64,000 nt of DNA from Salinigranum rubrum (GTDB lineage: Archaea > Halobacteriota > Halobacteria > Halobacteriales > Haloferacaceae): positions 310,001 to 374,000 of the forward strand of contig NZ_CP026309.1 of NCBI RefSeq assembly GCF_002906575.1, in the 5' to 3' direction. Under the pieces are notes generated by a model. That model saw only the letters and a program-made list of their open reading frames with translations. It did not search any database and was not told the origin of the DNA. Shown piece after piece: positions 1 through 64,000 of this stretch. How positions within the stretch are numbered: position 1 is the stretch's first letter; the number at the start of each line of letters is the position of its first letter. The position numbers were made by a program, and so were the translations under genes.

Positions 1-54
1 GGTGAGCACTGACCCCGCTGTGGCATTTTTACGGTTTCGTCGCGTCCTCCCGTC

Positions 55-444
55 ATGGACGTCTTCGTCTACGGCACCCTGACGAACCCCGAACGCGTCG
101 CGAGCGTGGTCGACTCGTACGCGTTCGTCGGGCCGGCGCACCTCCGCGGCCTCCACCTCGTCGAGGGGCGGTACCCGACGCTCGCCCCGGGCGGAGAGGC
201 GGCGGGGCGACTCCTCCGCACGGATACGATCGACCGCATCGACGACTACGAGGGCGTCGACGACGGCCTGTACGTCCGCGTCTCGGTTCCGCGGACCGAC
301 GGGGGAGACGCGGCCGTCTACGTCGGTGACCCCGCCCGACTCGACGCCGACGCCGACTGGCCCGGTGACGGTCCCTTCGCCGCCCGCGTCCAGGCGTTCC
401 TCGACCGCAGCGAGGTGGTCGTCGAACCGGTCGTCGACCGCTGA
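55..444 (+). CDS. Gamma-glutamylcyclotransferase/AIG2-like protein
   Basis: A 129-residue protein that starts with the family hallmark VFVYGTLTNP, the YGT[L/S] strand and loop that binds the gamma-glutamyl moiety. A DYEG segment follows near residue 62, where family members carry the catalytic-site glutamate. The length fits the single-domain GGCT/AIG2-like fold. The family cyclises gamma-glutamyl amines or peptides to 5-oxoproline, but the substrate cannot be read from sequence here. No signal peptide, so probably cytoplasmic. It stands alone; the next 300 bases hold no clear gene. Confidence 0.85.
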   Translation: MDVFVYGTLTNPERVASVVDSYAFVGPAHLRGLHLVEGRYPTLAPGGEAAGRLLRTDTIDRIDDYEGVDDGLYVRVSVPRTDGGDAAVYVGDPARLDADADWPGDGPFAARVQAFLDRSEVVVEPVVDR

Positions 445-603
445 CCGCGCTTCTCCCCTTCTCTCCTTCACCCTGCCTCTCCCGGACGACATCCGTCTGA
501 CGCGCCGGTCGAGGTCGTCGCCGTCGCACAGTTTCACTTTCACCGTGCTCGGCGGACGTTTATGTCTGTCCCCGTGTTACGTCCACTTGCGCGTCACACG
601 CGT

Positions 604-687
604 ATGCATTCCCCCAAAGACGCGGACGACGCGACCGACGCGGCTGCGAACGCACCGGTTCTTTGTCCCCGCACTCGACGCCGCTGA
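604..687 (+). CDS. Possible 27-residue acidic peptide in the GGCT-ilvA gap
   Basis: The 312-base gap between the GGCT-like gene and ilvA contains one short ATG frame, beginning MHSPKDADDATDA, with a TTTATG box about 35 bases upstream at a spacing usual for a haloarchaeal promoter. The composition is acidic as expected for haloarchaea. Nothing about function can be said, and chance open frames are common at this G+C. The rest of the gap shows nothing I can support. Confidence 0.22.
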   Translation: MHSPKDADDATDAAANAPVLCPRTRRR

Positions 688-756
688 GCGCACGCTGTCG
701 CCGTCGCGTCGGCGGCTACACCCAACGGTTATCGCCTCCCCCCGGTAACTCCGCCC

Positions 757-1968
757 ATGCTCTCGCTGGACGACGTGCTCGAAGCCCAGCCCCGCGTCGA
801 GGCGGTCGCACGGCGCACGCCGATGCAGGACTCACACACCTTCTCGCAGATGACGGGCGCGGAGGTCCACCTGAAACTGGAGAACTTCCAGCGGACGGGG
901 TCGTTCAAGATTCGCGGCGCGACGAACCGCATCGCGACGCTCTCCGAGGTGGAGCGGGAGGCGGGCGTGGTCACCGCGAGCGCGGGCAACCACGCACAGG
1001 GCGTGGCGCTGGCGGCGACCCGCGCGGGCGTCGACTCGACCATCGTCATGCCGGAGTTCGCGCCCATCTCGAAGGTCAACGCCACCAGGCGCTACGGCGG
1101 TCGGGTCGTCCTCCACGGCGTCGACTACAGCGAGGCCCAGGAGAAGGCTCACGAGATCGAACGGGAGGAGAATCGGACCTACGTCCACGCGTTCGACGAC
1201 CCGGCGGTGATGGCGGGGCAGGGGACCATCGGCCTCGAAATCCTCGACCAGTGTCCCGAGGTCGAGACGGTCGTCGTCGGCATCGGCGGCGGCGGCCTCA
1301 TCTCGGGCATCGCGACGGCGATAAAAGCGAAGTCGCCCGACACGCGGGTCGTCGGCGTCCAGGCGGAGGGCGCGTCGAGCCTCGCCGACTCCCTGCAGAA
1401 GGGTGAGATCGTCGAACTCGACGCGGTCGACACCATCGCCGACGGCATCGCCACCCGCCGCGTCGGCGAGCAGACGTTCGAGGTCATCCGCGAGCGGGTC
1501 GACGAGGTCGTGACCGTCTCCGACGAGGAGATCGCGATGGCCGTCACCCACCTGCTCGAACGCTCGAAGACGCTCGTCGAGGGGGCGGGCGGCGTCCCGC
1601 TCGCGGCCCTCCTCGCCGAGGCGTTCGACTACGACGAGGGGGAGGTCATCGTGCCCGCGCTCTGTGGCGGCAACATCGACCTCAACGTCCTCACGACGGT
1701 CCTGATGCGCGGTCTCGTCGAGACGGGCCGCTACCTGCGCATCAGAACGGTACTGAAGGACCGTCCCGGCGCGCTGTTGCACCTCACCGAAATCCTCGTC
1801 GACCACCGGACGAACATCCACGCCATCCACCACGACCGCACCTCGAAGGACGTCGCGATGAACGCCGCCGAGGTGGAGATCGACCTCGAAACGCGAGGTG
1901 GGCCACACGTCGATGACCTCCTCGCGGACCTCCGCGACCACGGCTACGAGGTCGAAGTCCTCGTCTGA
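757..1968 (+). CDS. ilvA: Threonine ammonia-lyase (threonine dehydratase)
   Basis: PLP enzyme that deaminates threonine to 2-oxobutyrate, the entry to isoleucine synthesis. The lysine of GSFKIRGA (K51) is the Schiff-base residue, and GGGGLISG near residue 177 is the phosphate-binding loop. The last ~80 residues, from LRIRTVLKDRPGALL, form a single ACT domain, as in the ~400-residue allosteric class. The ATG gives a protein aligned with the normal N-terminus. It stands alone with no other isoleucine gene nearby. Serine may also be a substrate, as is common in the family. Confidence 0.95.
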   Translation: MLSLDDVLEAQPRVEAVARRTPMQDSHTFSQMTGAEVHLKLENFQRTGSFKIRGATNRIATLSEVEREAGVVTASAGNHAQGVALAATRAGVDSTIVMPEFAPISKVNATRRYGGRVVLHGVDYSEAQEKAHEIEREENRTYVHAFDDPAVMAGQGTIGLEILDQCPEVETVVVGIGGGGLISGIATAIKAKSPDTRVVGVQAEGASSLADSLQKGEIVELDAVDTIADGIATRRVGEQTFEVIRERVDEVVTVSDEEIAMAVTHLLERSKTLVEGAGGVPLAALLAEAFDYDEGEVIVPALCGGNIDLNVLTTVLMRGLVETGRYLRIRTVLKDRPGALLHLTEILVDHRTNIHAIHHDRTSKDVAMNAAEVEIDLETRGGPHVDDLLADLRDHGYEVEVLV

Positions 1969-1993
1969 CTCCCTTCGGAGACCTGTGGGCGTC

Positions 1994-2848
1994 TCACTCG
2001 TACGTGTAGAGGTGACCGCCGTCCCACGTGAGGTCGCCCCCGTCGAGGTGGCGGGCGTAGCCCGAGATGCCGAGGACGAAGAGGTTCGCCACGTCGACGG
2101 GTTCCATCATCTCTTTGACCCGCGCCTGCCCGAGCATGACGTCTTCGACGACCTCGCGCTCGGAGATACCGCGTTCCGCCGCCGTATCGGGAATCTGGTT
2201 CGTCACCAGCGGCGTCTTGACGTAGCCGGTCGACACGGTGAACGCGCGGAGCGTCCCCTCGCCTTCGGCCGCCGTCGCCTGCGTGAGGCCGCGGAGGCCG
2301 AACTTCACCGTGTGGTACGCGACCTTGTCCTGCGTGGCGATGTGGCCGTGGAGTGAGCACATGTTACCGATGGCACCGATTCCGTCGGACGCCTCGCGGA
2401 TGTGCGGCAGGGCGTGCTTCGTGATGAGAAACGGCGCGCGGAGCATCACGTCCAGCATGAAGTCGAACTTCTCGGTCGGGAACGACTCGATGGGCGAGAT
2501 GTGCTGGACCCCCGCGATGTTCGCCACGTACCGCAACTGTCCGAGGTCGGCCGCGGCCTCGACGATGGCGGCCACCTCGTCGTCGTTCGTCAGGTCGGCG
2601 ACGACGGTCTCGACCTCGCCCGAGACGTCGAGGTCGGCGGCTCTGTCGACCGTCTCTTCGAGCCCCTCCTCGTCCACGTCGGTCGCCGCGACGGTGAGAC
2701 CGTTGCACGCCAGCGCGACGGCCGTCGCCCGTCCGATTCCCGACGCCGCACCCGTCACGATGGCGACGTTCTCCGTGGTGAAGTGGTCGTCGTCGAGTTC
2801 CATCACTCGATCACGACTCAGCTCCGCGGGCGTGATGTCGTCGGACAT
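1994..2848 (-). CDS. Short-chain dehydrogenase, 3-hydroxybutyrate dehydrogenase-like
   Basis: A 284-residue classical SDR. The cofactor motif TGAASGIG lies at about residues 32-39, the NAG-type strand reads NIAGVQ, and the catalytic pair is in YHTVK. The stretch around GVQHISPIESFPTEKFD resembles D-3-hydroxybutyrate dehydrogenases, which interconvert 3-hydroxybutyrate and acetoacetate with NAD. The family assignment is firm; the substrate is inferred. I chose the ATG at 2848 because the 15 residues before it are basic and unlike a haloarchaeal N-terminus. It converges with ilvA, with 25 bases between their stops. Confidence 0.85.
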   Translation of the reverse strand: MSDDITPAELSRDRVMELDDDHFTTENVAIVTGAASGIGRATAVALACNGLTVAATDVDEEGLEETVDRAADLDVSGEVETVVADLTNDDEVAAIVEAAADLGQLRYVANIAGVQHISPIESFPTEKFDFMLDVMLRAPFLITKHALPHIREASDGIGAIGNMCSLHGHIATQDKVAYHTVKFGLRGLTQATAAEGEGTLRAFTVSTGYVKTPLVTNQIPDTAAERGISEREVVEDVMLGQARVKEMMEPVDVANLFVLGISGYARHLDGGDLTWDGGHLYTYE

Positions 2849-2957
2849 ACTCGGTCCGACCCGCGCCGGAAACTTGAGTGTACCCCGCCGCACACGTCTC
2901 CGGCCCGCCCTCGCCCGTCGGACAGACCTTTTTGTCGGTGCCGAGCGAGGTCACCGT

Positions 2958-3359
2958 ATGAAACGGACCATCTCCACCGACGAGGCACCCGCCGCGGTCG
3001 GCGCGTACAGCCAGGGCACGACGACCGGCGACCTGGTCTTCACCGCCGGACAGATCCCGCTCACCCCGGAGGGCGAACTCCTCGCCGACGCGTCGGTCGC
3101 CGACCAGACGGCACGGGCGCTGGAGAACGTGATGGGCGTTCTCGCCGTCGAAGGCGCTGGCCCCGCGGACGTGCTCAAGGTCACCGTGTTCCTCGCCGAC
3201 ATCGACGACTTCGACGAGATGAACGAGACCTACGCGACGTTCTTCGACGACGAACCGCCGGCGCGAAGCGCCGTCCAGGTCGGCGCCCTCCCGAAGGGAG
3301 TCGCCGTCGAAATCGAGGCTATCGCCGCCGTCCCCGAGTCGGCGCCGGACGCGGAGTGA
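2958..3359 (+). CDS. RidA/YjgF family enamine/imine deaminase
   Basis: A 133-residue Rid protein. Family marks are GAYSQG near the N-terminus, FTAGQIPL, and the C-terminal KGVAVEIEAIA segment; the arginine of the PPARSAV stretch is the usual carboxylate-binding residue. The canonical role is hydrolysis of 2-aminoacrylate-type enamines released by PLP enzymes such as threonine dehydratase, encoded 1 kb away by ilvA. The start is the ATG at 2958; longer upstream frames would run into the divergent SDR gene. Its TGA overlaps the GTG of the next gene. Confidence 0.9.
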   Translation: MKRTISTDEAPAAVGAYSQGTTTGDLVFTAGQIPLTPEGELLADASVADQTARALENVMGVLAVEGAGPADVLKVTVFLADIDDFDEMNETYATFFDDEPPARSAVQVGALPKGVAVEIEAIAAVPESAPDAE

Positions 3360-3559
3360 CACCCCGCACGAAGTCGAGCCTCCTCTGGGGGCTCGTCGGC
3401 GCGCTCGCCTTTCTCGTACTCGCCCAGGGGTACGACCTCATCGTCGGCTTGGACGTCGGATTCGCCGCGCGCTTCGGCGTCGCCGCCGTCGTCGGTGTGG
3501 CCGCTGCGGGCCTCACACACCGCCTCAGCCCCCGATTCGGGGCGAAAGGAAGGACTTAA
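3356..3559 (+). CDS. Small two-helix membrane protein coupled to RidA
   Basis: A 67-residue protein beginning at a GTG that overlaps the stop of the RidA gene (GTGA), which implies translational coupling. It has two hydrophobic segments (about residues 9-25 and 34-53) separated by an aspartate-containing turn and a basic tail ending FGAKGRT. I do not recognise a family. The overlap suggests co-expression with RidA but gives no function. Confidence 0.6.
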   Translation: MTPRTKSSLLWGLVGALAFLVLAQGYDLIVGLDVGFAARFGVAAVVGVAAAGLTHRLSPRFGAKGRT

Positions 3560-3586
3560 ACGTCGCACCGGGATAGGTTGGAACGA

Positions 3587-3667
3587 GCCGGGATGGCCGA
3601 GTGGTAAGGCGCACGCCTGGAAAGCGTGTTCCCTCTGGGATCCAGGGTTCAAATCCCTGTCCCGGCG
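3587..3667 (+). tRNA. tRNA-Ser (anticodon GGA)
   Basis: The acceptor strands GCCGGGA and TCCCGGC pair over seven bases. The anticodon arm CACGC/GCGTG encloses the loop CTGGAAA, with anticodon GGA at 3619-3621, which reads UCC and UCU. A long variable arm (about 3629-3642) is typical of serine tRNAs. The T arm is CAGGG/CCCTG around TTCAAAT. CCA is not encoded. The gene is intact although two partial copies of its 3' end follow. Confidence 0.96.
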
Positions 3668-3803
3668 CTTTTGTAACCGTCACCTGTCGAGCGCCGCGTT
3701 TCATCGCGGCGCGACCACGGTGACGGGATCGAAGCGAGACAGAAGGGATTTGAATCAGAGAGTGAGAGGCGAGCGAACGAAGTGAGCGAGCGGGAACGAC
3801 CGC

Positions 3804-3825
3804 GGTTCAAATCCCTGTCCCGGCG
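3804..3825 (+). repeat. Second copy of the tRNA-Ser 3' end
   Basis: Twenty-two bases here are identical to the tRNA 3' end at 3646-3667 (T loop, T-stem 3' strand and acceptor strand). An exact inverted partner, AGGGATTTGAA at 3744-3754, can pair with TTCAAATCCCT at 3806-3816 across a 51-base loop rich in GAGCGA-type repeats. There is no tRNA body, so this is a fragment and not a gene. Confidence 0.85.
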
Positions 3826-3948
3826 TGATTCTACAGCGACCACGTGACGAGCACCGCGGAGCGTGTGCTCGTCACCTGCGAGCGGTTGTTCACCCGCCAA
3901 AGGGATTTGAAGCACGGAACGAGCGAGCGTAGCGAGCGAAGTTCAGGC

Positions 3949-3970
3949 GGTTCAAATCCCTGTCCCGGCG
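3949..3970 (+). repeat. Third copy of the tRNA-Ser 3' end
   Basis: The same 22 bases as at 3646-3667 and 3804-3825, again with an inverted AGGGATTTGAA partner (3901-3911) pairing across 39 bases. With copy two it fills most of the 397-base gap between the tRNA and the acetyltransferase gene. No integrase or other mobile gene lies between the copies. Confidence 0.85.
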
Positions 3971-4064
3971 CTTCTGTGAATCTCAGTCCCTGAACGAGGG
4001 CGTCTCGTCGCCGAGCACGGGAGTGGTCCGTCGTGATTAACAGGCATCCGGGAGAATCGAGGCC

Positions 4065-4655
4065 ATGAACGTCGAGCCGCAGACCCTCGAAGCGGAGTAC
4101 GTACGGCTGGAACCGCTGTCGCGCGAGGAACACCTCCGAGAGCTACAGGAGGCGGCAGCGTCGTCGATCTTCGAGTGGTTCGCCGACGACTACTCGACAC
4201 CCGAGGCGATGGAGGGGTTCGTCGAGGCGGCGCTGGACGCACAGGAGGAGGGGGAGTCGCTTCCGTTCGCGACGGTTCACCGAGAGACCGGCGAGGCGAT
4301 CGGCTCGACCCGGTTCTGTACGATTCGCCCGGACAATCGAAGCGTCGAGATCGGCTGGACGTGGCTGACACCGGACCACCAGCGGACGCCGGCGAACACC
4401 GAAGCGAAGTACCTCATGCTCCGGCACGCGTTCGAGGAGTGGTCGTGTGCTCGCGTCGAGTTCGAGACGGCCGCCGGAAACGATCGGTCGCGGGCGGCGC
4501 TCGTACGGATCGGTGCCACGCTGGAGGGCGTCCTCCGCAAGCACATGCTCGTGCAGGGAGAACCGACCGACAGCGCGTACTTCAGTGTCATCGACGAGGA
4601 GTGGCCGGTGGTGAAACAGTCGCTGGAGGACGCGCTCGACCGGTCGATGCCGTGA
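4065..4655 (+). CDS. GNAT acetyltransferase, RimJ/RimL type
   Basis: A 196-residue GNAT protein. The N-terminal TLEAEYVRLEPLSREEHLREL is typical of the RimJ/RimL-like group, IGSTRFCTI forms the beta2-beta3 hairpin, and SVEIGWTWL followed by NTEAKYLMLRHAFEEW covers the acetyl-CoA-binding core. NDRSRAALVRIGATLEGVL is the characteristic C-terminal motif. These proteins transfer acetyl from acetyl-CoA to amino groups of proteins or small molecules; the acceptor is unknown here. Confidence 0.88.
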   Translation: MNVEPQTLEAEYVRLEPLSREEHLRELQEAAASSIFEWFADDYSTPEAMEGFVEAALDAQEEGESLPFATVHRETGEAIGSTRFCTIRPDNRSVEIGWTWLTPDHQRTPANTEAKYLMLRHAFEEWSCARVEFETAAGNDRSRAALVRIGATLEGVLRKHMLVQGEPTDSAYFSVIDEEWPVVKQSLEDALDRSMP

Positions 4656-4790
4656 CTCTTTCCGCGCGTGCCGTCCGTCACCGCCTCCAGCACTCTTTCG
4701 TCGACCTGTCAACGCATCTATCACACAACCGTTTTGCCCGTCGGCCACCTACCCCTACGCTCCTACGGCACACCGCCGGGGGGAGTCATC

Positions 4791-6056
4791 ATGGCAGACA
4801 AACCACACCAGAACTTAGCGATCATCGGCCACGTCGACCACGGAAAGAGCACGCTCGTCGGTCGCCTCCTGTTCGAGACCGGTTCCGTTCCCGAGCACGT
4901 CATCGAGCAGTACCGCGAGGAGGCCGAGGAGAAGGGCAAGGGCGGCTTCGAGTTCGCCTACGTGATGGACAACCTCGCCGAGGAACGGGAGCGAGGTGTC
5001 ACCATCGACATCGCCCACCAGCGGTTCGACACGGACAAGTACTACTTCACCATCGTGGACACGCCCGGCCACCGCGACTTCGTGAAGAACATGATCACGG
5101 GGGCGAGTCAGGCCGACCACGCCGTGCTCGTCGTCGCCGCCGACGACGGCGTCGCGCCCCAGACCAGAGAGCACGTCTTCCTCTCGAAGACCTTGGGCAT
5201 CGAGACGCTCATCGTCGCCGTCAACAAGATGGACACCGTCGACTACTCCGAGGAGACGTACAAGGAGGTCAAAGCGGAGGTCCAGAAACTCCTCAAACAG
5301 GTCCGGTTCGACTCGGACGACGCGCGCTTCATCCCCATCTCGGCGTTCGAGGGCGACAACGTCGCCGAACACTCCGAGAACACGCCGTGGTACGACGGGC
5401 CCACTATCCTGGAGGCGCTGAACGACCTCCCGGAGATGTCGCCGCCCACCGACGCGCCGCTCCGCATCCCCATTCAGGACGTCTACACCATCTCGGGCAT
5501 CGGGACGGTTCCCGTCGGACGGATCGAGACCGGCGTCCTGAAACCCGGAATGAACGTGGTGTTCATGCCCTCCGACGTGGGAGGAGAGGTGAAGACGGTC
5601 GAGATGCACCACGAGGAGGTCGACGAGGCCGGCCCCGGCGACAACGTCGGGTTCAACGTCCGCGGCGTCGGCAAGGACGACATCCGCCGCGGCGACGTCT
5701 GCGGCGAGGCGTCGAACCCGCCGAAAGTGGCGGAGACGTTCAAGGCTCAGATCGTCGTCATGCAGCACCCCTCGGTCATCACCGTCGGCTACACGCCGGT
5801 CCTGCACGCCCACACGGCGCAGGTCGCGTGCACGTTCGAGTCCATCGACCAGAAACTCGACCCGAAAACCGGGGAGGTCGCCGAGGAGAACCCCGACTTC
5901 ATCAAGGCGGGCGACGCCGCCGTCGTGACGCTCCGTCCGCAGAAGCCCCTCAGCATCGAGCCGTCCGGTGAGATCCCCGAACTCGGCAGCTTCGCCGTCC
6001 GCGACATGGGTCAGACCATCGCCGCCGGCAAGGTGCTCGAAGTCAACGAGCGCTGA
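4791..6056 (+). CDS. tuf: Translation elongation factor EF-1alpha
   Basis: A 421-residue GTPase that delivers aminoacyl-tRNA to the ribosome. G1 is GHVDHGKS, G3 is DTPGH, G4 is NKMD and G5 is in SAFEGDN. Domains 2 and 3 are complete, ending [16 protein letters not shown]. The G3 motif has Thr where most haloarchaeal EF-1alpha proteins I know have Cys (DCPGH). The usual neighbours (EF-2, ribosomal protein S10) are absent, which hints at a second genomic copy. The ATG at 4791 gives the conserved N-terminus [12 protein letters not shown]; an upstream extension is only an open frame. Confidence 0.95.
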
Positions 6057-6087
6057 GCCGTCCCGGCCACGCGGGTGCGCTGCCGTC

Positions 6088-7445
6088 TCACTCCGCCGGG
6101 ACGAGACGATGAAGCGCCCCGCCCTCGGAGCCGGTGCCGACGACGTACAGTTCGCCGTCGGCGTCCCGCCCGAACGACCGTAGCTGTTGCAGTTTATCGG
6201 CGCCATCGCCCGCGAGGTCGACCGTCGTCGTCGGCCAGAGGCCGTCACCGTCGGACCGGGTCGCGGCGAACAGTCGCCCCTGTACCTGGAAGTCGCCGAA
6301 GACGTACACGCCGTCGGCATCCGGAAACATCGAGCCGCGGTAGACCTCCCCACCGATGACGGAGATACCGCTCACCGGTGCACCGCCGTGTGGATACTCG
6401 ACGATGGGTGAGACGAGGCGCTCGCCGTCGTCCGTCGCAGTGGGACACTCGCTGGCCCGATAGCAGTGCGTCCCCTCTCTGACGTTCCAGCCGTAGTTGC
6501 CCCCTCTCTCGACCAGACTCACCTCCTCGTAGGCGTTCTGTCCGACGTCGCCGACGAACAACTCCTCGCCGTCGAACGACATGCGCCAGGGGTTGCGAAA
6601 GCCCCACGCGTACTGTTCGTCCAGCCCCGCCCGACCGACGAGCGGGTTGTCGTCCGGAACCGCGTAGGGAGCGTCCCCGTCCACGTCGAGGCGAAGGATG
6701 GAGCCGAGGAGGTTCTCGGTGACGTCCTGCCCGTTGCCCCCGCCGACCGCGCCGTACCAGTCGTCGACGTGGCCGCGGCCCTGGTCGCCGCCGGCCCCCC
6801 GTCCCCGACCGCGACGTAGAGGGAGCCGTCGGGACCGAACGCGAGGTCGCCGGCGTTGTGGTTGCTCTGTGGCTGCGGTATCTCCAACACGGTTCGCTCG
6901 GAGCCGACGTCGACCCGGCCGTTCTCGTCCATCCGGAACTCGCTGAGGACGAACGTGTGGCTGAAGTTCGACGGCGTCCCCGAGCGCGACGGCGCGCTGT
7001 ATCGGACGAACAGTCGCCGGTTCTCGGCGAACGCCGGGTGGAGCGCGATGCCGAGCAGTCCCTTCTCGCCGCCGGCCTCGATGCGGTCGCGGATGTCGAG
7101 TGCGGGTCGGTCGCGGGGGCCGTCGTCGTCGTGGACGAGTATCCGGCCGGCCTGGTCGGCGACGAACCGCGTTCCGTCGGGCGCGAACGCCACGTCGAGC
7201 GGGGCCCCCAGACCGGTCGCGAGCGTCCGGAGGGCGACCGCATCGGGCACGCTCGCGGCGCTCGACGCTCCCCCGGTCGTCGACGTCGTGTCCGTCTCGG
7301 TGGCCTCGGCCCTGTTCGTCCCGGTACTCGCGGTTTCATCGTTTTCTGCCGGCGGCGCCGACGACTGCGAGCAGCCGGCGAGGGCGGCGACGCTGCCGAC
7401 GGCGGCCGCCCGGAGGAACTGTCGACGGTCGGTGACGAGGTCCAT
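6088..7445 (-). pseudogene. Glucose/sorbosone dehydrogenase-like lipoprotein, frameshifted
   Basis: Exported PQQ-type beta-propeller dehydrogenase of the glucose/sorbosone dehydrogenase family. It starts with a Tat lipoprotein signal (TDRRQFLRA with LAGC lipobox), then a Thr/Ser-rich linker, GEKGLLGIALHPAF, and later the family marks WGFRNPWR and GGNYGWN. The two halves lie in different frames. The switch is in a run of six C at 6795-6800, and adding one base restores a continuous family-like sequence. It is therefore either a recent pseudogene or an artefact. The stop at 6088 faces the EF-1alpha stop. Confidence 0.85.
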
Positions 7446-7537
7446 ACCGAGTTGGACGGCCCTGGGCACAAAACGTGCGCGCCCGTCTTCGACCTGATGT
7501 CATAGCTTATGTGCCCGCCCCGCTTGCCTCCGGGTAC

Positions 7538-7735
7538 ATGTCCACGAACTACGACGACTGGAGCCACGAGGAACTGGTCGAGCGGGTCGAAGAACTCGAG
7601 GAGACGCGGGCGGCGCTTCTGGCCGCGCTCGATATCGTGACCGACCCCGACCGCGACACCGACGCCGTCCGCAGACAACTCGCCGAGGAGTTCGACCGCG
7701 TCGGCGAGAGCGCCGAAGCCCCGCGCGGCTGGTGA
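7538..7735 (+). CDS. Small acidic coiled-coil protein of unknown function
   Basis: A 65-residue acidic protein. Residues 9-25 (HEELVERVEELEETR) form a short amphipathic helix likely to make a coiled coil, followed by ALLAALDIV and a charged tail. No enzyme motif is visible. It begins 92 bases downstream of the divergent dehydrogenase start, so the two promoters share this gap. Function unknown. Confidence 0.65.
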   Translation: MSTNYDDWSHEELVERVEELEETRAALLAALDIVTDPDRDTDAVRRQLAEEFDRVGESAEAPRGW

Positions 7736-7910
7736 GCTCGCGGCTCCGAACGCCGCTTCGATGTGCTCTCCGGTTCGGGACGTTCGCCCGACGATATCGC
7801 CGTTCGGGGCACGGATGTCGCACTCTGCGGCCGTACGCGTGACGCTCGTTACTCGCTTCGCCCGACTGACGAAATCTTAATACCAGTTGCTCGCGTTGGT
7901 GTGGCTGACA

Positions 7911-8081
7911 ATGCCTGACACGAAGAGTGGCCGCGAGAAGAAGGGCCGGAACAAGCTGAGCCAGCTGGACGAGCGGCTGAACGAACGCGAACTCCGGACA
8001 CTCGACCACGACGACGAACCGCCGCGGTGGGACGGCATCGACGGCGAGTTCATCGCGGAGGAGGTCCCCGACAACGACTGA
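7911..8081 (+). CDS. Small charged haloarchaeal protein
   Basis: A 56-residue protein with a basic N-terminal third (KSGREKKGRNK) and an acidic C-terminus that includes PPRWDGIDGEF. The ATG lies about 30 bases behind an AT-rich CTTAATACC box, a good promoter distance. No domain is recognised. Basic-to-acidic small proteins of this kind are common in haloarchaea, but I cannot give a role. Confidence 0.65.
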   Translation: MPDTKSGREKKGRNKLSQLDERLNERELRTLDHDDEPPRWDGIDGEFIAEEVPDND

Positions 8082-8161
8082 TTCCCGCTCCCGCTGCCGT
8101 CACACTCGCGTTTTCGACCGATGTCGCCGTGTTTATGCACCACCCACGAGTAGCCGTTGGT

Positions 8162-8557
8162 GTGTCACACCGCGCGAACTACGCGACGCTGTACCTGGGC
8201 GTCCAACTCGCCCCGGAGCGTCGGGTGCTCGACCTCGACTGGGCGACTAACGTCGGCGACACCACCGACGTCTACGAGTTCGAGGTCCCGACCGACGACG
8301 CACAGGACGCGTACGTGGGGCTGCAGGCGTTCGACGTCGGTGAGTACGGTCACGAGATCGAGGTGAACGGCGAGCCGCTGTCGGGGTTCGACATCCCGCC
8401 GAACGACGGCTGGCAGTACTGGGTGGACACGCTGACGGATGTAACCCTCCGCGAGGGGACGAACACCCTGCGCATCCGCCGGGACCCCGACTCGCGCGAC
8501 GCGTTCGCCGTCGGGACCGTCACCGTCCACTGGAAGGAGCCCGACGGCAGTATATAA
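8162..8557 (+). CDS. Uncharacterised haloarchaeal beta-rich protein (DUF7383-like)
   Basis: A 131-residue protein beginning at GTG (VSHRANYATLYLG), without signal peptide. It is predicted mainly beta: repeated strand patterns, NGEPLSGFDIPP, then WQYWVDTL and LREGTNTLRIRRD, which resemble a carbohydrate-binding-like jelly roll. I recall similar proteins under DUF7383, but that name is from memory. It ends 180 bases before the thermosome gene. Confidence 0.6.
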   Translation: MSHRANYATLYLGVQLAPERRVLDLDWATNVGDTTDVYEFEVPTDDAQDAYVGLQAFDVGEYGHEIEVNGEPLSGFDIPPNDGWQYWVDTLTDVTLREGTNTLRIRRDPDSRDAFAVGTVTVHWKEPDGSI

Positions 8558-8698
8558 AAGCTCGTTCGATACTCTCAGCGGTTCACCGATTCGTATGCGA
8601 TTCGTTGCCACGACCGAGGCGGAAAAACGCACGCAGCCGGTGCGTTGTCTCCAACGCTCGTCGTCGTCGCCGCGGGAGCGGCCTCGGTTCGCTCTCGA

Positions 8699-8710
8699 AG
8701 CTTTTATATA
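8699..8710 (+). promoter_or_regulatory. TATA box of the thermosome gene
   Basis: The box AGCTTTTATATA is centred about 33 bases before the thermosome ATG, so the transcript would have a leader of only a few bases. This is the normal arrangement of strong haloarchaeal promoters. Confidence 0.6.
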
Positions 8711-8737
8711 GAATCACAAACAATCCGCTGGTGTACT

Positions 8738-10402
8738 ATGAGTCAGCGCATGCAGCAGGGACAGCCGATGATCATTCTCGGTGACGACTCCCAGCGCGTC
8801 AAGGACCGCGACGCGCAGGCGTACAACATCCGCGCGGCTCGCGCCGTGGCCGACGCCGTACGGTCGACACTCGGCCCGAAAGGGATGGACAAGATGCTCG
8901 TCGACTCGATGGGCGACGTCACCATCACGAACGACGGCGTCACCATCCTCAAGGAGATGGACATCGACAACCCGACGGCCGAGATGATCGTCGAGGTCGC
9001 CGAGACCCAGGAGGACGAGGCCGGCGACGGGACGACGACGGCCGTGGCCATCGCGGGCGAACTCCTGAAGAACGCCGAGGACCTCCTCGAACAGGACATC
9101 CACCCGACGGCGATCATCAAGGGCTTCCACCTCGCGAGCGAGCACGCCCGAGCGGAGATCGACGACATCGCCGAGCGCGTCGACCCCGAGGACGAAGAAC
9201 TCCTGAAGAAGGTCGCCGAGACGTCGATGACCGGCAAGGGTGCCGAACTCAACAAGGAGCTCCTCGCCGAACTCATCGTCGGCGCCGTCCAGCAGGTCAC
9301 GGTCGAGGCCGACGACGGCTCCTACGTGGTCGACCTCGAGAACGTCAACATCGAGACGCAGACCGGCCGCTCCGCCGGCGAGAGCGAACTCCTCACGGGC
9401 GCGGTCATCGACAAGGACCCCGTCCACGAGGACATGCCCCTCGAGTTCGACGACGCCAACGTGCTGCTCATCAACGAGGCCATCGAGATCGAGGAGGCCG
9501 ACGTCGACACGCAGGTCAACATCGACTCCCCCGACCAGCTTCAGAAGTTCCTCGACCGCGAGGAGTCTCAGCTGAAGGAGAAGGTCGACCAGATCGAGGC
9601 CACGGGCGCGAACGTCGTCTTCTGTCAGAAGGGCATCGACGACATGGCCCAGCACTACCTCGCGAAGAAGGGCATCCTGGCCGTTCGCCGCGTGAAGAAG
9701 TCGGACATCAAGTTCCTCAAGAACGTCCTCGGCGGCTCCATCGTCTCGGACCTCGACTCGGCCACCGAGGCCGACCTCGGGCACGGCTCCGTCCGCCGCG
9801 ACGACGAGGACGAACTGTTCTACGTCGAGGGCCCCGACGCCCACGGCGTCACGCTGCTGCTGCGCGGCTCCACCGACCACGTGGTCGACGAACTCGAACG
9901 CGGCATCAACGACGCGCTCGACGTCGTCACCTCCACCGTCACCGACGGTCGCGTGGTGGCTGGCGGCGGTGCCATCGAGGTCGAACTCGCCTCGCGCCTC
10001 CGCGACTACGCCGACTCCGTCGAGGGCCGCGAGCAGCTCGCCGTCGAGGCGTTCGCGGACGCGCTCGAACTCGTCCCGCGCGTGCTGGCCGAGAACGCCG
10101 GCCTCGACGCCATCGACACGCTCGTCGACCTCCGCGCCGCCCACGAGGAGGGTCAGGTCCGCGCCGGCCTGAACGTCTTCAGCGGCGACGTCGTCGACAC
10201 GTTCGACGCGGGCGTCGTCGAACCGGCCCACTCGAAGGAGCAGGCGCTCTCCTCGGCCACCGAGGCCGCGAACCTCGTCCTCAAAATCGACGACATCATC
10301 GCTGCCGGCGACCTCTCCACCGACAAGGGTGACGACGAGGAAGGCGGTGCCGGCGGCATGGGCGGCATGGGCGGAATGGGTGGCATGGGCGGCGCTATGT
10401 AA
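8738..10402 (+). CDS. thsA: Thermosome (group II chaperonin) subunit
   Basis: A 554-residue ATP-dependent chaperonin subunit that folds cytoplasmic proteins in a double-ring complex. The ATP-binding loop [12 protein letters not shown] lies near residue 45 and GDGTTT, with the catalytic aspartate, near residue 97; VVAGGGAIE near residue 410 completes the nucleotide site. The tail is a repeated GGM sequence, as in other haloarchaeal subunits. An upstream frame extension is rejected because a TATA box lies inside it. Heat induction is likely from family knowledge, but no specific operator is visible. Confidence 0.97.
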
Positions 10403-10449
10403 AATCGGTCCCTGACCGATTTTCATAGGTCGTCAGGCTCCGCCTGACG
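10401..10449 (+). terminator. Double hairpin behind the thermosome gene (module 1)
   Basis: Starting within the stop codon, AAAATCGGTC pairs perfectly with GACCGATTTT (10401-10423, loop CCT). TTTCATAGG follows, and then a second perfect hairpin, CGTCAGGC/GCCTGACG (10431-10449). The first stem next to T residues could terminate transcription. A related module is found at 10529-10572. Confidence 0.65.
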
Positions 10450-10528
10450 CAAGCGATGTAAGCGAGGCGAAAAAACACGAGCCACGCGAGGTGGCAAACC
10501 GCCTCGTCGCGAACGACGACCCGCGAGG

Positions 10529-10572
10529 GCAGTCTGAGACTGCTTTCATAGGCCGTCAGACGCGGTCTGACG
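10529..10572 (+). repeat. Double hairpin behind the thermosome gene (module 2)
   Basis: GCAGTCT pairs with AGACTGC around a single base, followed by CTTTCATAGG and then the perfect hairpin CGTCAGAC/GTCTGACG (10554-10572). The connector TTTCATAGGYCGTCAG is shared with module 1, 123 bases away, while the stems differ and remain complementary. The rest of the 398-base gap between the thermosome and the RecA-like gene shows no clear gene. Confidence 0.55.
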
Positions 10573-10723
10573 CAGCCGACTCCCGCTCTCACCCCCGAAC
10601 CGTTCCCCGACCACCGACTCACTCGTTCTTTGCGCAGTTCCGGCGTGGGCCGCTGCTCGCTCTCGTCCCGACGGCTGGAACCCCGTCAGTGGAATTTATA
10701 TGCGCACCTGTCGAGCATCTGGT

Positions 10724-10804
10724 ATGCGGTCGGTCGCATCGCTCGCGGGCACTCGCACGGTAGTCACATCACCACGTCGCTCGTCGGAGGCTGGTGTCGG
10801 GTGA
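10724..10804 (+). CDS. Short frame overlapping the RecA-like gene start
   Basis: A 26-codon ATG frame (MRSVASLAGTRTVV...) whose TGA overlaps the GTG start of the next gene. A clear TATA box (ATTTATATG, 10694-10702) is about 27 bases before this ATG, so transcription probably begins here. It is either a translated upstream peptide or, if one base is missing near 10798-10801, the true N-terminus of the downstream protein. The data do not decide. Confidence 0.35.
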   Translation: MRSVASLAGTRTVVTSPRRSSEAGVG

Positions 10805-11481
10805 CAACCTCTCCGGCGGACGACACGTACGCGGTCGGCGACGCCGTCCCCGACCCGGCGCTCGACTCGCTCCCGGCCGGGACGAACCTCCTCCTCGTCG
10901 GCGACGGCGCGAGCGGCGCGTCCGACCTCCTCTATCGGATTCTCGCCCAGGCACCACGGGTGAGCGAACGGGTCATCATCGTGACGACCGAGGGCGACGC
11001 CGGGACGGTCACCAGACGGTACCGGACGAAACTCGCGGACCCGGACTCGCTCGAACACCTGTTCGTGGTCGACGCCTCGCTGTCCGGACTCGCGCGGGAC
11101 ACGGGCCCGCTCTCGCCCACCCGGGTCGAGGCGGCCTCGTCACCGGCCGACATCACGGGTATCGGCATCGGGGTCACGAACCACCTGCGCTCCATCGGGA
11201 CCGACCGCATCCGCCTCGGAACGGTTTCGCTCTCGCCCATCCTGGAGAAACTCGGTGCCGAGCGCACGTTCGCGTTCTTCCACGTCCTGACGGGCCGTGT
11301 CCGACGAGCGGGACATCTGGGACTGTTCGTCGTCGACCCCTCCCGCCACGAGGCGACACACGTCGACGTCCTGCAGTCGCTCACCGACGGAGCCTTCCGG
11401 TTTCGGCAGACCGAGGACGGACGCACGTTCCGCGGGGAAGGCACCGTCGACGCCGTCTCCGACTGGACGCCGCTCGACTGA
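10801..11481 (+). CDS. RecA/KaiC-like haloarchaeal protein with degenerate P-loop (DUF7504-like)
   Basis: A 226-residue alpha/beta protein. NLLLVGDGASGASDLLYRIL sits where a KaiC/RecA-type P-loop would be but lacks the GK[ST] signature, so ATP hydrolysis is doubtful. RVIIVTTEGD and HLGLFVVDPSRHE look like the following Rossmann-type strands. Such proteins are frequent in haloarchaea, some fused to signalling or helix-turn-helix domains; none is visible here. The GTG start is uncertain because a short coupled frame precedes it. Confidence 0.6.
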   Translation: MTTSPADDTYAVGDAVPDPALDSLPAGTNLLLVGDGASGASDLLYRILAQAPRVSERVIIVTTEGDAGTVTRRYRTKLADPDSLEHLFVVDASLSGLARDTGPLSPTRVEAASSPADITGIGIGVTNHLRSIGTDRIRLGTVSLSPILEKLGAERTFAFFHVLTGRVRRAGHLGLFVVDPSRHEATHVDVLQSLTDGAFRFRQTEDGRTFRGEGTVDAVSDWTPLD

Positions 11482-11630
11482 CCGGCGACTGGTCGGGCGG
11501 CTTGCCTCCGATATCGAAACCAGCCTGGAGAAATCGAAATAGATTGAATACAGTTCGAATACGTGGGTGGTTCTTGCAGGATAATTCTGATTTAGCATGA
11601 GTTAAGTAGTTCTCGTGTGAACGCCGGCGT

Positions 11631-12664
11631 ATGCACACCCTTCTCCTCGACAGCGACGACGTCGACCACAACACCCAGTATCCGGAACTCATCGTCGCTA
11701 TCGAAGAGGCGTTCGCGGCCTACGAGCGCGGCCACGCGCAGATGCCCGCGAAGTCCTACATCGACCTCCCGCAGTACAACGGCGATTTCCGGTCGATGCC
11801 GGCGTATCTCGACGTTCGCGGCGGTGAACTCTCCGCGAGTCAGAGCGAACCGGGCGAGTCCCGCGCTGCCGGCGACTGGGACGCGGCGGGCATCAAGTGG
11901 GTGAACGTCCACACCGACAACAACGCGGCGTACGACTTACCGACCGTTCTCGGGACGATGATCTACTCCGACCCGCGCAACGCCTACCCCCTCGCCATCA
12001 TGGACGGCCGCGAACTCACGATGAAGCGGACGGGCGCGGCGGCGGCCGTCGCCACCGACCACCTCTCTCTCCCCGACGCCTCCTCGCTCGGCATCGTCGG
12101 CGCGGGGGTCCAGGCGTACACCCAACTGGAGGCCATCTCCACCGTCCGCGACATCGACACGGTGGTCATCTCGGACCTCGACGACGAGCGCGTCCGACGG
12201 TTCGTCGAGACGTTCGACGGGCGGTTCGACGTTCGCGGGGGAGCGTCGAGGAGGCGGCCGCCTGCGACGTCCTCTCGACGGTGACGCCCGTCGAGTCGCC
12301 CATCGTGAGCGACGTCGGCGACCACACCCACGTCAACGCGATGGGTGCCGACGCCGCCGGCAAGCACGAACTCGCGGACGAGGTCCTCCTCGACGCGAAA
12401 CTCGTCATCGACGACCACGAACAGTGTACCCACTCGGGCGAGATCAACGTGCCCTACGGCCGGGGTGTGCTCACCGACGACGACATCTACGGCGAAATCG
12501 GCGAAATCGTCGTCGGGGCGAAGGAGGGACGCACCGACGCGGACGGCGCTACCGTCTTCGACTCGACGGGGCTCGCCATTCAGGACGTCGCCGCGGCACA
12601 CGTCGTCTACGAACACGCGACCGAGAACGACAACGGCACGGCGTTCGACTTCTTCAACCTCTGA
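11631..12664 (+). pseudogene. Ornithine cyclodeaminase/alanine dehydrogenase family, frameshifted
   Basis: NAD(P)-dependent enzyme of the ornithine cyclodeaminase/mu-crystallin family. The N-terminal half contains MPAKSYIDLP and the substrate-binding lysine region MKRTGAAAAVAT, then the Rossmann motif GIVGAGVQAYTQL. The C-terminal half (EEAAACDVLSTVTPVESPIV to FDSTGLAIQDVAAA) is in another frame. The switch is at a run of five G (12237-12241), and one extra base restores continuity. Everything else looks intact. The 149 bases before it are relatively AT-rich and probably hold the promoter. Confidence 0.85.
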
Positions 12665-12690
12665 TTCGCCTGCGTCGGACCCGACTGCCC

Positions 12691-14241
12691 TCAGCCTTCG
12701 ACTCCCGCGCGCAGACAGGTTCCACAGGCGTCGATCCGCTCTCGCTCGACGCTCGACTCCCCGGCGCTCGACTCGTTCGCTTCGACCCGGTCGCCCGCCT
12801 CCCGTGCGTCGGCGACGGCCACCGGGTCGGGGGTGACCACCGCGTCCGTCGTGACAGACGGTGCCGGTCGGAGTTCGAGCGCCGCGAGGAGGTCGCCGAC
12901 GTCGGCCGCGGAGAACACCCGCGTCCGTTCGTCGAGGCGCGTCAGCGTCTCGCTGTCGAACCCGAGCGCCGACGCCGACGACTCGGTGACGCGAGCGATG
13001 ACCTGACGGGCGTACGCGTTCCCCGGTGAGGGTTCCGAGGGCGTCCGAGCGTACTTCGATTCGACGAGCGAGAAGAAGTCCGCGACGGACCGCGGCGCGT
13101 CCGGAGTTGCGTTCGTCCCCGGTTGTCGGTGCGGTGCGGCGTACAGGCCCACGTCGGGGAACGACCGCCCGCCGGAGTTCAGCGCGACGAGAAGCATCGT
13201 GTTGGCCCGTCGCGCCTTCGCCGTTCCGGTCCGAGCGACCGCCGGGTCGGCGAGGACGTGTTCGGCCCAGACGAGCGTTTCGAGGTACGTTGCGATGATC
13301 TCCTCGTCGAGACCGACCGCGAGGTCCTGGTGGAACCCCTCGTGTGCGAACAGCGGCGCGAGGACGACGAACGGTTCGCCGTCGAGGACGGGGTCGACGA
13401 GAACCGTCGGGTTCCCCTCCTCGACCAGGACCTCCATACACCCGCCCGAGATGGTCGGTCGCCGCTGGACGGCGTACGGCCGGCCGAACTGGTTCTCGCC
13501 GTCGATGATGACCCTGTCGACGCCGCGTGCGACCGTCCCCGCGTTCGCGAGCACGCCCGCCAGCGCCTCCGCGTCGAACTCCCCCTCACCGTCTTCGAAC
13601 CGGCTCCGGACGTCCGGGTCGTCGAACCGTGCGAGCGCCCGGTCGCGCTCCTCGGCCGTGAGTCGCCCCCGGTCGACGAACTGTCCGAGGTGCGCCGCGA
13701 GTCGTTCGCGGACCCGATCCGGGTCGTCGTCGCCGTCCGCGTGCGGGCTGCCGTCGGGATACACTGCGGGGGAGAAGTAGTCGGGGTTCGTCGGTTCGTA
13801 CGCCTTGAACCACTGCGTGGCCCGCTCGGGTGGGAGGAGGTCGCCGTCCGGCGTGTACGCGAACGCACCGCGCGGGCGACCGTCGACGACGAGCCCCGCC
13901 TCGTCGAACACGACCACCGTCCCCCGACTGACCGGTCCGTCGACGACCAGCCGAACCCCCGTCGGCGTGGCCGTCGCCTCCAGGACGTCGAGCAGTCTCG
14001 GTCTCGTTCGAGCCGACCGTGGGTCGACGATGTACGTCCAGACGCGGACTCGTTCGGCGTCGACGACGTCGACGTCGGCCGAGAGGTCGACGGCCAGTAC
14101 CGACTGTGGCTGTGGCACACCGTCGTCGACCACCTGCTGTACGACCGTTCCCCGCTGTGCGTCGACGGTGGAGACCGCACCGCCGACGGCGACACCTCCG
14201 GTGAGTACGCCGATTCCTCGGAGGACGTCGCGCCGTCGCAT
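12691..14241 (-). CDS. Tat-exported protein with HExxH motif, putative metallopeptidase
   Basis: A 516-residue protein with a twin-arginine signal ([16 protein letters not shown]), so probably exported folded. Residues 300-304 are HEGFH, a match to the zinc-metallopeptidase motif HExxH; it follows the hydrophobic FVVLAPLFA and precedes GLDEEIIATYLE, which supplies candidate third ligands (E313, E314 or E321). The N-terminal half is beta-rich and contains WFKAYEPTNPDYFSP. The C-terminus carries a CGTC pair. I recognise no named family. The peptidase assignment rests on one motif in a plausible helix context. Confidence 0.6.
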   Translation of the reverse strand: MRRRDVLRGIGVLTGGVAVGGAVSTVDAQRGTVVQQVVDDGVPQPQSVLAVDLSADVDVVDAERVRVWTYIVDPRSARTRPRLLDVLEATATPTGVRLVVDGPVSRGTVVVFDEAGLVVDGRPRGAFAYTPDGDLLPPERATQWFKAYEPTNPDYFSPAVYPDGSPHADGDDDPDRVRERLAAHLGQFVDRGRLTAEERDRALARFDDPDVRSRFEDGEGEFDAEALAGVLANAGTVARGVDRVIIDGENQFGRPYAVQRRPTISGGCMEVLVEEGNPTVLVDPVLDGEPFVVLAPLFAHEGFHQDLAVGLDEEIIATYLETLVWAEHVLADPAVARTGTAKARRANTMLLVALNSGGRSFPDVGLYAAPHRQPGTNATPDAPRSVADFFSLVESKYARTPSEPSPGNAYARQVIARVTESSASALGFDSETLTRLDERTRVFSAADVGDLLAALELRPAPSVTTDAVVTPDPVAVADAREAGDRVEANESSAGESSVERERIDACGTCLRAGVEG

Positions 14242-14421
14242 ACCTCAGACCACGTCCTCCCACCCGTTGAACGGTGACGCTGCTATGTTCGGGTCGGACT
14301 ATCGCTCGTGAAATTAGCCCCCGGACCGCGTCTCACTCCCCGGCCCTCTCCGATGTCGGTCTGGCTCACGCCCCGCACGCATCCGACGACGGACGGAGTC
14401 GCCGACGCCCGCGCGTCGTCG

Positions 14422-14661
14422 TCACTCGCGCCCGCGTAGGCCCGCCAGCGCGTCGATGCCCCGCGCCAGCAGCCAGACGATGACGAGGAACGGCAACAGC
14501 GGGACGAACAACACGAGCATGCCGAGGAACACGGCCCACCCGATGGAGTCCATCTCGGCGTTCGGGTGTGACTGGTACCGGGGCGAGACGCTCCGGTAGG
14601 CTCGCTTCAGTACGCCTGCGTCGTCGGTCGGCTGGATGTCGGTGTCCGAATCAGCACTCAT
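14422..14661 (-). CDS. Small single-helix membrane protein (DUF7535-like)
   Basis: A 79-residue protein with an acidic N-terminus, the segment SVSPRYQSHPNAEMDSIGW, and one long hydrophobic helix (about residues 47-71) followed by a short charged end. I recall similar haloarchaeal proteins under DUF7535. The ATG at 14661 was chosen because the preceding frame is Ser/Arg-rich. It lies immediately downstream of leuS on the other side of a divergent gap; no function is known. Confidence 0.65.
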   Translation of the reverse strand: MSADSDTDIQPTDDAGVLKRAYRSVSPRYQSHPNAEMDSIGWAVFLGMLVLFVPLLPFLVIVWLLARGIDALAGLRGRE

Positions 14662-14716
14662 GTCAACCCCTAGGTGTGCGGAAGAAATAACGGTTCTTCC
14701 GATTCCGACGGGGCCG

Positions 14717-17626
14717 TCACTCGATGTGGACGGCCGGGCGGAACGGGACCGCACCGCTCGCGCGGTCGGCGGGGTCGATGATGTCGTCGTCGTTCTCGCG
14801 GTAGAGTTCGACCTCGGCGTCGAACTCGCGTTCGAGGAAGTCGACCGCCCCCTCGTAGACGGCGTACTCGTCGAGGTCGGTCATCGCCCCCAGCGTCTCG
14901 TCGTCGAGGCCGCGGACCTGCTCGGTGAGTTCCCCGACGAGGTCGTTCACCTCGTTCCCGCGCTCGCGGAGTTCCGGGTCCTGCATGACCTGCCCCATCA
15001 CCGCACCGACGTCGTCGCCCACCTCGCTCACCGTCTCGAACACGTCGTGCTTCCACTGGGCGGCGACGTACACCCTGATGACCGAGGGGTCCGTGCCGGT
15101 CACGTCGACGATGTCGTTCACGTCGTCGGCGAGCCGTTCGATCTGTCGCTCTTCGAGTTCGACGGCCTCGCGTTCGAGGTCGGCCGACACGACGGGCCAC
15201 GGGGCGTCCTCGGCGGGCGTCCCCGTCAACTGCTCGTGGAGTTCGTTCGCGAGGAACGGGACGAACGGTGCCAGCAGTCGCAGGCGGGTTTCGAGGACGT
15301 GCCGGAGCGTCCACTGGGCGCTCTCCCTGCTTCGGTCGGCGCGCCGACGGTACCATCTGAGGTGTTCCTCGAAGTTGTAGAAGGCGGCCTGCGACGCCGA
15401 GCGCGTCTCGGCGTTGTCCATCGCCTCCGTGACCGCTCGAATCGTCTCCTGGAGCTTCGAGAGGAGCCAGTAGTCCACTCTCTCCAGGTCGTCGGGGACC
15501 GTCGCGGGGCTCCCCCCGTCGTCACCGAACGTCGACCCCTCGGCCCCCTCGTCGATGAGTTGTGTGGCGCGGTTCCAGAACCTGTCTAGTTGGTTTCGGA
15601 CGCTCTCGACCTGCTCGGCGCGCCAGTCGTAGTCCTGCCACGGCTCCGCCGAGTTCAGGAGGAAAAAGCGGACGGTGTCGGCGCCGTACTCGTCGATGGC
15701 CGCGCCGGGGAGCACGACGTGCCCCTTCGAGGAGGACATCTTCTCGCCCTCCAAGAGGCCCATCCCCATGATGACGATGCCCTGCGGCCAGTTCTCCCGG
15801 TCGAACAGCTCCGCGTGGTGGAACAGATAGAAGGTGAGGTGGTTCGAGATGAGGTCGTTCGCCGAGAAGCGGTAGTCGACGGGGTACCAGTACTCCCATT
15901 CCTCGCGCAGTTCGAGCGCCCGTTCGTCGGGGTCGTCGACGGCGTCGGGGCCATAAAAGAGCGCGTCGAAGAACGCGCGGTCGAGCTCTTCCGGGGGAAT
16001 CTCCTGAATGCGGTGCGCCAGCGTGTAGTACGCCATGTAGATGGTCGAGTCCGACAGCGGCTCGATGACGAAGTCGCGGTCCCACGGGAGGCGGGTCCCC
16101 AGCCCGTAGTTTCGGATGCAGGGCCACTCGTTCAGCCAGTCGATGGTGTGGGTGTACTCCCCACGGGTGTTCTCGGGGATGCACTCCATGTTCTCGACGA
16201 CTTCCTTCGCCTTCCGCTTCCACGCCTCGTCGTTGTACCGCAGGAACCACGTGTCCTGCTTGGCGACGGCGACCTCCCCGCCGCAGCGACAGATGACCTC
16301 CTCGGAGAACTCCTGCATCGACCCGAACGCGCCCGCATCGCGGTAGTGCTCGCGGAACCGTCCCCGCACGTCCTCGACCACCTCGCCCGCGAACTCGTCG
16401 TACATCGGGAGCAGCGTCCCCGCGTGGAACTCGCGGTTGTACAGTTCCTTCGTCGCGTCTTCGAGGGCGGGGTCGTCGGACGACTCGATGCCGTGCTCCT
16501 CGACGGCGTCCTTCGCGGGAATCTCGCCGTAGCCCTCGATTTCGAGGATGGGTACCGGTTCGATGGCGTCGACCCGCGCGGGGTCGATACCGTACCGCTC
16601 CAGTCGCTCGTGGTCCGCCTTCGCCTCTTGGAGGGCGACGTAGTCGTCGGGCGAGTGCGCCGGGACGGACATCACGACGCCGGTGGCGTTGTCGGCGTCG
16701 ACGAACCCGGCGGGAAGCACCAGAACGGCGTCGCCCGTGATGGGGTTCTCGACCTCTTCGCCGACGAGCCGTTCGCCGGTGAACTCCGCTTCGACGACGA
16801 CTTCGTGGTCCTGCAGACGGAGCTTCTCGGCCGCCTTCGCGGAGACGAGCCACGTCTCGCCGTCCACGTCGGCGAGCACGTAGTCGGCGTCGGGGTCGAT
16901 GTAGGCGTTCGTCACGCCCTTCACCGTCTCGGGCCGGAGTGTCGCCATCGGGACGACGATTTTCTCGCCCTCCTCGCCGTCCGCTTCCCACCCGAACCGG
17001 ACCAGCGTGTACTCTTGGAACTCCGCCTCCTCGCCTTCGAGGAGGTCGTGGGTCGTGACCGGCTGCTGCTCGTTCGTGCAGTACTTGACGGGGTGGAGGC
17101 CCTTCTCCAGCAGGCCTCTCTCCTTGAGTGTCTCGTACTGCCACGTGATGAACTGCGAGTAGTGGTCGTCGTTGGTGGTGAACTCCCGGCGCCAGTCCAC
17201 GGAGAGTCCCAACTGGCGCATCCCCTGCTTGTAGTGGTTCTCGATGAAGTATCTCGCATACCCCATCGGCGTCTCTAGCTCCTGCAGGGTGTCCTCGGGC
17301 ACGTTGTACGTGTCGCGGAGGACCGAGAGTTGCTTCTCCTCGCCCTTCTTCAGGCGCTCGACGGCCCCGATGATGGGCGTCCCCGTGACGTGCCAGGCGA
17401 TGGGGAAGAGGACGGTGTCGCCTTGCTGCCGCCGGTACCGGGCGTAGACGTCCGGCACGGTGTACGTCCGGGCGTGCCCGATGTGCATCCCGCCGCTGGG
17501 ATACGGGTACGGCACGGTCAGGAAGGTCACGTCCTCGTCTTCCCCGTCGGGGTCGGGCTCGTATCGCCCCGTCTCGGCCCAGCGCTCCCGCCAGCGCTCC
17601 TCGAGTTCCTGCGGGTCGTAATCCAT
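14717..17626 (-). CDS. leuS: Leucyl-tRNA synthetase
   Basis: A 969-residue class I synthetase that charges tRNA-Leu. The HIGH motif is in MHIGHARTYTV and the KMSKS motif is KMSSSKGH. The CP1 editing domain (MATLRPETVKGVTNAY, with the editing threonines) lies between them, followed by the anticodon-binding domain. The size fits the archaeal/eukaryotic LeuRS class. The ATG at 17626 gives MDYDPQELEERWRERW, the conserved start; 61 upstream residues are out of family. A TTTTA box 27 bases before the ATG supports it. Confidence 0.97.
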   Translation of the reverse strand: MDYDPQELEERWRERWAETGRYEPDPDGEDEDVTFLTVPYPYPSGGMHIGHARTYTVPDVYARYRRQQGDTVLFPIAWHVTGTPIIGAVERLKKGEEKQLSVLRDTYNVPEDTLQELETPMGYARYFIENHYKQGMRQLGLSVDWRREFTTNDDHYSQFITWQYETLKERGLLEKGLHPVKYCTNEQQPVTTHDLLEGEEAEFQEYTLVRFGWEADGEEGEKIVVPMATLRPETVKGVTNAYIDPDADYVLADVDGETWLVSAKAAEKLRLQDHEVVVEAEFTGERLVGEEVENPITGDAVLVLPAGFVDADNATGVVMSVPAHSPDDYVALQEAKADHERLERYGIDPARVDAIEPVPILEIEGYGEIPAKDAVEEHGIESSDDPALEDATKELYNREFHAGTLLPMYDEFAGEVVEDVRGRFREHYRDAGAFGSMQEFSEEVICRCGGEVAVAKQDTWFLRYNDEAWKRKAKEVVENMECIPENTRGEYTHTIDWLNEWPCIRNYGLGTRLPWDRDFVIEPLSDSTIYMAYYTLAHRIQEIPPEELDRAFFDALFYGPDAVDDPDERALELREEWEYWYPVDYRFSANDLISNHLTFYLFHHAELFDRENWPQGIVIMGMGLLEGEKMSSSKGHVVLPGAAIDEYGADTVRFFLLNSAEPWQDYDWRAEQVESVRNQLDRFWNRATQLIDEGAEGSTFGDDGGSPATVPDDLERVDYWLLSKLQETIRAVTEAMDNAETRSASQAAFYNFEEHLRWYRRRADRSRESAQWTLRHVLETRLRLLAPFVPFLANELHEQLTGTPAEDAPWPVVSADLEREAVELEERQIERLADDVNDIVDVTGTDPSVIRVYVAAQWKHDVFETVSEVGDDVGAVMGQVMQDPELRERGNEVNDLVGELTEQVRGLDDETLGAMTDLDEYAVYEGAVDFLEREFDAEVELYRENDDDIIDPADRASGAVPFRPAVHIE

Positions 17627-17650
17627 ACCGGTTCGTCCGTCTCCGCGGCC

Positions 17651-17658
17651 TAAAACTA
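17651..17658 (-). promoter_or_regulatory. TATA-like box of leuS
   Basis: On the minus strand, AGTTTTAG lies about 27 bases before the leuS ATG, matching the distance for a near-leaderless transcript. The rest of the 332-base gap between leuS and the Hsp20 stop shows no gene that I can support. Confidence 0.45.
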
Positions 17659-17958
17659 CTGCTATAACTACCGCTGTACCGTCCGTCTCCTGACCGCTCC
17701 CGCGGTCGAACCCAGTTCGGACTCGGACCGGCTTCGAGGGTCGACTCGAATTCGATCCGCCGCGCCCCGTGCCACGTTCGACTGGCGGGGCGGGTAGGTC
17801 GGCGAGCACGCCCGTGGGACGCGCTCGACGAACGAGCGACGCGAGCGGACCGGGCTCTCACGACGAAATGGAAAACGGGACGGGACCGAACCGGTCGGGG
17901 ACCGAAACGAAGCGTCGAGTCGTTGAGTCGAGTACGTCGTTCGCGCGACGAGTCGCGT

Positions 17959-18468
17959 TTATTCGATGTCGATGTGGTGGCTGTCGTCGTCCTCGTCGTC
18001 CGTCTCGACGACGGGGAGGGTGACGGTGAGAACGCCGTTGGTGTACGACGCGCTCGCCTCCTCCTCGCGTACCTCGACGGGGAGGGGGACGGTGCGGTGG
18101 ACGGTGTGGTGGCGGCGCTCGCGGCGGACGTAGTTCTCGGACTCGTACGCGTCGTCGACATCGTGCTCGGCGCGGATGGTGAGCGCGTCGTTGGCGACCG
18201 AGAGGCTGATCTCGTCCTTCTCGAAGCCGGGGAGGTCGGCCGTGACGGCCACGCTGTCGTCGCGCTCGGCGACGTCGACCTGGATGCCGCCCTGGCTCCA
18301 CACCGTGGGCATGGAGTCGGAGTCACCGGACTCCAGCGCGGGGCGCGTCTCGGCGAAGCGGGCGAACTGGCGGTTCATCTCCTCGAACTGGCGGTTCATG
18401 CGCTCGAACATTCGCTCGAAGTCGAACGGGCTGTCACCGGAGTTACCGAAGTTGGAACGTCGCATCAT
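17959..18468 (-). CDS. Hsp20/alpha-crystallin small heat-shock protein (first of two)
   Basis: A 169-residue ATP-independent holdase. The N-terminal arm has a repeated pattern (ERMNRQFEEMNRQFARF). The alpha-crystallin domain spans about residues 60-155, with VTADLPGFEKDEISLSV and the family signature region ASASYTNGVLTVTLP. The C-terminus has the I-x-I anchor (HIDIE) used in oligomer assembly. The first of two ATG codons is used. A TATA-like box lies 31-39 bases upstream. It is 183 bases behind another Hsp20 on the same strand, so a tandem duplication is likely. Confidence 0.93.
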   Translation of the reverse strand: MMRRSNFGNSGDSPFDFERMFERMNRQFEEMNRQFARFAETRPALESGDSDSMPTVWSQGGIQVDVAERDDSVAVTADLPGFEKDEISLSVANDALTIRAEHDVDDAYESENYVRRERRHHTVHRTVPLPVEVREEEASASYTNGVLTVTLPVVETDDEDDDSHHIDIE

Positions 18469-18498
18469 TACTGATCGGCCCCTCTGTAGGCTGTCTCA

Positions 18499-18507
18499 AA
18501 TATTAAA
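18499..18507 (-). promoter_or_regulatory. TATA box of the first Hsp20 gene
   Basis: The minus strand reads TTTAATATT here, centred about 35 bases before the Hsp20 ATG. The surrounding 120 bases are clearly AT-richer than the coding regions, which fits a strong regulated promoter. Confidence 0.5.
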
Positions 18508-18651
18508 CGTTGCAGGATGCGTGATGGTAAATAGCACGCTAACAGGCGTCTTTCCGAAGGATCCGGTGTATTAAGCGAATACGTGAGTAAGGTATAAATT
18601 CAGATGTGTCGTCGTCGGGCTCTCCCGGATCGGCCCGCCTTCCGGACCGGC

Positions 18652-19086
18652 CTAGTCGATGTCGATGGTGTGTGACTCGTCGTCGTCGTCGACCGTCTCC
18701 CGGGGGAGCGTGACGGTGAGGACGCCGTTGGTGTACGTGGCGCTCGCGGCTTCCTCGTCGACTTCGTCGGGCAGGCGGACGGTTCGGGAGAGGGCACGGT
18801 GAGTTCGCTCGCGGCGGACGTACCGGGTGTCGTCGCTTTCCTCCTCGGTTTCGGTCTCTTCCTCGTGGTCGGCGGCGATGGAGAGGTCCCGTCCCGCCAC
18901 CGAGATGGTGATATCGTCGCGCTCGAAGCCGGGAAGGTCGGCCGAGACGACGATTTCGCTCTCGGTCTCTGCCACGTCGACGGCCACCTCGTGCGGGCGG
19001 GTGGGGACGTTCACGTCGCCGAAGGTTCGATTCATCTGCTCGAAGAACCGCTCGATATCCGTGAAGGGGTTCGGTCTGTCAGCCAT
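18652..19086 (-). CDS. Hsp20/alpha-crystallin small heat-shock protein (second of two)
   Basis: A 144-residue paralogue of the neighbouring Hsp20. The N-terminal arm starts with DRPNPFTDIERFFEQMNR, the alpha-crystallin domain contains VVSADLPGFERDDITISV and SATYTNGVLTVTLP, and the tail ends TIDID, again the I-x-I anchor. It is shorter in the N-terminal arm than its neighbour, which may change oligomer size or clients. No clear TATA box is seen before it. Confidence 0.92.
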   Translation of the reverse strand: MADRPNPFTDIERFFEQMNRTFGDVNVPTRPHEVAVDVAETESEIVVSADLPGFERDDITISVAGRDLSIAADHEEETETEEESDDTRYVRRERTHRALSRTVRLPDEVDEEAASATYTNGVLTVTLPRETVDDDDESHTIDID

Positions 19087-19285
19087 CTCACCTGTCGGTA
19101 CGTCGGCGACGGATTTGAGCCTTGCCCGCGATTCGGTGGCTAGCAGTTGGATAGGGCGGTTGAGCGAGAGGGGTAACGCGGAGAGAGGACGTCGGAACGA
19201 ACGGAGGAGAGACCGTGCGGACTCGTGGTTCGAACCGCACGCACGAGGTAGTGAGCGACCGAGCGACTGAACGGAGCGAGCGAAT

Positions 19286-19320
19286 CGGCTGAGAAGGACT
19301 GTGGCCTCACCGCGCCCGTG
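19286..19320 (+). repeat. Dispersed intergenic element, copy 1
   Basis: Plus-strand CGGCTGAGAAGG followed by GTGGCCTCACCGCGCCCGTG. Close relatives are at 22513-22546 and 28971-29004, weaker ones at 33564-33588 and 60975-60994. This copy ends 99 bases from the pheA stop, on the downstream side of that gene. The 332-base gap also has a GTGCGG/CCGCAC hairpin (19215-19240) and GAGCGA-type repeats but no gene. Confidence 0.55.
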
Positions 19321-19418
19321 ACTGCGCGAACGTCTGCACGCTCGTCAGTTGGCTCTCACGCGGTCGTTGATACCTCCTCCGTCGATTCCGACCACTCCGA
19401 CCACCGCTTCGACTCCAC

Positions 19419-20221
19419 TCAGACCACGTGCCGCGAGTCGTACGACCCGAGCTTCCGAACCCAGCCCTTCTTCGCGATCTCCTCGACGTCGGCGATGGCC
19501 TCCTGTGCCCGCGCCTCGTAGAGGCCGGCCTCGAAGTCGACGTGGAACAGGTAATCGCCCAGTCGGTTCCCGGAGGGCCGCGACTCGATGCGCGAGAGGT
19601 TGATGTCGCGCTCGGCGAACGCCTCCAGGAGTTCGAGCAGCAGGCCGGGGTAGTTGGCGTTCGGGTAGACGACGATGGAACTCTTCCCCCCGCGTCCGAG
19701 CGCTCGGACTCCGGTGCGATGACGAGGAAACGCGTCGCGTTCGAGGAGCGGTCCTGGATGTCCTCGGCGAGGATCTGCAACTGGTCGCCCGCGTTGTCCG
19801 GGTGACCGATGCCGGCGATGGCGGGGTCGTCGCGCGCCCGCTCGACCCCGCGGGCCGTCGAGGCGACCGCTTCGAGCGCGACGTCGGGGTACTCCGTTTC
19901 GAGGTAGGACCGACACTGCGCCAGCGCCTGCGAGTGGCTCGCGACGGTCGAAAAGTCCGGCCCCTGTGCCAACAGCGCGTGGCGGATGGGCGTGACGATC
20001 TCCTGGGTGACGGCCACGTCGTACTCCGCGAGGGCGTCGAGGCTCTCGGTGACGGAGCCCTCGATGCTGTTCTCGATGGGGACGACGCCGCGCGCGTACG
20101 TCCCGTCCGCGACGGCCTCGACGATGGAGGTGACCGACTCGCGGAACTCCACCTCGTCGGCGACGGCGTTCGCCGCGCGATGTGAGTACGTCCCGGCGGG
20201 GCCGAGGGTGACGGCTCTCAT
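19419..20221 (-). pseudogene. pheA: Prephenate dehydratase, frameshifted
   Basis: Converts prephenate to phenylpyruvate for phenylalanine synthesis. The catalytic domain is complete: TLGPAGTYSHRA at the start, PIENSIEGSVTESLD, and the TRF catalytic motif in NATRFLVIAPESE. The regulatory ACT domain (NYPGLLLELLEAFAERDINL and ESRPSGNRLGDYLFHVD) continues in another frame. The switch is in a run of six C at 19686-19691, and one more base joins the two parts into a normal ~267-residue enzyme. Probably functional in the cell if the missing base is an artefact. Confidence 0.88.
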
Positions 20222-20416
20222 ACTGGCTCTCTTCTGCACTCGCCGGCAAAAGGTCGTCGGGTCACTCCACGTGGACCGGCGGCTCGAACCGATGCACCGC
20301 TCGCCCCTCCGTCGTGTCGCTGTTGCGTCCTCCGTCGTGCGACTATCCGCGTTTCGTGAGCTTAATCCGTTTCTGCCGGGCGGTTAACAAAGTACGCCTG
20401 TGACGACGGTCCTGTC

Positions 20417-20971
20417 ATGACACCTGTCCGCACCCGTCCCGGTGGGCCGAAGCGGCCCCGCCACACCGCGTGGCAGTTCGCCGTCCTCGTCGTGACCGCT
20501 CTCGTGGTGCTGAGTACGACCGTCGCCGTCTCGGCACCCGCGACCGCCTCCTCGCACACGCCTCGGATTCCCGGCCTTCCGAACGGCAGCTATCTCGTCA
20601 CCGTCGACTTCGCCGGCCTGCTCGCCGAACTGACCGTCCCGGTGACGTTCTCCGGTGGATCGGTCTCGGTCGGCGGTCCCGTGGACCAGTTCCTCGTCGC
20701 CTCCCTCCTTCTCGCCAGCGGCGGCGACGTCGACAGCATCGAGATAACGACGCTCGCGGGCACGAAACCGCCCGTCTCGTCGAGCGCCGGGCTTCCGGAC
20801 GGACTCTACGTGGTGAACCTCGTCGTCGGCGGTGAGGCCTTCGAACTGCGGGCCGACGTCGACGACGGGGCGGTCGACCTCCTGACGCCGCTCGCCCTGT
20901 TCGACGCGCTCCGGGCGCTGTCTCGGGGCGAGCAACTCCAGCGGTTCGGCGTGATTCGAACCGGTCGCTGA
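20417..20971 (+). CDS. Exported or surface protein of unknown function
   Basis: A 184-residue protein with a Sec-type signal: a basic start (RTRPGGPKRPRH), a hydrophobic helix at about residues 20-40 and an AxA-like end near ATASS. The mature part contains two similar beta segments, GLPNGSYLVTVDFAG and GLPDGLYVVNLVVGG, an internal repeat of about 80 residues. No catalytic motif is visible. The repeat suggests a small two-lobed extracellular binding protein, but this is only inference. Confidence 0.65.
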   Translation: MTPVRTRPGGPKRPRHTAWQFAVLVVTALVVLSTTVAVSAPATASSHTPRIPGLPNGSYLVTVDFAGLLAELTVPVTFSGGSVSVGGPVDQFLVASLLLASGGDVDSIEITTLAGTKPPVSSSAGLPDGLYVVNLVVGGEAFELRADVDDGAVDLLTPLALFDALRALSRGEQLQRFGVIRTGR

Positions 20972-21014
20972 CCGCCGGGTCGTTCGTCCGTGATTCGGTT
21001 CTTCGAGGTATGGG

Positions 21015-22321
21015 TCAGTCCTGCCACGCCGCGAGCGCCCGCAACTCGTCGGCCACCGCTGCGACGTCCTCTGCTTCGAGCGCACCCCGTTCGGTGACGA
21101 ACCGGGCCACGAACGCCGCGGGCGTCCGGTCGAACGTCGGGTTCGCCGCGGCTACGTCCTCGTCGCCGTCGTACACCGCCTCGGCCGGCCCCTCCTCGCC
21201 CGCGACGGTCGCCGTCGTCGCCACTTTGTCGGTCGCCGTCACCACGTCGACGGGGACGCTCTCGTTCGACGCCGCGATGGCGACACCGCGCGTGCCAGTC
21301 TTGTTCACGACGCTTCCGTCAGGGAGGACCGTGTCGGCACCGACGACCACCCTCTCGACTTCGCTTCCGAGCCCGCCGCTCAGGACGTGTGCGACCGCCG
21401 CGTCCGTGAGAAGCGTCACGCCGACGCCCGCCTCGGCGAGTCGCTCGGCCACGCCCACGCCCTCGCGGGCCGGACGCGACTCGGCGACGTAGACGTGCGC
21501 GGGACCCTCGCTCTCTCCCCCTCGGGAGAGCGCGCGCTCGACCGTCCCCGACCGCGAGAGGGTGAGCACGTGTTCGCCGGCGAGGCGTTCGGCAACCGCT
21601 CGGGAGGCGCTCCGGTCGGCGTCGAGCGCCCGTCCGATTCCGTCGTGTGCCGCCCGTTCGACGCTCTCCGGCCTCCGGTCGGCCTCGCTGGCCTCGGTCA
21701 TCGCTCGGTTCACCCGGTTCCCGAGCGCGGTCATGCTCGGCCGGGCGTCGAGGAGGGCCGCGGCGACGTCGACCAGTCGCTCCCATCCCGTCTCACCCGC
21801 GTCGTCCTCACTCGCCAGCCCCGCCTCGTCACGCAGCACTTCGAGCGCGCGAAGCGAGAGCCACGCGGAGCCGTGGTCGGTGTCGGTCTCGACGGTCCGA
21901 ACGGTGGGCCGGACGCGGTCGTACGCCTCCCAGAGCTTCGGGACCGTCTCGCGCCGGCGAATCTCGGGCGGCGCGACCCACGCCGTCTCCGCGACTTCCT
22001 CGTTCGGCGTCACGCCGCGCTCCGAACAGTCGAACAGGAACGGGTGGACGACCCACCGAACCGAGCGGTCGTCGTCGGTAAAGGCGAGCGGGTCCCCGCG
22101 TCGAACCACCGTCACGGCGTCGGCGAGGCCCGTCTCCTCTGCTATCTCCCACCGCGCGGCCGCCTCCGGGTCGCCCTCGGCGTAGCCCGAGACGGCGCCC
22201 CACTTCCCCCGATAGGTCCCGACCTCGTCGCTCCGTCGGACGAGGAGCACCTCCCCGAGTTGCGGAGAAAGACCGTCACGACGTGGCGTTCGTCGGATTC
22301 GTCGCTCTCGCCGCTCGTCAT
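21015..22321 (-). pseudogene. NUDIX hydrolase fused to eIF2B-like domain, frameshifted
   Basis: The N-terminal NUDIX domain has the box remnant GYAEGDPEAAARWEIAEETG (G-x5-E-x7-REUxEExG type). The C-terminal domain from about residue 150 resembles eIF2B alpha / ribose-1,5-bisphosphate isomerase, with VVVGADTVLPDGSVVNKTGT as the typical motif. A similar fusion is known to me from haloarchaea. The first ~20 codons (MTSGESDESDERHVVTVFL...) lie in another frame; the break is at a run of four C (22253-22256) and one base restores FLRNSGEVLLVRRSDEVG. A later in-frame ATG also exists, but it would cut the first NUDIX strand. Confidence 0.78.
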
Positions 22322-22420
22322 GCGTCGGTGTACGCGGACGACGTCGATAAGTCTCGGCTCCGGAGGCGGACGAAGTGCCGTCCGCGTCGGAACGGCTCGG
22401 AGCAACAGCGTTGCGCCGGT

Positions 22421-22546
22421 GTCTTCACAAACGGAGTGAGTGAAGGCTTGAAGCGACGGAGTCGCTTCAGTGGATGTCCGAGCGACCGAACGCAGCGAGA
22501 GAGCGAAGGAACCGGCTGAGGAGGACGTGGCCACACCGCGTCCGTG
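22421..22546 (+). repeat. Intergenic REP-like element with hairpin, copy A
   Basis: From GTCTTCACAA through a perfect hairpin TGAAGCGAC/GTCGCTTCA (22449-22469) to the dispersed motif CGGCTGAGGAGGACGTGGCC (from 22513). The first 90 bases match a related but decayed segment at 60778-60870; the last 34 match the elements at 19286 and 28971. It ends 120 bases from the hisH stop. No gene is seen in the 344-base gap. Confidence 0.55.
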
Positions 22547-22665
22547 TCTCGCTTCGATCGCTGCCGCGTTGTCCGCGTGGCTCTCGACACTTCCGCCCGC
22601 GCCGAACCCGGTTCACAGCCGACGGTCTTCTCGGCACACACCGACCGCGACCGGGTCCGCCGGGT

Positions 22666-23328
22666 TCACGCCTCGTCCGCGCAGAGTTCGACGAAGTTCC
22701 GCAGGATTCGTAATCCGGTTTCCCCGGACTTCTCGGGGTGGAACTGCGTCCCGAAGACGGTCCCCTCCTCGTTGGCGACCACCGAGGGGAAGTCGACGCC
22801 GTAGTCCGTAGTAGCCACCACCGCCTCCTCGTCGTCGGGCGCGGCGTAGTACGAGTGGACGAAGTAGGCGTAGCCGCCATCCACCCCGTCGACGAGCGGG
22901 TGCTCTCTTCGAACTCGGAGTTCGTTCCACCCCATGTGGGGGACCTTCTGCCCCTCGTCGAACCGGAGGTTCCGCCCCGGGATGAAGTCGAGGCCCTCGA
23001 CCTCCCCCTCGCCGGCGTGGTCGGCCTCCTCGCTGGAGGTGAGGAGCATCTGCATCCCGAGGCAGATGCCGAACACCGGCGTTCCCTCGGCGGCGGCCTC
23101 CGCGAGCGCCTCGCGGAACGGCCCCGCGTTCTCCATTCCCTCGCTGAACGCCCCGACGCCGGGCAGGACGATGCCGTCGGCGTCGTCGAACGCCGCGGGG
23201 TCGTCCGAGATGGTGACGTCGGCGCCCGCGCGTTCGAGTCCGCGCATCGCCGAGCGGAGGTTGCCCAGGCCGTAGTCGACCATGACCACGGACGCCAGCG
23301 TCTCCTCGGCGGGTTCCGAGATGCTCAT
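22666..23328 (-). CDS. hisH: Imidazole glycerol phosphate synthase, glutaminase subunit
   Basis: A 220-residue class I glutamine amidotransferase that supplies ammonia to HisF for imidazole-ring closure in histidine synthesis. The VDYGLGNLRS start, the oxyanion strand PGVGAF, the nucleophile cysteine in FGICLGMQ and the His-Glu of QFHPEKSG are all present. The N-terminal ~14 residues (MSISEPAEETLASV) are an extension common in haloarchaea. hisF is not in the window; hisE lies 5 kb away on the other strand, so the pathway genes are scattered. Confidence 0.95.
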   Translation of the reverse strand: MSISEPAEETLASVVMVDYGLGNLRSAMRGLERAGADVTISDDPAAFDDADGIVLPGVGAFSEGMENAGPFREALAEAAAEGTPVFGICLGMQMLLTSSEEADHAGEGEVEGLDFIPGRNLRFDEGQKVPHMGWNELRVRREHPLVDGVDGGYAYFVHSYYAAPDDEEAVVATTDYGVDFPSVVANEEGTVFGTQFHPEKSGETGLRILRNFVELCADEA

Positions 23329-23409
23329 ACGAGGAGTACATGGGTCGCGCTCAAGTGCGTTTCCGTTCGTACAACCGCCCGCTCCGCCGCCCAGTGGGGC
23401 GCGAGTGCC

Positions 23410-23580
23410 TCAGGCGTCCACGATCTTCGACCGGATGGACGCGGCCGTCTCCTCGTCCAGCGTCAGGTCCGGATGCGCGCTCGCGGCGTGTGCTTCCGCC
23501 TGCGCCATGATCTCCTCCTCGGTCTCGCCCTCGATGCTCGCGTGACACCCCTCCATCGGACAGTCGAGTCGTTTCGACAT
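23410..23580 (-). CDS. DUF1059 small protein
   Basis: A 56-residue protein: CPMEGCHASIEGETEEEIM with a CxxxxC pair and a later histidine-containing helix (AHAASAHPD). This matches the DUF1059 pattern, a small presumed metal-binding protein of unknown role. The ATG at 23580 and TGA at 23410 define a compact frame just upstream of hisH on the same strand, with 81 bases between them, so co-transcription is possible. Confidence 0.8.
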   Translation of the reverse strand: MSKRLDCPMEGCHASIEGETEEEIMAQAEAHAASAHPDLTLDEETAASIRSKIVDA

Positions 23581-23708
23581 GACCCACTATGTAGGATGGT
23601 AACACACATAGCGCTGTCGGCTGTTCACGCCGGATTCGGGCGCGCTGTCCCTCTCGGATCGACGAACGGGTGAGGTGTACTTATCAGGCCGACTGACGTT
23701 CTCCCGGT

Positions 23709-24449
23709 ATGCGTCTGCTGCCTCCGCGCGAGTCGTCACGGCTAGCCGTCGTGGGACTCGTCGCGGCCAACGCGGTGCCCCTCGTCGGCGTCGCCCTCCT
23801 CGGGTGGCAGCTCTCGGTCGTCATGGTCATCTACTGGCTCGAAAGCGGCGTCATCGGCGCGCTGAACGTCCCGAAGGTCCTGCTCGCGGCCGGCTCGGAA
23901 GTCCCGGAGAACTTCAACGCGACCATCAACGGCCGGCAGGTCGACCTCTCCGGCCCCACAGAGCCGAGAGACGGTCTCCACCTCTACCCCGAGAACACGC
24001 CCATCGCGGGCTTCTTCGTCATGCACTACGGGATATTCTGGGTCGTCCACGGCGTCTTCGTCTTCACCCTGTTCGCCCCCTCCCCCTTCTCGAACGCGTT
24101 CGGGCTCTCGACGGTGCTTTTGGGCCTCGGCGGCATGGTCGTGAGCCACGCCGGGTCGTTTCTCGTCAACTTCGTCGGCAACGAGGAGTACCGCGCCACC
24201 TCCCCGGGACTCCAGATGAAAGAGCCGTACCGCCGCGTCATCGTCCTCCACGTCACCATCGTCCTCGGGGCGTTCGTGGTCACCGCAGTCGGCGCGCCCG
24301 TCGCCGCGTTGCTCCTCCTCGTGGGACTGAAGACCGCGACCGACCTCCACGCGCACCTGAAAGAACACCGCCGGGCGGCCGAACGTCGGCGCGAGCGGGT
24401 AAAAACGGGTGAACGCGACCGCCGGGCCGAATCCATCGAGGTCGGCTGA
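23709..24449 (+). CDS. DUF6498-type multi-span membrane protein
   Basis: A 246-residue membrane protein. Hydrophobic segments lie at about residues 12-32, 34-60, 105-127, 132-155 and 178-212, giving five or six helices, and the cytoplasmic tail is strongly charged (HRRAAERRRERVKTGERDRR). MVIYWLESGVIGALNVPK and MHYGIFWVVHGVFVF agree with the DUF6498 pattern as I remember it. No catalytic residues are apparent and function is unknown. Confidence 0.75.
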   Translation: MRLLPPRESSRLAVVGLVAANAVPLVGVALLGWQLSVVMVIYWLESGVIGALNVPKVLLAAGSEVPENFNATINGRQVDLSGPTEPRDGLHLYPENTPIAGFFVMHYGIFWVVHGVFVFTLFAPSPFSNAFGLSTVLLGLGGMVVSHAGSFLVNFVGNEEYRATSPGLQMKEPYRRVIVLHVTIVLGAFVVTAVGAPVAALLLLVGLKTATDLHAHLKEHRRAAERRRERVKTGERDRRAESIEVG

Positions 24450-24458
24450 GTCGCGCGA

Positions 24459-25070
24459 TTAAAAGTCGCCGAGGCTCGACTGGCCGTCCCCGTCCTCGCG
24501 AACGCCCGCGAGGCGAGCGGCCTCGGCGATGGTTTCGAAGAAGCCCTCGCGCTGACTGCGGTCGTACAGCGTCGCCGCCGGGTGAACGGAGACGAGGAGG
24601 CGCGTCGTGGTCCCGTCGAGCCGAAGGTCGTGGACGCTCCCGGCCTCCTTGGTCACGGCGACCGACCGTTCGAGCAGGTGCTGAGAGGGCACCTTCCCGA
24701 GCGTCACGACCACGTCCGGCTCCACCGACCGTAACTCGGCTTCGAGGAACCCCCGGCAGTTCCCAAGTTCCTCCGTCGTGGGGTCGCGGTTCTCCGGCGG
24801 TCGACACCGGACGCAGTTCGTGATGCGGACGTCCCCCCGGCTCAGCCCGGCGTCGCGCAGCGCCTCGTCCAGCACGCTCCCCGACCGCCCGACGAACGGC
24901 TCGCCCTCCTCGTCCTCGGTCGCGCCGGGTCCCTCGCCGACGAAGACGACGTCGGCGTCGTCGGGACCGACGCCGTTGACGATGCGACTCCGCGACTCGA
25001 CGAGTTCGGGGCAGCGCTCGCACGCCGTCACCCGCCGTCCGTCGAACTCGACCCCGGGTTCGGTGTCCAT
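24459..25070 (-). CDS. Uracil-DNA glycosylase, iron-sulfur (family 4) type
   Basis: A 203-residue DNA repair enzyme that removes uracil. Motif A is GEGPGATEDEEGEPFVGRSG and motif B is SVHPAATLY. Cysteines placed for a 4Fe-4S cluster are seen in ACERCPEL (C17, C20), ITNCVRCRPP and NCRGFLEAE. The ATG at 25070 removes an eight-residue proline-rich upstream extension. The stop is ten bases from the convergent DUF6498-like gene. Confidence 0.9.
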   Translation of the reverse strand: MDTEPGVEFDGRRVTACERCPELVESRSRIVNGVGPDDADVVFVGEGPGATEDEEGEPFVGRSGSVLDEALRDAGLSRGDVRITNCVRCRPPENRDPTTEELGNCRGFLEAELRSVEPDVVVTLGKVPSQHLLERSVAVTKEAGSVHDLRLDGTTTRLLVSVHPAATLYDRSQREGFFETIAEAARLAGVREDGDGQSSLGDF

Positions 25071-25138
25071 ACCGGGTGGCGGGTCCGGGCGCACTTAATC
25101 TCGGCCGTTGCTCCTTCGGTCGTCCCGTCGTCGAACGC

Positions 25139-25732
25139 TCACGCCCCGTCGAGAAACCGCTCGCGCGCGCCACGCGCCGCCAGCCGCGCCACCCGCAGCG
25201 GCTCCGGGCGGCCGCCTTCGGGTGTGAACGCCCGAACGACGTCGGCGGCGTCGTCCTCGCTGTCACAGCCCACCGTCCGCACGAACACCGTCTCGCCGTT
25301 CACCGAGACGCGCCGACGGGGCGGCAGTCGCTCGTAGACCGCGAGCCGGTCCTCCAGCGCCTCGCCCGCGAACGCCTCGCGGAGCGCGGGTTCGAGGCCG
25401 GCGCTCGCCTCGAACGAGACGGCGAGGACGGGACGGTCGACGGCGGTCCCCAGACGGGGGAGGTCGACCACGTTGAACCAGGCGGGCGCGACGCCCGCGA
25501 GAAAGACGAACTGGACGTCATCGCGGCCGAGGACCGGGAGGGACGCCATCGCGCTCGTCGCGTCGGTCCCTCCGACGGTACACGTCGCGAAGGAGAAGCC
25601 GTCGACGACCCGGTCGGCGCGGACCACCGCGCCACAGAGCACGCTCGGGTCGCCCTCGGTCGCACCGTCGGACGCCGCGATGCCGACGGCGCGGGTTCCG
25701 GCCTTCACGTCAGCGGGACGGGTGTGAGTCAT
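25139..25732 (-). CDS. DUF99 family protein
   Basis: A 197-residue archaeal protein. Marks are GIAASDG near residue 18, followed by the alpha/beta segments VLCGAVVRADRVVDGF, VQFVFLAGVAPAWFNVVD and RPVLAVSFE. The fold is thought to relate to endonuclease V-like RNase H proteins, but no clear catalytic set can be claimed. Start ATG at 25732. It lies 69 bases upstream of the uracil-DNA glycosylase start on the same strand; a repair link is possible but unproven. Confidence 0.82.
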   Translation of the reverse strand: MTHTRPADVKAGTRAVGIAASDGATEGDPSVLCGAVVRADRVVDGFSFATCTVGGTDATSAMASLPVLGRDDVQFVFLAGVAPAWFNVVDLPRLGTAVDRPVLAVSFEASAGLEPALREAFAGEALEDRLAVYERLPPRRRVSVNGETVFVRTVGCDSEDDAADVVRAFTPEGGRPEPLRVARLAARGARERFLDGA

Positions 25733-25789
25733 GATCGGCGTTCGCCGACGTGGTCGGCGACACGGATAAGACGGTCACACCCGCCTCGC

Positions 25790-25972
25790 TCACTCTTCGG
25801 TCCGCTTGATGTCCTGTAACCGGTCGAGCAGTTCGTCGTTCGACGCCCCGATGTCGTACTCGACGGACCCGTCGTGGGTGTTTCTGGCGGTCTGTTCCGC
25901 GTCCTCTTCGTCGTAGTCGGCGTCTATCTCCTGGTTCTCTTGCTCTGACTCGTCGTAGCTTCCGAACCCCAT
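25790..25972 (-). CDS. DUF5786 small acidic protein
   Basis: A 60-residue, very acidic protein: MGFGSYDESEQENQE, a middle with THDGSVEYDIGASNDELLDRL, and a short C-terminal helix. It matches the small haloarchaeal family I know as DUF5786. No metal or catalytic motif. It stands alone with its own AT-rich upstream region. Confidence 0.8.
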   Translation of the reverse strand: MGFGSYDESEQENQEIDADYDEEDAEQTARNTHDGSVEYDIGASNDELLDRLQDIKRTEE

Positions 25973-26107
25973 CTCGTGTTACACTAGCCGATTCGTCGCC
26001 AAAAAACTGCATGACAGTTTTCACGAACGTTCGTCGTTGGTTTTTGTCCCGTCCGCGCCCGATGCCGACCTCCCTGGTTTTTATTCGCGGGCACGAAACG
26101 AGCGGCC

Positions 26108-26740
26108 ATGAGCGAAGCCGTCGTTCTCGTCACCGCGGACGCCGACCAGTTCACCTGTAACGCGTACCTCCTGCTCGGCGAGACGCCGACGCTCGTCGAC
26201 GCGGGGACCATGCCCGGCGTCGCACGCGTCGTCGCCGACCACACCGACACGCTCGACCGGGTCGTCCTCACGCACCAGCACTCCGACCACGTCGGGCGGT
26301 TGGACGAGGTGGTCGACGCGTTCGACCCCGACGTGTTCGCCTACGCCGACCACCCCCACAGAACCGAGGCCATCGAGGACGGTGACCGGGTCGCGATGGG
26401 CGACGAGCGGTTCGACGTGGTGTACACGCCCGGTCACGCCACCGACCACGTCTCGCTCGTCTCCGAGACGCGACTGTTCAGCGGCGACGTAGTCGTCTAC
26501 AACGACGGCGCGTACGACGACGGGAGTTTCGGGCGAACCGACATGGCCGGGCAGTCGCGCGAACGGCTCATCACGAGCCTCAAAGCGCTCCTGGAGCGTC
26601 TCCCCGACTCGGTCACCTCGATGTACGCCGGCCACGGCGACGCGTTCCACGCGGCCGACCACGACGACTCCGTTCGTGACGTCGTCGAGCGGGCGCTCTC
26701 GCGGGCCGAACTGCGCCAGCCGAAGTACCCCGAAGAGTAA
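26108..26740 (+). CDS. Metallo-beta-lactamase-fold hydrolase
   Basis: A 210-residue MBL-fold protein. The two-metal site is intact: HQHSDH (HxHxDH), then PGHATDH, SGDVV and the last ligand in AGHGD. The N-terminal half (FTCNAYLLLGETPTLVDAGT) is the glyoxalase II/hydroxyacyl-hydrolase-like arrangement. The family hydrolyses thioesters, lactones or phosphoesters; the substrate is not evident. It converges with the L40e gene across an inverted repeat. Confidence 0.88.
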   Translation: MSEAVVLVTADADQFTCNAYLLLGETPTLVDAGTMPGVARVVADHTDTLDRVVLTHQHSDHVGRLDEVVDAFDPDVFAYADHPHRTEAIEDGDRVAMGDERFDVVYTPGHATDHVSLVSETRLFSGDVVVYNDGAYDDGSFGRTDMAGQSRERLITSLKALLERLPDSVTSMYAGHGDAFHAADHDDSVRDVVERALSRAELRQPKYPEE

Positions 26741-26834
26741 CTGTTCCTCCGCGTCCGTCCGCCGCGGCGGAGACGCGTCGCTTGGCGGAGCGAATCGAGT
26801 CGAGAAGAGAGTCGCGCCGAGGCCCGACGTGGTT

Positions 26835-26920
26835 CCTCATAAGGCCTGTTGTCGGTCGTTCCCGGTCGTCACCGCGAGGCCGGTGAGGTCCGGTACACAG
26901 TGACAACAGACCTTATCAGG
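26835..26920. terminator. Inverted repeat between convergent genes
   Basis: ATAAGGCCTGTTGTC (26839-26853) and GACAACAGACCTTAT (26902-26916) pair at 14 of 15 positions across 48 bases, with three more outer pairs after a mismatch. The right arm overlaps the L40e stop codon. It sits between two genes that end toward each other and could serve both as a terminator. Confidence 0.5.
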
Positions 26921-27065
26921 CCGCCCGTCGCTCTTTCGACTTCGGACGGAGGTTCTTGTATCCGCACTTGCGGCAACTCGTGGCCCGCTGGGGGTTCCGC
27001 GCGTTACAGCGCATGCAGATCTGTTTGCTCAGCGTCCGTTTTTCGGCAGCGTCGAAACTCGCCAT
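26916..27065 (-). CDS. rpl40e: Ribosomal protein L40e
   Basis: A 49-residue zinc-ribbon protein of the large ribosomal subunit. Two CxxC pairs, [10 protein letters not shown] and [10 protein letters not shown], bind zinc, and the rest is basic ([16 protein letters not shown]). The length and order match archaeal L40e. It is encoded alone. Its stop codon lies inside the right arm of an inverted repeat. Confidence 0.95.
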
Positions 27066-27137
27066 GCCTCCCGATACAGGAGTCGGCGTGAAAACCCTTG
27101 CGAGACGGACGTCCGCACGGTGCGGGGGAAAACGACG

Positions 27138-27407
27138 TTACGCGGAGGCTTCGCTCAATGCGGCCTCGATGTCCTCGCGCTGGGTGACGCCGACGAAGCG
27201 GTCGACGACGCCCTCCTCGTTCTCGACGACGAGCGTCGGGAGCGACCGAACCTGGTACTCGTTGGCGACGTCCTGCTTCTCGTCGACGTCGACCTTCTCG
27301 AGTTCGAGGTCGTCGCCCCACTCCGCGACGATGTCCTCGAGGATCGCGTCTTGCTGCTTGCACGGGCCACACCAGTCGGCGTAGAAGTCTTTGAGTCGGA
27401 CGCTCAT
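27138..27407 (-). CDS. Thioredoxin
   Basis: An 89-residue thioredoxin-fold protein, shorter than the usual ~105 because the first beta-alpha element is trimmed. The redox site is WCGPCKQQ and the cis-proline loop is RSLPTLVV. It is a cytoplasmic disulfide reductant by family. The ATG at 27407 was chosen because it opens directly into the conserved LKDFYADWCGPC strand; longer frames add basic non-family sequence. It is 72 bases upstream of L40e on the same strand. Confidence 0.92.
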   Translation of the reverse strand: MSVRLKDFYADWCGPCKQQDAILEDIVAEWGDDLELEKVDVDEKQDVANEYQVRSLPTLVVENEEGVVDRFVGVTQREDIEAALSEASA

Positions 27408-27505
27408 TGCGTCCCGTTGATTGCCAACTCGGAGAGATAAGGATTTCCCACTCTTTCCCCCGCGGGGAACGAAACGTTTAGGCGCTCGACTTCTCATGTG
27501 AGAGT

Positions 27506-27670
27506 ATGAGCAGTGGACAGAACAGTGGCGGCCTGATGTCGAGCGCGGGGCTCGTCCGCTACTTCGACGCCGAGGACCGCAACGCGATCCGTATCGACCC
27601 CAAGACCGTCGTGGCGTTCGGCCTCCTCTTCGGCGTCCTCGTGATGGTGCTGAACGTCGTCGCGCTGTAG
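27506..27670 (+). CDS. secG: Preprotein translocase subunit Sec61beta
   Basis: A 54-residue tail-anchored protein with a Gly/Ser-rich start, the conserved [16 protein letters not shown] motif, IRIDPKTVV, and one C-terminal helix. This is the archaeal Sec61beta pattern; the protein associates with SecYE in the membrane. A TTTAGG box about 30 bases before the ATG is a likely promoter element. It diverges from the thioredoxin gene. Confidence 0.95.
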
Positions 27671-27781
27671 TTCGACCCGATTCGACCCGATTCGACTCGA
27701 CTCTCGGCTCCGTTTTCGGCGCTCGCCCACAGACGCGCGCGTGACGCGCCCTTTTTGTCGGTCGCCTCCTCACCCCCTCGT

Positions 27782-28384
27782 ATGATTCACGCGGGCGTCA
27801 TCGCCGTCCAGGGCGACGTCTCGGAACACGCACGGGCCATCGAACGGGCCGCCGCCGCCCACGACGAGGAGGCGACGGTCCACGAGATCAGACGTGCCGG
27901 TATCGTCCCCGACTGCGACGTCCTCCTGCTGCCGGGCGGCGAGTCGACGACCATCTCCCGACTCCTCCGGCAGGAGGGAATCGCTCCCGAACTCAGAGAC
28001 CACGTCGTCGCCGGCAAGCCCGTTCTGGCCACCTGTGCCGGACTCATCGTCGCCGCGCGCGACGCGAAGGACGACCGCGTCGAGACGCTCGGCCTCGTCG
28101 ACGTGACGGTCGACCGCAACGCGTTCGGCCGGCAGGTCGACAGCTTCGAGGCTCCTATCGACGTTGCCGGCCTCGACGACCCCTTCCCCGCGGTGTTCAT
28201 CCGCGCGCCGCTCATCGACGAAATCGGCGAGAGCGTCGAGGTCCTCGCGGAGTGGGAGGGCCGCCCCGTCGCGGTCCGCGACGGCCCCGTGGTCGGCACG
28301 TCGTTCCACCCCGAACTCACCGCGGACGTCCGCCTCCACCGGCTAGCGTTCTTCTCGGACCTCCTGACCGAGGCGGCGGACTGA
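27782..28384 (+). CDS. pdxT: Pyridoxal 5'-phosphate synthase, glutaminase subunit
   Basis: A 200-residue class I glutaminase that feeds ammonia to PdxS in PLP synthesis. GVIAVQGDVSEHA is the start motif, LLPGGESTTISRLL carries the oxyanion region, the nucleophile is the cysteine of LATCAGLIVAA, and the His/Glu pair is in SFHPELT. pdxS is not in the window. It is 48 bases upstream of hisE on the same strand; both may be transcribed together. Confidence 0.95.
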   Translation: MIHAGVIAVQGDVSEHARAIERAAAAHDEEATVHEIRRAGIVPDCDVLLLPGGESTTISRLLRQEGIAPELRDHVVAGKPVLATCAGLIVAARDAKDDRVETLGLVDVTVDRNAFGRQVDSFEAPIDVAGLDDPFPAVFIRAPLIDEIGESVEVLAEWEGRPVAVRDGPVVGTSFHPELTADVRLHRLAFFSDLLTEAAD

Positions 28385-28432
28385 CGGGCGAAAGGCGCAG
28401 GCTTTTCGCTCCTCCGGGCTCTCCCTCGGCGC

Positions 28433-28741
28433 ATGAGCGACGACGCGGACGCGACGGACGAAGACGTTCTCGACTCCCTCTTCTCGACAATCGAGGCGCG
28501 ACAGCGCGACCTGCCCGAGGGGTCGTACACCGCCTCGCTGTTCACCCACGAGAAGGGTGAGAACGCCGTGTTAGAGAAACTGGGCGAGGAGTCCACCGAA
28601 CTCATCCTGGCTGCGAAGGACGACGACCACGAGGAACTGCTGCACGAGTCCGCGGACTTCGTCTACCACCTGCTCGTCCTGCTGGCGATGAAAGACCTCT
28701 CGGTCGATGACCTCAGAACCGAACTCGAAGCGCGCTTTTGA
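28433..28741 (+). CDS. hisE: Phosphoribosyl-ATP diphosphatase
   Basis: A 102-residue all-alpha NTP pyrophosphohydrolase of histidine synthesis, removing pyrophosphate from phosphoribosyl-ATP. SYTASLFTHEKGENAVLEKL and GEESTELILAAKDDDHEEL carry the metal-binding acidic residues (ExxE and DxxH type), followed by ESADFVYHLLVLLA. It is stand-alone, not fused to HisI. It lies close behind pdxT. Confidence 0.95.
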   Translation: MSDDADATDEDVLDSLFSTIEARQRDLPEGSYTASLFTHEKGENAVLEKLGEESTELILAAKDDDHEELLHESADFVYHLLVLLAMKDLSVDDLRTELEARF

Positions 28742-28806
28742 ACGGTCGGCGGAGGCGACGACGGGGACGATCCCGTGCGACCCGCGCGGCTCGCGGGAAC
28801 GCGCTC

Positions 28807-28856
28807 CACAGCGCGCGCCGTCACGCGCCAGCGACCGGTTCTCACGGCGCGCGCTG
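28807..28856. terminator. Strong hairpin behind hisE
   Basis: ACAGCGCGCGCCGT (28807-28820) and ACGGCGCGCGCTGT (28843-28856) pair perfectly over 14 bases with a 22-base loop, starting 66 bases after the hisE stop. It lacks a T run, so it may be a processing or protective structure and not a simple terminator. The rest of the 354-base gap holds another hairpin (28945-28968) and a dispersed element. Confidence 0.45.
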
Positions 28857-28970
28857 TCGCGGCCTCCGTGGCCGTTCCCGGGGTGAAGCGGGAGCCAGCG
28901 AGCCCAGCGGTCTCGCCAGGCGACGCATTGCGTGCGAGGGGAACGCGGCCGGGACGGAGTCCGGCCGCAC

Positions 28971-29004
28971 CGGCTGGGCAGGGCGTGGCCTCACCGTGTC
29001 CGTG
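28971..29004 (+). repeat. Dispersed intergenic element, copy 3
   Basis: CGGCTGGGCAGGGCGTGGCC followed by TCACCGTGTCCGTG, a close relative of the elements at 19286 and 22513. It lies 92 bases from the npdG stop, on the downstream side. A perfect GCGGCCGG/CCGGCCGC hairpin (28945-28968) stands just before it. Confidence 0.55.
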
Positions 29005-29095
29005 CATCGCGGTCGCTCCGTCGTGCCCCGGTCCACACACGAACTGGTGTCGGAGTTCCGACATCACGCCGGGAGCGCGAGCCCGTTTCCGACGG

Positions 29096-29764
29096 TTACC
29101 GAAACCGCACGCCCAGGTCGTGCATCCCGTCGTTGTTCGAGGCGACGTTGATGAGAAGCGGCGTCAGCGCCTCGATCTCCGGGGCGTTGGCGATGCCTCC
29201 CGCGTTCAGTGCGCGGAGCCCCTCGATTTCCTCGGCCAGCCGCGACACCATGTCCGTCGCGTCGGGGTCGTCGCCGACGACCAGCGTGTCTATGCCCAGA
29301 TCAGCGTCGAGGTCCGCGAGCCGACCGGCCGGGAGGTTGTGGAACGCGCCGACGACGTGGACGCCCTCGGGGGCGGCGTCGGCGACGAGTCGCGTCACCG
29401 ACCCGGCGCCGGGGCGGTGGTAGTGAAAGCCCTCGTCGTCGCGCTTGATGCCCGTCGCCGGCGAGACGAGGATGTCGCCCTCCGACAGCGAGTCAGCGAC
29501 CGAGGAGACGGTGTCGTCGACGTGGTACGGCGGGACGGCGAGGACGACCACTCTCGCGCGGTCGGCGGCCATCTCGTTGGCGAAGCCTTTCACGCTCGCC
29601 TCGACCCCGCGGCTGTCCAGTTCGGTCAGATACTCTTCGACCTTCTCGCGGGCGCGGTCGGGGTCGCGCGACCCGACGAGGATCTCGTGGTCCGTGTCGT
29701 ACGCCCATCGGAGCGCGAGCCCCTGACCGATGTCACCCGTTCCGCCGAGCAGTGCGATGCGCAT
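29096..29764 (-). CDS. npdG: NADPH-dependent F420 reductase
   Basis: A 222-residue enzyme that transfers hydride between NADPH and coenzyme F420. The dinucleotide motif ALLGGTGDIGQGLALRW opens the protein and VGSRDPDRAREK determines NADP preference. VVLAVPPYHVDDTV and AGAFHNLPAG-like VVGAFHNLPAGRL are family blocks, and ALNAGGIANAPEIEALTPLL matches the C-terminal substrate domain. The start is the ATG at 29764. Confidence 0.93.
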   Translation of the reverse strand: MRIALLGGTGDIGQGLALRWAYDTDHEILVGSRDPDRAREKVEEYLTELDSRGVEASVKGFANEMAADRARVVVLAVPPYHVDDTVSSVADSLSEGDILVSPATGIKRDDEGFHYHRPGAGSVTRLVADAAPEGVHVVGAFHNLPAGRLADLDADLGIDTLVVGDDPDATDMVSRLAEEIEGLRALNAGGIANAPEIEALTPLLINVASNNDGMHDLGVRFR

Positions 29765-29834
29765 GCATGGATGCGGGGACGGCCACGAAGTAAGCGTTGC
29801 GTGACCGGTCGCGGTTGCCGTTCGCTCTCTCGGC

Positions 29835-30050
29835 TCACTCGTCGTCCGACTCCCGACCCAGGAGTCGTCCGAGGCTGAGTCGCTCGAATCCCTCGCGGTA
29901 GATCAGCCAGTACGCCGCGAGCGGTGCGAGGAGGAGGGTCGCTCCGAACCCGTACGTCCGCAGCGCCGGCGGAAGCACGCCGGCGGCGAGCGACATCCCG
30001 AGGAGGTCGAGGGCGAGCATCGTGACGACGTACGCCGGGAAGCGGCTCAT
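29835..30050 (-). CDS. Small two-helix membrane protein
   Basis: A 71-residue protein with two hydrophobic helices (about 6-26 and 33-50), a positively charged connection and an acidic tail (LLGRESDDE). No family recognised. It begins 33 bases downstream of the HAD gene stop on the same strand, so it may be the second gene of that unit. Confidence 0.6.
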   Translation of the reverse strand: MSRFPAYVVTMLALDLLGMSLAAGVLPPALRTYGFGATLLLAPLAAYWLIYREGFERLSLGRLLGRESDDE

Positions 30051-30082
30051 ACTGGCTCTCTCGGCGGCCGCGGGGATATATC

Positions 30083-30955
30083 TCAGAGGTCGCCGAACAG
30101 CGCCGAGAGGTCGTTGACCGTCTCGACCACCGCGTCGGCGCCCGCGGCGACGAACTTCTCCCGCCCCTCGCTGCCCCGGAGGCCGCCGGTGAGCACGCCG
30201 ATGCCGTAGTACTCGCGGCCCGTGTCGACCTCCCGTGCGTTGACGGCCGTCCGGACGTCGTCGAGCGTGTCACCGACGAAGGCGATCCGGTCGGCGTCGA
30301 ACCGCTCGGCGAGCGTCACGAGCGCGTGTGGATGGGGCTTGCCCTCCTCCCAGTCGTCCATGGTGAAGCGGTGTTCGTCCGGGACCGCGAGGCCGACGCG
30401 GTCGAGGGCGATGTCGGCCTCGCTGGCGGGACGGCCGGTCAGCACCCCGAGGTCGTACTCTCCCTGTAGCCGGGCGAGCGCCCCCTCGGTGACGAGCACC
30501 GGTTCGTCGTGGATGTACCCCACCGACTCGAACGGTGGCTCCCCTCCCTCTAGCTCCCGGTAGCGGTCGCTCCCGAGGTACAGCGCCTGGAAGACGCGCC
30601 TGAGCCGTGGCGGGTCCCACGCCGCACGGACGCGGTCGTGCTCCTCCTCGGAGAGCGCGGCCGCGACGACCGCCTCCGCGGCGGCCAGCCCGCCGTCCCC
30701 GTCGGCGATTTCGGCCGTGAACCGCTCGACGTCGGCGTCGTATCCCTCTCGCCCGGCGAGGACGAACAGCGCGGCCGCGTAGGTGAGTTCCCAGTCGTTG
30801 TTGAAGCCGCCGGCGTTCTTGAACGCCTGAATCGCTCCTGCGGGAAGGGTCTCGTCGTACACCCGCTCGATGGACTCGACGATGGCCCGCCGGTAGGAGT
30901 CGGCGACGTCGACGAGCACGCCGTCGATGTCGAGCACGACCGCATCGACCTGCAT
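30083..30955 (-). CDS. HAD-superfamily hydrolase (TIGR01548-like)
   Basis: A 290-residue phosphatase-like protein. Motif I is [11 protein letters not shown] with the nucleophile and acid aspartates, motif II is VLTGRPAS, motif III is the lysine of [10 protein letters not shown], and motif IV is FVGDTLDD. The large helical cap between motifs I and II matches the archaeal TIGR01548 group, once linked to histidine synthesis phosphatases; the true substrate is unknown. The ATG at 30955 was chosen because 45 upstream residues are basic and out of family. Confidence 0.87.
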
Positions 30956-31068
30956 ACCTTCGTTCGTGTCCGCCGGCGTCTTGTGCGTTCGGATTCGCCC
31001 CGGCGACGACGCGCGTCTGACGCCCGTCGCACGCAGAATTATACGGCCGGCGTGACTGTTCTCAGACG

Positions 31069-31836
31069 ATGTCCGTACACGCACGAACACTCGTCGTCAG
31101 CGGCGTTCGACGGGTCACCTCCCCCGCTGGAGCCGCCCTCTTCGTCACGTTCGTCCTCGCACTCGCAGCGTTCAACGCGGCAGTGAACACGCTCCTCACC
31201 GCCGCCGCCGGCACTCCCCTTCCAGCCGGTGCAACCGTCGCCGAGTACGGGGTCGTCCTCCCGGTTTCCCCCGCGGTCGCCGGGCTCTTCGCACTGGTGA
31301 CGCTCCTCGTCGGCTCGTTCGCCGTCGTCGTCGGTAGTCGTCGCCTCCTCGGCCGGTCGGCCTCGCGCTGGGCCGACCCCGTCGAGTGTCTCACCCACCG
31401 CGTCGTCCCCGCGACGTTCGCCGTCTTCGTTGTGTCCGTCGCCGCCGCCGTCGCCGTCGCGGTCGGAACCGTCCTGCTCGTCGTCCCCGGCGTCGTCGTC
31501 GCCGGACACCTCCTGCTCGTCCCCAGCGTCCTCGCTGCGGAGGACGTCGGCGTCCTCGCGGCGCTCCGCCGGAGTTGGCAGCGCGCCGCCGGCGACCGCC
31601 TCGAACTGGCCACGGCGGCGCTCGCGCTCGTCGTCCCGGCCGCGCTCGTCGCCGTCGGCGCCAGTTTCTCGTACGTGCTCTCCCCGGGCGTCGAGTTCGG
31701 CCTCGGCGTCGTCGTCGGCGCCGCGCTCCTCGCCGCCTGGCTCGGTGTCGCCGCCGAGGCGTACCACCAACTCGGGTCGAGTCCCGCGCGCCAGCCCACC
31801 GGCAGCCGGAGCCGTCGCCCGAGCAGAGCGCTCTAA
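31069..31836 (+). CDS. Multi-span membrane protein (DUF7847-like)
   Basis: A 255-residue protein with six hydrophobic helices at about residues 20-45, 68-92, 113-140, 140-158, 178-202 and 205-228, and a basic tail. [21 protein letters not shown] and a [13 protein letters not shown] segment resemble haloarchaeal proteins of the glycerophosphoryl-diesterase-like membrane group, and I recall DUF7847 for close relatives. No catalytic residues. Diverges from the HAD gene. Confidence 0.65.
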
Positions 31837-31944
31837 TAGTCGGAAATAATATATTAGTAAGACGCGCGTCAGACGGCATTTCGAGGCTTCTAAAGCCATA
31901 ATATTATCCGATACACTTAACAGCTGATAGGTTGAGAACGAGGT

Positions 31945-32955
31945 ATGCAACGACGGCAGGTACTCGCTGCGCTCGGTGCCCTCCTCCCCGCCGGGTGCCT
32001 GGGTGCGAAACGGCCAGAAACCGCGTCCGGCGTCCGAACCGAGGGTGGCTTCACACAAGTGAATCGCACGCCGACGCCCGAATCGACACCGACTCCCGAA
32101 CCGACGGAGACGCCGGAGCCGACGGAGACGCCCGAACCGACCCCCTCCGACGAGAACGTCGACGCGGGCGACGAGGCCATCGAGCAGGTCCAGTCCGCGT
32201 TCGAGGCCGCCGTCGAGGCGTACACCGGCTCCGACGACGGCGCGCTGGCGGACGTCTCGTTCACGAGCGGCGAGTTCGACGTTCGGACGGTCCTCCTCGA
32301 ACTCGACAGGGTCCAGTCCGAACTCGCGGCCGCCTCGACGGCCGCGGTCACCGACGACCAGCGCGACACCATCGCTGACCTCCGGGTCGCGGAGACGTTC
32401 CTCACCCAGGCCGCGCTCGCCCACTCGTACTTCTTCGAGAGCGTCGACCGGCTCGACACGACCCACGCCACCTTCGACGAGGACGCGGACGCCGACGACG
32501 AGATCGACGCCGTCTCCGATGCCGAGGAGCGCTTCGACAGCACCCTCGACCGCGGGAGCGACCGCGTCTCGACCATCAAGAACGACGTCGACGCCGACGC
32601 GGTCCCCGCCGCCGAACCGTTCGACGACGACACGTACGACGACACGGTCACGCTGTTCGAGACCACCCGCGCCGTCCTCGACGACGCCTCCTCGGGGCTG
32701 GACCGGATGCTCCAGGGGCTCGACGAGTTCCAGGAGGCCCGCGAGGAAGAGGACGACGACGACGACGACGAGGCCGAGGACAAGGCCGACGAGGCCCGCG
32801 AACTGTTCGACGAGGCGTACGACTTCTTCGACGACGCGGCCGACGCGGCCGGCGACGCCGACGCCGACGACCTGGAGTCGCTCCTCGAAGACCTCCGCGA
32901 CGTCGCCGACGAGCGGTACACCGACGCCGACGACTTCTACGACGACGTCTCGTAA
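31945..32955 (+). CDS. Exported acidic lipoprotein of unknown function
   Basis: A 336-residue protein with a twin-arginine-like start (MQRRQVLAALG) and lipobox LPAGC, lipidation expected at C18. A Thr/Pro/Glu linker of TPEP repeats (about residues 42-68) leads to an all-alpha domain rich in Asp and Glu, with a run of eight Asp near residue 250. It looks like a surface helical-bundle protein. No family known to me. Its promoter region (31838-31944) is the AT-richest stretch in the window. Confidence 0.7.
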   Translation: MQRRQVLAALGALLPAGCLGAKRPETASGVRTEGGFTQVNRTPTPESTPTPEPTETPEPTETPEPTPSDENVDAGDEAIEQVQSAFEAAVEAYTGSDDGALADVSFTSGEFDVRTVLLELDRVQSELAAASTAAVTDDQRDTIADLRVAETFLTQAALAHSYFFESVDRLDTTHATFDEDADADDEIDAVSDAEERFDSTLDRGSDRVSTIKNDVDADAVPAAEPFDDDTYDDTVTLFETTRAVLDDASSGLDRMLQGLDEFQEAREEEDDDDDDEAEDKADEARELFDEAYDFFDDAADAAGDADADDLESLLEDLRDVADERYTDADDFYDDVS

Positions 32956-33024
32956 TCCCGCGTCGACCCGTTCCGATTCGACCGGGACGCGCCGCTTTTG
33001 TCTCTCAGCACCCAACCGACGGGT

Positions 33025-33256
33025 ATGCAGACGCTCGACCGCCCTCTCCCCGTCGAGACCGGGGAGGAACTGGACGCACTCGCCGCCGAGCACTCCCCGG
33101 TCGGACCTCTCGCTCGTCGAGCGGTTCGGGGTTCGGAGCGTCCCGACCCTCGTTCTCCTCGAAGACGGCGAGGAGGTCGGTCGCCTCGCCGAGGGCTTTC
33201 AGGGGACGGAGGCGATGCTCGACTTCGTCGAGGAGGTGCGGTCGGCGCCACGGTAG
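33025..33256 (+). pseudogene. Thioredoxin-like gene with internal deletion
   Basis: It begins MQTLDRPLPVETGEELDALA in one frame and ends SLVERFGVRSVPTLVLLEDG ... GFQGTEAMLDFVEEV in another. The ends match a haloarchaeal thioredoxin-like family, but the middle, where the CxxC redox pair should be, is missing; roughly 35 codons are lost and the frame changes. This is a real lesion, not a single-base slip. The cis-proline loop (RSVPTLV) is kept. Confidence 0.65.
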
Positions 33257-33315
33257 ACTTCGAATTTGATACTCGGAGACACAGATTCAAGTAGACCTCG
33301 GGGAACGGGTCCGGT

Positions 33316-33414
33316 ATGGACACGCTCACGCTCCGGGACCGCCTCGTGTTCGTCCTCCTCGCCGCGGGGACGGTCGCGCTGTCGATGGCGTCGTCGTCGA
33401 CGCTGACGTTCTAG
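33316..33414 (+). CDS. Possible 32-residue membrane peptide
   Basis: An ATG frame encoding MDTLTLRDRLVFVLLAAGTV and a Ser-rich end, with one hydrophobic helix. A few charged residues precede the helix as in a membrane micro-protein. Spacing behind the thioredoxin remnant is 60 bases. Conservation cannot be judged. The following 308 bases up to the RNase gene show no gene, only a weak dispersed element at 33564. Confidence 0.4.
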   Translation: MDTLTLRDRLVFVLLAAGTVALSMASSSTLTF

Positions 33415-33563
33415 GCTTCTGTGCCGGTGACTCTTCCCGCTGATAACAGTGTCTGAGGCCGTGCCGAATCGCAGACGCGAATCGATAGCGGCGACGGCGT
33501 CGAATCGCTCAGTACGGTGGGTGTCCGCATCGAGTGCAAGCGGGGAGTCGGTGGCCGAGACGC

Positions 33564-33588
33564 GTGGCCTCGCTCCGCCCGTGCACCG
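33564..33588 (+). repeat. Dispersed intergenic element, weak copy
   Basis: GTGGCCTCGCTCCGCCCGTG is close to the second half of the elements at 19286, 22513 and 28971. It is 135 bases from the stop of the RNase gene, on its downstream side, the same orientation and nearly the same distance as the others. Confidence 0.4.
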
Positions 33589-33722
33589 TGTGGCTTTCGT
33601 GCTCTCGGATACGCTCACGGTACTGTACGGGGAACGCCCCACCGATTCGGACAGCCACTCTCCGGAGCACGCCACTCCGACCGAGCGCTGAACGATTCGA
33701 CAGGGACCGTCTTTCGGCCCTC

Positions 33723-35051
33723 CTATCGCTCGTCTTCCGCGGGCGGCATCCCGTCCTCGTCGATGACGTTTCCGTCCTCGTCGACGGTGACGACCCCGCG
33801 GTTGTTCACCGCGTAGGGGTCGAGTCCGATCTCGTCCATGAACTGCTTGTAGAGTCGTTCTGCGGTTTCGGCGTCCTTCTGTCTGTCCGAGGCGCGGTCG
33901 CACAGTTCGACGAGGTCCTCGGGCACGTCGTTCTCGTGGACGATCCAGTGGTTGATCAGATCGGAGAGCCGTCGGATGGGTGAGGTGAAGTGGCCGTAGA
34001 TGTCGAAGTTCAGCGCGTGGTGGCCGCCGAACGGGTCGTTCATGTACTTCGCCCGGGGCATCACGCGGAGGACGGCGCGCTGAATCTTGTTGAGCGACCG
34101 CCCCGGTGCCTCTTCGAGCGCGGCGTTGACCGCCTTGCGCGGGTCGTCGAACGACGACCCCGGGATGGAGACGCCGTCGAGTTCCATGATTTCGGTGAGG
34201 GCTTTGTCCCACTGGTCCGGGGTGGGCTGGGGGTGGACGCGGTACATCGCCTCGACGCCGCGGCCCCACATGAGTTCGTGCGTGACGGCCTTGTTCGCCT
34301 TCAGCATGCACTCCTCGATGATGGTGTGGGCGCGGTCCCGACTGGGGTTCAGGACGAGCGAACCGTCCTCCTTGCGCTGTTCGTGCATCTCGTCCGCGAG
34401 TTCGAAGGCCAGAACGTTCTCGTCGTGCAGCGGCGAATTCTCGTCGTCGAGGCGGTTCTCACACTGCGTGTAGGTGAGTCGCTCGTTCGAGTTGATCACC
34501 GACTTGTAGATGTCGACCGACTCGAACGAGAGCGTCTCGCGGTCGATGTGCATCTCGACCGTATGTGCTAACCGATCCTCGTTCGGGACCAGAGAACAGA
34601 CCGTCTCCGCGAGGATGGGCGGCAGCATGTGGACCGTGTAGGCGGGAAGGTAGACCGTGTTCCCGCGTTTCACGGCCTCGGCCCACATCTCCGAGCCCGG
34701 GTGGACGTAGTGGGAGACGTCGGCGATGTGGACCCACAGCGTGTACTCCTCGTCGCCTTTCTCGATGGAGATGGCGTCGTCGAAGTCCTGTGCGTCCGCG
34801 GGGTCCGTGGTCCACGTCGTCAGGTCGCGGAGGTCCTTTCGCTCGTCGACCTCGCTCTGTATCTCCGCTTGGACGTCCTCGGTTCGCTCCTCGGCCTCGC
34901 GGAGGACGGCGTGGGGGAACTGGTCCCGGAGCTCGAACTCCTCGAAGAGCTCCTCCCGCTTGTTCTTGAGGTGGCGGGCGACCTCGGCGTCGATCTCCAC
35001 CGGGCCCTGTCCTTCGGCGGTCCCGGCGTACGCCTGCTCGTCGTTCGACAT
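33723..35051 (-). CDS. rnr: RNase II/R family exoribonuclease
   Basis: A 442-residue RNB-domain protein that degrades RNA 3' to 5'. The catalytic acidic cluster is in DPADAQDFDDAISI, and later blocks GNTVYLPAYTVHMLPP, MLKANKAVTHELM, RAKYMNDPFGGHHALNF and YGHFTSPIRRLSDLINHW are all typical. The cold-shock and S1 domains of bacterial RNase R are absent, as in other haloarchaeal versions. The C-terminus is an acidic tail (VDEDGNVIDEDGMPPAEDER). Confidence 0.92.
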   Translation of the reverse strand: MSNDEQAYAGTAEGQGPVEIDAEVARHLKNKREELFEEFELRDQFPHAVLREAEERTEDVQAEIQSEVDERKDLRDLTTWTTDPADAQDFDDAISIEKGDEEYTLWVHIADVSHYVHPGSEMWAEAVKRGNTVYLPAYTVHMLPPILAETVCSLVPNEDRLAHTVEMHIDRETLSFESVDIYKSVINSNERLTYTQCENRLDDENSPLHDENVLAFELADEMHEQRKEDGSLVLNPSRDRAHTIIEECMLKANKAVTHELMWGRGVEAMYRVHPQPTPDQWDKALTEIMELDGVSIPGSSFDDPRKAVNAALEEAPGRSLNKIQRAVLRVMPRAKYMNDPFGGHHALNFDIYGHFTSPIRRLSDLINHWIVHENDVPEDLVELCDRASDRQKDAETAERLYKQFMDEIGLDPYAVNNRGVVTVDEDGNVIDEDGMPPAEDER

Positions 35052-35197
35052 GCTCTGGGGTAAAAGCGAGAGGTAGTTAGTCGTGTCGGGGAGGCCCGAC
35101 CGAACGGTTCGAGTCGGGCATCGTCCGACCGGTCGGTCGCGCTCGCCGGACGCGACGTGGACGAGTCTTCATGTGGTCGGGGGTCCGTTCGGCGTGT

Positions 35198-35887
35198 ATG
35201 TCCCTTGCCGAGTACGTCGACCTGACGCACGAGTTCCGAGACGGAATGCCGGGCTTCCGCATGCGCGACGAGGACGGAACCGAAATCGAGTACACGGCCG
35301 AAATCAGCCCGTTCCTCACGCACGAGGAGACCCGCCCGATGTACGACGGCCGCGCGTCGTTCGAGATCACCGAGATGACGTTTCAGACCGCCGTCGGCAC
35401 GTATCTGGACGCTCCGGCACATCGGTTCCCCGGCGCACGCGACGTCGCCGACCTCACGCTGGACGAACTCGTCAACGACGGGGTCGTCGTCGACGTCCGG
35501 GGGCGCGACCCGTACGAGGCGGTCGACGGGTCCGTCCTCCCGGACGACGCCGACCTCGCGGGGGCGGCGGTGCTGTTCAACTTCGGGTGGGACACCCACT
35601 GGGGGACCGAGGCGTACCGCGAGTACCCGTACGTCTCCGAGGCGCTCGTCGACCGACTCGTCGACGCAGGCGTCGCGCTGGTCGGTGTGGACACGATCAA
35701 CGCCGACGACGACCGTAACCCCGCCCGTCCCACACACACGAAACTCCTCGACGCCGGCGTTCCCGTGGTGGAGAACCTCCGTGGACTGGACGCACTCCAC
35801 GACCGACCGTTCCGGTTTCACGCCGTTCCCATCCGCGCCGTCGGCGCCGCCGCGATGCCCATCCGAGCGTACGCGGAGCTCCGGTGA
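35198..35887 (+). CDS. Cyclase-family (kynurenine formamidase-like) hydrolase
   Basis: A 229-residue member of the cyclase/kynurenine formamidase family. It opens with VDLTHEFRDGMPGF. The metal motif HxGTHxDxPxH reads AxGTYxDxPxH here: A65 and Y69 replace two histidines, while D71 and H75 remain. Some family branches share the GTYLD form. NFGWDTHWGTEAY and VGVDTINADD are normal blocks. It may be a divergent hydrolase or bind metal differently. The ATG at 35198 drops a nine-residue upstream extension. Confidence 0.82.
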   Translation: MSLAEYVDLTHEFRDGMPGFRMRDEDGTEIEYTAEISPFLTHEETRPMYDGRASFEITEMTFQTAVGTYLDAPAHRFPGARDVADLTLDELVNDGVVVDVRGRDPYEAVDGSVLPDDADLAGAAVLFNFGWDTHWGTEAYREYPYVSEALVDRLVDAGVALVGVDTINADDDRNPARPTHTKLLDAGVPVVENLRGLDALHDRPFRFHAVPIRAVGAAAMPIRAYAELR

Positions 35888-35984
35888 CGCGACTGTCCCG
35901 TCCCGTTCCGTCTCCTCTCGTCCCGCCGGTCTCCGGTGTCCGCTCCGGTATCCGTTCGTCGGTTTTCACGCCCCCTCTCGCCGC

Positions 35985-36761
35985 TTACGCGACGACGAGG
36001 CCGCCGTAGACGACCGCACCCCCCACGACACCGAGGAGGACGGCCACCGCGAGATGGAGCCCCCACTCGACGGCGAGTCGTCCCGCAACCGTTCGCGGGG
36101 CGGCGTCGGCCACGACGAACGGGTCGCCCGACGCGACGACGGCGTTGACGCTCCCCACCTCGCCGCGGTCGGGGGTCGGCGTGCCGACGACCGTCACGTC
36201 GTCGCCGGGGTGGAGACAGCGCTCGGTGAACCGCCGGGCGCGACCGACGGCGATGTCGAGCGGGCCGAGTTCGAGGAGGCGGGGGTCGACGTCGACGCCC
36301 GCGTCGGCCGCGAGTCGTTCGAGCCCCGCCGGCACCGTCTCGTCGGCGTCGACGCGACACACCTCGTCGGGTGCGAGACTGAGCGTCGCCGCCGCGGGGT
36401 CGACTCTCACCCCCGCGGTGCCGTCGTCGAGGACGAACGGAACCGCCGCGCGGCGCTCGTCGACGCGGGTCCACGTCCGGCCGCCGTCCCCGTCGGAGCG
36501 CTGTTCCGCCACCTCGTGTTCGACGACGAGCGCCTCGTCACCGCTGAGCGGTGCCGGCAGCGTCTCACCGGACGCGGTGGGGCGTGCACGACCGGAGAGC
36601 GCCACGCTCCCGTCGAGGCCTTCGGCCAGTGAGAGCACGGAGACGCGACGGGTTCGGAGGACGGCCGCGGCGTCGCCGAAGCCGCGGACGACGTGGACGA
36701 GAACGAACAGCGCGAGAACGAGCGGGAGGAGACCGACGACGACGAGCGGGGCGAAGACCAC
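35985..36761 (-). CDS. Membrane protein with GIDE-like domain
   Basis: A 258-residue protein with an N-terminal helix (about 4-25), a central beta domain resembling the GIDE/MULAN domain (GRARPTASGETLPAPLSG, VVEHEVAEQR, FVLDDGTAGVRVDP) and a C-terminal helix (about 233-256). The RING finger of eukaryotic GIDE ligases is absent, so no ligase role is implied. The family in haloarchaea has no proven function. Downstream of a zinc-ribbon gene on the same strand (15 bases apart). Confidence 0.72.
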   Translation of the reverse strand: MVFAPLVVVGLLPLVLALFVLVHVVRGFGDAAAVLRTRRVSVLSLAEGLDGSVALSGRARPTASGETLPAPLSGDEALVVEHEVAEQRSDGDGGRTWTRVDERRAAVPFVLDDGTAGVRVDPAAATLSLAPDEVCRVDADETVPAGLERLAADAGVDVDPRLLELGPLDIAVGRARRFTERCLHPGDDVTVVGTPTPDRGEVGSVNAVVASGDPFVVADAAPRTVAGRLAVEWGLHLAVAVLLGVVGGAVVYGGLVVA

Positions 36762-36776
36762 GAGCGGTCGAGGAGG

Positions 36777-37079
36777 TCAGCGTTCGCGTTCCTCGGCCGA
36801 GCCGTACCGCTCCTCGACGGCGCCGACGTATCGGGAGAGGAACTCCTCCTGACTGAGGCCGTCCTGTTCGATGCCCAGGATGAGCGATTCGAGTTCGTTC
36901 CGCGGCTGGTGACAGAGCGTGCGGTAGCACGCTTTACACAGGTACTCGAACTCCTTGTCGTGTCGGTCCCAGCGGTTCCCCTCCTTGTCGTATTCGCGCG
37001 CATCGGCGCGGAGCACCGACTCGCCACAGGCGATGCAGACGACGGTTTTTCGGTCTCGGTTCGACCGAGAACGCCACAT
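36777..37079 (-). CDS. Small zinc-finger protein
   Basis: A 100-residue protein. CIACG and CKACYRTLC supply four or more cysteines arranged as a treble-clef or ribbon; C-terminal half is helical and charged (ESLILGIEQDGLSQEEFL). The ATG at 37079 is preferred to one four codons upstream because the shorter protein begins in the basic WRSRSNRDRK stretch common to such proteins. It is 15 bases upstream of the GIDE-like gene and probably co-transcribed. Function unknown (DUF7562-like by memory). Confidence 0.68.
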   Translation of the reverse strand: MWRSRSNRDRKTVVCIACGESVLRADAREYDKEGNRWDRHDKEFEYLCKACYRTLCHQPRNELESLILGIEQDGLSQEEFLSRYVGAVEERYGSAEERER

Positions 37080-37270
37080 ACTCACCCACATGGCCGGGGG
37101 TTACTTAGCGTTTGTCTGCCGCGTCTGACGCGAGGCACACGGCGGGTCGTCTCACCGCGTTCCCGACCCGTCTTCGGTTCGCGGTGCGGCGCCGCTGGAC
37201 CGCCACAGCGGGCCGTCACGTGACGGCCCGCATCGGTCGTTTTATCGGGTGGGACGGCCCACCTTCGGGT

Positions 37271-37750
37271 ATGGAAGTCAAGTCTCGACACCACCTGCGG
37301 AGCGACGAAATCCGCGACCTGCGCGAGACCATCGAGGCACAGACCGGCGTCGACCTGGACGGCGACGCGTTCGAGAAGGTCGACCTCACCGAGACCAGGT
37401 TCGACGTCGTCCTCGTCGACGGCTCCCCCGCGGTGATGTTCGTCGACGGCGACCCCTACCTCACGGTCACGGGCGCGAACGACTACTCCCCGACGGAACA
37501 CGTCGTGACCGTCGACGCCGGCGCCGTCTCGTTCGTCTCCGGCGGCGCGGACGTGATGCGCCCCGGCATCGTCGACGCCGACGTGGACATCGACGAGGGC
37601 GACCTCGTGGCGATCAAGGAAGAGACCCACGGGAAGGTGCTCGCCATCGGTCGCGCCCTCGTGCCGGGGGCGGAGATGACCGGGGACTCGGGGAAGGTCG
37701 TCGAGAGCGTCCACCACGTCGGCGACGACCTGTACGAACTGAGCATCTGA
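37271..37750 (+). CDS. PUA-domain RNA-binding protein
   Basis: A 159-residue archaeal protein. The N-terminal domain (KSRHHLRSDEIRDLRETIE) precedes a C-terminal PUA domain from about residue 70: HVVTVDAGAVSFVSGGADVMRPGIVDAD, then GDLVAIKEETHGKVLAIGRAL. PUA domains bind structured RNA such as tRNA or rRNA; the target is unknown. The ATG at 37271 excludes an arginine-rich upstream frame. Eleven bases after its stop comes the PhzF gene. Confidence 0.9.
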   Translation: MEVKSRHHLRSDEIRDLRETIEAQTGVDLDGDAFEKVDLTETRFDVVLVDGSPAVMFVDGDPYLTVTGANDYSPTEHVVTVDAGAVSFVSGGADVMRPGIVDADVDIDEGDLVAIKEETHGKVLAIGRALVPGAEMTGDSGKVVESVHHVGDDLYELSI

Positions 37751-37762
37751 CGGTCCAGCCCG

Positions 37763-38650
37763 ATGTCGCTCTCACACCGCTTCCACCTCGTCGACGTCTT
37801 CGCCGAGGAACCGTACGCCGGCAACCAACTCGCCGTCTTCCACGACACCGCGGACCTCTCGACCGCGGAGATGCAGGCGCTCACCCGCGAGATGAACTAC
37901 TCCGAGTCGACGTTCATCGAATCGACGACGCCTCCAGACGACCGGTACGAGGTCCGCATCTTCGACCCCGCCGAGGAACTCCAGTTCGCCGGCCATCCCA
38001 CCATCGGAACCGCGTACGTCGTCCGTGAGTTCCTCCGGGACGACGCGCCGGACGAACTCACGCTCTCGCTCGGCGTCGGCGACATCTCCGTGACGGTCGA
38101 GTCGGAGGGCGAGGACGACCGATACTGGGTCCACCAGATTCCGCCCTCCTTCGAGACGACGCTCGACCACGCTCACGCCGCCGAGATGCTGGGGCTCTCT
38201 CTCGACGATATCGACGACCGCTACCCGGTCGAACTCGTCTCGACCGGCCTCCCCACGCTGGTCGTCCCGCTCCGCTCGCTCGACGCCGCCCAACGAGCCG
38301 AGACGCAGGCCGACCCCTACTCGCGATACCTCGTGGAGCCACACGGGAACGTGAACCTGCTCGTCTTCACGCCGGAGACCGAGGGCGACACCGACCTCCA
38401 CGTCCGCGTGTTCGCCGACGCCGGCGGTATCCCCGAGGACCCCGCGACGGGTTCGTCGAACGGGTGTCTCGCGGCGTACCTCGTCGCCCACCGGTACTTC
38501 GACACCGACGAGGTCAGCGTCACCGTCGAACAGGGGCTCGAAATGGGCCGGCCGTCGCTCCTGCACCTCCGCGCGAACGAGAGCGAGGAGGGAATCACCG
38601 TCTCGGTCGGCGGCCGCGTCCAGCCAGTCGCCGAGGGTCGGCTGTTGTGA
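37763..38650 (+). CDS. PhzF-family isomerase/epimerase
   Basis: A 295-residue protein of the diaminopimelate-epimerase-like PhzF fold with two similar halves. AEEPYAGNQLAVF starts the fold, the catalytic glutamate is in NYSESTFIE, LQFAGHPTIGTAYVV is the family block, and DPATGSSNGCLAAYL is the second-half signature. PhzF members isomerise hydrophobic carboxylic acids; the haloarchaeal substrate is unknown. It closely follows the PUA gene and converges with a RidA gene. Confidence 0.9.
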   Translation: MSLSHRFHLVDVFAEEPYAGNQLAVFHDTADLSTAEMQALTREMNYSESTFIESTTPPDDRYEVRIFDPAEELQFAGHPTIGTAYVVREFLRDDAPDELTLSLGVGDISVTVESEGEDDRYWVHQIPPSFETTLDHAHAAEMLGLSLDDIDDRYPVELVSTGLPTLVVPLRSLDAAQRAETQADPYSRYLVEPHGNVNLLVFTPETEGDTDLHVRVFADAGGIPEDPATGSSNGCLAAYLVAHRYFDTDEVSVTVEQGLEMGRPSLLHLRANESEEGITVSVGGRVQPVAEGRLL

Positions 38651-38665
38651 CCCACGACGCCCCGT

Positions 38666-39067
38666 TCACAGGTCCTCGTCGACGGGCGCTTCGACCTCGA
38701 TTTCTACCAGCGGCGTCTCGCTCGCGAGGCTGTCGACCCCGAGGGCGGTGTGGCAGGGGAAGGGCCGCTCCGGGAAGACTTCCCGGTACACCGAGTGAAA
38801 CGCCTCGTAGTTGTCCGCGATGTCGACGACGTAGCTCGTGACCTTGACGACGTCTCCGAGGCCCCGGTCGACGCTGCGGAGGAGCGTCTCGACGTTCTCG
38901 AACGCCTGTCGGGTCTGTGACCGCACGTCGTCGCCGACGTACTCCCCCTCGTCGTCCGTGCCGACCTGTCCCGACACGTAGAGCGTCCCGTCGGCGACGA
39001 TTGCCGGGGTGAAGTGGTGCTGCGCCGCGTCGGCCAGGCCCGCCGGTTCGATGGCTCTTCGCGTCAT
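38666..39067 (-). CDS. RidA/YjgF family protein, second copy
   Basis: A 133-residue Rid protein unlike the one at 2958. It has HHFTPAIVADGTLYVSGQVG, FENVETLLRSVDRGLGDVVKVTSYVVDI and CHTALGVDSLASETPLVEIEVEA. The conserved arginine of RidA proper is replaced in the PCHTALGV stretch, so it belongs to a different Rid subgroup and may not deaminate aminoacrylate. Stop lies 15 bases from the PhzF stop. Confidence 0.86.
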   Translation of the reverse strand: MTRRAIEPAGLADAAQHHFTPAIVADGTLYVSGQVGTDDEGEYVGDDVRSQTRQAFENVETLLRSVDRGLGDVVKVTSYVVDIADNYEAFHSVYREVFPERPFPCHTALGVDSLASETPLVEIEVEAPVDEDL

Positions 39068-39200
39068 GACGAACGACTCTCCGAGGCGGTTGATAACGGT
39101 TGGGTCGGCCCGGTCGGTCGACTCACCCTCGCCGTCCGTCGTTCTCAGTCACCGACGCTCGACCCTCCGCTATATCCCGCTGGACGGTGATGTCACGCGT

Positions 39201-40073
39201 ATGTACACTCGCGTCCTCTATCCGACCGACGGGAGCGACCCTGCCCGCGAAGCGCTCGGGTACGCGCTCGACCTCGCCGCCGAACACGACGCCACGCTGC
39301 ACGTTCTCAACGTGGCGAACACGAACCAGGACAGCCTCACCACGGTCGAGGGACGCGTGGTCGACGTCCTCGAGAGCGAAGGCGAAGAGGTCGTCGACGA
39401 GGCGGTCGACCGCGCCACCGAACGGGGGGTCGACGCCGTCTCGGCCGTCCTGCAGGGAGACCCCGCGCTCACCATCGTCGACTACGCCCGCGAGTACGAC
39501 GTCGACCTCGTGGTGATGCCGACTCACGGTCGGAGCGGGCTCTCCCGCCTGTTGCTCGGGAGCGTCACGGAGCGGGTCGTCGGTTCCATCGACGTGCCGC
39601 TCGTCGTCGTCAACCCCACAGAGGACCGCACGTTCCGGTACCCGCCGCGCGAGATACTGGCGGCGACCGACGGCAGCGGGGCCGCGGACCTGGCGCTCGA
39701 TTCGGCGGTCGCCCTCGCCCGCGACACCGGGGCGACGCTACACGTCGTCTACGTCGTCGAGACGACGACCCTGGGGTTCGACGTGCGCTCCGCCCTCGCG
39801 AGCGAGGAACTCGACGCCGGCGCGGAGTCCGTTCTCGAGGCCGCGGCCGAGCGGGCCGAAGAGAGCGGCGTCGACCCCGTCACCCACGTCGAACACGGCC
39901 ATCCCCACCGTGAAATCCTCTCCCTCGTCGACGGCGAAGTCGACCTCCTCGCGCTCGGCGTCCACGGCGAGACGGACTTCAGCCGGTCGGTTCTGGGCGG
40001 CGTCGCCACGAAGGTGATCCGCACGGCACCGGTCCCGGTCCTGTTGCGGCGCGAATCCGACTCCGCGGTGTAA
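39201..40073 (+). CDS. Two-domain universal stress protein
   Basis: A 290-residue protein of two UspA domains. Domain 1 has RVLYPTDGSDPAREAL, VVMPTHGRSGLSRLLLGSVT and PLVVVNP; domain 2 has EILAATDGSGAADLAL and LALGVHGETDFSRSVLGGVA. The G-x2-G nucleotide loop is good in the first domain and degenerate in the second, so perhaps only one ATP is bound. Role in stress survival by family. Confidence 0.92.
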   Translation: MYTRVLYPTDGSDPAREALGYALDLAAEHDATLHVLNVANTNQDSLTTVEGRVVDVLESEGEEVVDEAVDRATERGVDAVSAVLQGDPALTIVDYAREYDVDLVVMPTHGRSGLSRLLLGSVTERVVGSIDVPLVVVNPTEDRTFRYPPREILAATDGSGAADLALDSAVALARDTGATLHVVYVVETTTLGFDVRSALASEELDAGAESVLEAAAERAEESGVDPVTHVEHGHPHREILSLVDGEVDLLALGVHGETDFSRSVLGGVATKVIRTAPVPVLLRRESDSAV

Positions 40074-40157
40074 CACACCGACTCGGACACCTCGGGACAG
40101 CGCCGTCATGCGAGTGTCTGACGTAAAACTAAGCCCCCTCGTGTCGCTGTACAGTGC

Positions 40158-40514
40158 ATGGGAATCATGAATAAGCTCCTGAGTGGGGGGCAGAGTCACA
40201 GCACGGACGACTACGTCACGCTCGACCTCGACGACTTCGACACCGCCCGCGGCGGCGAGGCCCGCACGCAGATTCACATCGCCGAAATCGGCGGACAACA
40301 GGACGTCATCGCCATCAAGGACGCCGTCTACGACGGCGACATCGTCATCGCCGACGTGACCCGACTGCGGATCAACGACAGCACGATGGAGCACATCATC
40401 GACGACCTCCAGCAGGTCGCCCGCGAAGTCGACGGCGACATCGTCCAAAAGGGCGACGACCAGATCATCATCGTCCCGCAGGGCTGTGGCATCTCCCGCC
40501 GGAAACTCGCCTGA
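40158..40514 (+). CDS. sepF: Cell division protein SepF
   Basis: A 118-residue archaeal SepF, the membrane anchor of the FtsZ ring. The N-terminal GIMNKLLSGG is the amphipathic membrane-targeting helix, a disordered acidic linker (DDYVTLDLDDFD) follows, and the core beta domain runs from IHIAEIGGQQDVIAIKDAV to GDDQIIIVPQGCGIS. ftsZ is not in the window. The ATG at 40158 gives the expected N-terminal helix. Confidence 0.92.
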   Translation: MGIMNKLLSGGQSHSTDDYVTLDLDDFDTARGGEARTQIHIAEIGGQQDVIAIKDAVYDGDIVIADVTRLRINDSTMEHIIDDLQQVAREVDGDIVQKGDDQIIIVPQGCGISRRKLA

Positions 40515-40685
40515 CTCCCTGCTGACTCCGAACTGAGGCCGATTCACTCCCTTTTCACCGGGTCGCCGGCGGCCCGAACGCGCCGCGACCGTGCGCCAGT
40601 GTGACACCCCGAGCCGTCGCGTTCACTTCCGGTCCGTGGCGAGTGGCTATGGCGTTCGGTAGCGTCTACCACGTGAGGTGTTACA

Positions 40686-41080
40686 ATGTCGAGAGTGACG
40701 TTCTTCGAGATATACGCCGACGACGTCGAACGCGCGATGGCGTTCTACGAATCGGTGTTCGACTGGCAGTTCGAGCGGTACGAACCGAGCGAGGTGGACT
40801 ACTGGCTGGTGATGACCGGCCCCGACGACGAACCGGGTATCGACGGGGGGTTCATGCGACGGCCCGAGGGGATGCCCCGGGTCGACGGGGCGAGCGCGTT
40901 CGTCTGCACCGTCACCGTCGAGTCCATCGACGACACCCTCGAACGGGTCACCGACACGGCGGGTCGATCAGAATGGAGACGATGCACATTCCCGACGTGG
41001 GGTGGCACGCGTACTGTCTCGACTCCGAGGGCAACGCGTTCGGCGTGATGCAGCCCGAACGAGGTGCGCCGCTCACGTGA
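40686..41080 (+). pseudogene. VOC/glyoxalase-family protein, frameshifted
   Basis: A ~130-residue vicinal-oxygen-chelate protein: FFEIYADDVERAMAFYESVF opens the first beta-alpha-beta-beta-beta unit and IPDVGWHAYCLDSEGNAFGVMQ closes the second. The two parts are in different frames; the change is near a GGG at 40961-40963 and one extra base joins them. Such proteins bind a metal and act as lyases, dioxygenases or resistance proteins; the function here is unknown. Confidence 0.82.
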
Positions 41081-41159
41081 GACAGTGTGACCCGTTCGAG
41101 CGGACGGGACCTGCACCAACCGATGGGTATTCCCCCGCTGATTCCCTACGCCGATTCAG

Positions 41160-44114
<2,955 letters not shown>

Positions 44115-44219
44115 ACCGGCGACCGCCAGCGCTTTTCGCCTCCGGGGGCGCGCCCCGCTGCAGATATTCGAGTGGTATGTATGGATAGTTATATGTCGTG
44201 TCGTGGTGAGTGTTGCCAC

Positions 44220-44636
44220 ATGACACGTGTTCTCAAGACGTCCGGTTTCCTGGGCCTGACGGCGATGATGCTCGTCGGGATGTACCAGCACTCGCTCGTC
44301 GCGGGTGGCGGCGGCGCACCGAGTTGGATGGTCGGCGGGCACGCCCACCTCGGCGTGCTCTCCATCCTCGCCATCGTGATGGGCTTCGCCGTCGACGCGT
44401 TCTCGATGACCGGGTCGCTTCGCTCCGCGGTGACGGGGCTGTTCGTGCTCGGCCAGTGGCTCCTCCCCGTGAGCGTGTGGGTCGGCGTCGGCTTCGGCGT
44501 CACCATCCTCCTGCCGGCCATCTTCCTGTGGGGGCTCTGTCTCATCGTCGCCATGCTCATCATGGTCTGGCAGGCGGCGACGGCCGACGTCGGTCGAGGC
44601 GGTCCGTCTCACGGCGTCGCACCGGCCGACGACTGA
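44220..44636 (+). CDS. Four-helix membrane protein of unknown function
   Basis: A 138-residue protein with four hydrophobic helices (about 8-25, 42-62, 70-90 and 95-120) and an acidic tail. WMVGGHAHLGVLSILAIVMGF holds a possible heme or metal histidine pair (HAH), which is speculative. The ATG at 44220 avoids a short cysteine-containing upstream stretch. No family named. Confidence 0.65.
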   Translation: MTRVLKTSGFLGLTAMMLVGMYQHSLVAGGGGAPSWMVGGHAHLGVLSILAIVMGFAVDAFSMTGSLRSAVTGLFVLGQWLLPVSVWVGVGFGVTILLPAIFLWGLCLIVAMLIMVWQAATADVGRGGPSHGVAPADD

Positions 44637-44754
44637 GGCGGCTGTCGTCGTCGGGACCGGTCGTCACCTGTGGTGATCTGCCATGTCCGGGGAGGACTCA
44701 CAGCGGGTCCCGTGGTTCCCCGGCTTTTTGTTCGTGGCCGTCGGGACACCGTCT

Positions 44755-45177
44755 ATGCCCTCCCGCTCGCTCCTCGACCTCCTCCTCGCGTTCGTCGGCT
44801 GGTTCCTGCTCCTCGTCCTTCCGGTGAGCGTCGTCGTCGACGTGCTCTCGATGTCGGTCGCGGGTGTCTCCGACCTCGCACTGGTAGCCGCGCTCGCCGT
44901 CCCGACCGCGACGTGGTTCTGGTGGTCGGGCCGTCCCGTCGGCCCGCTCGGCGCGTGGTTCTTCTGGACCGTCGCGCTGACGCTCGCGCTCGGCCTCCCC
45001 CTCATGGTCACCCTCGCCGCCTTCGACGCCGCACTGACGACGGGGAGCCTCCCCGCGCGCGTCCTCACCGTCGTGTTCGTGACCGTCGTCTACGCCGGCG
45101 CGTACGCGCTCGGCTATCTGGGCTGGGCGTCGCGCCTCCGGGGGGAGAGTGGGACCGGTGCCGAGTCCGACGGGTAG
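44755..45177 (+). CDS. Four-helix membrane protein of unknown function
   Basis: A 140-residue protein, nearly all hydrophobic: helices at about 6-30, 37-56, 63-90 and 100-122, then a short acidic tail. An upstream ATG at 44683 is possible, but a CTTTTTG promoter-like element lies about 28 bases before 44755, so the shorter start is preferred. Function unknown; may form a complex with the preceding membrane protein, which is only a guess. Confidence 0.6.
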   Translation: MPSRSLLDLLLAFVGWFLLLVLPVSVVVDVLSMSVAGVSDLALVAALAVPTATWFWWSGRPVGPLGAWFFWTVALTLALGLPLMVTLAAFDAALTTGSLPARVLTVVFVTVVYAGAYALGYLGWASRLRGESGTGAESDG

Positions 45178-45225
45178 TCCCGTCGGAACTACATTGAAGC
45201 GGGCCTGGCCACAACCTCCCGTTCG

Positions 45226-46094
45226 ATGCTCGGAGACTTCGAACGGGAACGAGTCGACTGCGGCGAGGCCGAACTCGCCCTCGAACGGGGCGGCGACGGG
45301 CCACCGCTGCTCCTGCTGCACGGCTACCCCAGACCCGCGCCGCCTGGCACGAAATCGCCCCGGAACTGGCTGAACGGTTCACGGTCGTCGCCCCCGACCT
45401 CCGGGGGTACGGCGACAGTCGCGGTCCGAGCGACCCCGAGACGGCCGACTACTCCAATCGCGTGATGGCCGCGGACCTCGTCGCCATGATGGAGTCGCTC
45501 GGGTTCGACGCGTTCGGACTCGTCGGCCACGACCGCGGGGCGCGCGTCGGCTACCGCCTCGCACTGGACCACCCCGGGCGAGTGGCGCAGTTAGCGGTCC
45601 TCGACATCGTCCCGACGCTCGAAACGGCGGAGATGATGGACTACGCGTACGCGAAGCAGATGTACCACTGGCTGTTCCTGGCACAGCCACACCCGGTGCC
45701 GGAGACGCTCATCAACCACGACCCGGCGTTTTACGTCGACCACCTCATCGAGCGCTGGGCCGCTTCGCCGGACGCGCTCGACCCCGCGGCCGTCGCGGCG
45801 TACCACCGCGCCTTCGCGGACGAGCGGGTCGTCCGCGCGAGCTGTGAGGACTACCGCGCCGGGCTGAGCGTCGACCTCGACCACGACCGCGCCTCCCGCG
45901 AGGCGGGCGACCGGATCGAGTGTCCGGTGCTGGCGCTCTGGGGGGACGCCTCCGGCACGGTGTCGTTCGACCCGCTCGACGTGTGGGAGCGGTGGGCCGA
46001 GTCGGTCGAGGGGCGGGGACTCTCGTGTGGGCACTTCGTGATGGAGGAAGCGCCCGAACGCACCCTCGAAGCACTCGACGCGTTCTTGGTGTAG
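45226..46094 (+). pseudogene. Alpha/beta hydrolase, frameshifted
   Basis: An alpha/beta hydrolase fold protein like haloacetate/epoxide hydrolases. The first frame ends LLLLHGYP (oxyanion strand); the second begins in the region DLVAMMESLGFDAFGLVGHDRGARVGYRLALDHP, with the nucleophile aspartate in GHDRG. The shift is at four C (45327-45330); one more base gives LHGYPQTRAAWHEIAPEL, which is family-like. The C-terminal histidine is in GLSCGHFVMEEAPE. Otherwise complete. Confidence 0.85.
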
Positions 46095-46118
46095 GTCGCG
46101 TTCGTCGCCCCCGTCGAC

Positions 46119-47252
46119 TCACCCGAACACCGTCCGGACGGCGTCGGCCATCGCGTTCACGCGCGCGCCGTGTTCGTACTCGTGGCGGATGCCGTTGGTG
46201 ACGTACGCCATCGCCAGTTCTCCCGACTGGCCCCACCCGACGATGCTGCCGAGGCCGCCGTGGCCGAACACGGTCCGCGGCGAGAGCGACCCGTACTTGT
46301 CCCACGCCGTGCCCCCGCACTCGAACCCCAACGCGTACCGACGGGGCACGCCCATCGTCCCGTCGTGTTCGACCTCCGCCTGGCAGGTCGTCGCCTCGGC
46401 GACCGTCTCCTCCTCCAGGACCCGAACCCCGTCGAGTTCCCCGCCGTTCGCGAGACAGGCGTAAAAGCGCGCCATGTCCCGGGCGGTGCCGATGCCCGTC
46501 GCCGCGGGGACCACTGCCCGCTGGACCGACTCCTGATCGAACAGCGCCGCGGCGTCTTTCGTGCCCGTGTCGAGTCCCGCCCCCGACTCCCGACACGAGT
46601 CGTACGGCTCGAAGCCGACGAGCGTCGCCACTTCGTCACCCGAGACGTCGTCGGGGAGGCCGATGCTCGTGTCGTCCATGCCCAGCGGCTCGAACACGTG
46701 CTCGCGGGCGTACTCGTCGACGGGGGTTCCGGACACGCGACGGACGAGTTCACCCACCAGAAACCCGTACGAGAGAGAGTGGTACGCCGCCGTCTCGCCC
46801 GGCGCGAAGACGAGGTCGGCGTCCTCCATCGCTTCGACCGCGCGGTCCCAGTCGCCCCACTCCTCGGGACGCTCTTCGAAGCCCGTCGTCGGGAGGCCGG
46901 CCTGGTGGGAGAGGACGTGGCGGACGGTCACCGCCGCCTTCCCGTCGTCGCCGCGGTCGAACGCCGGCCAGTGGTCGACGACCCTGTCGTCGTAGTCGAC
47001 CAGCCCCCGGTCGCGGAGGTGGTGGAGACAGGCGCCCGCGTAGGGCTTCGTACACGAGAAGAGCAGGTGCTTCTGCGCGGTGGTCGTCTCCCTCCCCTCG
47101 GGACCGATGACGCCGCCGGCGACGTCGAGGACGGGGGTGGTCCCGTCGTACACCGCCAACTGGGCCCCGTGGTGGAGGCCCGCGTCGAGGTGGGCGTCGA
47201 ACAACTGGCGGACGCGCTCGAGGCCGCTCGCGTCGAACGGGCTGGGTGACAT
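46119..47252 (-). CDS. Serine hydrolase, beta-lactamase/esterase class C type
   Basis: A 377-residue penicillin-binding-protein-like serine hydrolase. The nucleophile motif SxxK is SCTK, the second motif is YHS (Y-x-S/N) in AAYHSLSYGFLVGEL, and the third is FGHGGLGS. Such proteins are esterases or D-alanyl peptidases in bacteria; archaea lack peptidoglycan, so an esterase or amidase role is more likely. No signal peptide seen, so cytoplasmic. Converges with the hydrolase gene. Confidence 0.9.
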   Translation of the reverse strand: MSPSPFDASGLERVRQLFDAHLDAGLHHGAQLAVYDGTTPVLDVAGGVIGPEGRETTTAQKHLLFSCTKPYAGACLHHLRDRGLVDYDDRVVDHWPAFDRGDDGKAAVTVRHVLSHQAGLPTTGFEERPEEWGDWDRAVEAMEDADLVFAPGETAAYHSLSYGFLVGELVRRVSGTPVDEYAREHVFEPLGMDDTSIGLPDDVSGDEVATLVGFEPYDSCRESGAGLDTGTKDAAALFDQESVQRAVVPAATGIGTARDMARFYACLANGGELDGVRVLEEETVAEATTCQAEVEHDGTMGVPRRYALGFECGGTAWDKYGSLSPRTVFGHGGLGSIVGWGQSGELAMAYVTNGIRHEYEHGARVNAMADAVRTVFG

Positions 47253-47508
47253 GTCGTGGCAGACAGGGGAGGAAGTGAAATACGTTGGGGAGACTCGGTG
47301 GGGTAGCGTGTGGACGTAGTACTCGGGGGTGCATTGGGAGTCGTGAGGAACGGGGTTGGCAGTACGAGGACCGCACGGCTTTCCTTCTAAACGGGCCTGT
47401 TTCGTCGACGAACCTTCGCCGAAGCCCCGAGTAGTCTATCCACTGTCTCGACCGAGACGGACCGAAGAGCGCACGGTCGCTTTTCACCGCCGAACGCGTA
47501 CGCTCGAT

Positions 47509-48504
47509 ATGGACCGCCTGTTCGCCGCTCTCCCCGACCGCGTGGTCGCCGTCGACGCCGACGCCGACGGAGCCGAGGTCCGCCGCGAGACCACACCGAC
47601 TCCGGACGCCTCGCTCCAGTGCGTCGCCGCCTCGCCTCTCGACCCCGACATCGTCTGCTGTGGCACCGCCGACGACGGCCTCTTTCGCTCCGAGGACGCG
47701 GGCGCAACGTGGCACTCGGTGGAGGGCATCGACCACGCTCGGGTGACGAGCGTCGCCTGCGTGCCGTCCGAACACGGCTCCACGGCCGTCACCTGGTGGG
47801 CCGGCACCGAACCGAGCCGGGTGTACCGCTCCGCCGACGCGCTCGCGTGGACCGCCTGCGACGGCCTCACCGACCTCCCCTCCTCGTCGTCGTGGGCGTT
47901 CCCGCCCCGCCCGCACACCCACCACGTCCGGTGGATTCAGGCCGACGCTCACGATTCGGATCACCTCTACGTCGCCGTGGAGGCCGGCGCGCTCGTCCGG
48001 ACCCACGACGGCGGCGAGACGTGGGAAGACCGCGTCGAGGGGTCGCGGCGCGACACGCACTCGATGACAGTCCACTCCGACGCCCCGGGTCGCGCCTACT
48101 GCGCCGCGGGCGACGGCTACGCCGAGACGGAAGACGGCGGGGAGACGTGGACCCACCCACAGGCGGGACTCGACCACCGCTACTGCTGGAGCGTCGTCGT
48201 CGACCCGGCGGACCCCGACCACCGACTGCTCTCCGCGGCCAGCGGCGCGATGCGCGCTCACCGGGCGGGGTCGGCCGACACGTACGTCTACCGGAAGCAG
48301 GGGGAGGACCCGTGGGAGCGCGTCGACGGTCTGCCGACGGGGGACGGGGTGACGCGGTACGTCCTCGCCGTCGGAGACGAGGGGTTCTACGCGCTGTCGA
48401 ACGCGGGGCTGTTTCGCTCTCCCGACGGTGGAGACGAACCGTGGGACCGACTCCCGCTCGCCGTCGACGACGACGCCACCGTCGCGGGTCTCGTCGCTAT
48501 CTGA
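47509..48504 (+). CDS. BNR/Asp-box beta-propeller protein
   Basis: A 331-residue propeller with four Asp-box motifs (SEDAGATW, THDGGETW, TEDGGETW, SPDGGDEPW) spaced as in BNR/sortilin-type blades. Such proteins act in glycan or protein binding; no sialidase catalytic residues can be pointed out, and no signal peptide is present. The ATG at 47509 was chosen because the upstream frame is basic. The 256 bases before it hold no gene. Confidence 0.82.
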   Translation: MDRLFAALPDRVVAVDADADGAEVRRETTPTPDASLQCVAASPLDPDIVCCGTADDGLFRSEDAGATWHSVEGIDHARVTSVACVPSEHGSTAVTWWAGTEPSRVYRSADALAWTACDGLTDLPSSSSWAFPPRPHTHHVRWIQADAHDSDHLYVAVEAGALVRTHDGGETWEDRVEGSRRDTHSMTVHSDAPGRAYCAAGDGYAETEDGGETWTHPQAGLDHRYCWSVVVDPADPDHRLLSAASGAMRAHRAGSADTYVYRKQGEDPWERVDGLPTGDGVTRYVLAVGDEGFYALSNAGLFRSPDGGDEPWDRLPLAVDDDATVAGLVAI

Positions 48505-48537
48505 CGGCGGGACTGCGTCGACACCCCTCCCCGTGTC

Positions 48538-49329
48538 TCAGTCGTCCCCGCCGACGAGCGGCCGCGGGAGAAGGTGGTCGAAGTGCCGTCGGACGGCGTA
48601 CTCCGCGCCGCCGAGGGCGACTATGGCGGGCAGGACGACGAACCAGACGACGAGGTAGAAGGGGGTGACGCTGTCGACCGGGGCGGCGAAGACGTCGGTC
48701 CGGACGGCGTTTCCGGTGAGGAGAGCGACCCCGAGGACGGGGGTGACGAGACCGAACCGAAGCACGAGGAGCGTCGGGACGACGCCGAGTGCGACCATCC
48801 CCACGGCTCCCCACGCGAGCCAGAGGCCGAGGGCATCGACGACGGCCTCGTACTGGTCACGAACGACCCACAGCACGAGGGTCGCGTGTCCGACACCGAC
48901 GACTCCCGAACAAAGGAGGGCGGCGCGGGAGAACCGCGTCACGGTCGCTCGTCGGTTTCGGAGAGCGGACTCGACCGCACCGACGACGCCGCACCCGGCG
49001 GCGAGCATCGAGGCGGCGATTCCGATTCGAGGGAGCGAGTCCAGCGTCGGCGGTACCGCGAACGGGAGGAGCACGAGGCCGCCGACCGCGACGAGGACGC
49101 CGAGACGGAGACGACGGTCGACGCCGACAGCGACTCCTGCGCCGAGCGCCGCGAGCGGGAGCAGGTACAGGAGGCCGAGCGCGACGAGCGCGGCGGTAAG
49201 CGAGTCGTCGCCGAGACCCGTGATCCCGAACGGATAGAGGTAGGCCGCGTACGCGACCGGGAGGAGCGTCGCCGCGACCGGGGGACGACGGACCGTCTCG
49301 GCGAGCGGGCGATCACCAGCGGGGACCAT
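48538..49329 (-). CDS. Multi-span membrane protein of unknown function
   Basis: A 263-residue protein with about seven hydrophobic helices starting near residue 16 and ending near residue 245, and a charged C-terminus (RRHFDHLLPRPLVGGDD). No family recognised. The ATG at 49329 was preferred because 48 upstream residues are hydrophilic and basic, atypical for a membrane protein start. It converges with the BNR-type gene (33 bases between stops). Confidence 0.7.
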   Translation of the reverse strand: MVPAGDRPLAETVRRPPVAATLLPVAYAAYLYPFGITGLGDDSLTAALVALGLLYLLPLAALGAGVAVGVDRRLRLGVLVAVGGLVLLPFAVPPTLDSLPRIGIAASMLAAGCGVVGAVESALRNRRATVTRFSRAALLCSGVVGVGHATLVLWVVRDQYEAVVDALGLWLAWGAVGMVALGVVPTLLVLRFGLVTPVLGVALLTGNAVRTDVFAAPVDSVTPFYLVVWFVVLPAIVALGGAEYAVRRHFDHLLPRPLVGGDD

Positions 49330-49421
49330 GACGGGTGGGTCGGTCGACGACGAGAAAACCGTTGTGTCCGAATCGGTCGTTTCGAGAAGATATTTACTCG
49401 CGCTCCCGATAGGGTGAGTCG

Positions 49422-50504
49422 ATGTACGACTTCGTCGTGGTGGGTGTCGGCCCCGCCGGTGCCCGGTTCGCACGCCGGGCCGCCGAGGCCGGCTACGACG
49501 TCCTCGCGCTGGAGAAGGGGGAGGTGGGGACGCCGTTGGCGTGCTCCGGGCACGTCTCGACCGACATCTGGGACTACCTCCCGCCGAAAGCCAAGGAGCA
49601 ACTGTTCCAGAACCGCATCTACGGCGCGGACTTCCACGTCGGCGGTCCCGCGAGCGGCGCGCGCCGCTTCTACAAGCGCGAGGAGATATCGAACGTCATC
49701 GACCGCGTTCAGTTGGACCGGACGCTCGCGGACCTCGCCCGCGAGGCCGGCGCCGACGTCCGCGAACACCACACCGTGACGGGCGTCGACGAGCGCGAGG
49801 ACCGCGTGGTGCTCACGGTCAAACACGGGGACTCGACCGAAGACGTCGAGGCGAAGATGGTCGCCGGCTGTGACGGTCCCGTCTCGCGGGTCCGCCGCTC
49901 GCTCGGCCTGCCCGAACCGGGCGAGACGCTCCACGGCGTCCTCGCCTTCTCGGACGAGGTGGACCACGGCGACTACGTCGACGTCCACCTCACCGTCCCG
50001 CGCTTCTTCGCGTGGCGCATCCCCCGGGGCGAGGCGGGCGTCGAGTACGGCCTCGCCGCCCCGCCGGGCGCGTCGGTCAACGAGATGTTCGACGTTCTGA
50101 CCCGCGAGTACGACGTCGAGACCGACCACTTCTGTTCCGGCGCGATTCCCATCGGCCCCCCCGAGACGGTGACGACCGACCGCGCCTTCCTCATCGGAGA
50201 CGCCGCCGCCCAGACCAAGCCGTTCACCGGCGGCGGCATCCTCTACGGAATGACCGCCGCCGACCACGCGGCTCGAGCCATCGACCCCGACGCACCCGCG
50301 ACACTGGACGCGTACGAGGCCGCGTGGCGGTCGGACCTCGCCCGCGAGATTCGCCTCGGCCACTGGGTCCGGCGGTGTTACTCGCTCCCGGAACCGGTGC
50401 AGAAATTCGGCCTGCGGGCGCTCTCGGGGGAAATCGGCGTCCACATGGACCGGCCCACCTCGCTTTTCTCGAGAGAGGGGCTGAAGAAACTCGTGAGTCG
50501 GTGA
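49422..50504 (+). CDS. Geranylgeranyl / digeranylgeranylglycerophospholipid reductase
   Basis: A 360-residue FAD flavoprotein that saturates isoprenoid chains of archaeal lipids or carriers. The FAD motif is VVVGVGPAGARFARRAAEAG, the second is CSGHVSTD, the substrate block PRFFAWRIPRGE matches the PxxYxWxFP motif, and GDAAAQTKPFTGGGI is the second FAD motif. Membrane-associated by family. Whether it acts on phospholipids, menaquinone or dolichol cannot be told. Confidence 0.9.
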   Translation: MYDFVVVGVGPAGARFARRAAEAGYDVLALEKGEVGTPLACSGHVSTDIWDYLPPKAKEQLFQNRIYGADFHVGGPASGARRFYKREEISNVIDRVQLDRTLADLAREAGADVREHHTVTGVDEREDRVVLTVKHGDSTEDVEAKMVAGCDGPVSRVRRSLGLPEPGETLHGVLAFSDEVDHGDYVDVHLTVPRFFAWRIPRGEAGVEYGLAAPPGASVNEMFDVLTREYDVETDHFCSGAIPIGPPETVTTDRAFLIGDAAAQTKPFTGGGILYGMTAADHAARAIDPDAPATLDAYEAAWRSDLAREIRLGHWVRRCYSLPEPVQKFGLRALSGEIGVHMDRPTSLFSREGLKKLVSR

Positions 50505-50601
50505 GCGCACCCCAGCAGACGCATACGGACCGCTGTCACTGCGTCGCGGTCGGCCGTGCGACGGCGAACGTTGATTCAGGAGCGGCTGACCGCGGTCGGT
50601 T

Positions 50602-50778
50602 TCAGCGCATGAGTTCGAGCCCGATTGCCGATGCTGACTGAATCCACGCGTCCTCGCCCGCCCGGTCGTAAATGATGACATCTCCGTCCTCGAGTCTGAG
50701 GTCGGCGTAGCGCGCCCCGTCCGCGCCGTCGACCTCGCAGTCCCAGTCCTCTCCGCTGTCGTCCGTTCTGGTTGCCAT
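50602..50778 (-). CDS. Small acidic haloarchaeal protein (DUF7331-like)
   Basis: A 58-residue acidic protein: MATRTDDSGEDWDCEVDG, then a beta segment YADLRLEDGDVIIYDRAG and the end WIQSASAIGLELM. I recall this family as DUF7331. The ATG at 50778 fits the family length; an upstream frame only adds basic, non-family residues. It lies 106 bases downstream of the YgfZ-like gene on the same strand. Confidence 0.7.
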   Translation of the reverse strand: MATRTDDSGEDWDCEVDGADGARYADLRLEDGDVIIYDRAGEDAWIQSASAIGLELMR

Positions 50779-50884
50779 CGTTTCGGTCACCTCTGTCTCA
50801 CACGTCGCCTCGTCGACGGAAGAAGGATTTCCGAACTGTCGACCGGATTCGTCCCCACTGACACCACATTTCGACCGGGGACGG

Positions 50885-52003
50885 TTAGTCGACCTCTTCG
50901 TCCGCTGGATACTCCGGCAGTCGCCCCGACGGAACGCCCCCCTCGACGAACGGGAGGGTCGTGAGGTCGGCGTCGACCTCGTCGCCATCGACGCGGACGG
51001 TGAGACCATCGCCCGCACCCACCCGCTCGGGCAGGTCGTAGTCGACGAACGCCAGCGCGATGGGGCGTTCCAAGAGCGGGCTCTCGACGGCGCGCGTCAC
51101 CTCGCCGACCGCCTCGTCGCCCGCGAACACGGCTGCCTCCCTGTCTGGCAGCGCTTCCGGGAGGAGGCCGACGAGTCGGTTGCTCGGCTGTCCCCGGTTC
51201 TCGACCTTCGAGACGACCTCCTGGCCGACGTAACAGCCCTTCTCGAAGTCGAGGGCGGAACGGACGCCGACGACGTTCGGAACTCTCCCCTCTAGCTCGG
51301 AATCGAACAGCGGCGTCCCCGCCTCGGTCGTGAGCGTATCCCACGTCCGGTAGCCGACGGGGATGGCGGCGTTACCGCGCGTGAGGAGCGTGTCGAACAG
51401 CCTCTCGGCCTGGTCGGCGGGGCAGACGACCTCGTATCCCTCTTCTCCGGTGGGAGCGTCGGTAGCGACGACGGTAACGCCGACGTCGGCCATCGATCCG
51501 CGGACGAACGAGAACGGCTCCTCCGGCGCGCCCGCGTGGTTGAGGACGGACGCGATTTTCTCGGTGGAGCGCGGCCCGTGGACGCCGAAGACGCCGAAGT
51601 CGCCCGAGGCGTCGCGCAACTGGACGTCCTGGATGAACACCTTCTCGCGCCAGTCCTCCAGGAGGGGTTGGATTCGCGACGGCGGCGTAAAGAGCAGGAG
51701 GCGCTCGCCCGCGTTGTAGACGAACAGTTCCGTCTCGATGCGGCCCTGCGGATCGAGGAGAAGCGCGTAACAGCCCTCCTCTTCCGAATCGGGAACGCGG
51801 TTCGAGACGGCGTTGTCGACGAAGTCGACGCGGTCGTCGCCCTCGACGACGAGCACGCCGTAGCCCATCTCGATGACGCCGACGCCGTTGCGCACCGCTC
51901 GGTGGGTGCGTTCGGGGCGGCCGTAGTGGTCGACGACGCTGACCCCGCCGCGCTCGGTGAAGACGGCACCGTGTGCCTCGTGGAGGTCGCCTACGAGCGT
52001 CAT
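50885..52003 (-). CDS. YgfZ/GcvT-like tetrahydrofolate-binding protein
   Basis: A 372-residue aminomethyltransferase-fold protein. The YgfZ signature KGCYVGQE is in DFEKGCYVGQEVVSKVENRG, with the conserved cysteine. The folate pocket blocks (GVGVIEMGYGVLVVEGDDR, FGVFGVHGPRS) are seen. YgfZ/Iba57 proteins help build or repair iron-sulfur clusters; it is not the glycine-cleavage T protein, whose partner genes are absent. The start is the ATG at 52003. Confidence 0.9.
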   Translation of the reverse strand: MTLVGDLHEAHGAVFTERGGVSVVDHYGRPERTHRAVRNGVGVIEMGYGVLVVEGDDRVDFVDNAVSNRVPDSEEEGCYALLLDPQGRIETELFVYNAGERLLLFTPPSRIQPLLEDWREKVFIQDVQLRDASGDFGVFGVHGPRSTEKIASVLNHAGAPEEPFSFVRGSMADVGVTVVATDAPTGEEGYEVVCPADQAERLFDTLLTRGNAAIPVGYRTWDTLTTEAGTPLFDSELEGRVPNVVGVRSALDFEKGCYVGQEVVSKVENRGQPSNRLVGLLPEALPDREAAVFAGDEAVGEVTRAVESPLLERPIALAFVDYDLPERVGAGDGLTVRVDGDEVDADLTTLPFVEGGVPSGRLPEYPADEEVD

Positions 52004-52100
52004 GTCTGTCGGGAGGGTCGCAGTCGGGAAAACGGTACGGACTTCGCGCTCGCGTCTATCGTCGCGTGCGTTCCCGTCCGCGGTCGGAGACCCGTCGCAG

Positions 52101-52400
52101 TCAGAAGCCGAGTCGGTCGCGGATCCTATCGAGCAGGCTCCCCTCGTCGTCGGGGGCCTCGCCGGGGTCGGGGACGACGCGCTCTGCGGGCATGATGCGC
52201 ACGCGGTCGTCCTCGCCCTCGACAGTGATGAGCGAGTCGGACTTGAGACGGTCGAGCGCCTCGCCGATGGCGTCGATGTCGGCGTCGACGACGGCCCGCA
52301 GTTCGTAGACGGTCATGCCCTCCGAGGCCCGGTCGACGAGGGCATCGAGGATGGCGACGTCGATGTCCTTTCGCTTCCGGAACTCCCGCCGCGCTCTCAT
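52101..52400 (-). CDS. Winged-helix-like haloarchaeal protein (DUF6432-like)
   Basis: A 99-residue protein. Residues 12-75 (KDIDVAILDALVDRASEGMTVYELRAVVDADIDAIGEALDRL then KSDSLITVEG) fit a small winged helix-turn-helix; the tail is acidic with EGSLLDRIRDRLGF. DNA binding is likely by fold, the target unknown. I recall relatives as DUF6432. The next 139 bases to the DUF7093-like gene are a divergent promoter region. Confidence 0.72.
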   Translation of the reverse strand: MRARREFRKRKDIDVAILDALVDRASEGMTVYELRAVVDADIDAIGEALDRLKSDSLITVEGEDDRVRIMPAERVVPDPGEAPDDEGSLLDRIRDRLGF

Positions 52401-52539
52401 ATCCGTTGCATCGAGCGCCGATGGTTTATACTGTTGGCTCCCCTCCCTCTCTCCCCGCGTTCGTCCGCACAACGGAGTCAGACGGCCGTCTGACGTCGGG
52501 GGTAGTTTTTTGCTGTCGACTCGGGAACAGTGTGACATA

Positions 52540-53715
52540 ATGGGTCTCAGGTGCCTGCTCGGACACGACTTCGGCCCCTCGGGCGTCGTTCGCGAGCACG
52601 AAGAGGATGGGAGCGAGATGGTGGTGACCGAGCGCGAGATTCGGCGCTGCCGCCGGTGCGGCGAGGAACAGGTCCTCTCCGAGAGTACGGAGGTCAGAGC
52701 CATCCGGACGGAGGGAGAAGTCCGCTCGGAGCGGCGGGACGCCGACGCCGTCGCCCCCGCGAGCAGTACGCAGGGTGCGGACGTCGGCGACGAGTCGCCG
52801 CTGAACGCCGACGCCGCTGCGTCACCGGCCAGCGAGGGGATGGAGTCGGCGTCGACGCCGGACGCGACGGGGCTCCGAAACACCGCCGAGTCGGTCACCG
52901 AACCCGATGAGAGCAGCGTGGCGGCAGAGACGGTACCCGACGTCGGTCCGGAACTCGAAGAAGCGGACGACGCCGACTCGAACACGTCGCTCATCGAGCG
53001 CGCGGAGGCCGGGTTCGACGACGCCGACGACCCCGAGGAGGAGGACGCGGTCATCCTCGACGACGCCACGCCCGAACGCGAGCACGGAGCGTGGCCCGAC
53101 AGCGGCGACGCGCCCGAACCGAGCGGGGCAGTCGGCGACGGTGGCACGGACCCCACCAGCGCCGACGGCGCGGGAGAGGACGCCGAAACCGACGACGACG
53201 CGGCCGACGACTCCCGTTCGCTCGCCGAGCGGGCGGCCGAAGAGGACGCCGAACTGATGGGCGGGAGCGACGCCAGCGCACCCGCCGCGAGCGAGCAGGC
53301 CGACGCGTCGGACTCGATGTCGGCGGCTTCGTCGTCGGCGTCGGGGGGCGCGTGGCCCTCCCACGAGGACGAGAACGAGGACGAGGGCTTCTCGGCCGAC
53401 GCGGCGACGGCCGGCGGGCCGGGGCTGGCTTACGGCAACGAACTCACGCCCACGGCGACGAACGGGCAGAGTCGGAGCCACGCCGAGGACGACGCGTACG
53501 AGACGTCCTACCTCGACAACACCGTCGAGCAGCGCGAGGGCGACGGCACCATCGTCAGCGCGCGCGAGGACGACAGCCAGTCCCCGCGTCCCGGCGTCGA
53601 GACGGAGTACTACTGTCCGAACTGCGGACACACCCGACCGCTCGACTCGTCGATTCGGACGGGCGACATCTGCCCCGAGTGCCAGCAGGGGTACATCGCC
53701 GAGCGGGAGCGATGA
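52540..53715 (+). CDS. Zinc-ribbon protein with long acidic linker (DUF7093-like)
   Basis: A 391-residue protein. The N-terminal zinc segment is CLLGHDF and CRRCGEEQVLSES; a ~270-residue low-complexity region of Asp, Glu, Ser and Ala follows; the C-terminus is a second ribbon, CPNCGHTRPLDSSIRTGDICPEC. The pattern matches what I recall as DUF7093 in haloarchaea. It resembles a flexible tether between two nucleic-acid or protein-binding ribbons. Function unknown. Confidence 0.72.
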   Translation: MGLRCLLGHDFGPSGVVREHEEDGSEMVVTEREIRRCRRCGEEQVLSESTEVRAIRTEGEVRSERRDADAVAPASSTQGADVGDESPLNADAAASPASEGMESASTPDATGLRNTAESVTEPDESSVAAETVPDVGPELEEADDADSNTSLIERAEAGFDDADDPEEEDAVILDDATPEREHGAWPDSGDAPEPSGAVGDGGTDPTSADGAGEDAETDDDAADDSRSLAERAAEEDAELMGGSDASAPAASEQADASDSMSAASSSASGGAWPSHEDENEDEGFSADAATAGGPGLAYGNELTPTATNGQSRSHAEDDAYETSYLDNTVEQREGDGTIVSAREDDSQSPRPGVETEYYCPNCGHTRPLDSSIRTGDICPECQQGYIAERER

Positions 53716-53776
53716 CCACCCTTTTCCCGCCGCGGGTGACGAAACAGGTAAACCGTCCCCTGTCAAACGACGGAGC

Positions 53777-54160
53777 ATGAAAGAGTACAAGATGCGACGG
53801 GGCGAGACGCTCGAGGAGAACGCCCCGGACCTCAAAGCGACTATCGAGGAGTACTTCGGTCCCGTCACGGGCACCGACGAGTGGAACGGGAACGAACTGT
53901 ACGTCGTCGACGAACCGGACAACCCGGTGTTCAAGCGCATCGTCGCCGGCGCGGCGAAGTACAGCGGCAAGAAGGACCAACTCGCCGTCCACTTCGAGGA
54001 ACACGAGGCCGCAGCCATCCTCGAGAAGGGACTCGAAGACCACGCACAGGACGCCGTCTCCGCGAAGAACGAGTTCCTCCTCGAAGTGACGGGCCGCGAC
54101 GCGAAGTCCCGCCGCGACTCGATGAAGCGCGCCGTCGAGGACGACGCCCCCGACTACTGA
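53777..54160 (+). CDS. DUF5611 family protein
   Basis: A 127-residue alpha/beta protein starting MKEYKMRRGETLEENAPDL and containing FGPVTGTDEWNGNELYVVDEPDNPVFKRI and GAAKYSGKKDQLAVHF. This is the haloarchaeal DUF5611 pattern. A C-terminal helix includes AKSRRDSMKRAVE. No catalytic motif; function unknown. It follows the zinc-ribbon gene by 61 bases on the same strand. Confidence 0.8.
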   Translation: MKEYKMRRGETLEENAPDLKATIEEYFGPVTGTDEWNGNELYVVDEPDNPVFKRIVAGAAKYSGKKDQLAVHFEEHEAAAILEKGLEDHAQDAVSAKNEFLLEVTGRDAKSRRDSMKRAVEDDAPDY

Positions 54161-54273
54161 CGCCGCACCTGCGTCCGGCGGCCCCGTGGGGGAGGCCACG
54201 GCGCCCCCGACTCATTAATTCGATTCCGAGTAAACGACCGAACTTTAAGTCGCCCGCGAACGTCGTCTCGAGT

Positions 54274-54732
54274 ATGAGTCTCGACACCATCGTGCTGGCA
54301 GTGGGACCGAACGACGCGGATCGGTACGAACGACTCGCGGAGGAGACCATCGACCTCGGCGTGGGGGCGGATTCCCACGTCGTCCTCGCACACGTGTTCA
54401 CCGACGAGGAGTACGCGTCTGCACTCGACAGGCTGGAGATCGATGCGACCGCGGAGGAGGCGACGCCCGGTGGGGTCGCCCGCCGGCACACGACGACGCG
54501 CGAACTCGGAAAACTGCTCGAGGAGGCCGGCATGGAGTACGAGGTGCGCGGCGGCGTCGGCGAGCACGGGAAGGAGATCGTCGCCATCGCGAAGGAGGTC
54601 GACGCCGACCTCGTCATCGTCGGTGGCCGGAAGCGTTCGCCCGCCGGCAAGGCCGTCTTCGGAAGCACGGCCCAGGAAGTGATGCTCGAAGCGCCCTGTC
54701 CGGTGACGTTCGTCCGCGCCGATACGAAGTGA
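54274..54732 (+). CDS. Universal stress protein (single domain)
   Basis: A 152-residue UspA protein: TIVLAVGPNDADRYERLAE opens, VVLAHVFTDEEY is the second strand, and VIVGGRKRSPAGKAVFGSTAQEV is the nucleotide loop region with G-x2-G variant, ending PCPVTFVRAD. A TTTAAG box about 28 bases before the ATG is the likely promoter. Distinct from the two-domain protein at 39201. Confidence 0.9.
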   Translation: MSLDTIVLAVGPNDADRYERLAEETIDLGVGADSHVVLAHVFTDEEYASALDRLEIDATAEEATPGGVARRHTTTRELGKLLEEAGMEYEVRGGVGEHGKEIVAIAKEVDADLVIVGGRKRSPAGKAVFGSTAQEVMLEAPCPVTFVRADTK

Positions 54733-54876
54733 GCGCGTGATCCGGTGACGTCGCGCTGTCGAGGCGGGCGCCGTGCCGAGGTTCGGACGACGACGGCTGG
54801 GTTGGCGACCCTCGATTCGCGGCGTCGATACGCGGAACCACCCTGATTAAGTGGTCGGCGCGTTCCACTGTGGACA

Positions 54877-55848
54877 ATGACGTACTACGTCGGTGTCGAC
54901 CTGGGGGCGACGAACGTCAGGGCTGTCGTCGCGGACGCCGAGGGGACCATCATCGGCAGCAGCAAACGTGGCACGCCGCGCGGCCCGACGGGAATCGCCA
55001 TCACCGAAGCCGTGCTCGAGGTCACGCGCGCCGCCTGCGACGAGGCCGGTATCGACCCGGAGGCGGCCGTCGCGGCGGGCATCGGCTCTATCGGCCCGCT
55101 CGATCTCGCCGAGGGTGCCGTCGAGAACCCGGCGAACCTCCCCGACACCATCGACCGCATCCCGCTCACCGGTCCGCTCTCCGTCCTGCTCGACACCGAC
55201 CGCGTCTTCTTGCACAACGACACGGCCGCGGGCGTCATCGGCGAGCGCTTCCACTCCGAGCGCAACCCCGACGACGTCGTCTACATCACCATCTCGACCG
55301 GCATCGGCGCCGGCGTCTGCATCGACGGCCACGTCGTCTCGGGGTGGGACGGCAACGCCGGCGAGGTCGGCCACATGACGGTCGACCCGCACGGCTTCAT
55401 GACGTGTGGCTGTGGGCACGACGGTCACTGGGAGGGCTACTGCTCGGGCAAGAACATCCCGCGCTACGCCTACGAACTGTTCCAGGAGGACGCCAGCGTC
55501 GAGACCGACCTCCCCGTCGACGACCCCGATTTCTCCGCCGCCGACGTCTTCGAACACGCCGGCGAGGACGAGTTCGCCGACTACGTCATCGACCAGCTCT
55601 GCCACTGGAACGCGATGGGCGTCGCCAACGTCATCCACGCGTACGCCCCCATCGTCATCTACATCGGCGGCGCCGTCGCGCTCCGAAACCCCGACCACGT
55701 CGTCGACCCCATCCGCGAGCGCGTCGACGACATGGTGATGGTCAACGTCCCCGACATCCAACTCACGGCGCTGGGCGACGAAGTCGTGGTGAAGGGGGCC
55801 GTCGCGAGCGCGATGACCGGAGGAACGGGTGACCGTGCCAGACTGTAG
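54877..55848 (+). CDS. ROK-family glucokinase
   Basis: A 323-residue sugar kinase. The ATP motif is VGVDLGATNVRAVVAD; the substrate loop is HNDTAAGVIGE with the catalytic aspartate; ISTGIGAGVCIDG and GHMTVDPHG precede the ROK zinc site. The zinc motif reads CGCGHDGHWE, so the usual third cysteine is a histidine; zinc could still bind. Glucokinase is the likeliest activity in haloarchaea, other hexoses possible. The last codons, GGTGDRARL-stop, belong to the first unit of a tandem array that continues downstream. Confidence 0.9.
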   Translation: MTYYVGVDLGATNVRAVVADAEGTIIGSSKRGTPRGPTGIAITEAVLEVTRAACDEAGIDPEAAVAAGIGSIGPLDLAEGAVENPANLPDTIDRIPLTGPLSVLLDTDRVFLHNDTAAGVIGERFHSERNPDDVVYITISTGIGAGVCIDGHVVSGWDGNAGEVGHMTVDPHGFMTCGCGHDGHWEGYCSGKNIPRYAYELFQEDASVETDLPVDDPDFSAADVFEHAGEDEFADYVIDQLCHWNAMGVANVIHAYAPIVIYIGGAVALRNPDHVVDPIRERVDDMVMVNVPDIQLTALGDEVVVKGAVASAMTGGTGDRARL

Positions 55849-56030
55849 GTCTGGCAGCGTCGCGCGTGGCTTCGCAGGTGGGACCGGCGACCGGGCTCGT
55901 CTGTAGGACGAGCCACCTCGCCGGGCGCACCGAAGGAGGTACAGGCGACCGAGCGCGGCTGTGAGGCCGCGCTGATTTCGACTGAAGCCCCGCAGGCGGT
56001 ACGGTGACCCCACCGGGCTGTAACGGACGT
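55801..56030 (+). repeat. 58-bp tandem array copying the glucokinase C-terminal codons
   Basis: Unit 1 is the end of the kinase gene (55801-55848). Units 2 and 3 (55859-55906 and 55917-55964) repeat the last 15 codons and stop: VA----GGTGDRARL* and LA----GGTGDRARL*, with almost every variable base in the last ten codons synonymous. Unit 4 (about 55991-56023) is decayed (GGxGDPTGL*, one base short). The spacing is exactly 58 bases, so units 2 and 3 are in different reading frames from the gene. In units 1-3 the stop codon lies in the loop of a hairpin. Confidence 0.8.
55837..55855 (+). other. Hairpin around the glucokinase stop codon
   Basis: GCCAGAC and GTCTGGC pair perfectly with loop TGTAG, which contains the stop TAG. 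Equivalent perfect stems with different sequence lie at 55894-55914 (GGCTCGTC/GACGAGCC, loop TGTAG) and 55952-55973 (AGCGCGGC/GCCGCGCT, loop TGTGAG). Confidence 0.75.
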
Positions 56031-56077
56031 CGCCTCCCGCAGGACGGCTTATCCGCTTCCAGCCCCAACGCCGGCCC

Positions 56078-57568
56078 ATGCGCAGGCGTAGCGTCCTCCG
56101 GGGAACCGCGGCGCTCGTCGGGGCGTCGGCGCTCGCCTCCTCCGCACGCGCCCACGAGGGCGAGGGGAGCGACGGGACCGTCTCGGGCGGGTCGAGCGAC
56201 CGGTACGCGCCCCTCGGATACGTCGACGTTCCCGGCGCAAACGAAGCGGTCGTCGGCGACGAGGAGACGGTGTACGTCGCGACCGGCGACGGCTACGCGA
56301 CTGTCGACGTGAGCGATCCGACCGCTCCGCGGGTGCTGGCGCGGCGGACGGGACTTCGGAGCGACGCGGAGAACGGCCCGCTCGTGAACGTTCAGGACGT
56401 GAAAGTCGACGGCGAGACGCTCATCGTCGCGGGGCCGGCCCACCCGCGGCGGAACGCCCTCTCGGGCTTCGTCGTCGTCGACGTCTCCGACCCCACCTCC
56501 CCCACCGAACGCGGCTTCTTCGAGACCGACTACCCCATCCACAACTGCGACGTCGCCGACGGCCGGGCGTACCTCACCGGGAACGACGGCTCACGAAACC
56601 CCCTCGTCGTCGTCGACGTCTCCGACCCCACCGACCCCGTCGAACTCGGTCGGTGGTCCCTCCTCGACGCCGACGCCCGGTGGGAGAGCGTGAACGCGAA
56701 CCGTCGGTCGCTCCACGACGTGACGGTCCGCGACGGCGTCGCCGTCTGTGCGCTGTGGGACGCCGGCACCTGGCTGGTCGACGTCGCCGACCCGACGGCG
56801 ATGACCGCGCTGGGGAGCGTCGATGCGCCCGCCCCCGACCAACTCGATGCGGGCCCCCGACCGGCCCTCACGCCCCCGGGGAATCACCACTACGCGACGC
56901 GTTCGGGCGACCTCCTCGCCGTCGGAAAGGAGTCGTTCGGCGTCCGCATCGACGAGGACGGCGACGGGCGCTCGGATTCCCTCGTCGGCGGACCGAGCGG
57001 CGTCGACCTCTGGGACGTCTCGGACCTCGAAGCCCCCGAGCGACTGTCGACCGTTCCCCCGCCCGTCAGCGACGACTCCACCCTCGGGGGAACGTGGACG
57101 ACGGCGCACAACCTCGACATCGAGAACGAGACGCTCTACACGTCGTGGTACCGTGGCGGCGTGAAGCGACACGACGTCTCCAACCCGCTCACTCCCACCG
57201 AAGAGTCGTGGTGGCTCGCGCCCGACGAGACGAGCTTCTGGACGGCACGGGCAGTCACGACCGGATTCTTCGTCGCGTCGAGCCGCGGGGTCGAGGACGT
57301 CCCCGGCCGGCTCTACACGTTCCCCGACCGACCCGGTGAGGGGTCGTCGGGGGCCGCGCTCGGGTCGGACGACAGCACGACCGAGGCGACGGCGACGGAC
57401 ACCGCGTCGACGCGGGCCGACCGGACAGACCCGACGAATGCGACGGACGCGAGCGGTGGGGACACCGGACCGGAGTCGACCGTCTCCGCTCCCGGGTTCG
57501 GCGTCGGAGCGGGACTAGCGGCGCTGGCTGGTGGTGCTTGGTGGCTGCGGCGACACACGGACGACTGA
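56078..57568 (+). CDS. Tat-exported LVIVD-repeat propeller protein with PGF-CTERM-like end
   Basis: A 496-residue protein with a twin-arginine signal (MRRRSVLRGTAALVGASALA). The body holds repeated VVDVSDPTxP motifs (TVDVSDPTAPRVL, VVVDVSDPTSPTERG, VVVDVSDPTDPVELG, LVDVADPTAM), typical LVIVD propeller blades. A Thr/Asp/Ser linker precedes APGFGVGAGLAALAGGAWWLRR, which resembles the PGF-CTERM sorting signal cut by archaeosortase with lipid attachment. Surface-anchored protein; ligand unknown. Confidence 0.85.
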   Translation: MRRRSVLRGTAALVGASALASSARAHEGEGSDGTVSGGSSDRYAPLGYVDVPGANEAVVGDEETVYVATGDGYATVDVSDPTAPRVLARRTGLRSDAENGPLVNVQDVKVDGETLIVAGPAHPRRNALSGFVVVDVSDPTSPTERGFFETDYPIHNCDVADGRAYLTGNDGSRNPLVVVDVSDPTDPVELGRWSLLDADARWESVNANRRSLHDVTVRDGVAVCALWDAGTWLVDVADPTAMTALGSVDAPAPDQLDAGPRPALTPPGNHHYATRSGDLLAVGKESFGVRIDEDGDGRSDSLVGGPSGVDLWDVSDLEAPERLSTVPPPVSDDSTLGGTWTTAHNLDIENETLYTSWYRGGVKRHDVSNPLTPTEESWWLAPDETSFWTARAVTTGFFVASSRGVEDVPGRLYTFPDRPGEGSSGAALGSDDSTTEATATDTASTRADRTDPTNATDASGGDTGPESTVSAPGFGVGAGLAALAGGAWWLRRHTDD

Positions 57569-57742
57569 GCCGGGCGCGTCGCGGTCCTCGACTGAGCGCC
57601 CCGTCCTCGCCCGTCTTCACTCCAGAGCGATTCCTTCCCCTCGTGCGTGCTATTGAGCCGTCGTGTCCGATACGACCCCGTCCTCGTAAATATTTCAACT
57701 CATAGTCAGTTCTTTACTCCCGTGCCCGGAACAGCCACACGA

Positions 57743-60253
57743 ATGAGGCGACTCATCACCCTCTTACTGACGCTCAGTCTCGTCACGGCCGGCGTGGTCC
57801 CGGTCGTGGGGACTGTCGGCGCAACGACCCCACAGACGGCATCCGACCCCGCGTCGCCGGACGTCTCGGCGATGGCGGGGGCAGACGCCCCGACACGACC
57901 ACAGACCGACGGGGCGACGGGAGACAACACGACCACGGTGACGGTGCTGTCGTACAACGACATCCAGACGGCGGCCGCCGAGGACGGGAACCTCCCGCGG
58001 TTGGTGACGCTCATCGAGCGGCGGCGGGCGGCACACGACAACCCGACCGTCGTCGTCGGTGCCGGCGATCAGATCGGCCCGCACGCGCTGTCGCCGGTGA
58101 GCCAGTGGCGCGCGCCGGTGGACGTGCTGACCCTCGTCGACCCCGACGCGGACGTCGTCGGCAATCACGAGTTCGACTACGGTCTCGACGGCGTCTCGGG
58201 CACGACGGCCGACTCGCGCTTCCCGTGGCTGGCGACGAACCTCGTCAACTCCTCGACGGGTGAGCCGTTCGACGGCACCGAGGAGTACGAAATCGTCGAG
58301 CGCGACGGTGTCCGCGTGGGCATCATCGGCCTCGTCGACTACGGCGCGACGTACGGCAAGACGAACATCGACTTCGCGGCCGAGGGCATCACGCTCGAAG
58401 CGTACACCGAGGACGGCCCCGCGACGGCCGAGTACCTCAAAGAGGAGGAGAACGTCGACGTGGTCGTCGCACTGGCGCACACGGGCGTCCCCGACGCGAA
58501 AGCGCTCGCCGAGAACGACACGGCGGACGCCATCGACGTCATCGCGGTCGGCGACGACGAGATACGGTATCCGCCGGCTGAGACTTCGGGTTCGATCATC
58601 ACAGAGAGCGTCGCCCGCGCGGAGTACCTCGGCGAACTCAACCTCACGGTCGACACGGAGACGAACGACGTCACCGCCTGGAACGGTCGGCTGGTGAACG
58701 TCGCCGAGGAGGTGCCGAAGAACGAGACGGCCTCGCGGCTCATCAACGAGTACCGCGCGGAGGTGAGTCTCGACGAGAACGTCACCTACTCCGAGACGGC
58801 GCTGGACGCGCGCTTCTCGACGAACTACCACCGCGAGAGCAACTACGGGAACCTCGTCACGGACTCGTTCCGCGCGAAGACGGGTGCCGACGTCGCCATC
58901 ACCAACGCCGGCGGCATCCGCTCGAACCGGATGTACGGCCCCGGCAACATCACGGGCGGTGACGTGTTCAACACGCTCCCCTTCCCGAACACGCTGGTGA
59001 CGGTCGAACTCACCGGGAGCGAGCTACGGGAGACGCTCGCGAGCCAGGTCGTCACGCTCGAAAGCGACACCGGGCAGGAGTTCGGCGCCGAGATCAGCCA
59101 GCAGGTCAGCGGCGTCCGCTTCGAGTGGGTCGCCCACGACGACGCGGACCCGAAGATTCGAGACGTCTGGGTCAACCGTGCCGGCCCCGACGAGCCGCCG
59201 CGGTGGGAGCCCCTCCAGGAGAACGAGACGTACGAGGTGACGGTCAACAGCTTCATGGCTGGCGGCGGCAGCGGCTACGGACTGGAGGACGAGCCGGTGG
59301 TCGAGGAGACGGACGTGCTCTACGCCGAGGCGCTCGTCGACTACCTCGAATCCAAAGAGCGCATCGCGCCGACGGTCGAAGGGCGGATGCGCCGCGTCGA
59401 CAGCGTCGTCGGGGCAGAAGCCGTCGAACTGAACGGCGGTCTGGTGACGGTTTCCTTCGATGCGCCGGAGAACGCCACCGCGATAAACGCCTCCAGCTTC
59501 TACGTTCAGAACGCGACGGGCGCGACCGCACCGGCCGTCGACGCGACGTTCGACGAGGCGGACGGCACGGTCGACGTGACGTTCGACATCGTCGGTGTTC
59601 GGCCGCTGGTGCGCCCCGGCGGTGACCTCGACGTGTACGGCTCGTACACCGACTCGCAGTACGAGGGCGAGTGGGTCTACTGGTCGTCGGCGGTGATGAA
59701 CGGCGACATCGACGCTACGGACCTCTCCGACCTCCGGGGCGTCGGCTCTGCGAGCGTCCTCTCTGCGAGTTCGACGACCGTCGCCAGCGGCGAGACCGGG
59801 GACGTGAGACTGACGCTCTCGACGACGGAGGGCTTCTCGGGCGGTGACGTCACCGTCTCGGTCGACAACGGCTCCGTCGCCGAAATAACGAGCGCGAACT
59901 ACAGCGACGACCTCGGGCTGACGGAGCCCCCGCGGGTGAGCGAGAACGGTACCGCAGTCGAACTGACTGCGGCCGACGTCGAGCGTGCGATCGAACCGGG
60001 CGCGGCCGAGGCGCACCTCGCGACCGTCTCGGTTCGCGGTGTCGACACCGGGACGACGGACGTGACGGTCACCGTCGGTCGGTTCGACAACGAGGCCGGC
60101 AACTCGTCGACGCTCTTCGTCCGCGACGGTCGGGTCGTCGTCGGCTCCGCTTCTTCGTCTTCGTCGAGCAATACCACACGGGGCGTCAACGGGAGCGAGC
60201 GGGTCGCCAGCGACGCTGTGGGCCTCCACCAGTCGGTGCAGTCCGCGGCCTGA
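57743..60253 (+). CDS. Exported 5'-nucleotidase-like protein with altered metal sites
   Basis: An 836-residue protein with a Sec signal (RRLITLLLTLSLVTAGVVPVVG). The metallophosphatase domain has GDQ (D109) and GNHEFD (N141, H142), but motif I is D73-I-Q75 instead of DxH, and GHxH is replaced by GDDE (270-273). The second domain (SNYGNLVTDSFRAKTGADVAITNAGGIRS) is the normal nucleotide-binding one. A cohesin-like beta domain (SVLSASSTTVASGETG onwards) ends the protein; no sorting signal. Activity may be altered or lost, though this form seems characteristic of a haloarchaeal branch. The ATG at 57743 gives the signal peptide. Confidence 0.85.
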   Translation: MRRLITLLLTLSLVTAGVVPVVGTVGATTPQTASDPASPDVSAMAGADAPTRPQTDGATGDNTTTVTVLSYNDIQTAAAEDGNLPRLVTLIERRRAAHDNPTVVVGAGDQIGPHALSPVSQWRAPVDVLTLVDPDADVVGNHEFDYGLDGVSGTTADSRFPWLATNLVNSSTGEPFDGTEEYEIVERDGVRVGIIGLVDYGATYGKTNIDFAAEGITLEAYTEDGPATAEYLKEEENVDVVVALAHTGVPDAKALAENDTADAIDVIAVGDDEIRYPPAETSGSIITESVARAEYLGELNLTVDTETNDVTAWNGRLVNVAEEVPKNETASRLINEYRAEVSLDENVTYSETALDARFSTNYHRESNYGNLVTDSFRAKTGADVAITNAGGIRSNRMYGPGNITGGDVFNTLPFPNTLVTVELTGSELRETLASQVVTLESDTGQEFGAEISQQVSGVRFEWVAHDDADPKIRDVWVNRAGPDEPPRWEPLQENETYEVTVNSFMAGGGSGYGLEDEPVVEETDVLYAEALVDYLESKERIAPTVEGRMRRVDSVVGAEAVELNGGLVTVSFDAPENATAINASSFYVQNATGATAPAVDATFDEADGTVDVTFDIVGVRPLVRPGGDLDVYGSYTDSQYEGEWVYWSSAVMNGDIDATDLSDLRGVGSASVLSASSTTVASGETGDVRLTLSTTEGFSGGDVTVSVDNGSVAEITSANYSDDLGLTEPPRVSENGTAVELTAADVERAIEPGAAEAHLATVSVRGVDTGTTDVTVTVGRFDNEAGNSSTLFVRDGRVVVGSASSSSSSNTTRGVNGSERVASDAVGLHQSVQSAA

Positions 60254-60367
60254 GGCCCTGAGGCTCGCGTCGAGGACTTTCCTCTGCTCTCGCGGTCGTT
60301 CACGATTCGTTCACGATTTATTCGTGAAACCGTAACCTACCCATAGCTGGGCCCACAAGTGAGAGCA

Positions 60368-60694
60368 ATGAGCGACGAACCGCTGAAAGAGCGCATCGAG
60401 ACGTGGATGGTCGGCCAGATGCCGATCATCCAGATGCACGGGGGAGAGAGCGTCGTTCGCGAGGCGAATCCCGAGACGGGCGAGGTGGTCGTCGAACTCG
60501 GCGGGACGTGTTCGCACTGCGGAATCAGCAACATCACCGCACAGAACATCAAGGCCGACCTCATCCGCGACTTCGAGGAGGTCCGAGACGTCGTCGTCCG
60601 CGTCCCCGACACGGGCGAGATGACCTCCGACACGGTCGAGGGCGGCCGCGGCGGCGAACTGCAGTTCTCGACCGAAGGCTCGGATCACTTCTGA
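60368..60694 (+). CDS. NifU C-terminal-domain protein
   Basis: A 108-residue iron-sulfur scaffold-type protein. The conserved CxxC is in [14 protein letters not shown], preceded by [13 protein letters not shown], as in NFU-type proteins that carry Fe-S clusters. An acidic tail follows. The ATG at 60368 skips a three-residue upstream start. Whether it assembles or transfers clusters is unknown. Confidence 0.9.
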
Positions 60695-60777
60695 GCTGAG
60701 CTATCAGACGCCCGTTCTCGTGGACACCGATAGCGGTGCGGTGGCACGTGCTGGCTGTCGCGCCGGCATCGCGCGAG

Positions 60778-60870
60778 GTCTTCACGAGCGAGACGAGTGA
60801 CGGCTTGAAGCGACGCAGTCGATTCTGTTGATGACTGAGTGGCCGAGCGAAGCGAGGTCCTGTTCAGGAT
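60778..60870 (+). repeat. Intergenic REP-like element, copy B
   Basis: GTCTTCACGAGCGAGACGAGTGA followed by GGCTTGAAGCGACGCAGTCG matches copy A at 22421 with a decayed hairpin. The 398-base gap between the NifU gene and the FAU-1 stop also has a weak dispersed element (GCGGCCAACGCGCCCGTG, 60975-60994) 99 bases from that stop. No gene is seen. Confidence 0.45.
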
Positions 60871-61092
60871 CGGTCAGCCACAGTTACTGAATCCCTCCTC
60901 CCCACCGACGACTGTTGCACTGTGCACAGCCCGCGACGAGACGCTTGCTCCGTCCGAGCGTTCAAATACGAAACCGCGGCCAACGCGCCCGTGACCTGAC
61001 GCCCACCACGGGACGCCCTGCGGTCGTGCGGCACGCCGTCCCGTGCTCTCCGAGTCGGTGCCGCCTGTTCGTTCCAGACGCCAACGTCGACG

Positions 61093-62490
61093 TCAAAGCG
61101 CGTTCTCCAGACTCGACGCGACGCTCCGCGCCTTCGCCGCCAGTTCCTCGCTCATCTCTCCGGCCTCCACGGCGGCGTCGAGTTCGTCGTCGTCGACGCG
61201 TTCGACGCTCCCGTCGGCGTGTTTGACGACGTCGACGTGGAGGTCGACGTAGCGCACGACGTCGGGGAAACACTCGACCGGCGTGCAGACGTTCACGTAC
61301 GTCCCCTTCAGGTCGCCCTCGGCGCTCCGGTAGACCGTCGGGTACCACCACCGCCCCTCGCGGAACTTCGTGAGCGCGACGTCTCCTCGCTCCTGTTCGA
61401 CGCCGAGCGCGTCGTAGGTGCCGCTACCTCCCATCTCACGGCGGACGGCCAGCGTTCCGTCCGGCCCGTGTTCGACCACTTCGCCGCGGCCGAGCGTGAT
61501 GAGCCGTCCGTCCGGCTTGCCGTGGCCGATGCTGACGGTGTCGCCCTCGACGGGGCCGAACTGTCGAGTGACGACACCGAACGGGAACTCTCCCTCGGGG
61601 ACACAGAGCGCCTCCGCGAAGTCGACGCCGGCGCTCGCTGCCTCCGAAGCCGCCTTCGTCCGGTGGTGGCCCGGCATCGTCGTCGTCACCTCGCGCCGGT
61701 GGTCGTCGAGCGCGAACCGCGACTCCCGCCCGAACCACACCCACGACGTCGCCGCCGGTTCGGCGCGACTGCCCGGCTCCCCGACCGGCTCGTTCCTGAC
61801 TGACTCCAGCGCCGCGGCCCGGTCGACGGCGGCTTCGAGCGACGCTCGGAGCGTCTCCATGTCCGCGTCCGTGGCGGCGTGTCGCCACCGGATCCCCCAG
61901 CCGTCGGGTACGTCGACGCCGAGGAGGTCCGTCATCCCGGCGAGTTCGCGCCCCGCGGCGTCGTCACGCGTGTCGACAGTCACGCCGTTCCTCCCCGCGA
62001 CGAGCGTCGCGAGTCCGGCTTCGGCCTCCAGCGTCGTCCCGAGTTCGGCTCGGTTCCGTCCCCAGGGCGGCTGGTCCGCGCGGACCTGCACCCGGAGGTC
62101 GTCCCCCTCCTCGACGTGCTGGTCGGTGGCACCGTAGGGCAGGTAACCCTCGCCCGCGCCGAGGGCACAGACTGCGCCGCCGCCGAGCGTCTCGACGACG
62201 CGAGCGTCGAAGACGGCACCCGTCGGAGTGGGTGAGAGCCACGCCAGCGTGTCGGTCGCGACCCGCAGTTCCCCGGTGACGCGCTCCAGTTCGTCCGGAG
62301 CACCTACGACGCCCACCCCCTGCCGGTCGTCGGTCGTCTCGACCGTGACGTCGTGGTCGGTGTCGTCGAACTTCGCGTCGAACCGGCGACGGATGGGTGG
62401 CGACGCCTGAACGACCTCGTGCCCTCCCGCGAGGAGGACGTGCGTGAGCGCAGTCGCGTAGATTCCCCTCACTCGAACGCGGGTCGTCAT
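61093..62490 (-). CDS. FAU-1/RNase E-G-type RNA-binding protein (DUF402)
   Basis: A 465-residue archaeal ribonuclease-like protein. The N-terminal half has an S1-like region, VRGIYATALTHVLLAGGHEVVQAS and GAVFDARVVETLGGGAVC, followed by an RNase E/G-like core; the C-terminal half is a DUF402 domain (MGGSGTYDALGVEQERGDV, WWYPTVYRS, GTYVNVCTPVE, YVDLHVDVV). FAU-1 proteins bind or cleave AU-rich or rRNA precursors. The ATG overlaps the intended stop of the upstream gene (ATGA), indicating coupling. Confidence 0.9.
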   Translation of the reverse strand: MTTRVRVRGIYATALTHVLLAGGHEVVQASPPIRRRFDAKFDDTDHDVTVETTDDRQGVGVVGAPDELERVTGELRVATDTLAWLSPTPTGAVFDARVVETLGGGAVCALGAGEGYLPYGATDQHVEEGDDLRVQVRADQPPWGRNRAELGTTLEAEAGLATLVAGRNGVTVDTRDDAAGRELAGMTDLLGVDVPDGWGIRWRHAATDADMETLRASLEAAVDRAAALESVRNEPVGEPGSRAEPAATSWVWFGRESRFALDDHRREVTTTMPGHHRTKAASEAASAGVDFAEALCVPEGEFPFGVVTRQFGPVEGDTVSIGHGKPDGRLITLGRGEVVEHGPDGTLAVRREMGGSGTYDALGVEQERGDVALTKFREGRWWYPTVYRSAEGDLKGTYVNVCTPVECFPDVVRYVDLHVDVVKHADGSVERVDDDELDAAVEAGEMSEELAAKARSVASSLENAL

Positions 62491-62860
62491 AACCGCCCGC
62501 GGTCCCTGGTGAACCGGACGCGGTCGTTGACGGTCCCCCGAGCGAGAGTTCGACTTTCTCGTCGGTGAGCGGCCGTCCCCCCTCGACGGGGACGCCCCAC
62601 GAGTCGAATCGGAGGTAGCCACGGATGTCCCCGCCGTGGGTGTGGAGGTCGATGTACTCCAGGGCGTGTTCTTGGATCTCGTCGGCGCTGTGTGCCATGT
62701 CCATGTCGGAGTAGACGGTGTCGGCGCCCTCGAAGAACGCTTCGAGCGTCTCCGCGTCGCGTTCGACGGCCTCCGTGACGGCCTTCGAGACGGCGCGGAT
62801 GTCCGAACGCGAGAGCCCGGCGTCGCGGAGCGCTCTCTGTGTCCGCTGGTCGAAGTGCAT
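62487..62860 (-). pseudogene. Small protein upstream of FAU-1, frameshifted (DUF7532-like)
   Basis: A ~124-residue helical protein: FDQRTQRALRDAGLSRSD, VTEAVERDAETLEAFFEG and YIDLHTHGGDIRGYLRF. The last ~16 codons are off frame after a run of five C at 62535-62539; one more base yields LGGTVNDRVRF and a TGA that overlaps the FAU-1 ATG exactly, a strong sign that the full-length frame is the natural one. Function unknown. Confidence 0.75.
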
Positions 62861-62983
62861 ACCGGAACGTGTGTCCCAGGGGTCTTCAACGCTTCAGCCT
62901 TCGTCCGTTTCGTCGCCCTGGAACGGGACCTGCTTGCAAGCAGCGGTGGTAAGACATTAAGCCACACGGTGACAGGTACGACC

Positions 62984-63994
62984 ATGACTGACAGCGTTGA
63001 CCCCGTCGAGTCCGCGTCGGACGACGGTGTCGACCTCTACGACGTATCGACGTGGGAGGAACGGACGTCCCTCGACGGACTCGCGGTCGCCATCTACCGC
63101 CTCATCGTCGGGACCGCACGGGTCGCCGTCATCCTCCTCGCCTTTCTCATCCTGCTCGCCATCGGTGGGTTGGCCGCGCTCACGGACCTTCAGGTCGGCG
63201 TCCTCACCCTCCTCTCGGCGATTCCCGCCCTGGGGCTCGCGGCGTACGTCTACTACAGCGACGTCACGACGAACGAACCGCTCTCGTTACTGGTCGCCAC
63301 GTTCCTCCTCGGCGTGCTCACGGCCAACTTCGCGGCCGTCCTCAACTCGCTGGCCCGGCCGGCGTTCCAGACGCTCGGCTTCATCGGGTCGGTCGCGTTC
63401 TTCTTCGTCGTCGTCGGGCCGGTCGAGGAGACGGTCAAACTGCTGGCGGTTCGTCTCCACGCCTACCGTCGAAGCGAGTTCGACGCCGTCGTCGACGGTG
63501 CCGTCTACGGCGCGATGGCCGGCCTCGGCTTCGCCACCATCGAGAACTCGCTGTACATCACCCAGAACCTCGGCACGGGGACCGAGATGGACCTCGGCCT
63601 CGGCCTCATCGGCATGGGCGGCGGCATCACGGCGGTTCGGGCGCTCGCCGGTCCGGGCCACGTCATCTACTCGGCCATCGCGGGCTACTACCTCGGCCTG
63701 GCGAAGTTCAACCGCGAGAACGCCGGCCCCATCGTCATCAAGGGGCTCATCATCGCGGCGCTCATCCACGCAACCTACAACTCCACGGTCGGCATCGGCT
63801 CCGGTATCATCTCGACGCTGACCGGTCTCCCGCCGCTCGCGGCGTTCTTCGCCTACGTCATCCTCTTCGACGGGGTGTTCGGCCTCTACCTCATCAGGAA
63901 GATCAAGCGGTACCGCGACGCCTACCGTCACGCCCACGCCGAGGACACGGCCCACGAGAGCGCGTTCCGCTCGGAGCCGACCGAGTTCGAGTAG
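62984..63994 (+). CDS. PrsW-family membrane protease
   Basis: A 336-residue protein with an acidic N-terminus and eight or nine hydrophobic helices (first at about residue 45). PrsW motifs are present: GPVEETVKLLAVR (EExxK), GAMAGLGFATIENSLYI and GPGHVIYSAIAGYYLG, then ALIHATYNST, the expected catalytic-site glutamates and histidines. PrsW proteins cleave membrane proteins; the target is unknown. Stops six bases before the end of the window. Confidence 0.9.
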   Translation: MTDSVDPVESASDDGVDLYDVSTWEERTSLDGLAVAIYRLIVGTARVAVILLAFLILLAIGGLAALTDLQVGVLTLLSAIPALGLAAYVYYSDVTTNEPLSLLVATFLLGVLTANFAAVLNSLARPAFQTLGFIGSVAFFFVVVGPVEETVKLLAVRLHAYRRSEFDAVVDGAVYGAMAGLGFATIENSLYITQNLGTGTEMDLGLGLIGMGGGITAVRALAGPGHVIYSAIAGYYLGLAKFNRENAGPIVIKGLIIAALIHATYNSTVGIGSGIISTLTGLPPLAAFFAYVILFDGVFGLYLIRKIKRYRDAYRHAHAEDTAHESAFRSEPTEFE

Positions 63995-64000
63995 CGTCGC

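Follow-up and report, generated by a model that had tools for sequence, protein, structure and literature searches.

Stop codons associated with hairpins, palindromic units near genes and duplicated coding ends have each been described before. In phage T4 gene 60 and in the mitochondrial byp elements, a stop codon lies in or near a hairpin that is flanked by repeated codons. Rickettsia palindromic elements and REP sequences are short palindromic units located at or in genes. Elements that integrate at the 3' ends of genes restore the gene end with synonymous differences and place these synonymous tails ahead of the displaced old end. Small inverted triplications, or tandem-inversion duplications, have a direct-inverted-direct order, form hairpins and arise by replication template switching; they occur as rare new mutations, with a median size of 148/160/148 bp in yeast, and in E. 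coli polymerase slippage over the hairpin removes them (PMC13334657). Template switching can also create and maintain hairpins in RNA genes, where one stem is copied from the opposite arm and compensatory changes result (PMC8794818).

The locus described here lies in a window of 64,000 nucleotides from the haloarchaeon Salinigranum rubrum (NZ_CP026309.1, positions 310,001 to 374,000). The array behind its ROK-family kinase gene shares the direct-inverted-direct order and the hairpins of small inverted triplications, and template switching and slippage may likewise have shaped it. However, its arms are only about 25-30 nucleotides long, such arrays occur at the ends of two genes and are tandemly repeated, and they are maintained across genera, show covariation and retain conservation at the codon level. 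Unlike a template-switch hairpin, which is a single hairpin of an RNA gene, one arm here is a coding end and each 3' arm tracks its own tail only. In contrast to Rickettsia palindromic elements and REP sequences, the units are not dispersed; they occupy one locus per gene and derive from that gene's own tail. The features of the array, all on the forward strand, are as follows.

54877-55848, forward: ROK-family kinase gene (glucokinase-like), 323 amino acids, C-terminus GGTGDRARL-stop (Pfam ROK PF00480, E = 3.5e-45)
55819-55848, forward: tail copy 1, the real gene end, GGA GGA ACG GGT GAC CGT GCC AGA CTG TAG; 5' arm and loop of hairpin 1
55849-55876, forward: 3' arm of hairpin 1, complement of tail copy 1, terminal junction CGCA/G; fold -34.5 kcal/mol
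55877-55906, forward: tail copy 2, GGT GGG ACC GGC GAC CGG GCT CGT CTG TAG, in a frame that differs from that of the gene
55907-55934, forward: 3' arm of hairpin 2, terminal junction CGAA/G; fold -40.7 kcal/mol
55935-55964, forward: tail copy 3, GGA GGT ACA GGC GAC CGA GCG CGG CTG TGA
55965-55994, forward: 3' arm of hairpin 3, terminal junction CGCA/G; fold -30.5 kcal/mol
55995-56023, forward: terminal decayed half-unit, tail copy 4, with a 1-nucleotide deletion and non-synonymous changes and without a 3' arm of its own

The top matches of the kinase in an NCBIfam search were glucokinases, every one of them under its curated cut-off, and its nearest named relative is the protein of Salinigranum salinum (91% identity). 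The next gene (56078-57568, forward strand) encodes a product that matches the LVIVD repeat (Pfam PF08309), and an open reading frame whose start resembles that of this gene also comes after the ROK gene in several relatives.

A sequence-only reading of the window had reported a 58-base repeat behind the kinase gene in which copies of the last codons differ only synonymously. This repeat is real: tail copies 1, 2 and 3 begin at 55819, 55877 and 55935, in steps of 58 nucleotides, and a decayed copy follows at 55995. Copy 2 differs from copy 1 at 8 of 30 bases and copy 3 at 9 of 30, a stop-codon swap included, and all of these differences (8/8 and 9/9) are synonymous. Among the swaps are AGA versus CGT or CGG and TAG versus TGA. 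Neither Tandem Repeats Finder nor a second repeat finder detected the array, because the copies are too diverged.

This pattern extends well beyond the window. When internal copies (n = 10) were compared with copy 1 of the same genome, 52 synonymous changes and no others were counted, although a random change is expected to be synonymous at a fraction of only 0.317 (p about 1e-26, a value that is indicative only, as copies within a genus are not independent). In terminal copies, most of which have no 3' arm of their own, synonymous changes number 127 and other changes 41. Non-synonymous change is absent from 9 of the 25, and about two thirds have non-synonymous changes or a lost stop. In assigning copies to these classes, two false chain extensions (L025 and L120) were corrected by hand. 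The earlier suggestion that selection of a coding type acts on copies that cannot be read from the gene is upheld, and distal copies decay. Synonymous changes in non-coding copies also affect first codon positions (CGC to AGG in L031, CTG to TTG in L137 and AGA to CGN in the window), and TAA, TAG and TGA are all used as stops, with no TGG among intact copies. A bound sequence would not account for the first-base changes in L031 and L137 or for the use of all three stop codons.

Tail-like sequences were sought with a pattern that allowed at most one mismatch in 392 genomes of the order. The pattern matched in 10 genomes and its reversed control in none, and the matches inspected fall at the 3' end of the ROK orthologue. 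Among 92 distinct orthologous gene ends, near-matches 3' of the stop numbered 39 in the forward orientation, 0 in reversed DNA and 1 on the other strand, and arrays are present in about 30 of the 92. Within the family they are carried by Salinigranum, Haloferax, Halogeometricum, Halogranum rubrum and further genera. Outside it they occur in Halorarius litoreus, Halalkalicoccus paucihalophilus (much decayed) and two metagenome-assembled archaea, with lineage-specific tails such as DRSRMRR-stop; the second copy of Halorarius is its own lineage's tail, unchanged, 59 nucleotides on. Steps of 58 (16 cases) and 59 (19) dominate over 57 (2) and 55 (1), and the junctions are CGCAG (17), CGCTG (8), CGTAG (3) and CGAAG (3). 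Relatives free of arrays exist for the ROK gene as well as for a second gene described below. Mis-assembly, which had been named as an alternative, is not a reasonable explanation because independent genomes of many species carry diverged arrays.

In Haloferax loci, including that of H. marisrubri (L026), a conserved block (GTGCACCCG...GGTGCACGGGCGTTCCACCGGAAG) common to the species is found about 200 nucleotides past the ROK stop, 3' of the array. It follows a TTATAA-like promoter and resembles a structured RNA or a short gene.

Each unit of 58-59 nucleotides forms a single long hairpin in which the last nine kinase codons and the stop supply the 5' arm and loop, followed by a complementary 3' arm and a CGNAG junction. 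The stop codon sits in the loop of every unit. A palindromic element had been proposed before, and each unit does form a hairpin with its own downstream half, although the hairpin nature of the units and the complement between copies had been overlooked. The whole window array folds at -127.8 kcal/mol compared with -106.6 (sd 4.7) for shuffled sequences (z = -4.5). Tail copy 1 pairs with its own 3' half at -34.5 kcal/mol and with the other two at -16.3 and -13.0; likewise, all three tails pair best with their own 3' half and far worse with those of their neighbours. A more fitting description of the array is a series of tandem stop hairpins, each with an interchangeable gene end.

Covariation was assessed with an alignment of 31 units and a 19-pair structure, a set composed mostly of first units on which the test therefore leans. 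In this alignment, 87% of cells are paired, and 98 cells are changed on both sides compared with 35 in shuffles. The covariation score is 0.434 versus 0.146 for shuffled alignments (0/500 reached it) and at most 0.104 for slid controls. Compensatory changes in excess of both kinds of control are as expected of a structured cis-acting RNA. Pairs that change on both sides fall at third codon positions (columns 6, 9, 12, 18, 21 and 24) and also at first codon positions (columns 19, 22 and 25, which correspond to Ser/Ala/Thr, Arg and Leu). Coding rules and pairing rules hold jointly, even in copies that are unreadable from the gene. Moreover, 3' halves pair with their own tails at -33.2 kcal/mol versus -24.0 for swapped partners (0/2000), whereas 3' arms pair with the following tail at -24.5 versus -23.5 for swapped partners, which is hardly above chance (p 0.03). 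That 3' arms match their own tail and hardly the next one suggests that the hairpin is kept, rather than that palindromes are repaired in general. A stop hairpin maintained in this way likely has a function, and that function probably lies in the RNA.

These pairing data bear on a reading in which the units are a plain minisatellite, made of neutral slippage copies whose covariation comes from template-switch repair of imperfect palindromes, with no selection. Recent tandem duplications do occur (H. marinum and L132), template switching can mend stems (PMC8794818), and, as in minisatellite concerted evolution, copies share lineage-specific changes. However, the copies here stay synonymously diverged and swap the coding role, and neutrality fits poorly with a ratio of 52:0 in copies that do not code. 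Repair would also be expected to match every 3' arm to the tail that comes next, across a 3-nucleotide loop, a pairing that the swapped-partner comparison does not support, and the CCG of the tail is unpaired, facing a mostly non-complementary triplet in the unit alignment. We consider this origin quite unlikely.

Another reading of the same data is a structured element of RNA or DNA at the end of the gene, for instance a series of 3' hairpins that acts in termination, 3'-end processing or mRNA stability. Its downstream copies would be retained for their structure and a bound sequence, and their codon-like look would come from copy 1. Strong covariation, the conserved CGNAG junctions and period, the pairing of 3' arms with their own tail only, and a non-coding terminal copy that is nearly unchanged in Haloferax all agree with such an element, and a hairpin within coding DNA of Haloferax volcanii causes termination of about 59% of reporter transcripts (PMC7237163). 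First-base synonymous changes and the free exchange of TAA, TAG and TGA are unexpected of a bound sequence, however, and terminal copies mostly have no 3' arm. The array is absent in many orthologues, and an Rfam search of it matched no family (best matches E>1, far under gathering scores). Overall, we regard an element of this kind as a rather doubtful explanation for the arrays.

Because the stop codon is enclosed by a strong hairpin and out-of-frame copies show codon-level selection, ribosome bypassing or another form of recoding was also weighed. Some ribosomes would pass over the stop hairpin and terminate on the next copy, so that downstream copies would be translated and spacing would be free of multiples of three; periods of 55-60 and 67 indeed disregard the reading frame, and each copy is preceded by an in-frame codon, mostly Ala. 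The arrangement recalls T4 gene 60 and the byp elements in its stop codon in or near a hairpin and its repeated codons on both sides, but take-off and landing codons are not matched here (ACC precedes copy 1, and GCA, GCT, GAA or GTA the later copies) and the stop is not one that must be bypassed. Furthermore, about two thirds of terminal copies have non-synonymous changes or lost stops, the resulting protein would be nearly identical, and we know of no archaeal case of bypassing. Recoding is accordingly given very little weight.

Two simpler translational ideas were rejected. In-frame readthrough or frameshifting into the next copy conflicts with spacings of 55, 57, 58, 59 or 67 nucleotides. 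GTG start codons after an SD-like GGAGG, feeding the next unit, are contradicted by the loss of the GTG in unit 2 (GGCGACC) and by spacing whose frame varies.

Comparison between species reveals that the copies trade places with real gene ends. Window copy 2 matches the gene end of Salinigranum salinum (L020) at 27 of 30 positions. In Haloferax massiliensis (L033), the first copy is of a type that we call X and the second of a type that we call Y; the latter departs from the gene end of the same genome at 7 bases. The gene end of H. prahovense (L031), its copy 1, is of type Y and agrees with copy 2 of H. massiliensis at 30/30 positions, and its copy 2 is X-like. In both Salinigranum and Haloferax, a spare copy in one species is the coding end in another. 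The earlier proposal that the units are captured or supplied tails stands to the extent that single units match the coding ends of orthologues, whereas donation of tails to other genes is unsupported. A dispersed element that donates its tail was rejected on the result of a covariance-model search of 12 genomes, in which clear matches occur only in the ROK array and the best outsider has E = 0.0018; the small number of genomes matched by the tail pattern, 10 of 392, also speaks against it.

Signs of turnover are found in several genomes. Haloferax units also occur as X/Y mosaics (L032, L122 and copy 2 of L033), a Gly-to-Ala change is present in all H. profundi copies, and in L132 a recent 58-bp duplication has left copies 1 and 2 with the same Leu-to-Met change. 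The four near-identical 59-nucleotide units of H. marinum are a recent expansion. On the other hand, the Haloferax terminal copy X, which has no 3' arm, shows only 2 variable sites over five species, both synonymous, although the adjoining flank is variable.

Foreign-looking synonymous tails ahead of a displaced old end, together with terminal half-units that resemble displaced ends, recall the footprint of an element that attached at the gene 3' end, rebuilt this end from a synonymous tail of its own and subsequently lost the rest of its sequence. In the loci inspected, however, there is no integrase or longer insert between copies. Unlike the situation at 3'-end-integrated elements, the step is almost always 58 or 59 nucleotides, and the arms vary from unit to unit where a recombinase would need fixed ones. 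A second gene with the same geometry and a different sequence also speaks against such a footprint, which we therefore hold to be very improbable.

This second gene, which was named ribosomal protein L10e from its sequence and without a family search, came to light when 400 kb of H. marinum were scanned without regard to gene identity; its tail ERGEELLVA-stop is repeated there at 67 nucleotides. Across 30 genomes, L10e has two further arrays with periods of 59 (L211, junction TCGCA/G) and 57 nucleotides (L206). Their hairpins are similar in geometry to those of the ROK arrays, with the 67-nucleotide case being weak (z = -1.5). A further pattern search of 392 genomes added a case from another family (L280), in which the copy lies 58 nucleotides on in a different frame, all 5 differences over RGEELLVS-stop are synonymous (0 non-synonymous), and a hairpin of -37 kcal/mol spans 69 nucleotides. 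In these four genomes the arrays are built from L10e's own tail; the copies are nearly identical in L211, L206 and L190, which we call young cases. This recurrence of the architecture at L10e, built there from a different tail, points to a process at gene ends and not to one mobile tail. A scan for this architecture in 2.46 Mb from five genomes (16,385 ORF ends) was passed by ROK and L10e only, and no shuffled control had z <= -3.

Other repeats at ORF ends were also encountered. Plain tandem duplications of 28-46 nucleotides with no obvious inverted arm are present at L266:1356, L274:4782, L267:19758 and L050:6760 (all forward strand), which indicates that gene-end duplication also arises without hairpins. 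In H. marinum, a 104-nucleotide tandem repeat near position 3738 of L184 (forward strand), outside the period searched for arrays, has a recurring ORF end (LFPSRFLRT-stop), and perfect tandem repeats with 19- and 26-nucleotide units lie just behind ORF ends at L186:8108 and L189:17390, respectively.

We propose, with a probability of about 0.5, that the array lines up interchangeable gene ends, that its units are gained, lost and shuffled, and that its copies are filtered whenever they serve as the gene end. For the birth of an array, the mechanism and rate of its turnover, the source of new units and the role of the hairpin, we infer the following course. The first unit would be born by template switching at the gene end, giving tail, inverted copy and tail as a small inverted triplication; this order, with a hairpin between direct copies, is present at both ROK and L10e. 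Birth would have pushed the old gene end downstream, leaving the half-unit that closes most arrays. Later units may be added, lost or shuffled, either through slippage over the hairpin or when copies or strains recombine unequally. Loss of unit 1 would make the next copy the gene end and leave the gene whole, and copies would differ only synonymously because this promotion exposes each one to selection on the protein. Distal copies that are no longer promoted would decay. Selection for the stop hairpin would make each 3' arm track its own tail, and mixing of strains or unequal recombination between them could produce the strong divergence of neighbouring copies.

Several observations count against turnover of interchangeable ends. 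Differences at most synonymous sites imply that copies are old, and promotion must purge bad copies without homogenising the array; frequent promotion of this kind needs strain mixing or very strong second-order selection. The near-unchanged, armless copy X of Haloferax hints at a direct function. The recurrence of the 58/59 period and the CGNAG junction across families is not explained by turnover alone, and it is odd for a general mutational process that just two genes among 16,385 ORF ends are affected. A related reading holds that the copies are spare gene ends: selection would keep several complete, interchangeable C-terminal tails, with their stop hairpins, behind an important gene, since unit loss, or ribosome skipping, regularly activates a downstream copy. 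We advance this only tentatively, as a less probable account than the row of interchangeable ends.

Inverted triplications and compensating hairpins are already known; what is new is that codon-conserved arrays last at two gene ends. A search of the open-access literature found no account of such arrays, in agreement with the sequence-only reading, which knew of no described system of this form. Here, codon-level selection is seen in DNA that is unreadable from the preceding gene and is coupled to a co-varying hairpin at the stop codon; this pattern occurs at two unrelated genes in several archaeal families. If the arrays do turn over as interchangeable gene ends, then short inverted triplications, which are commonly regarded as unstable accidents, would have turned into stable structures through which genes can exchange their ends. 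If instead the RNA or recoding reading is true, they would be a new kind of stop-codon element.
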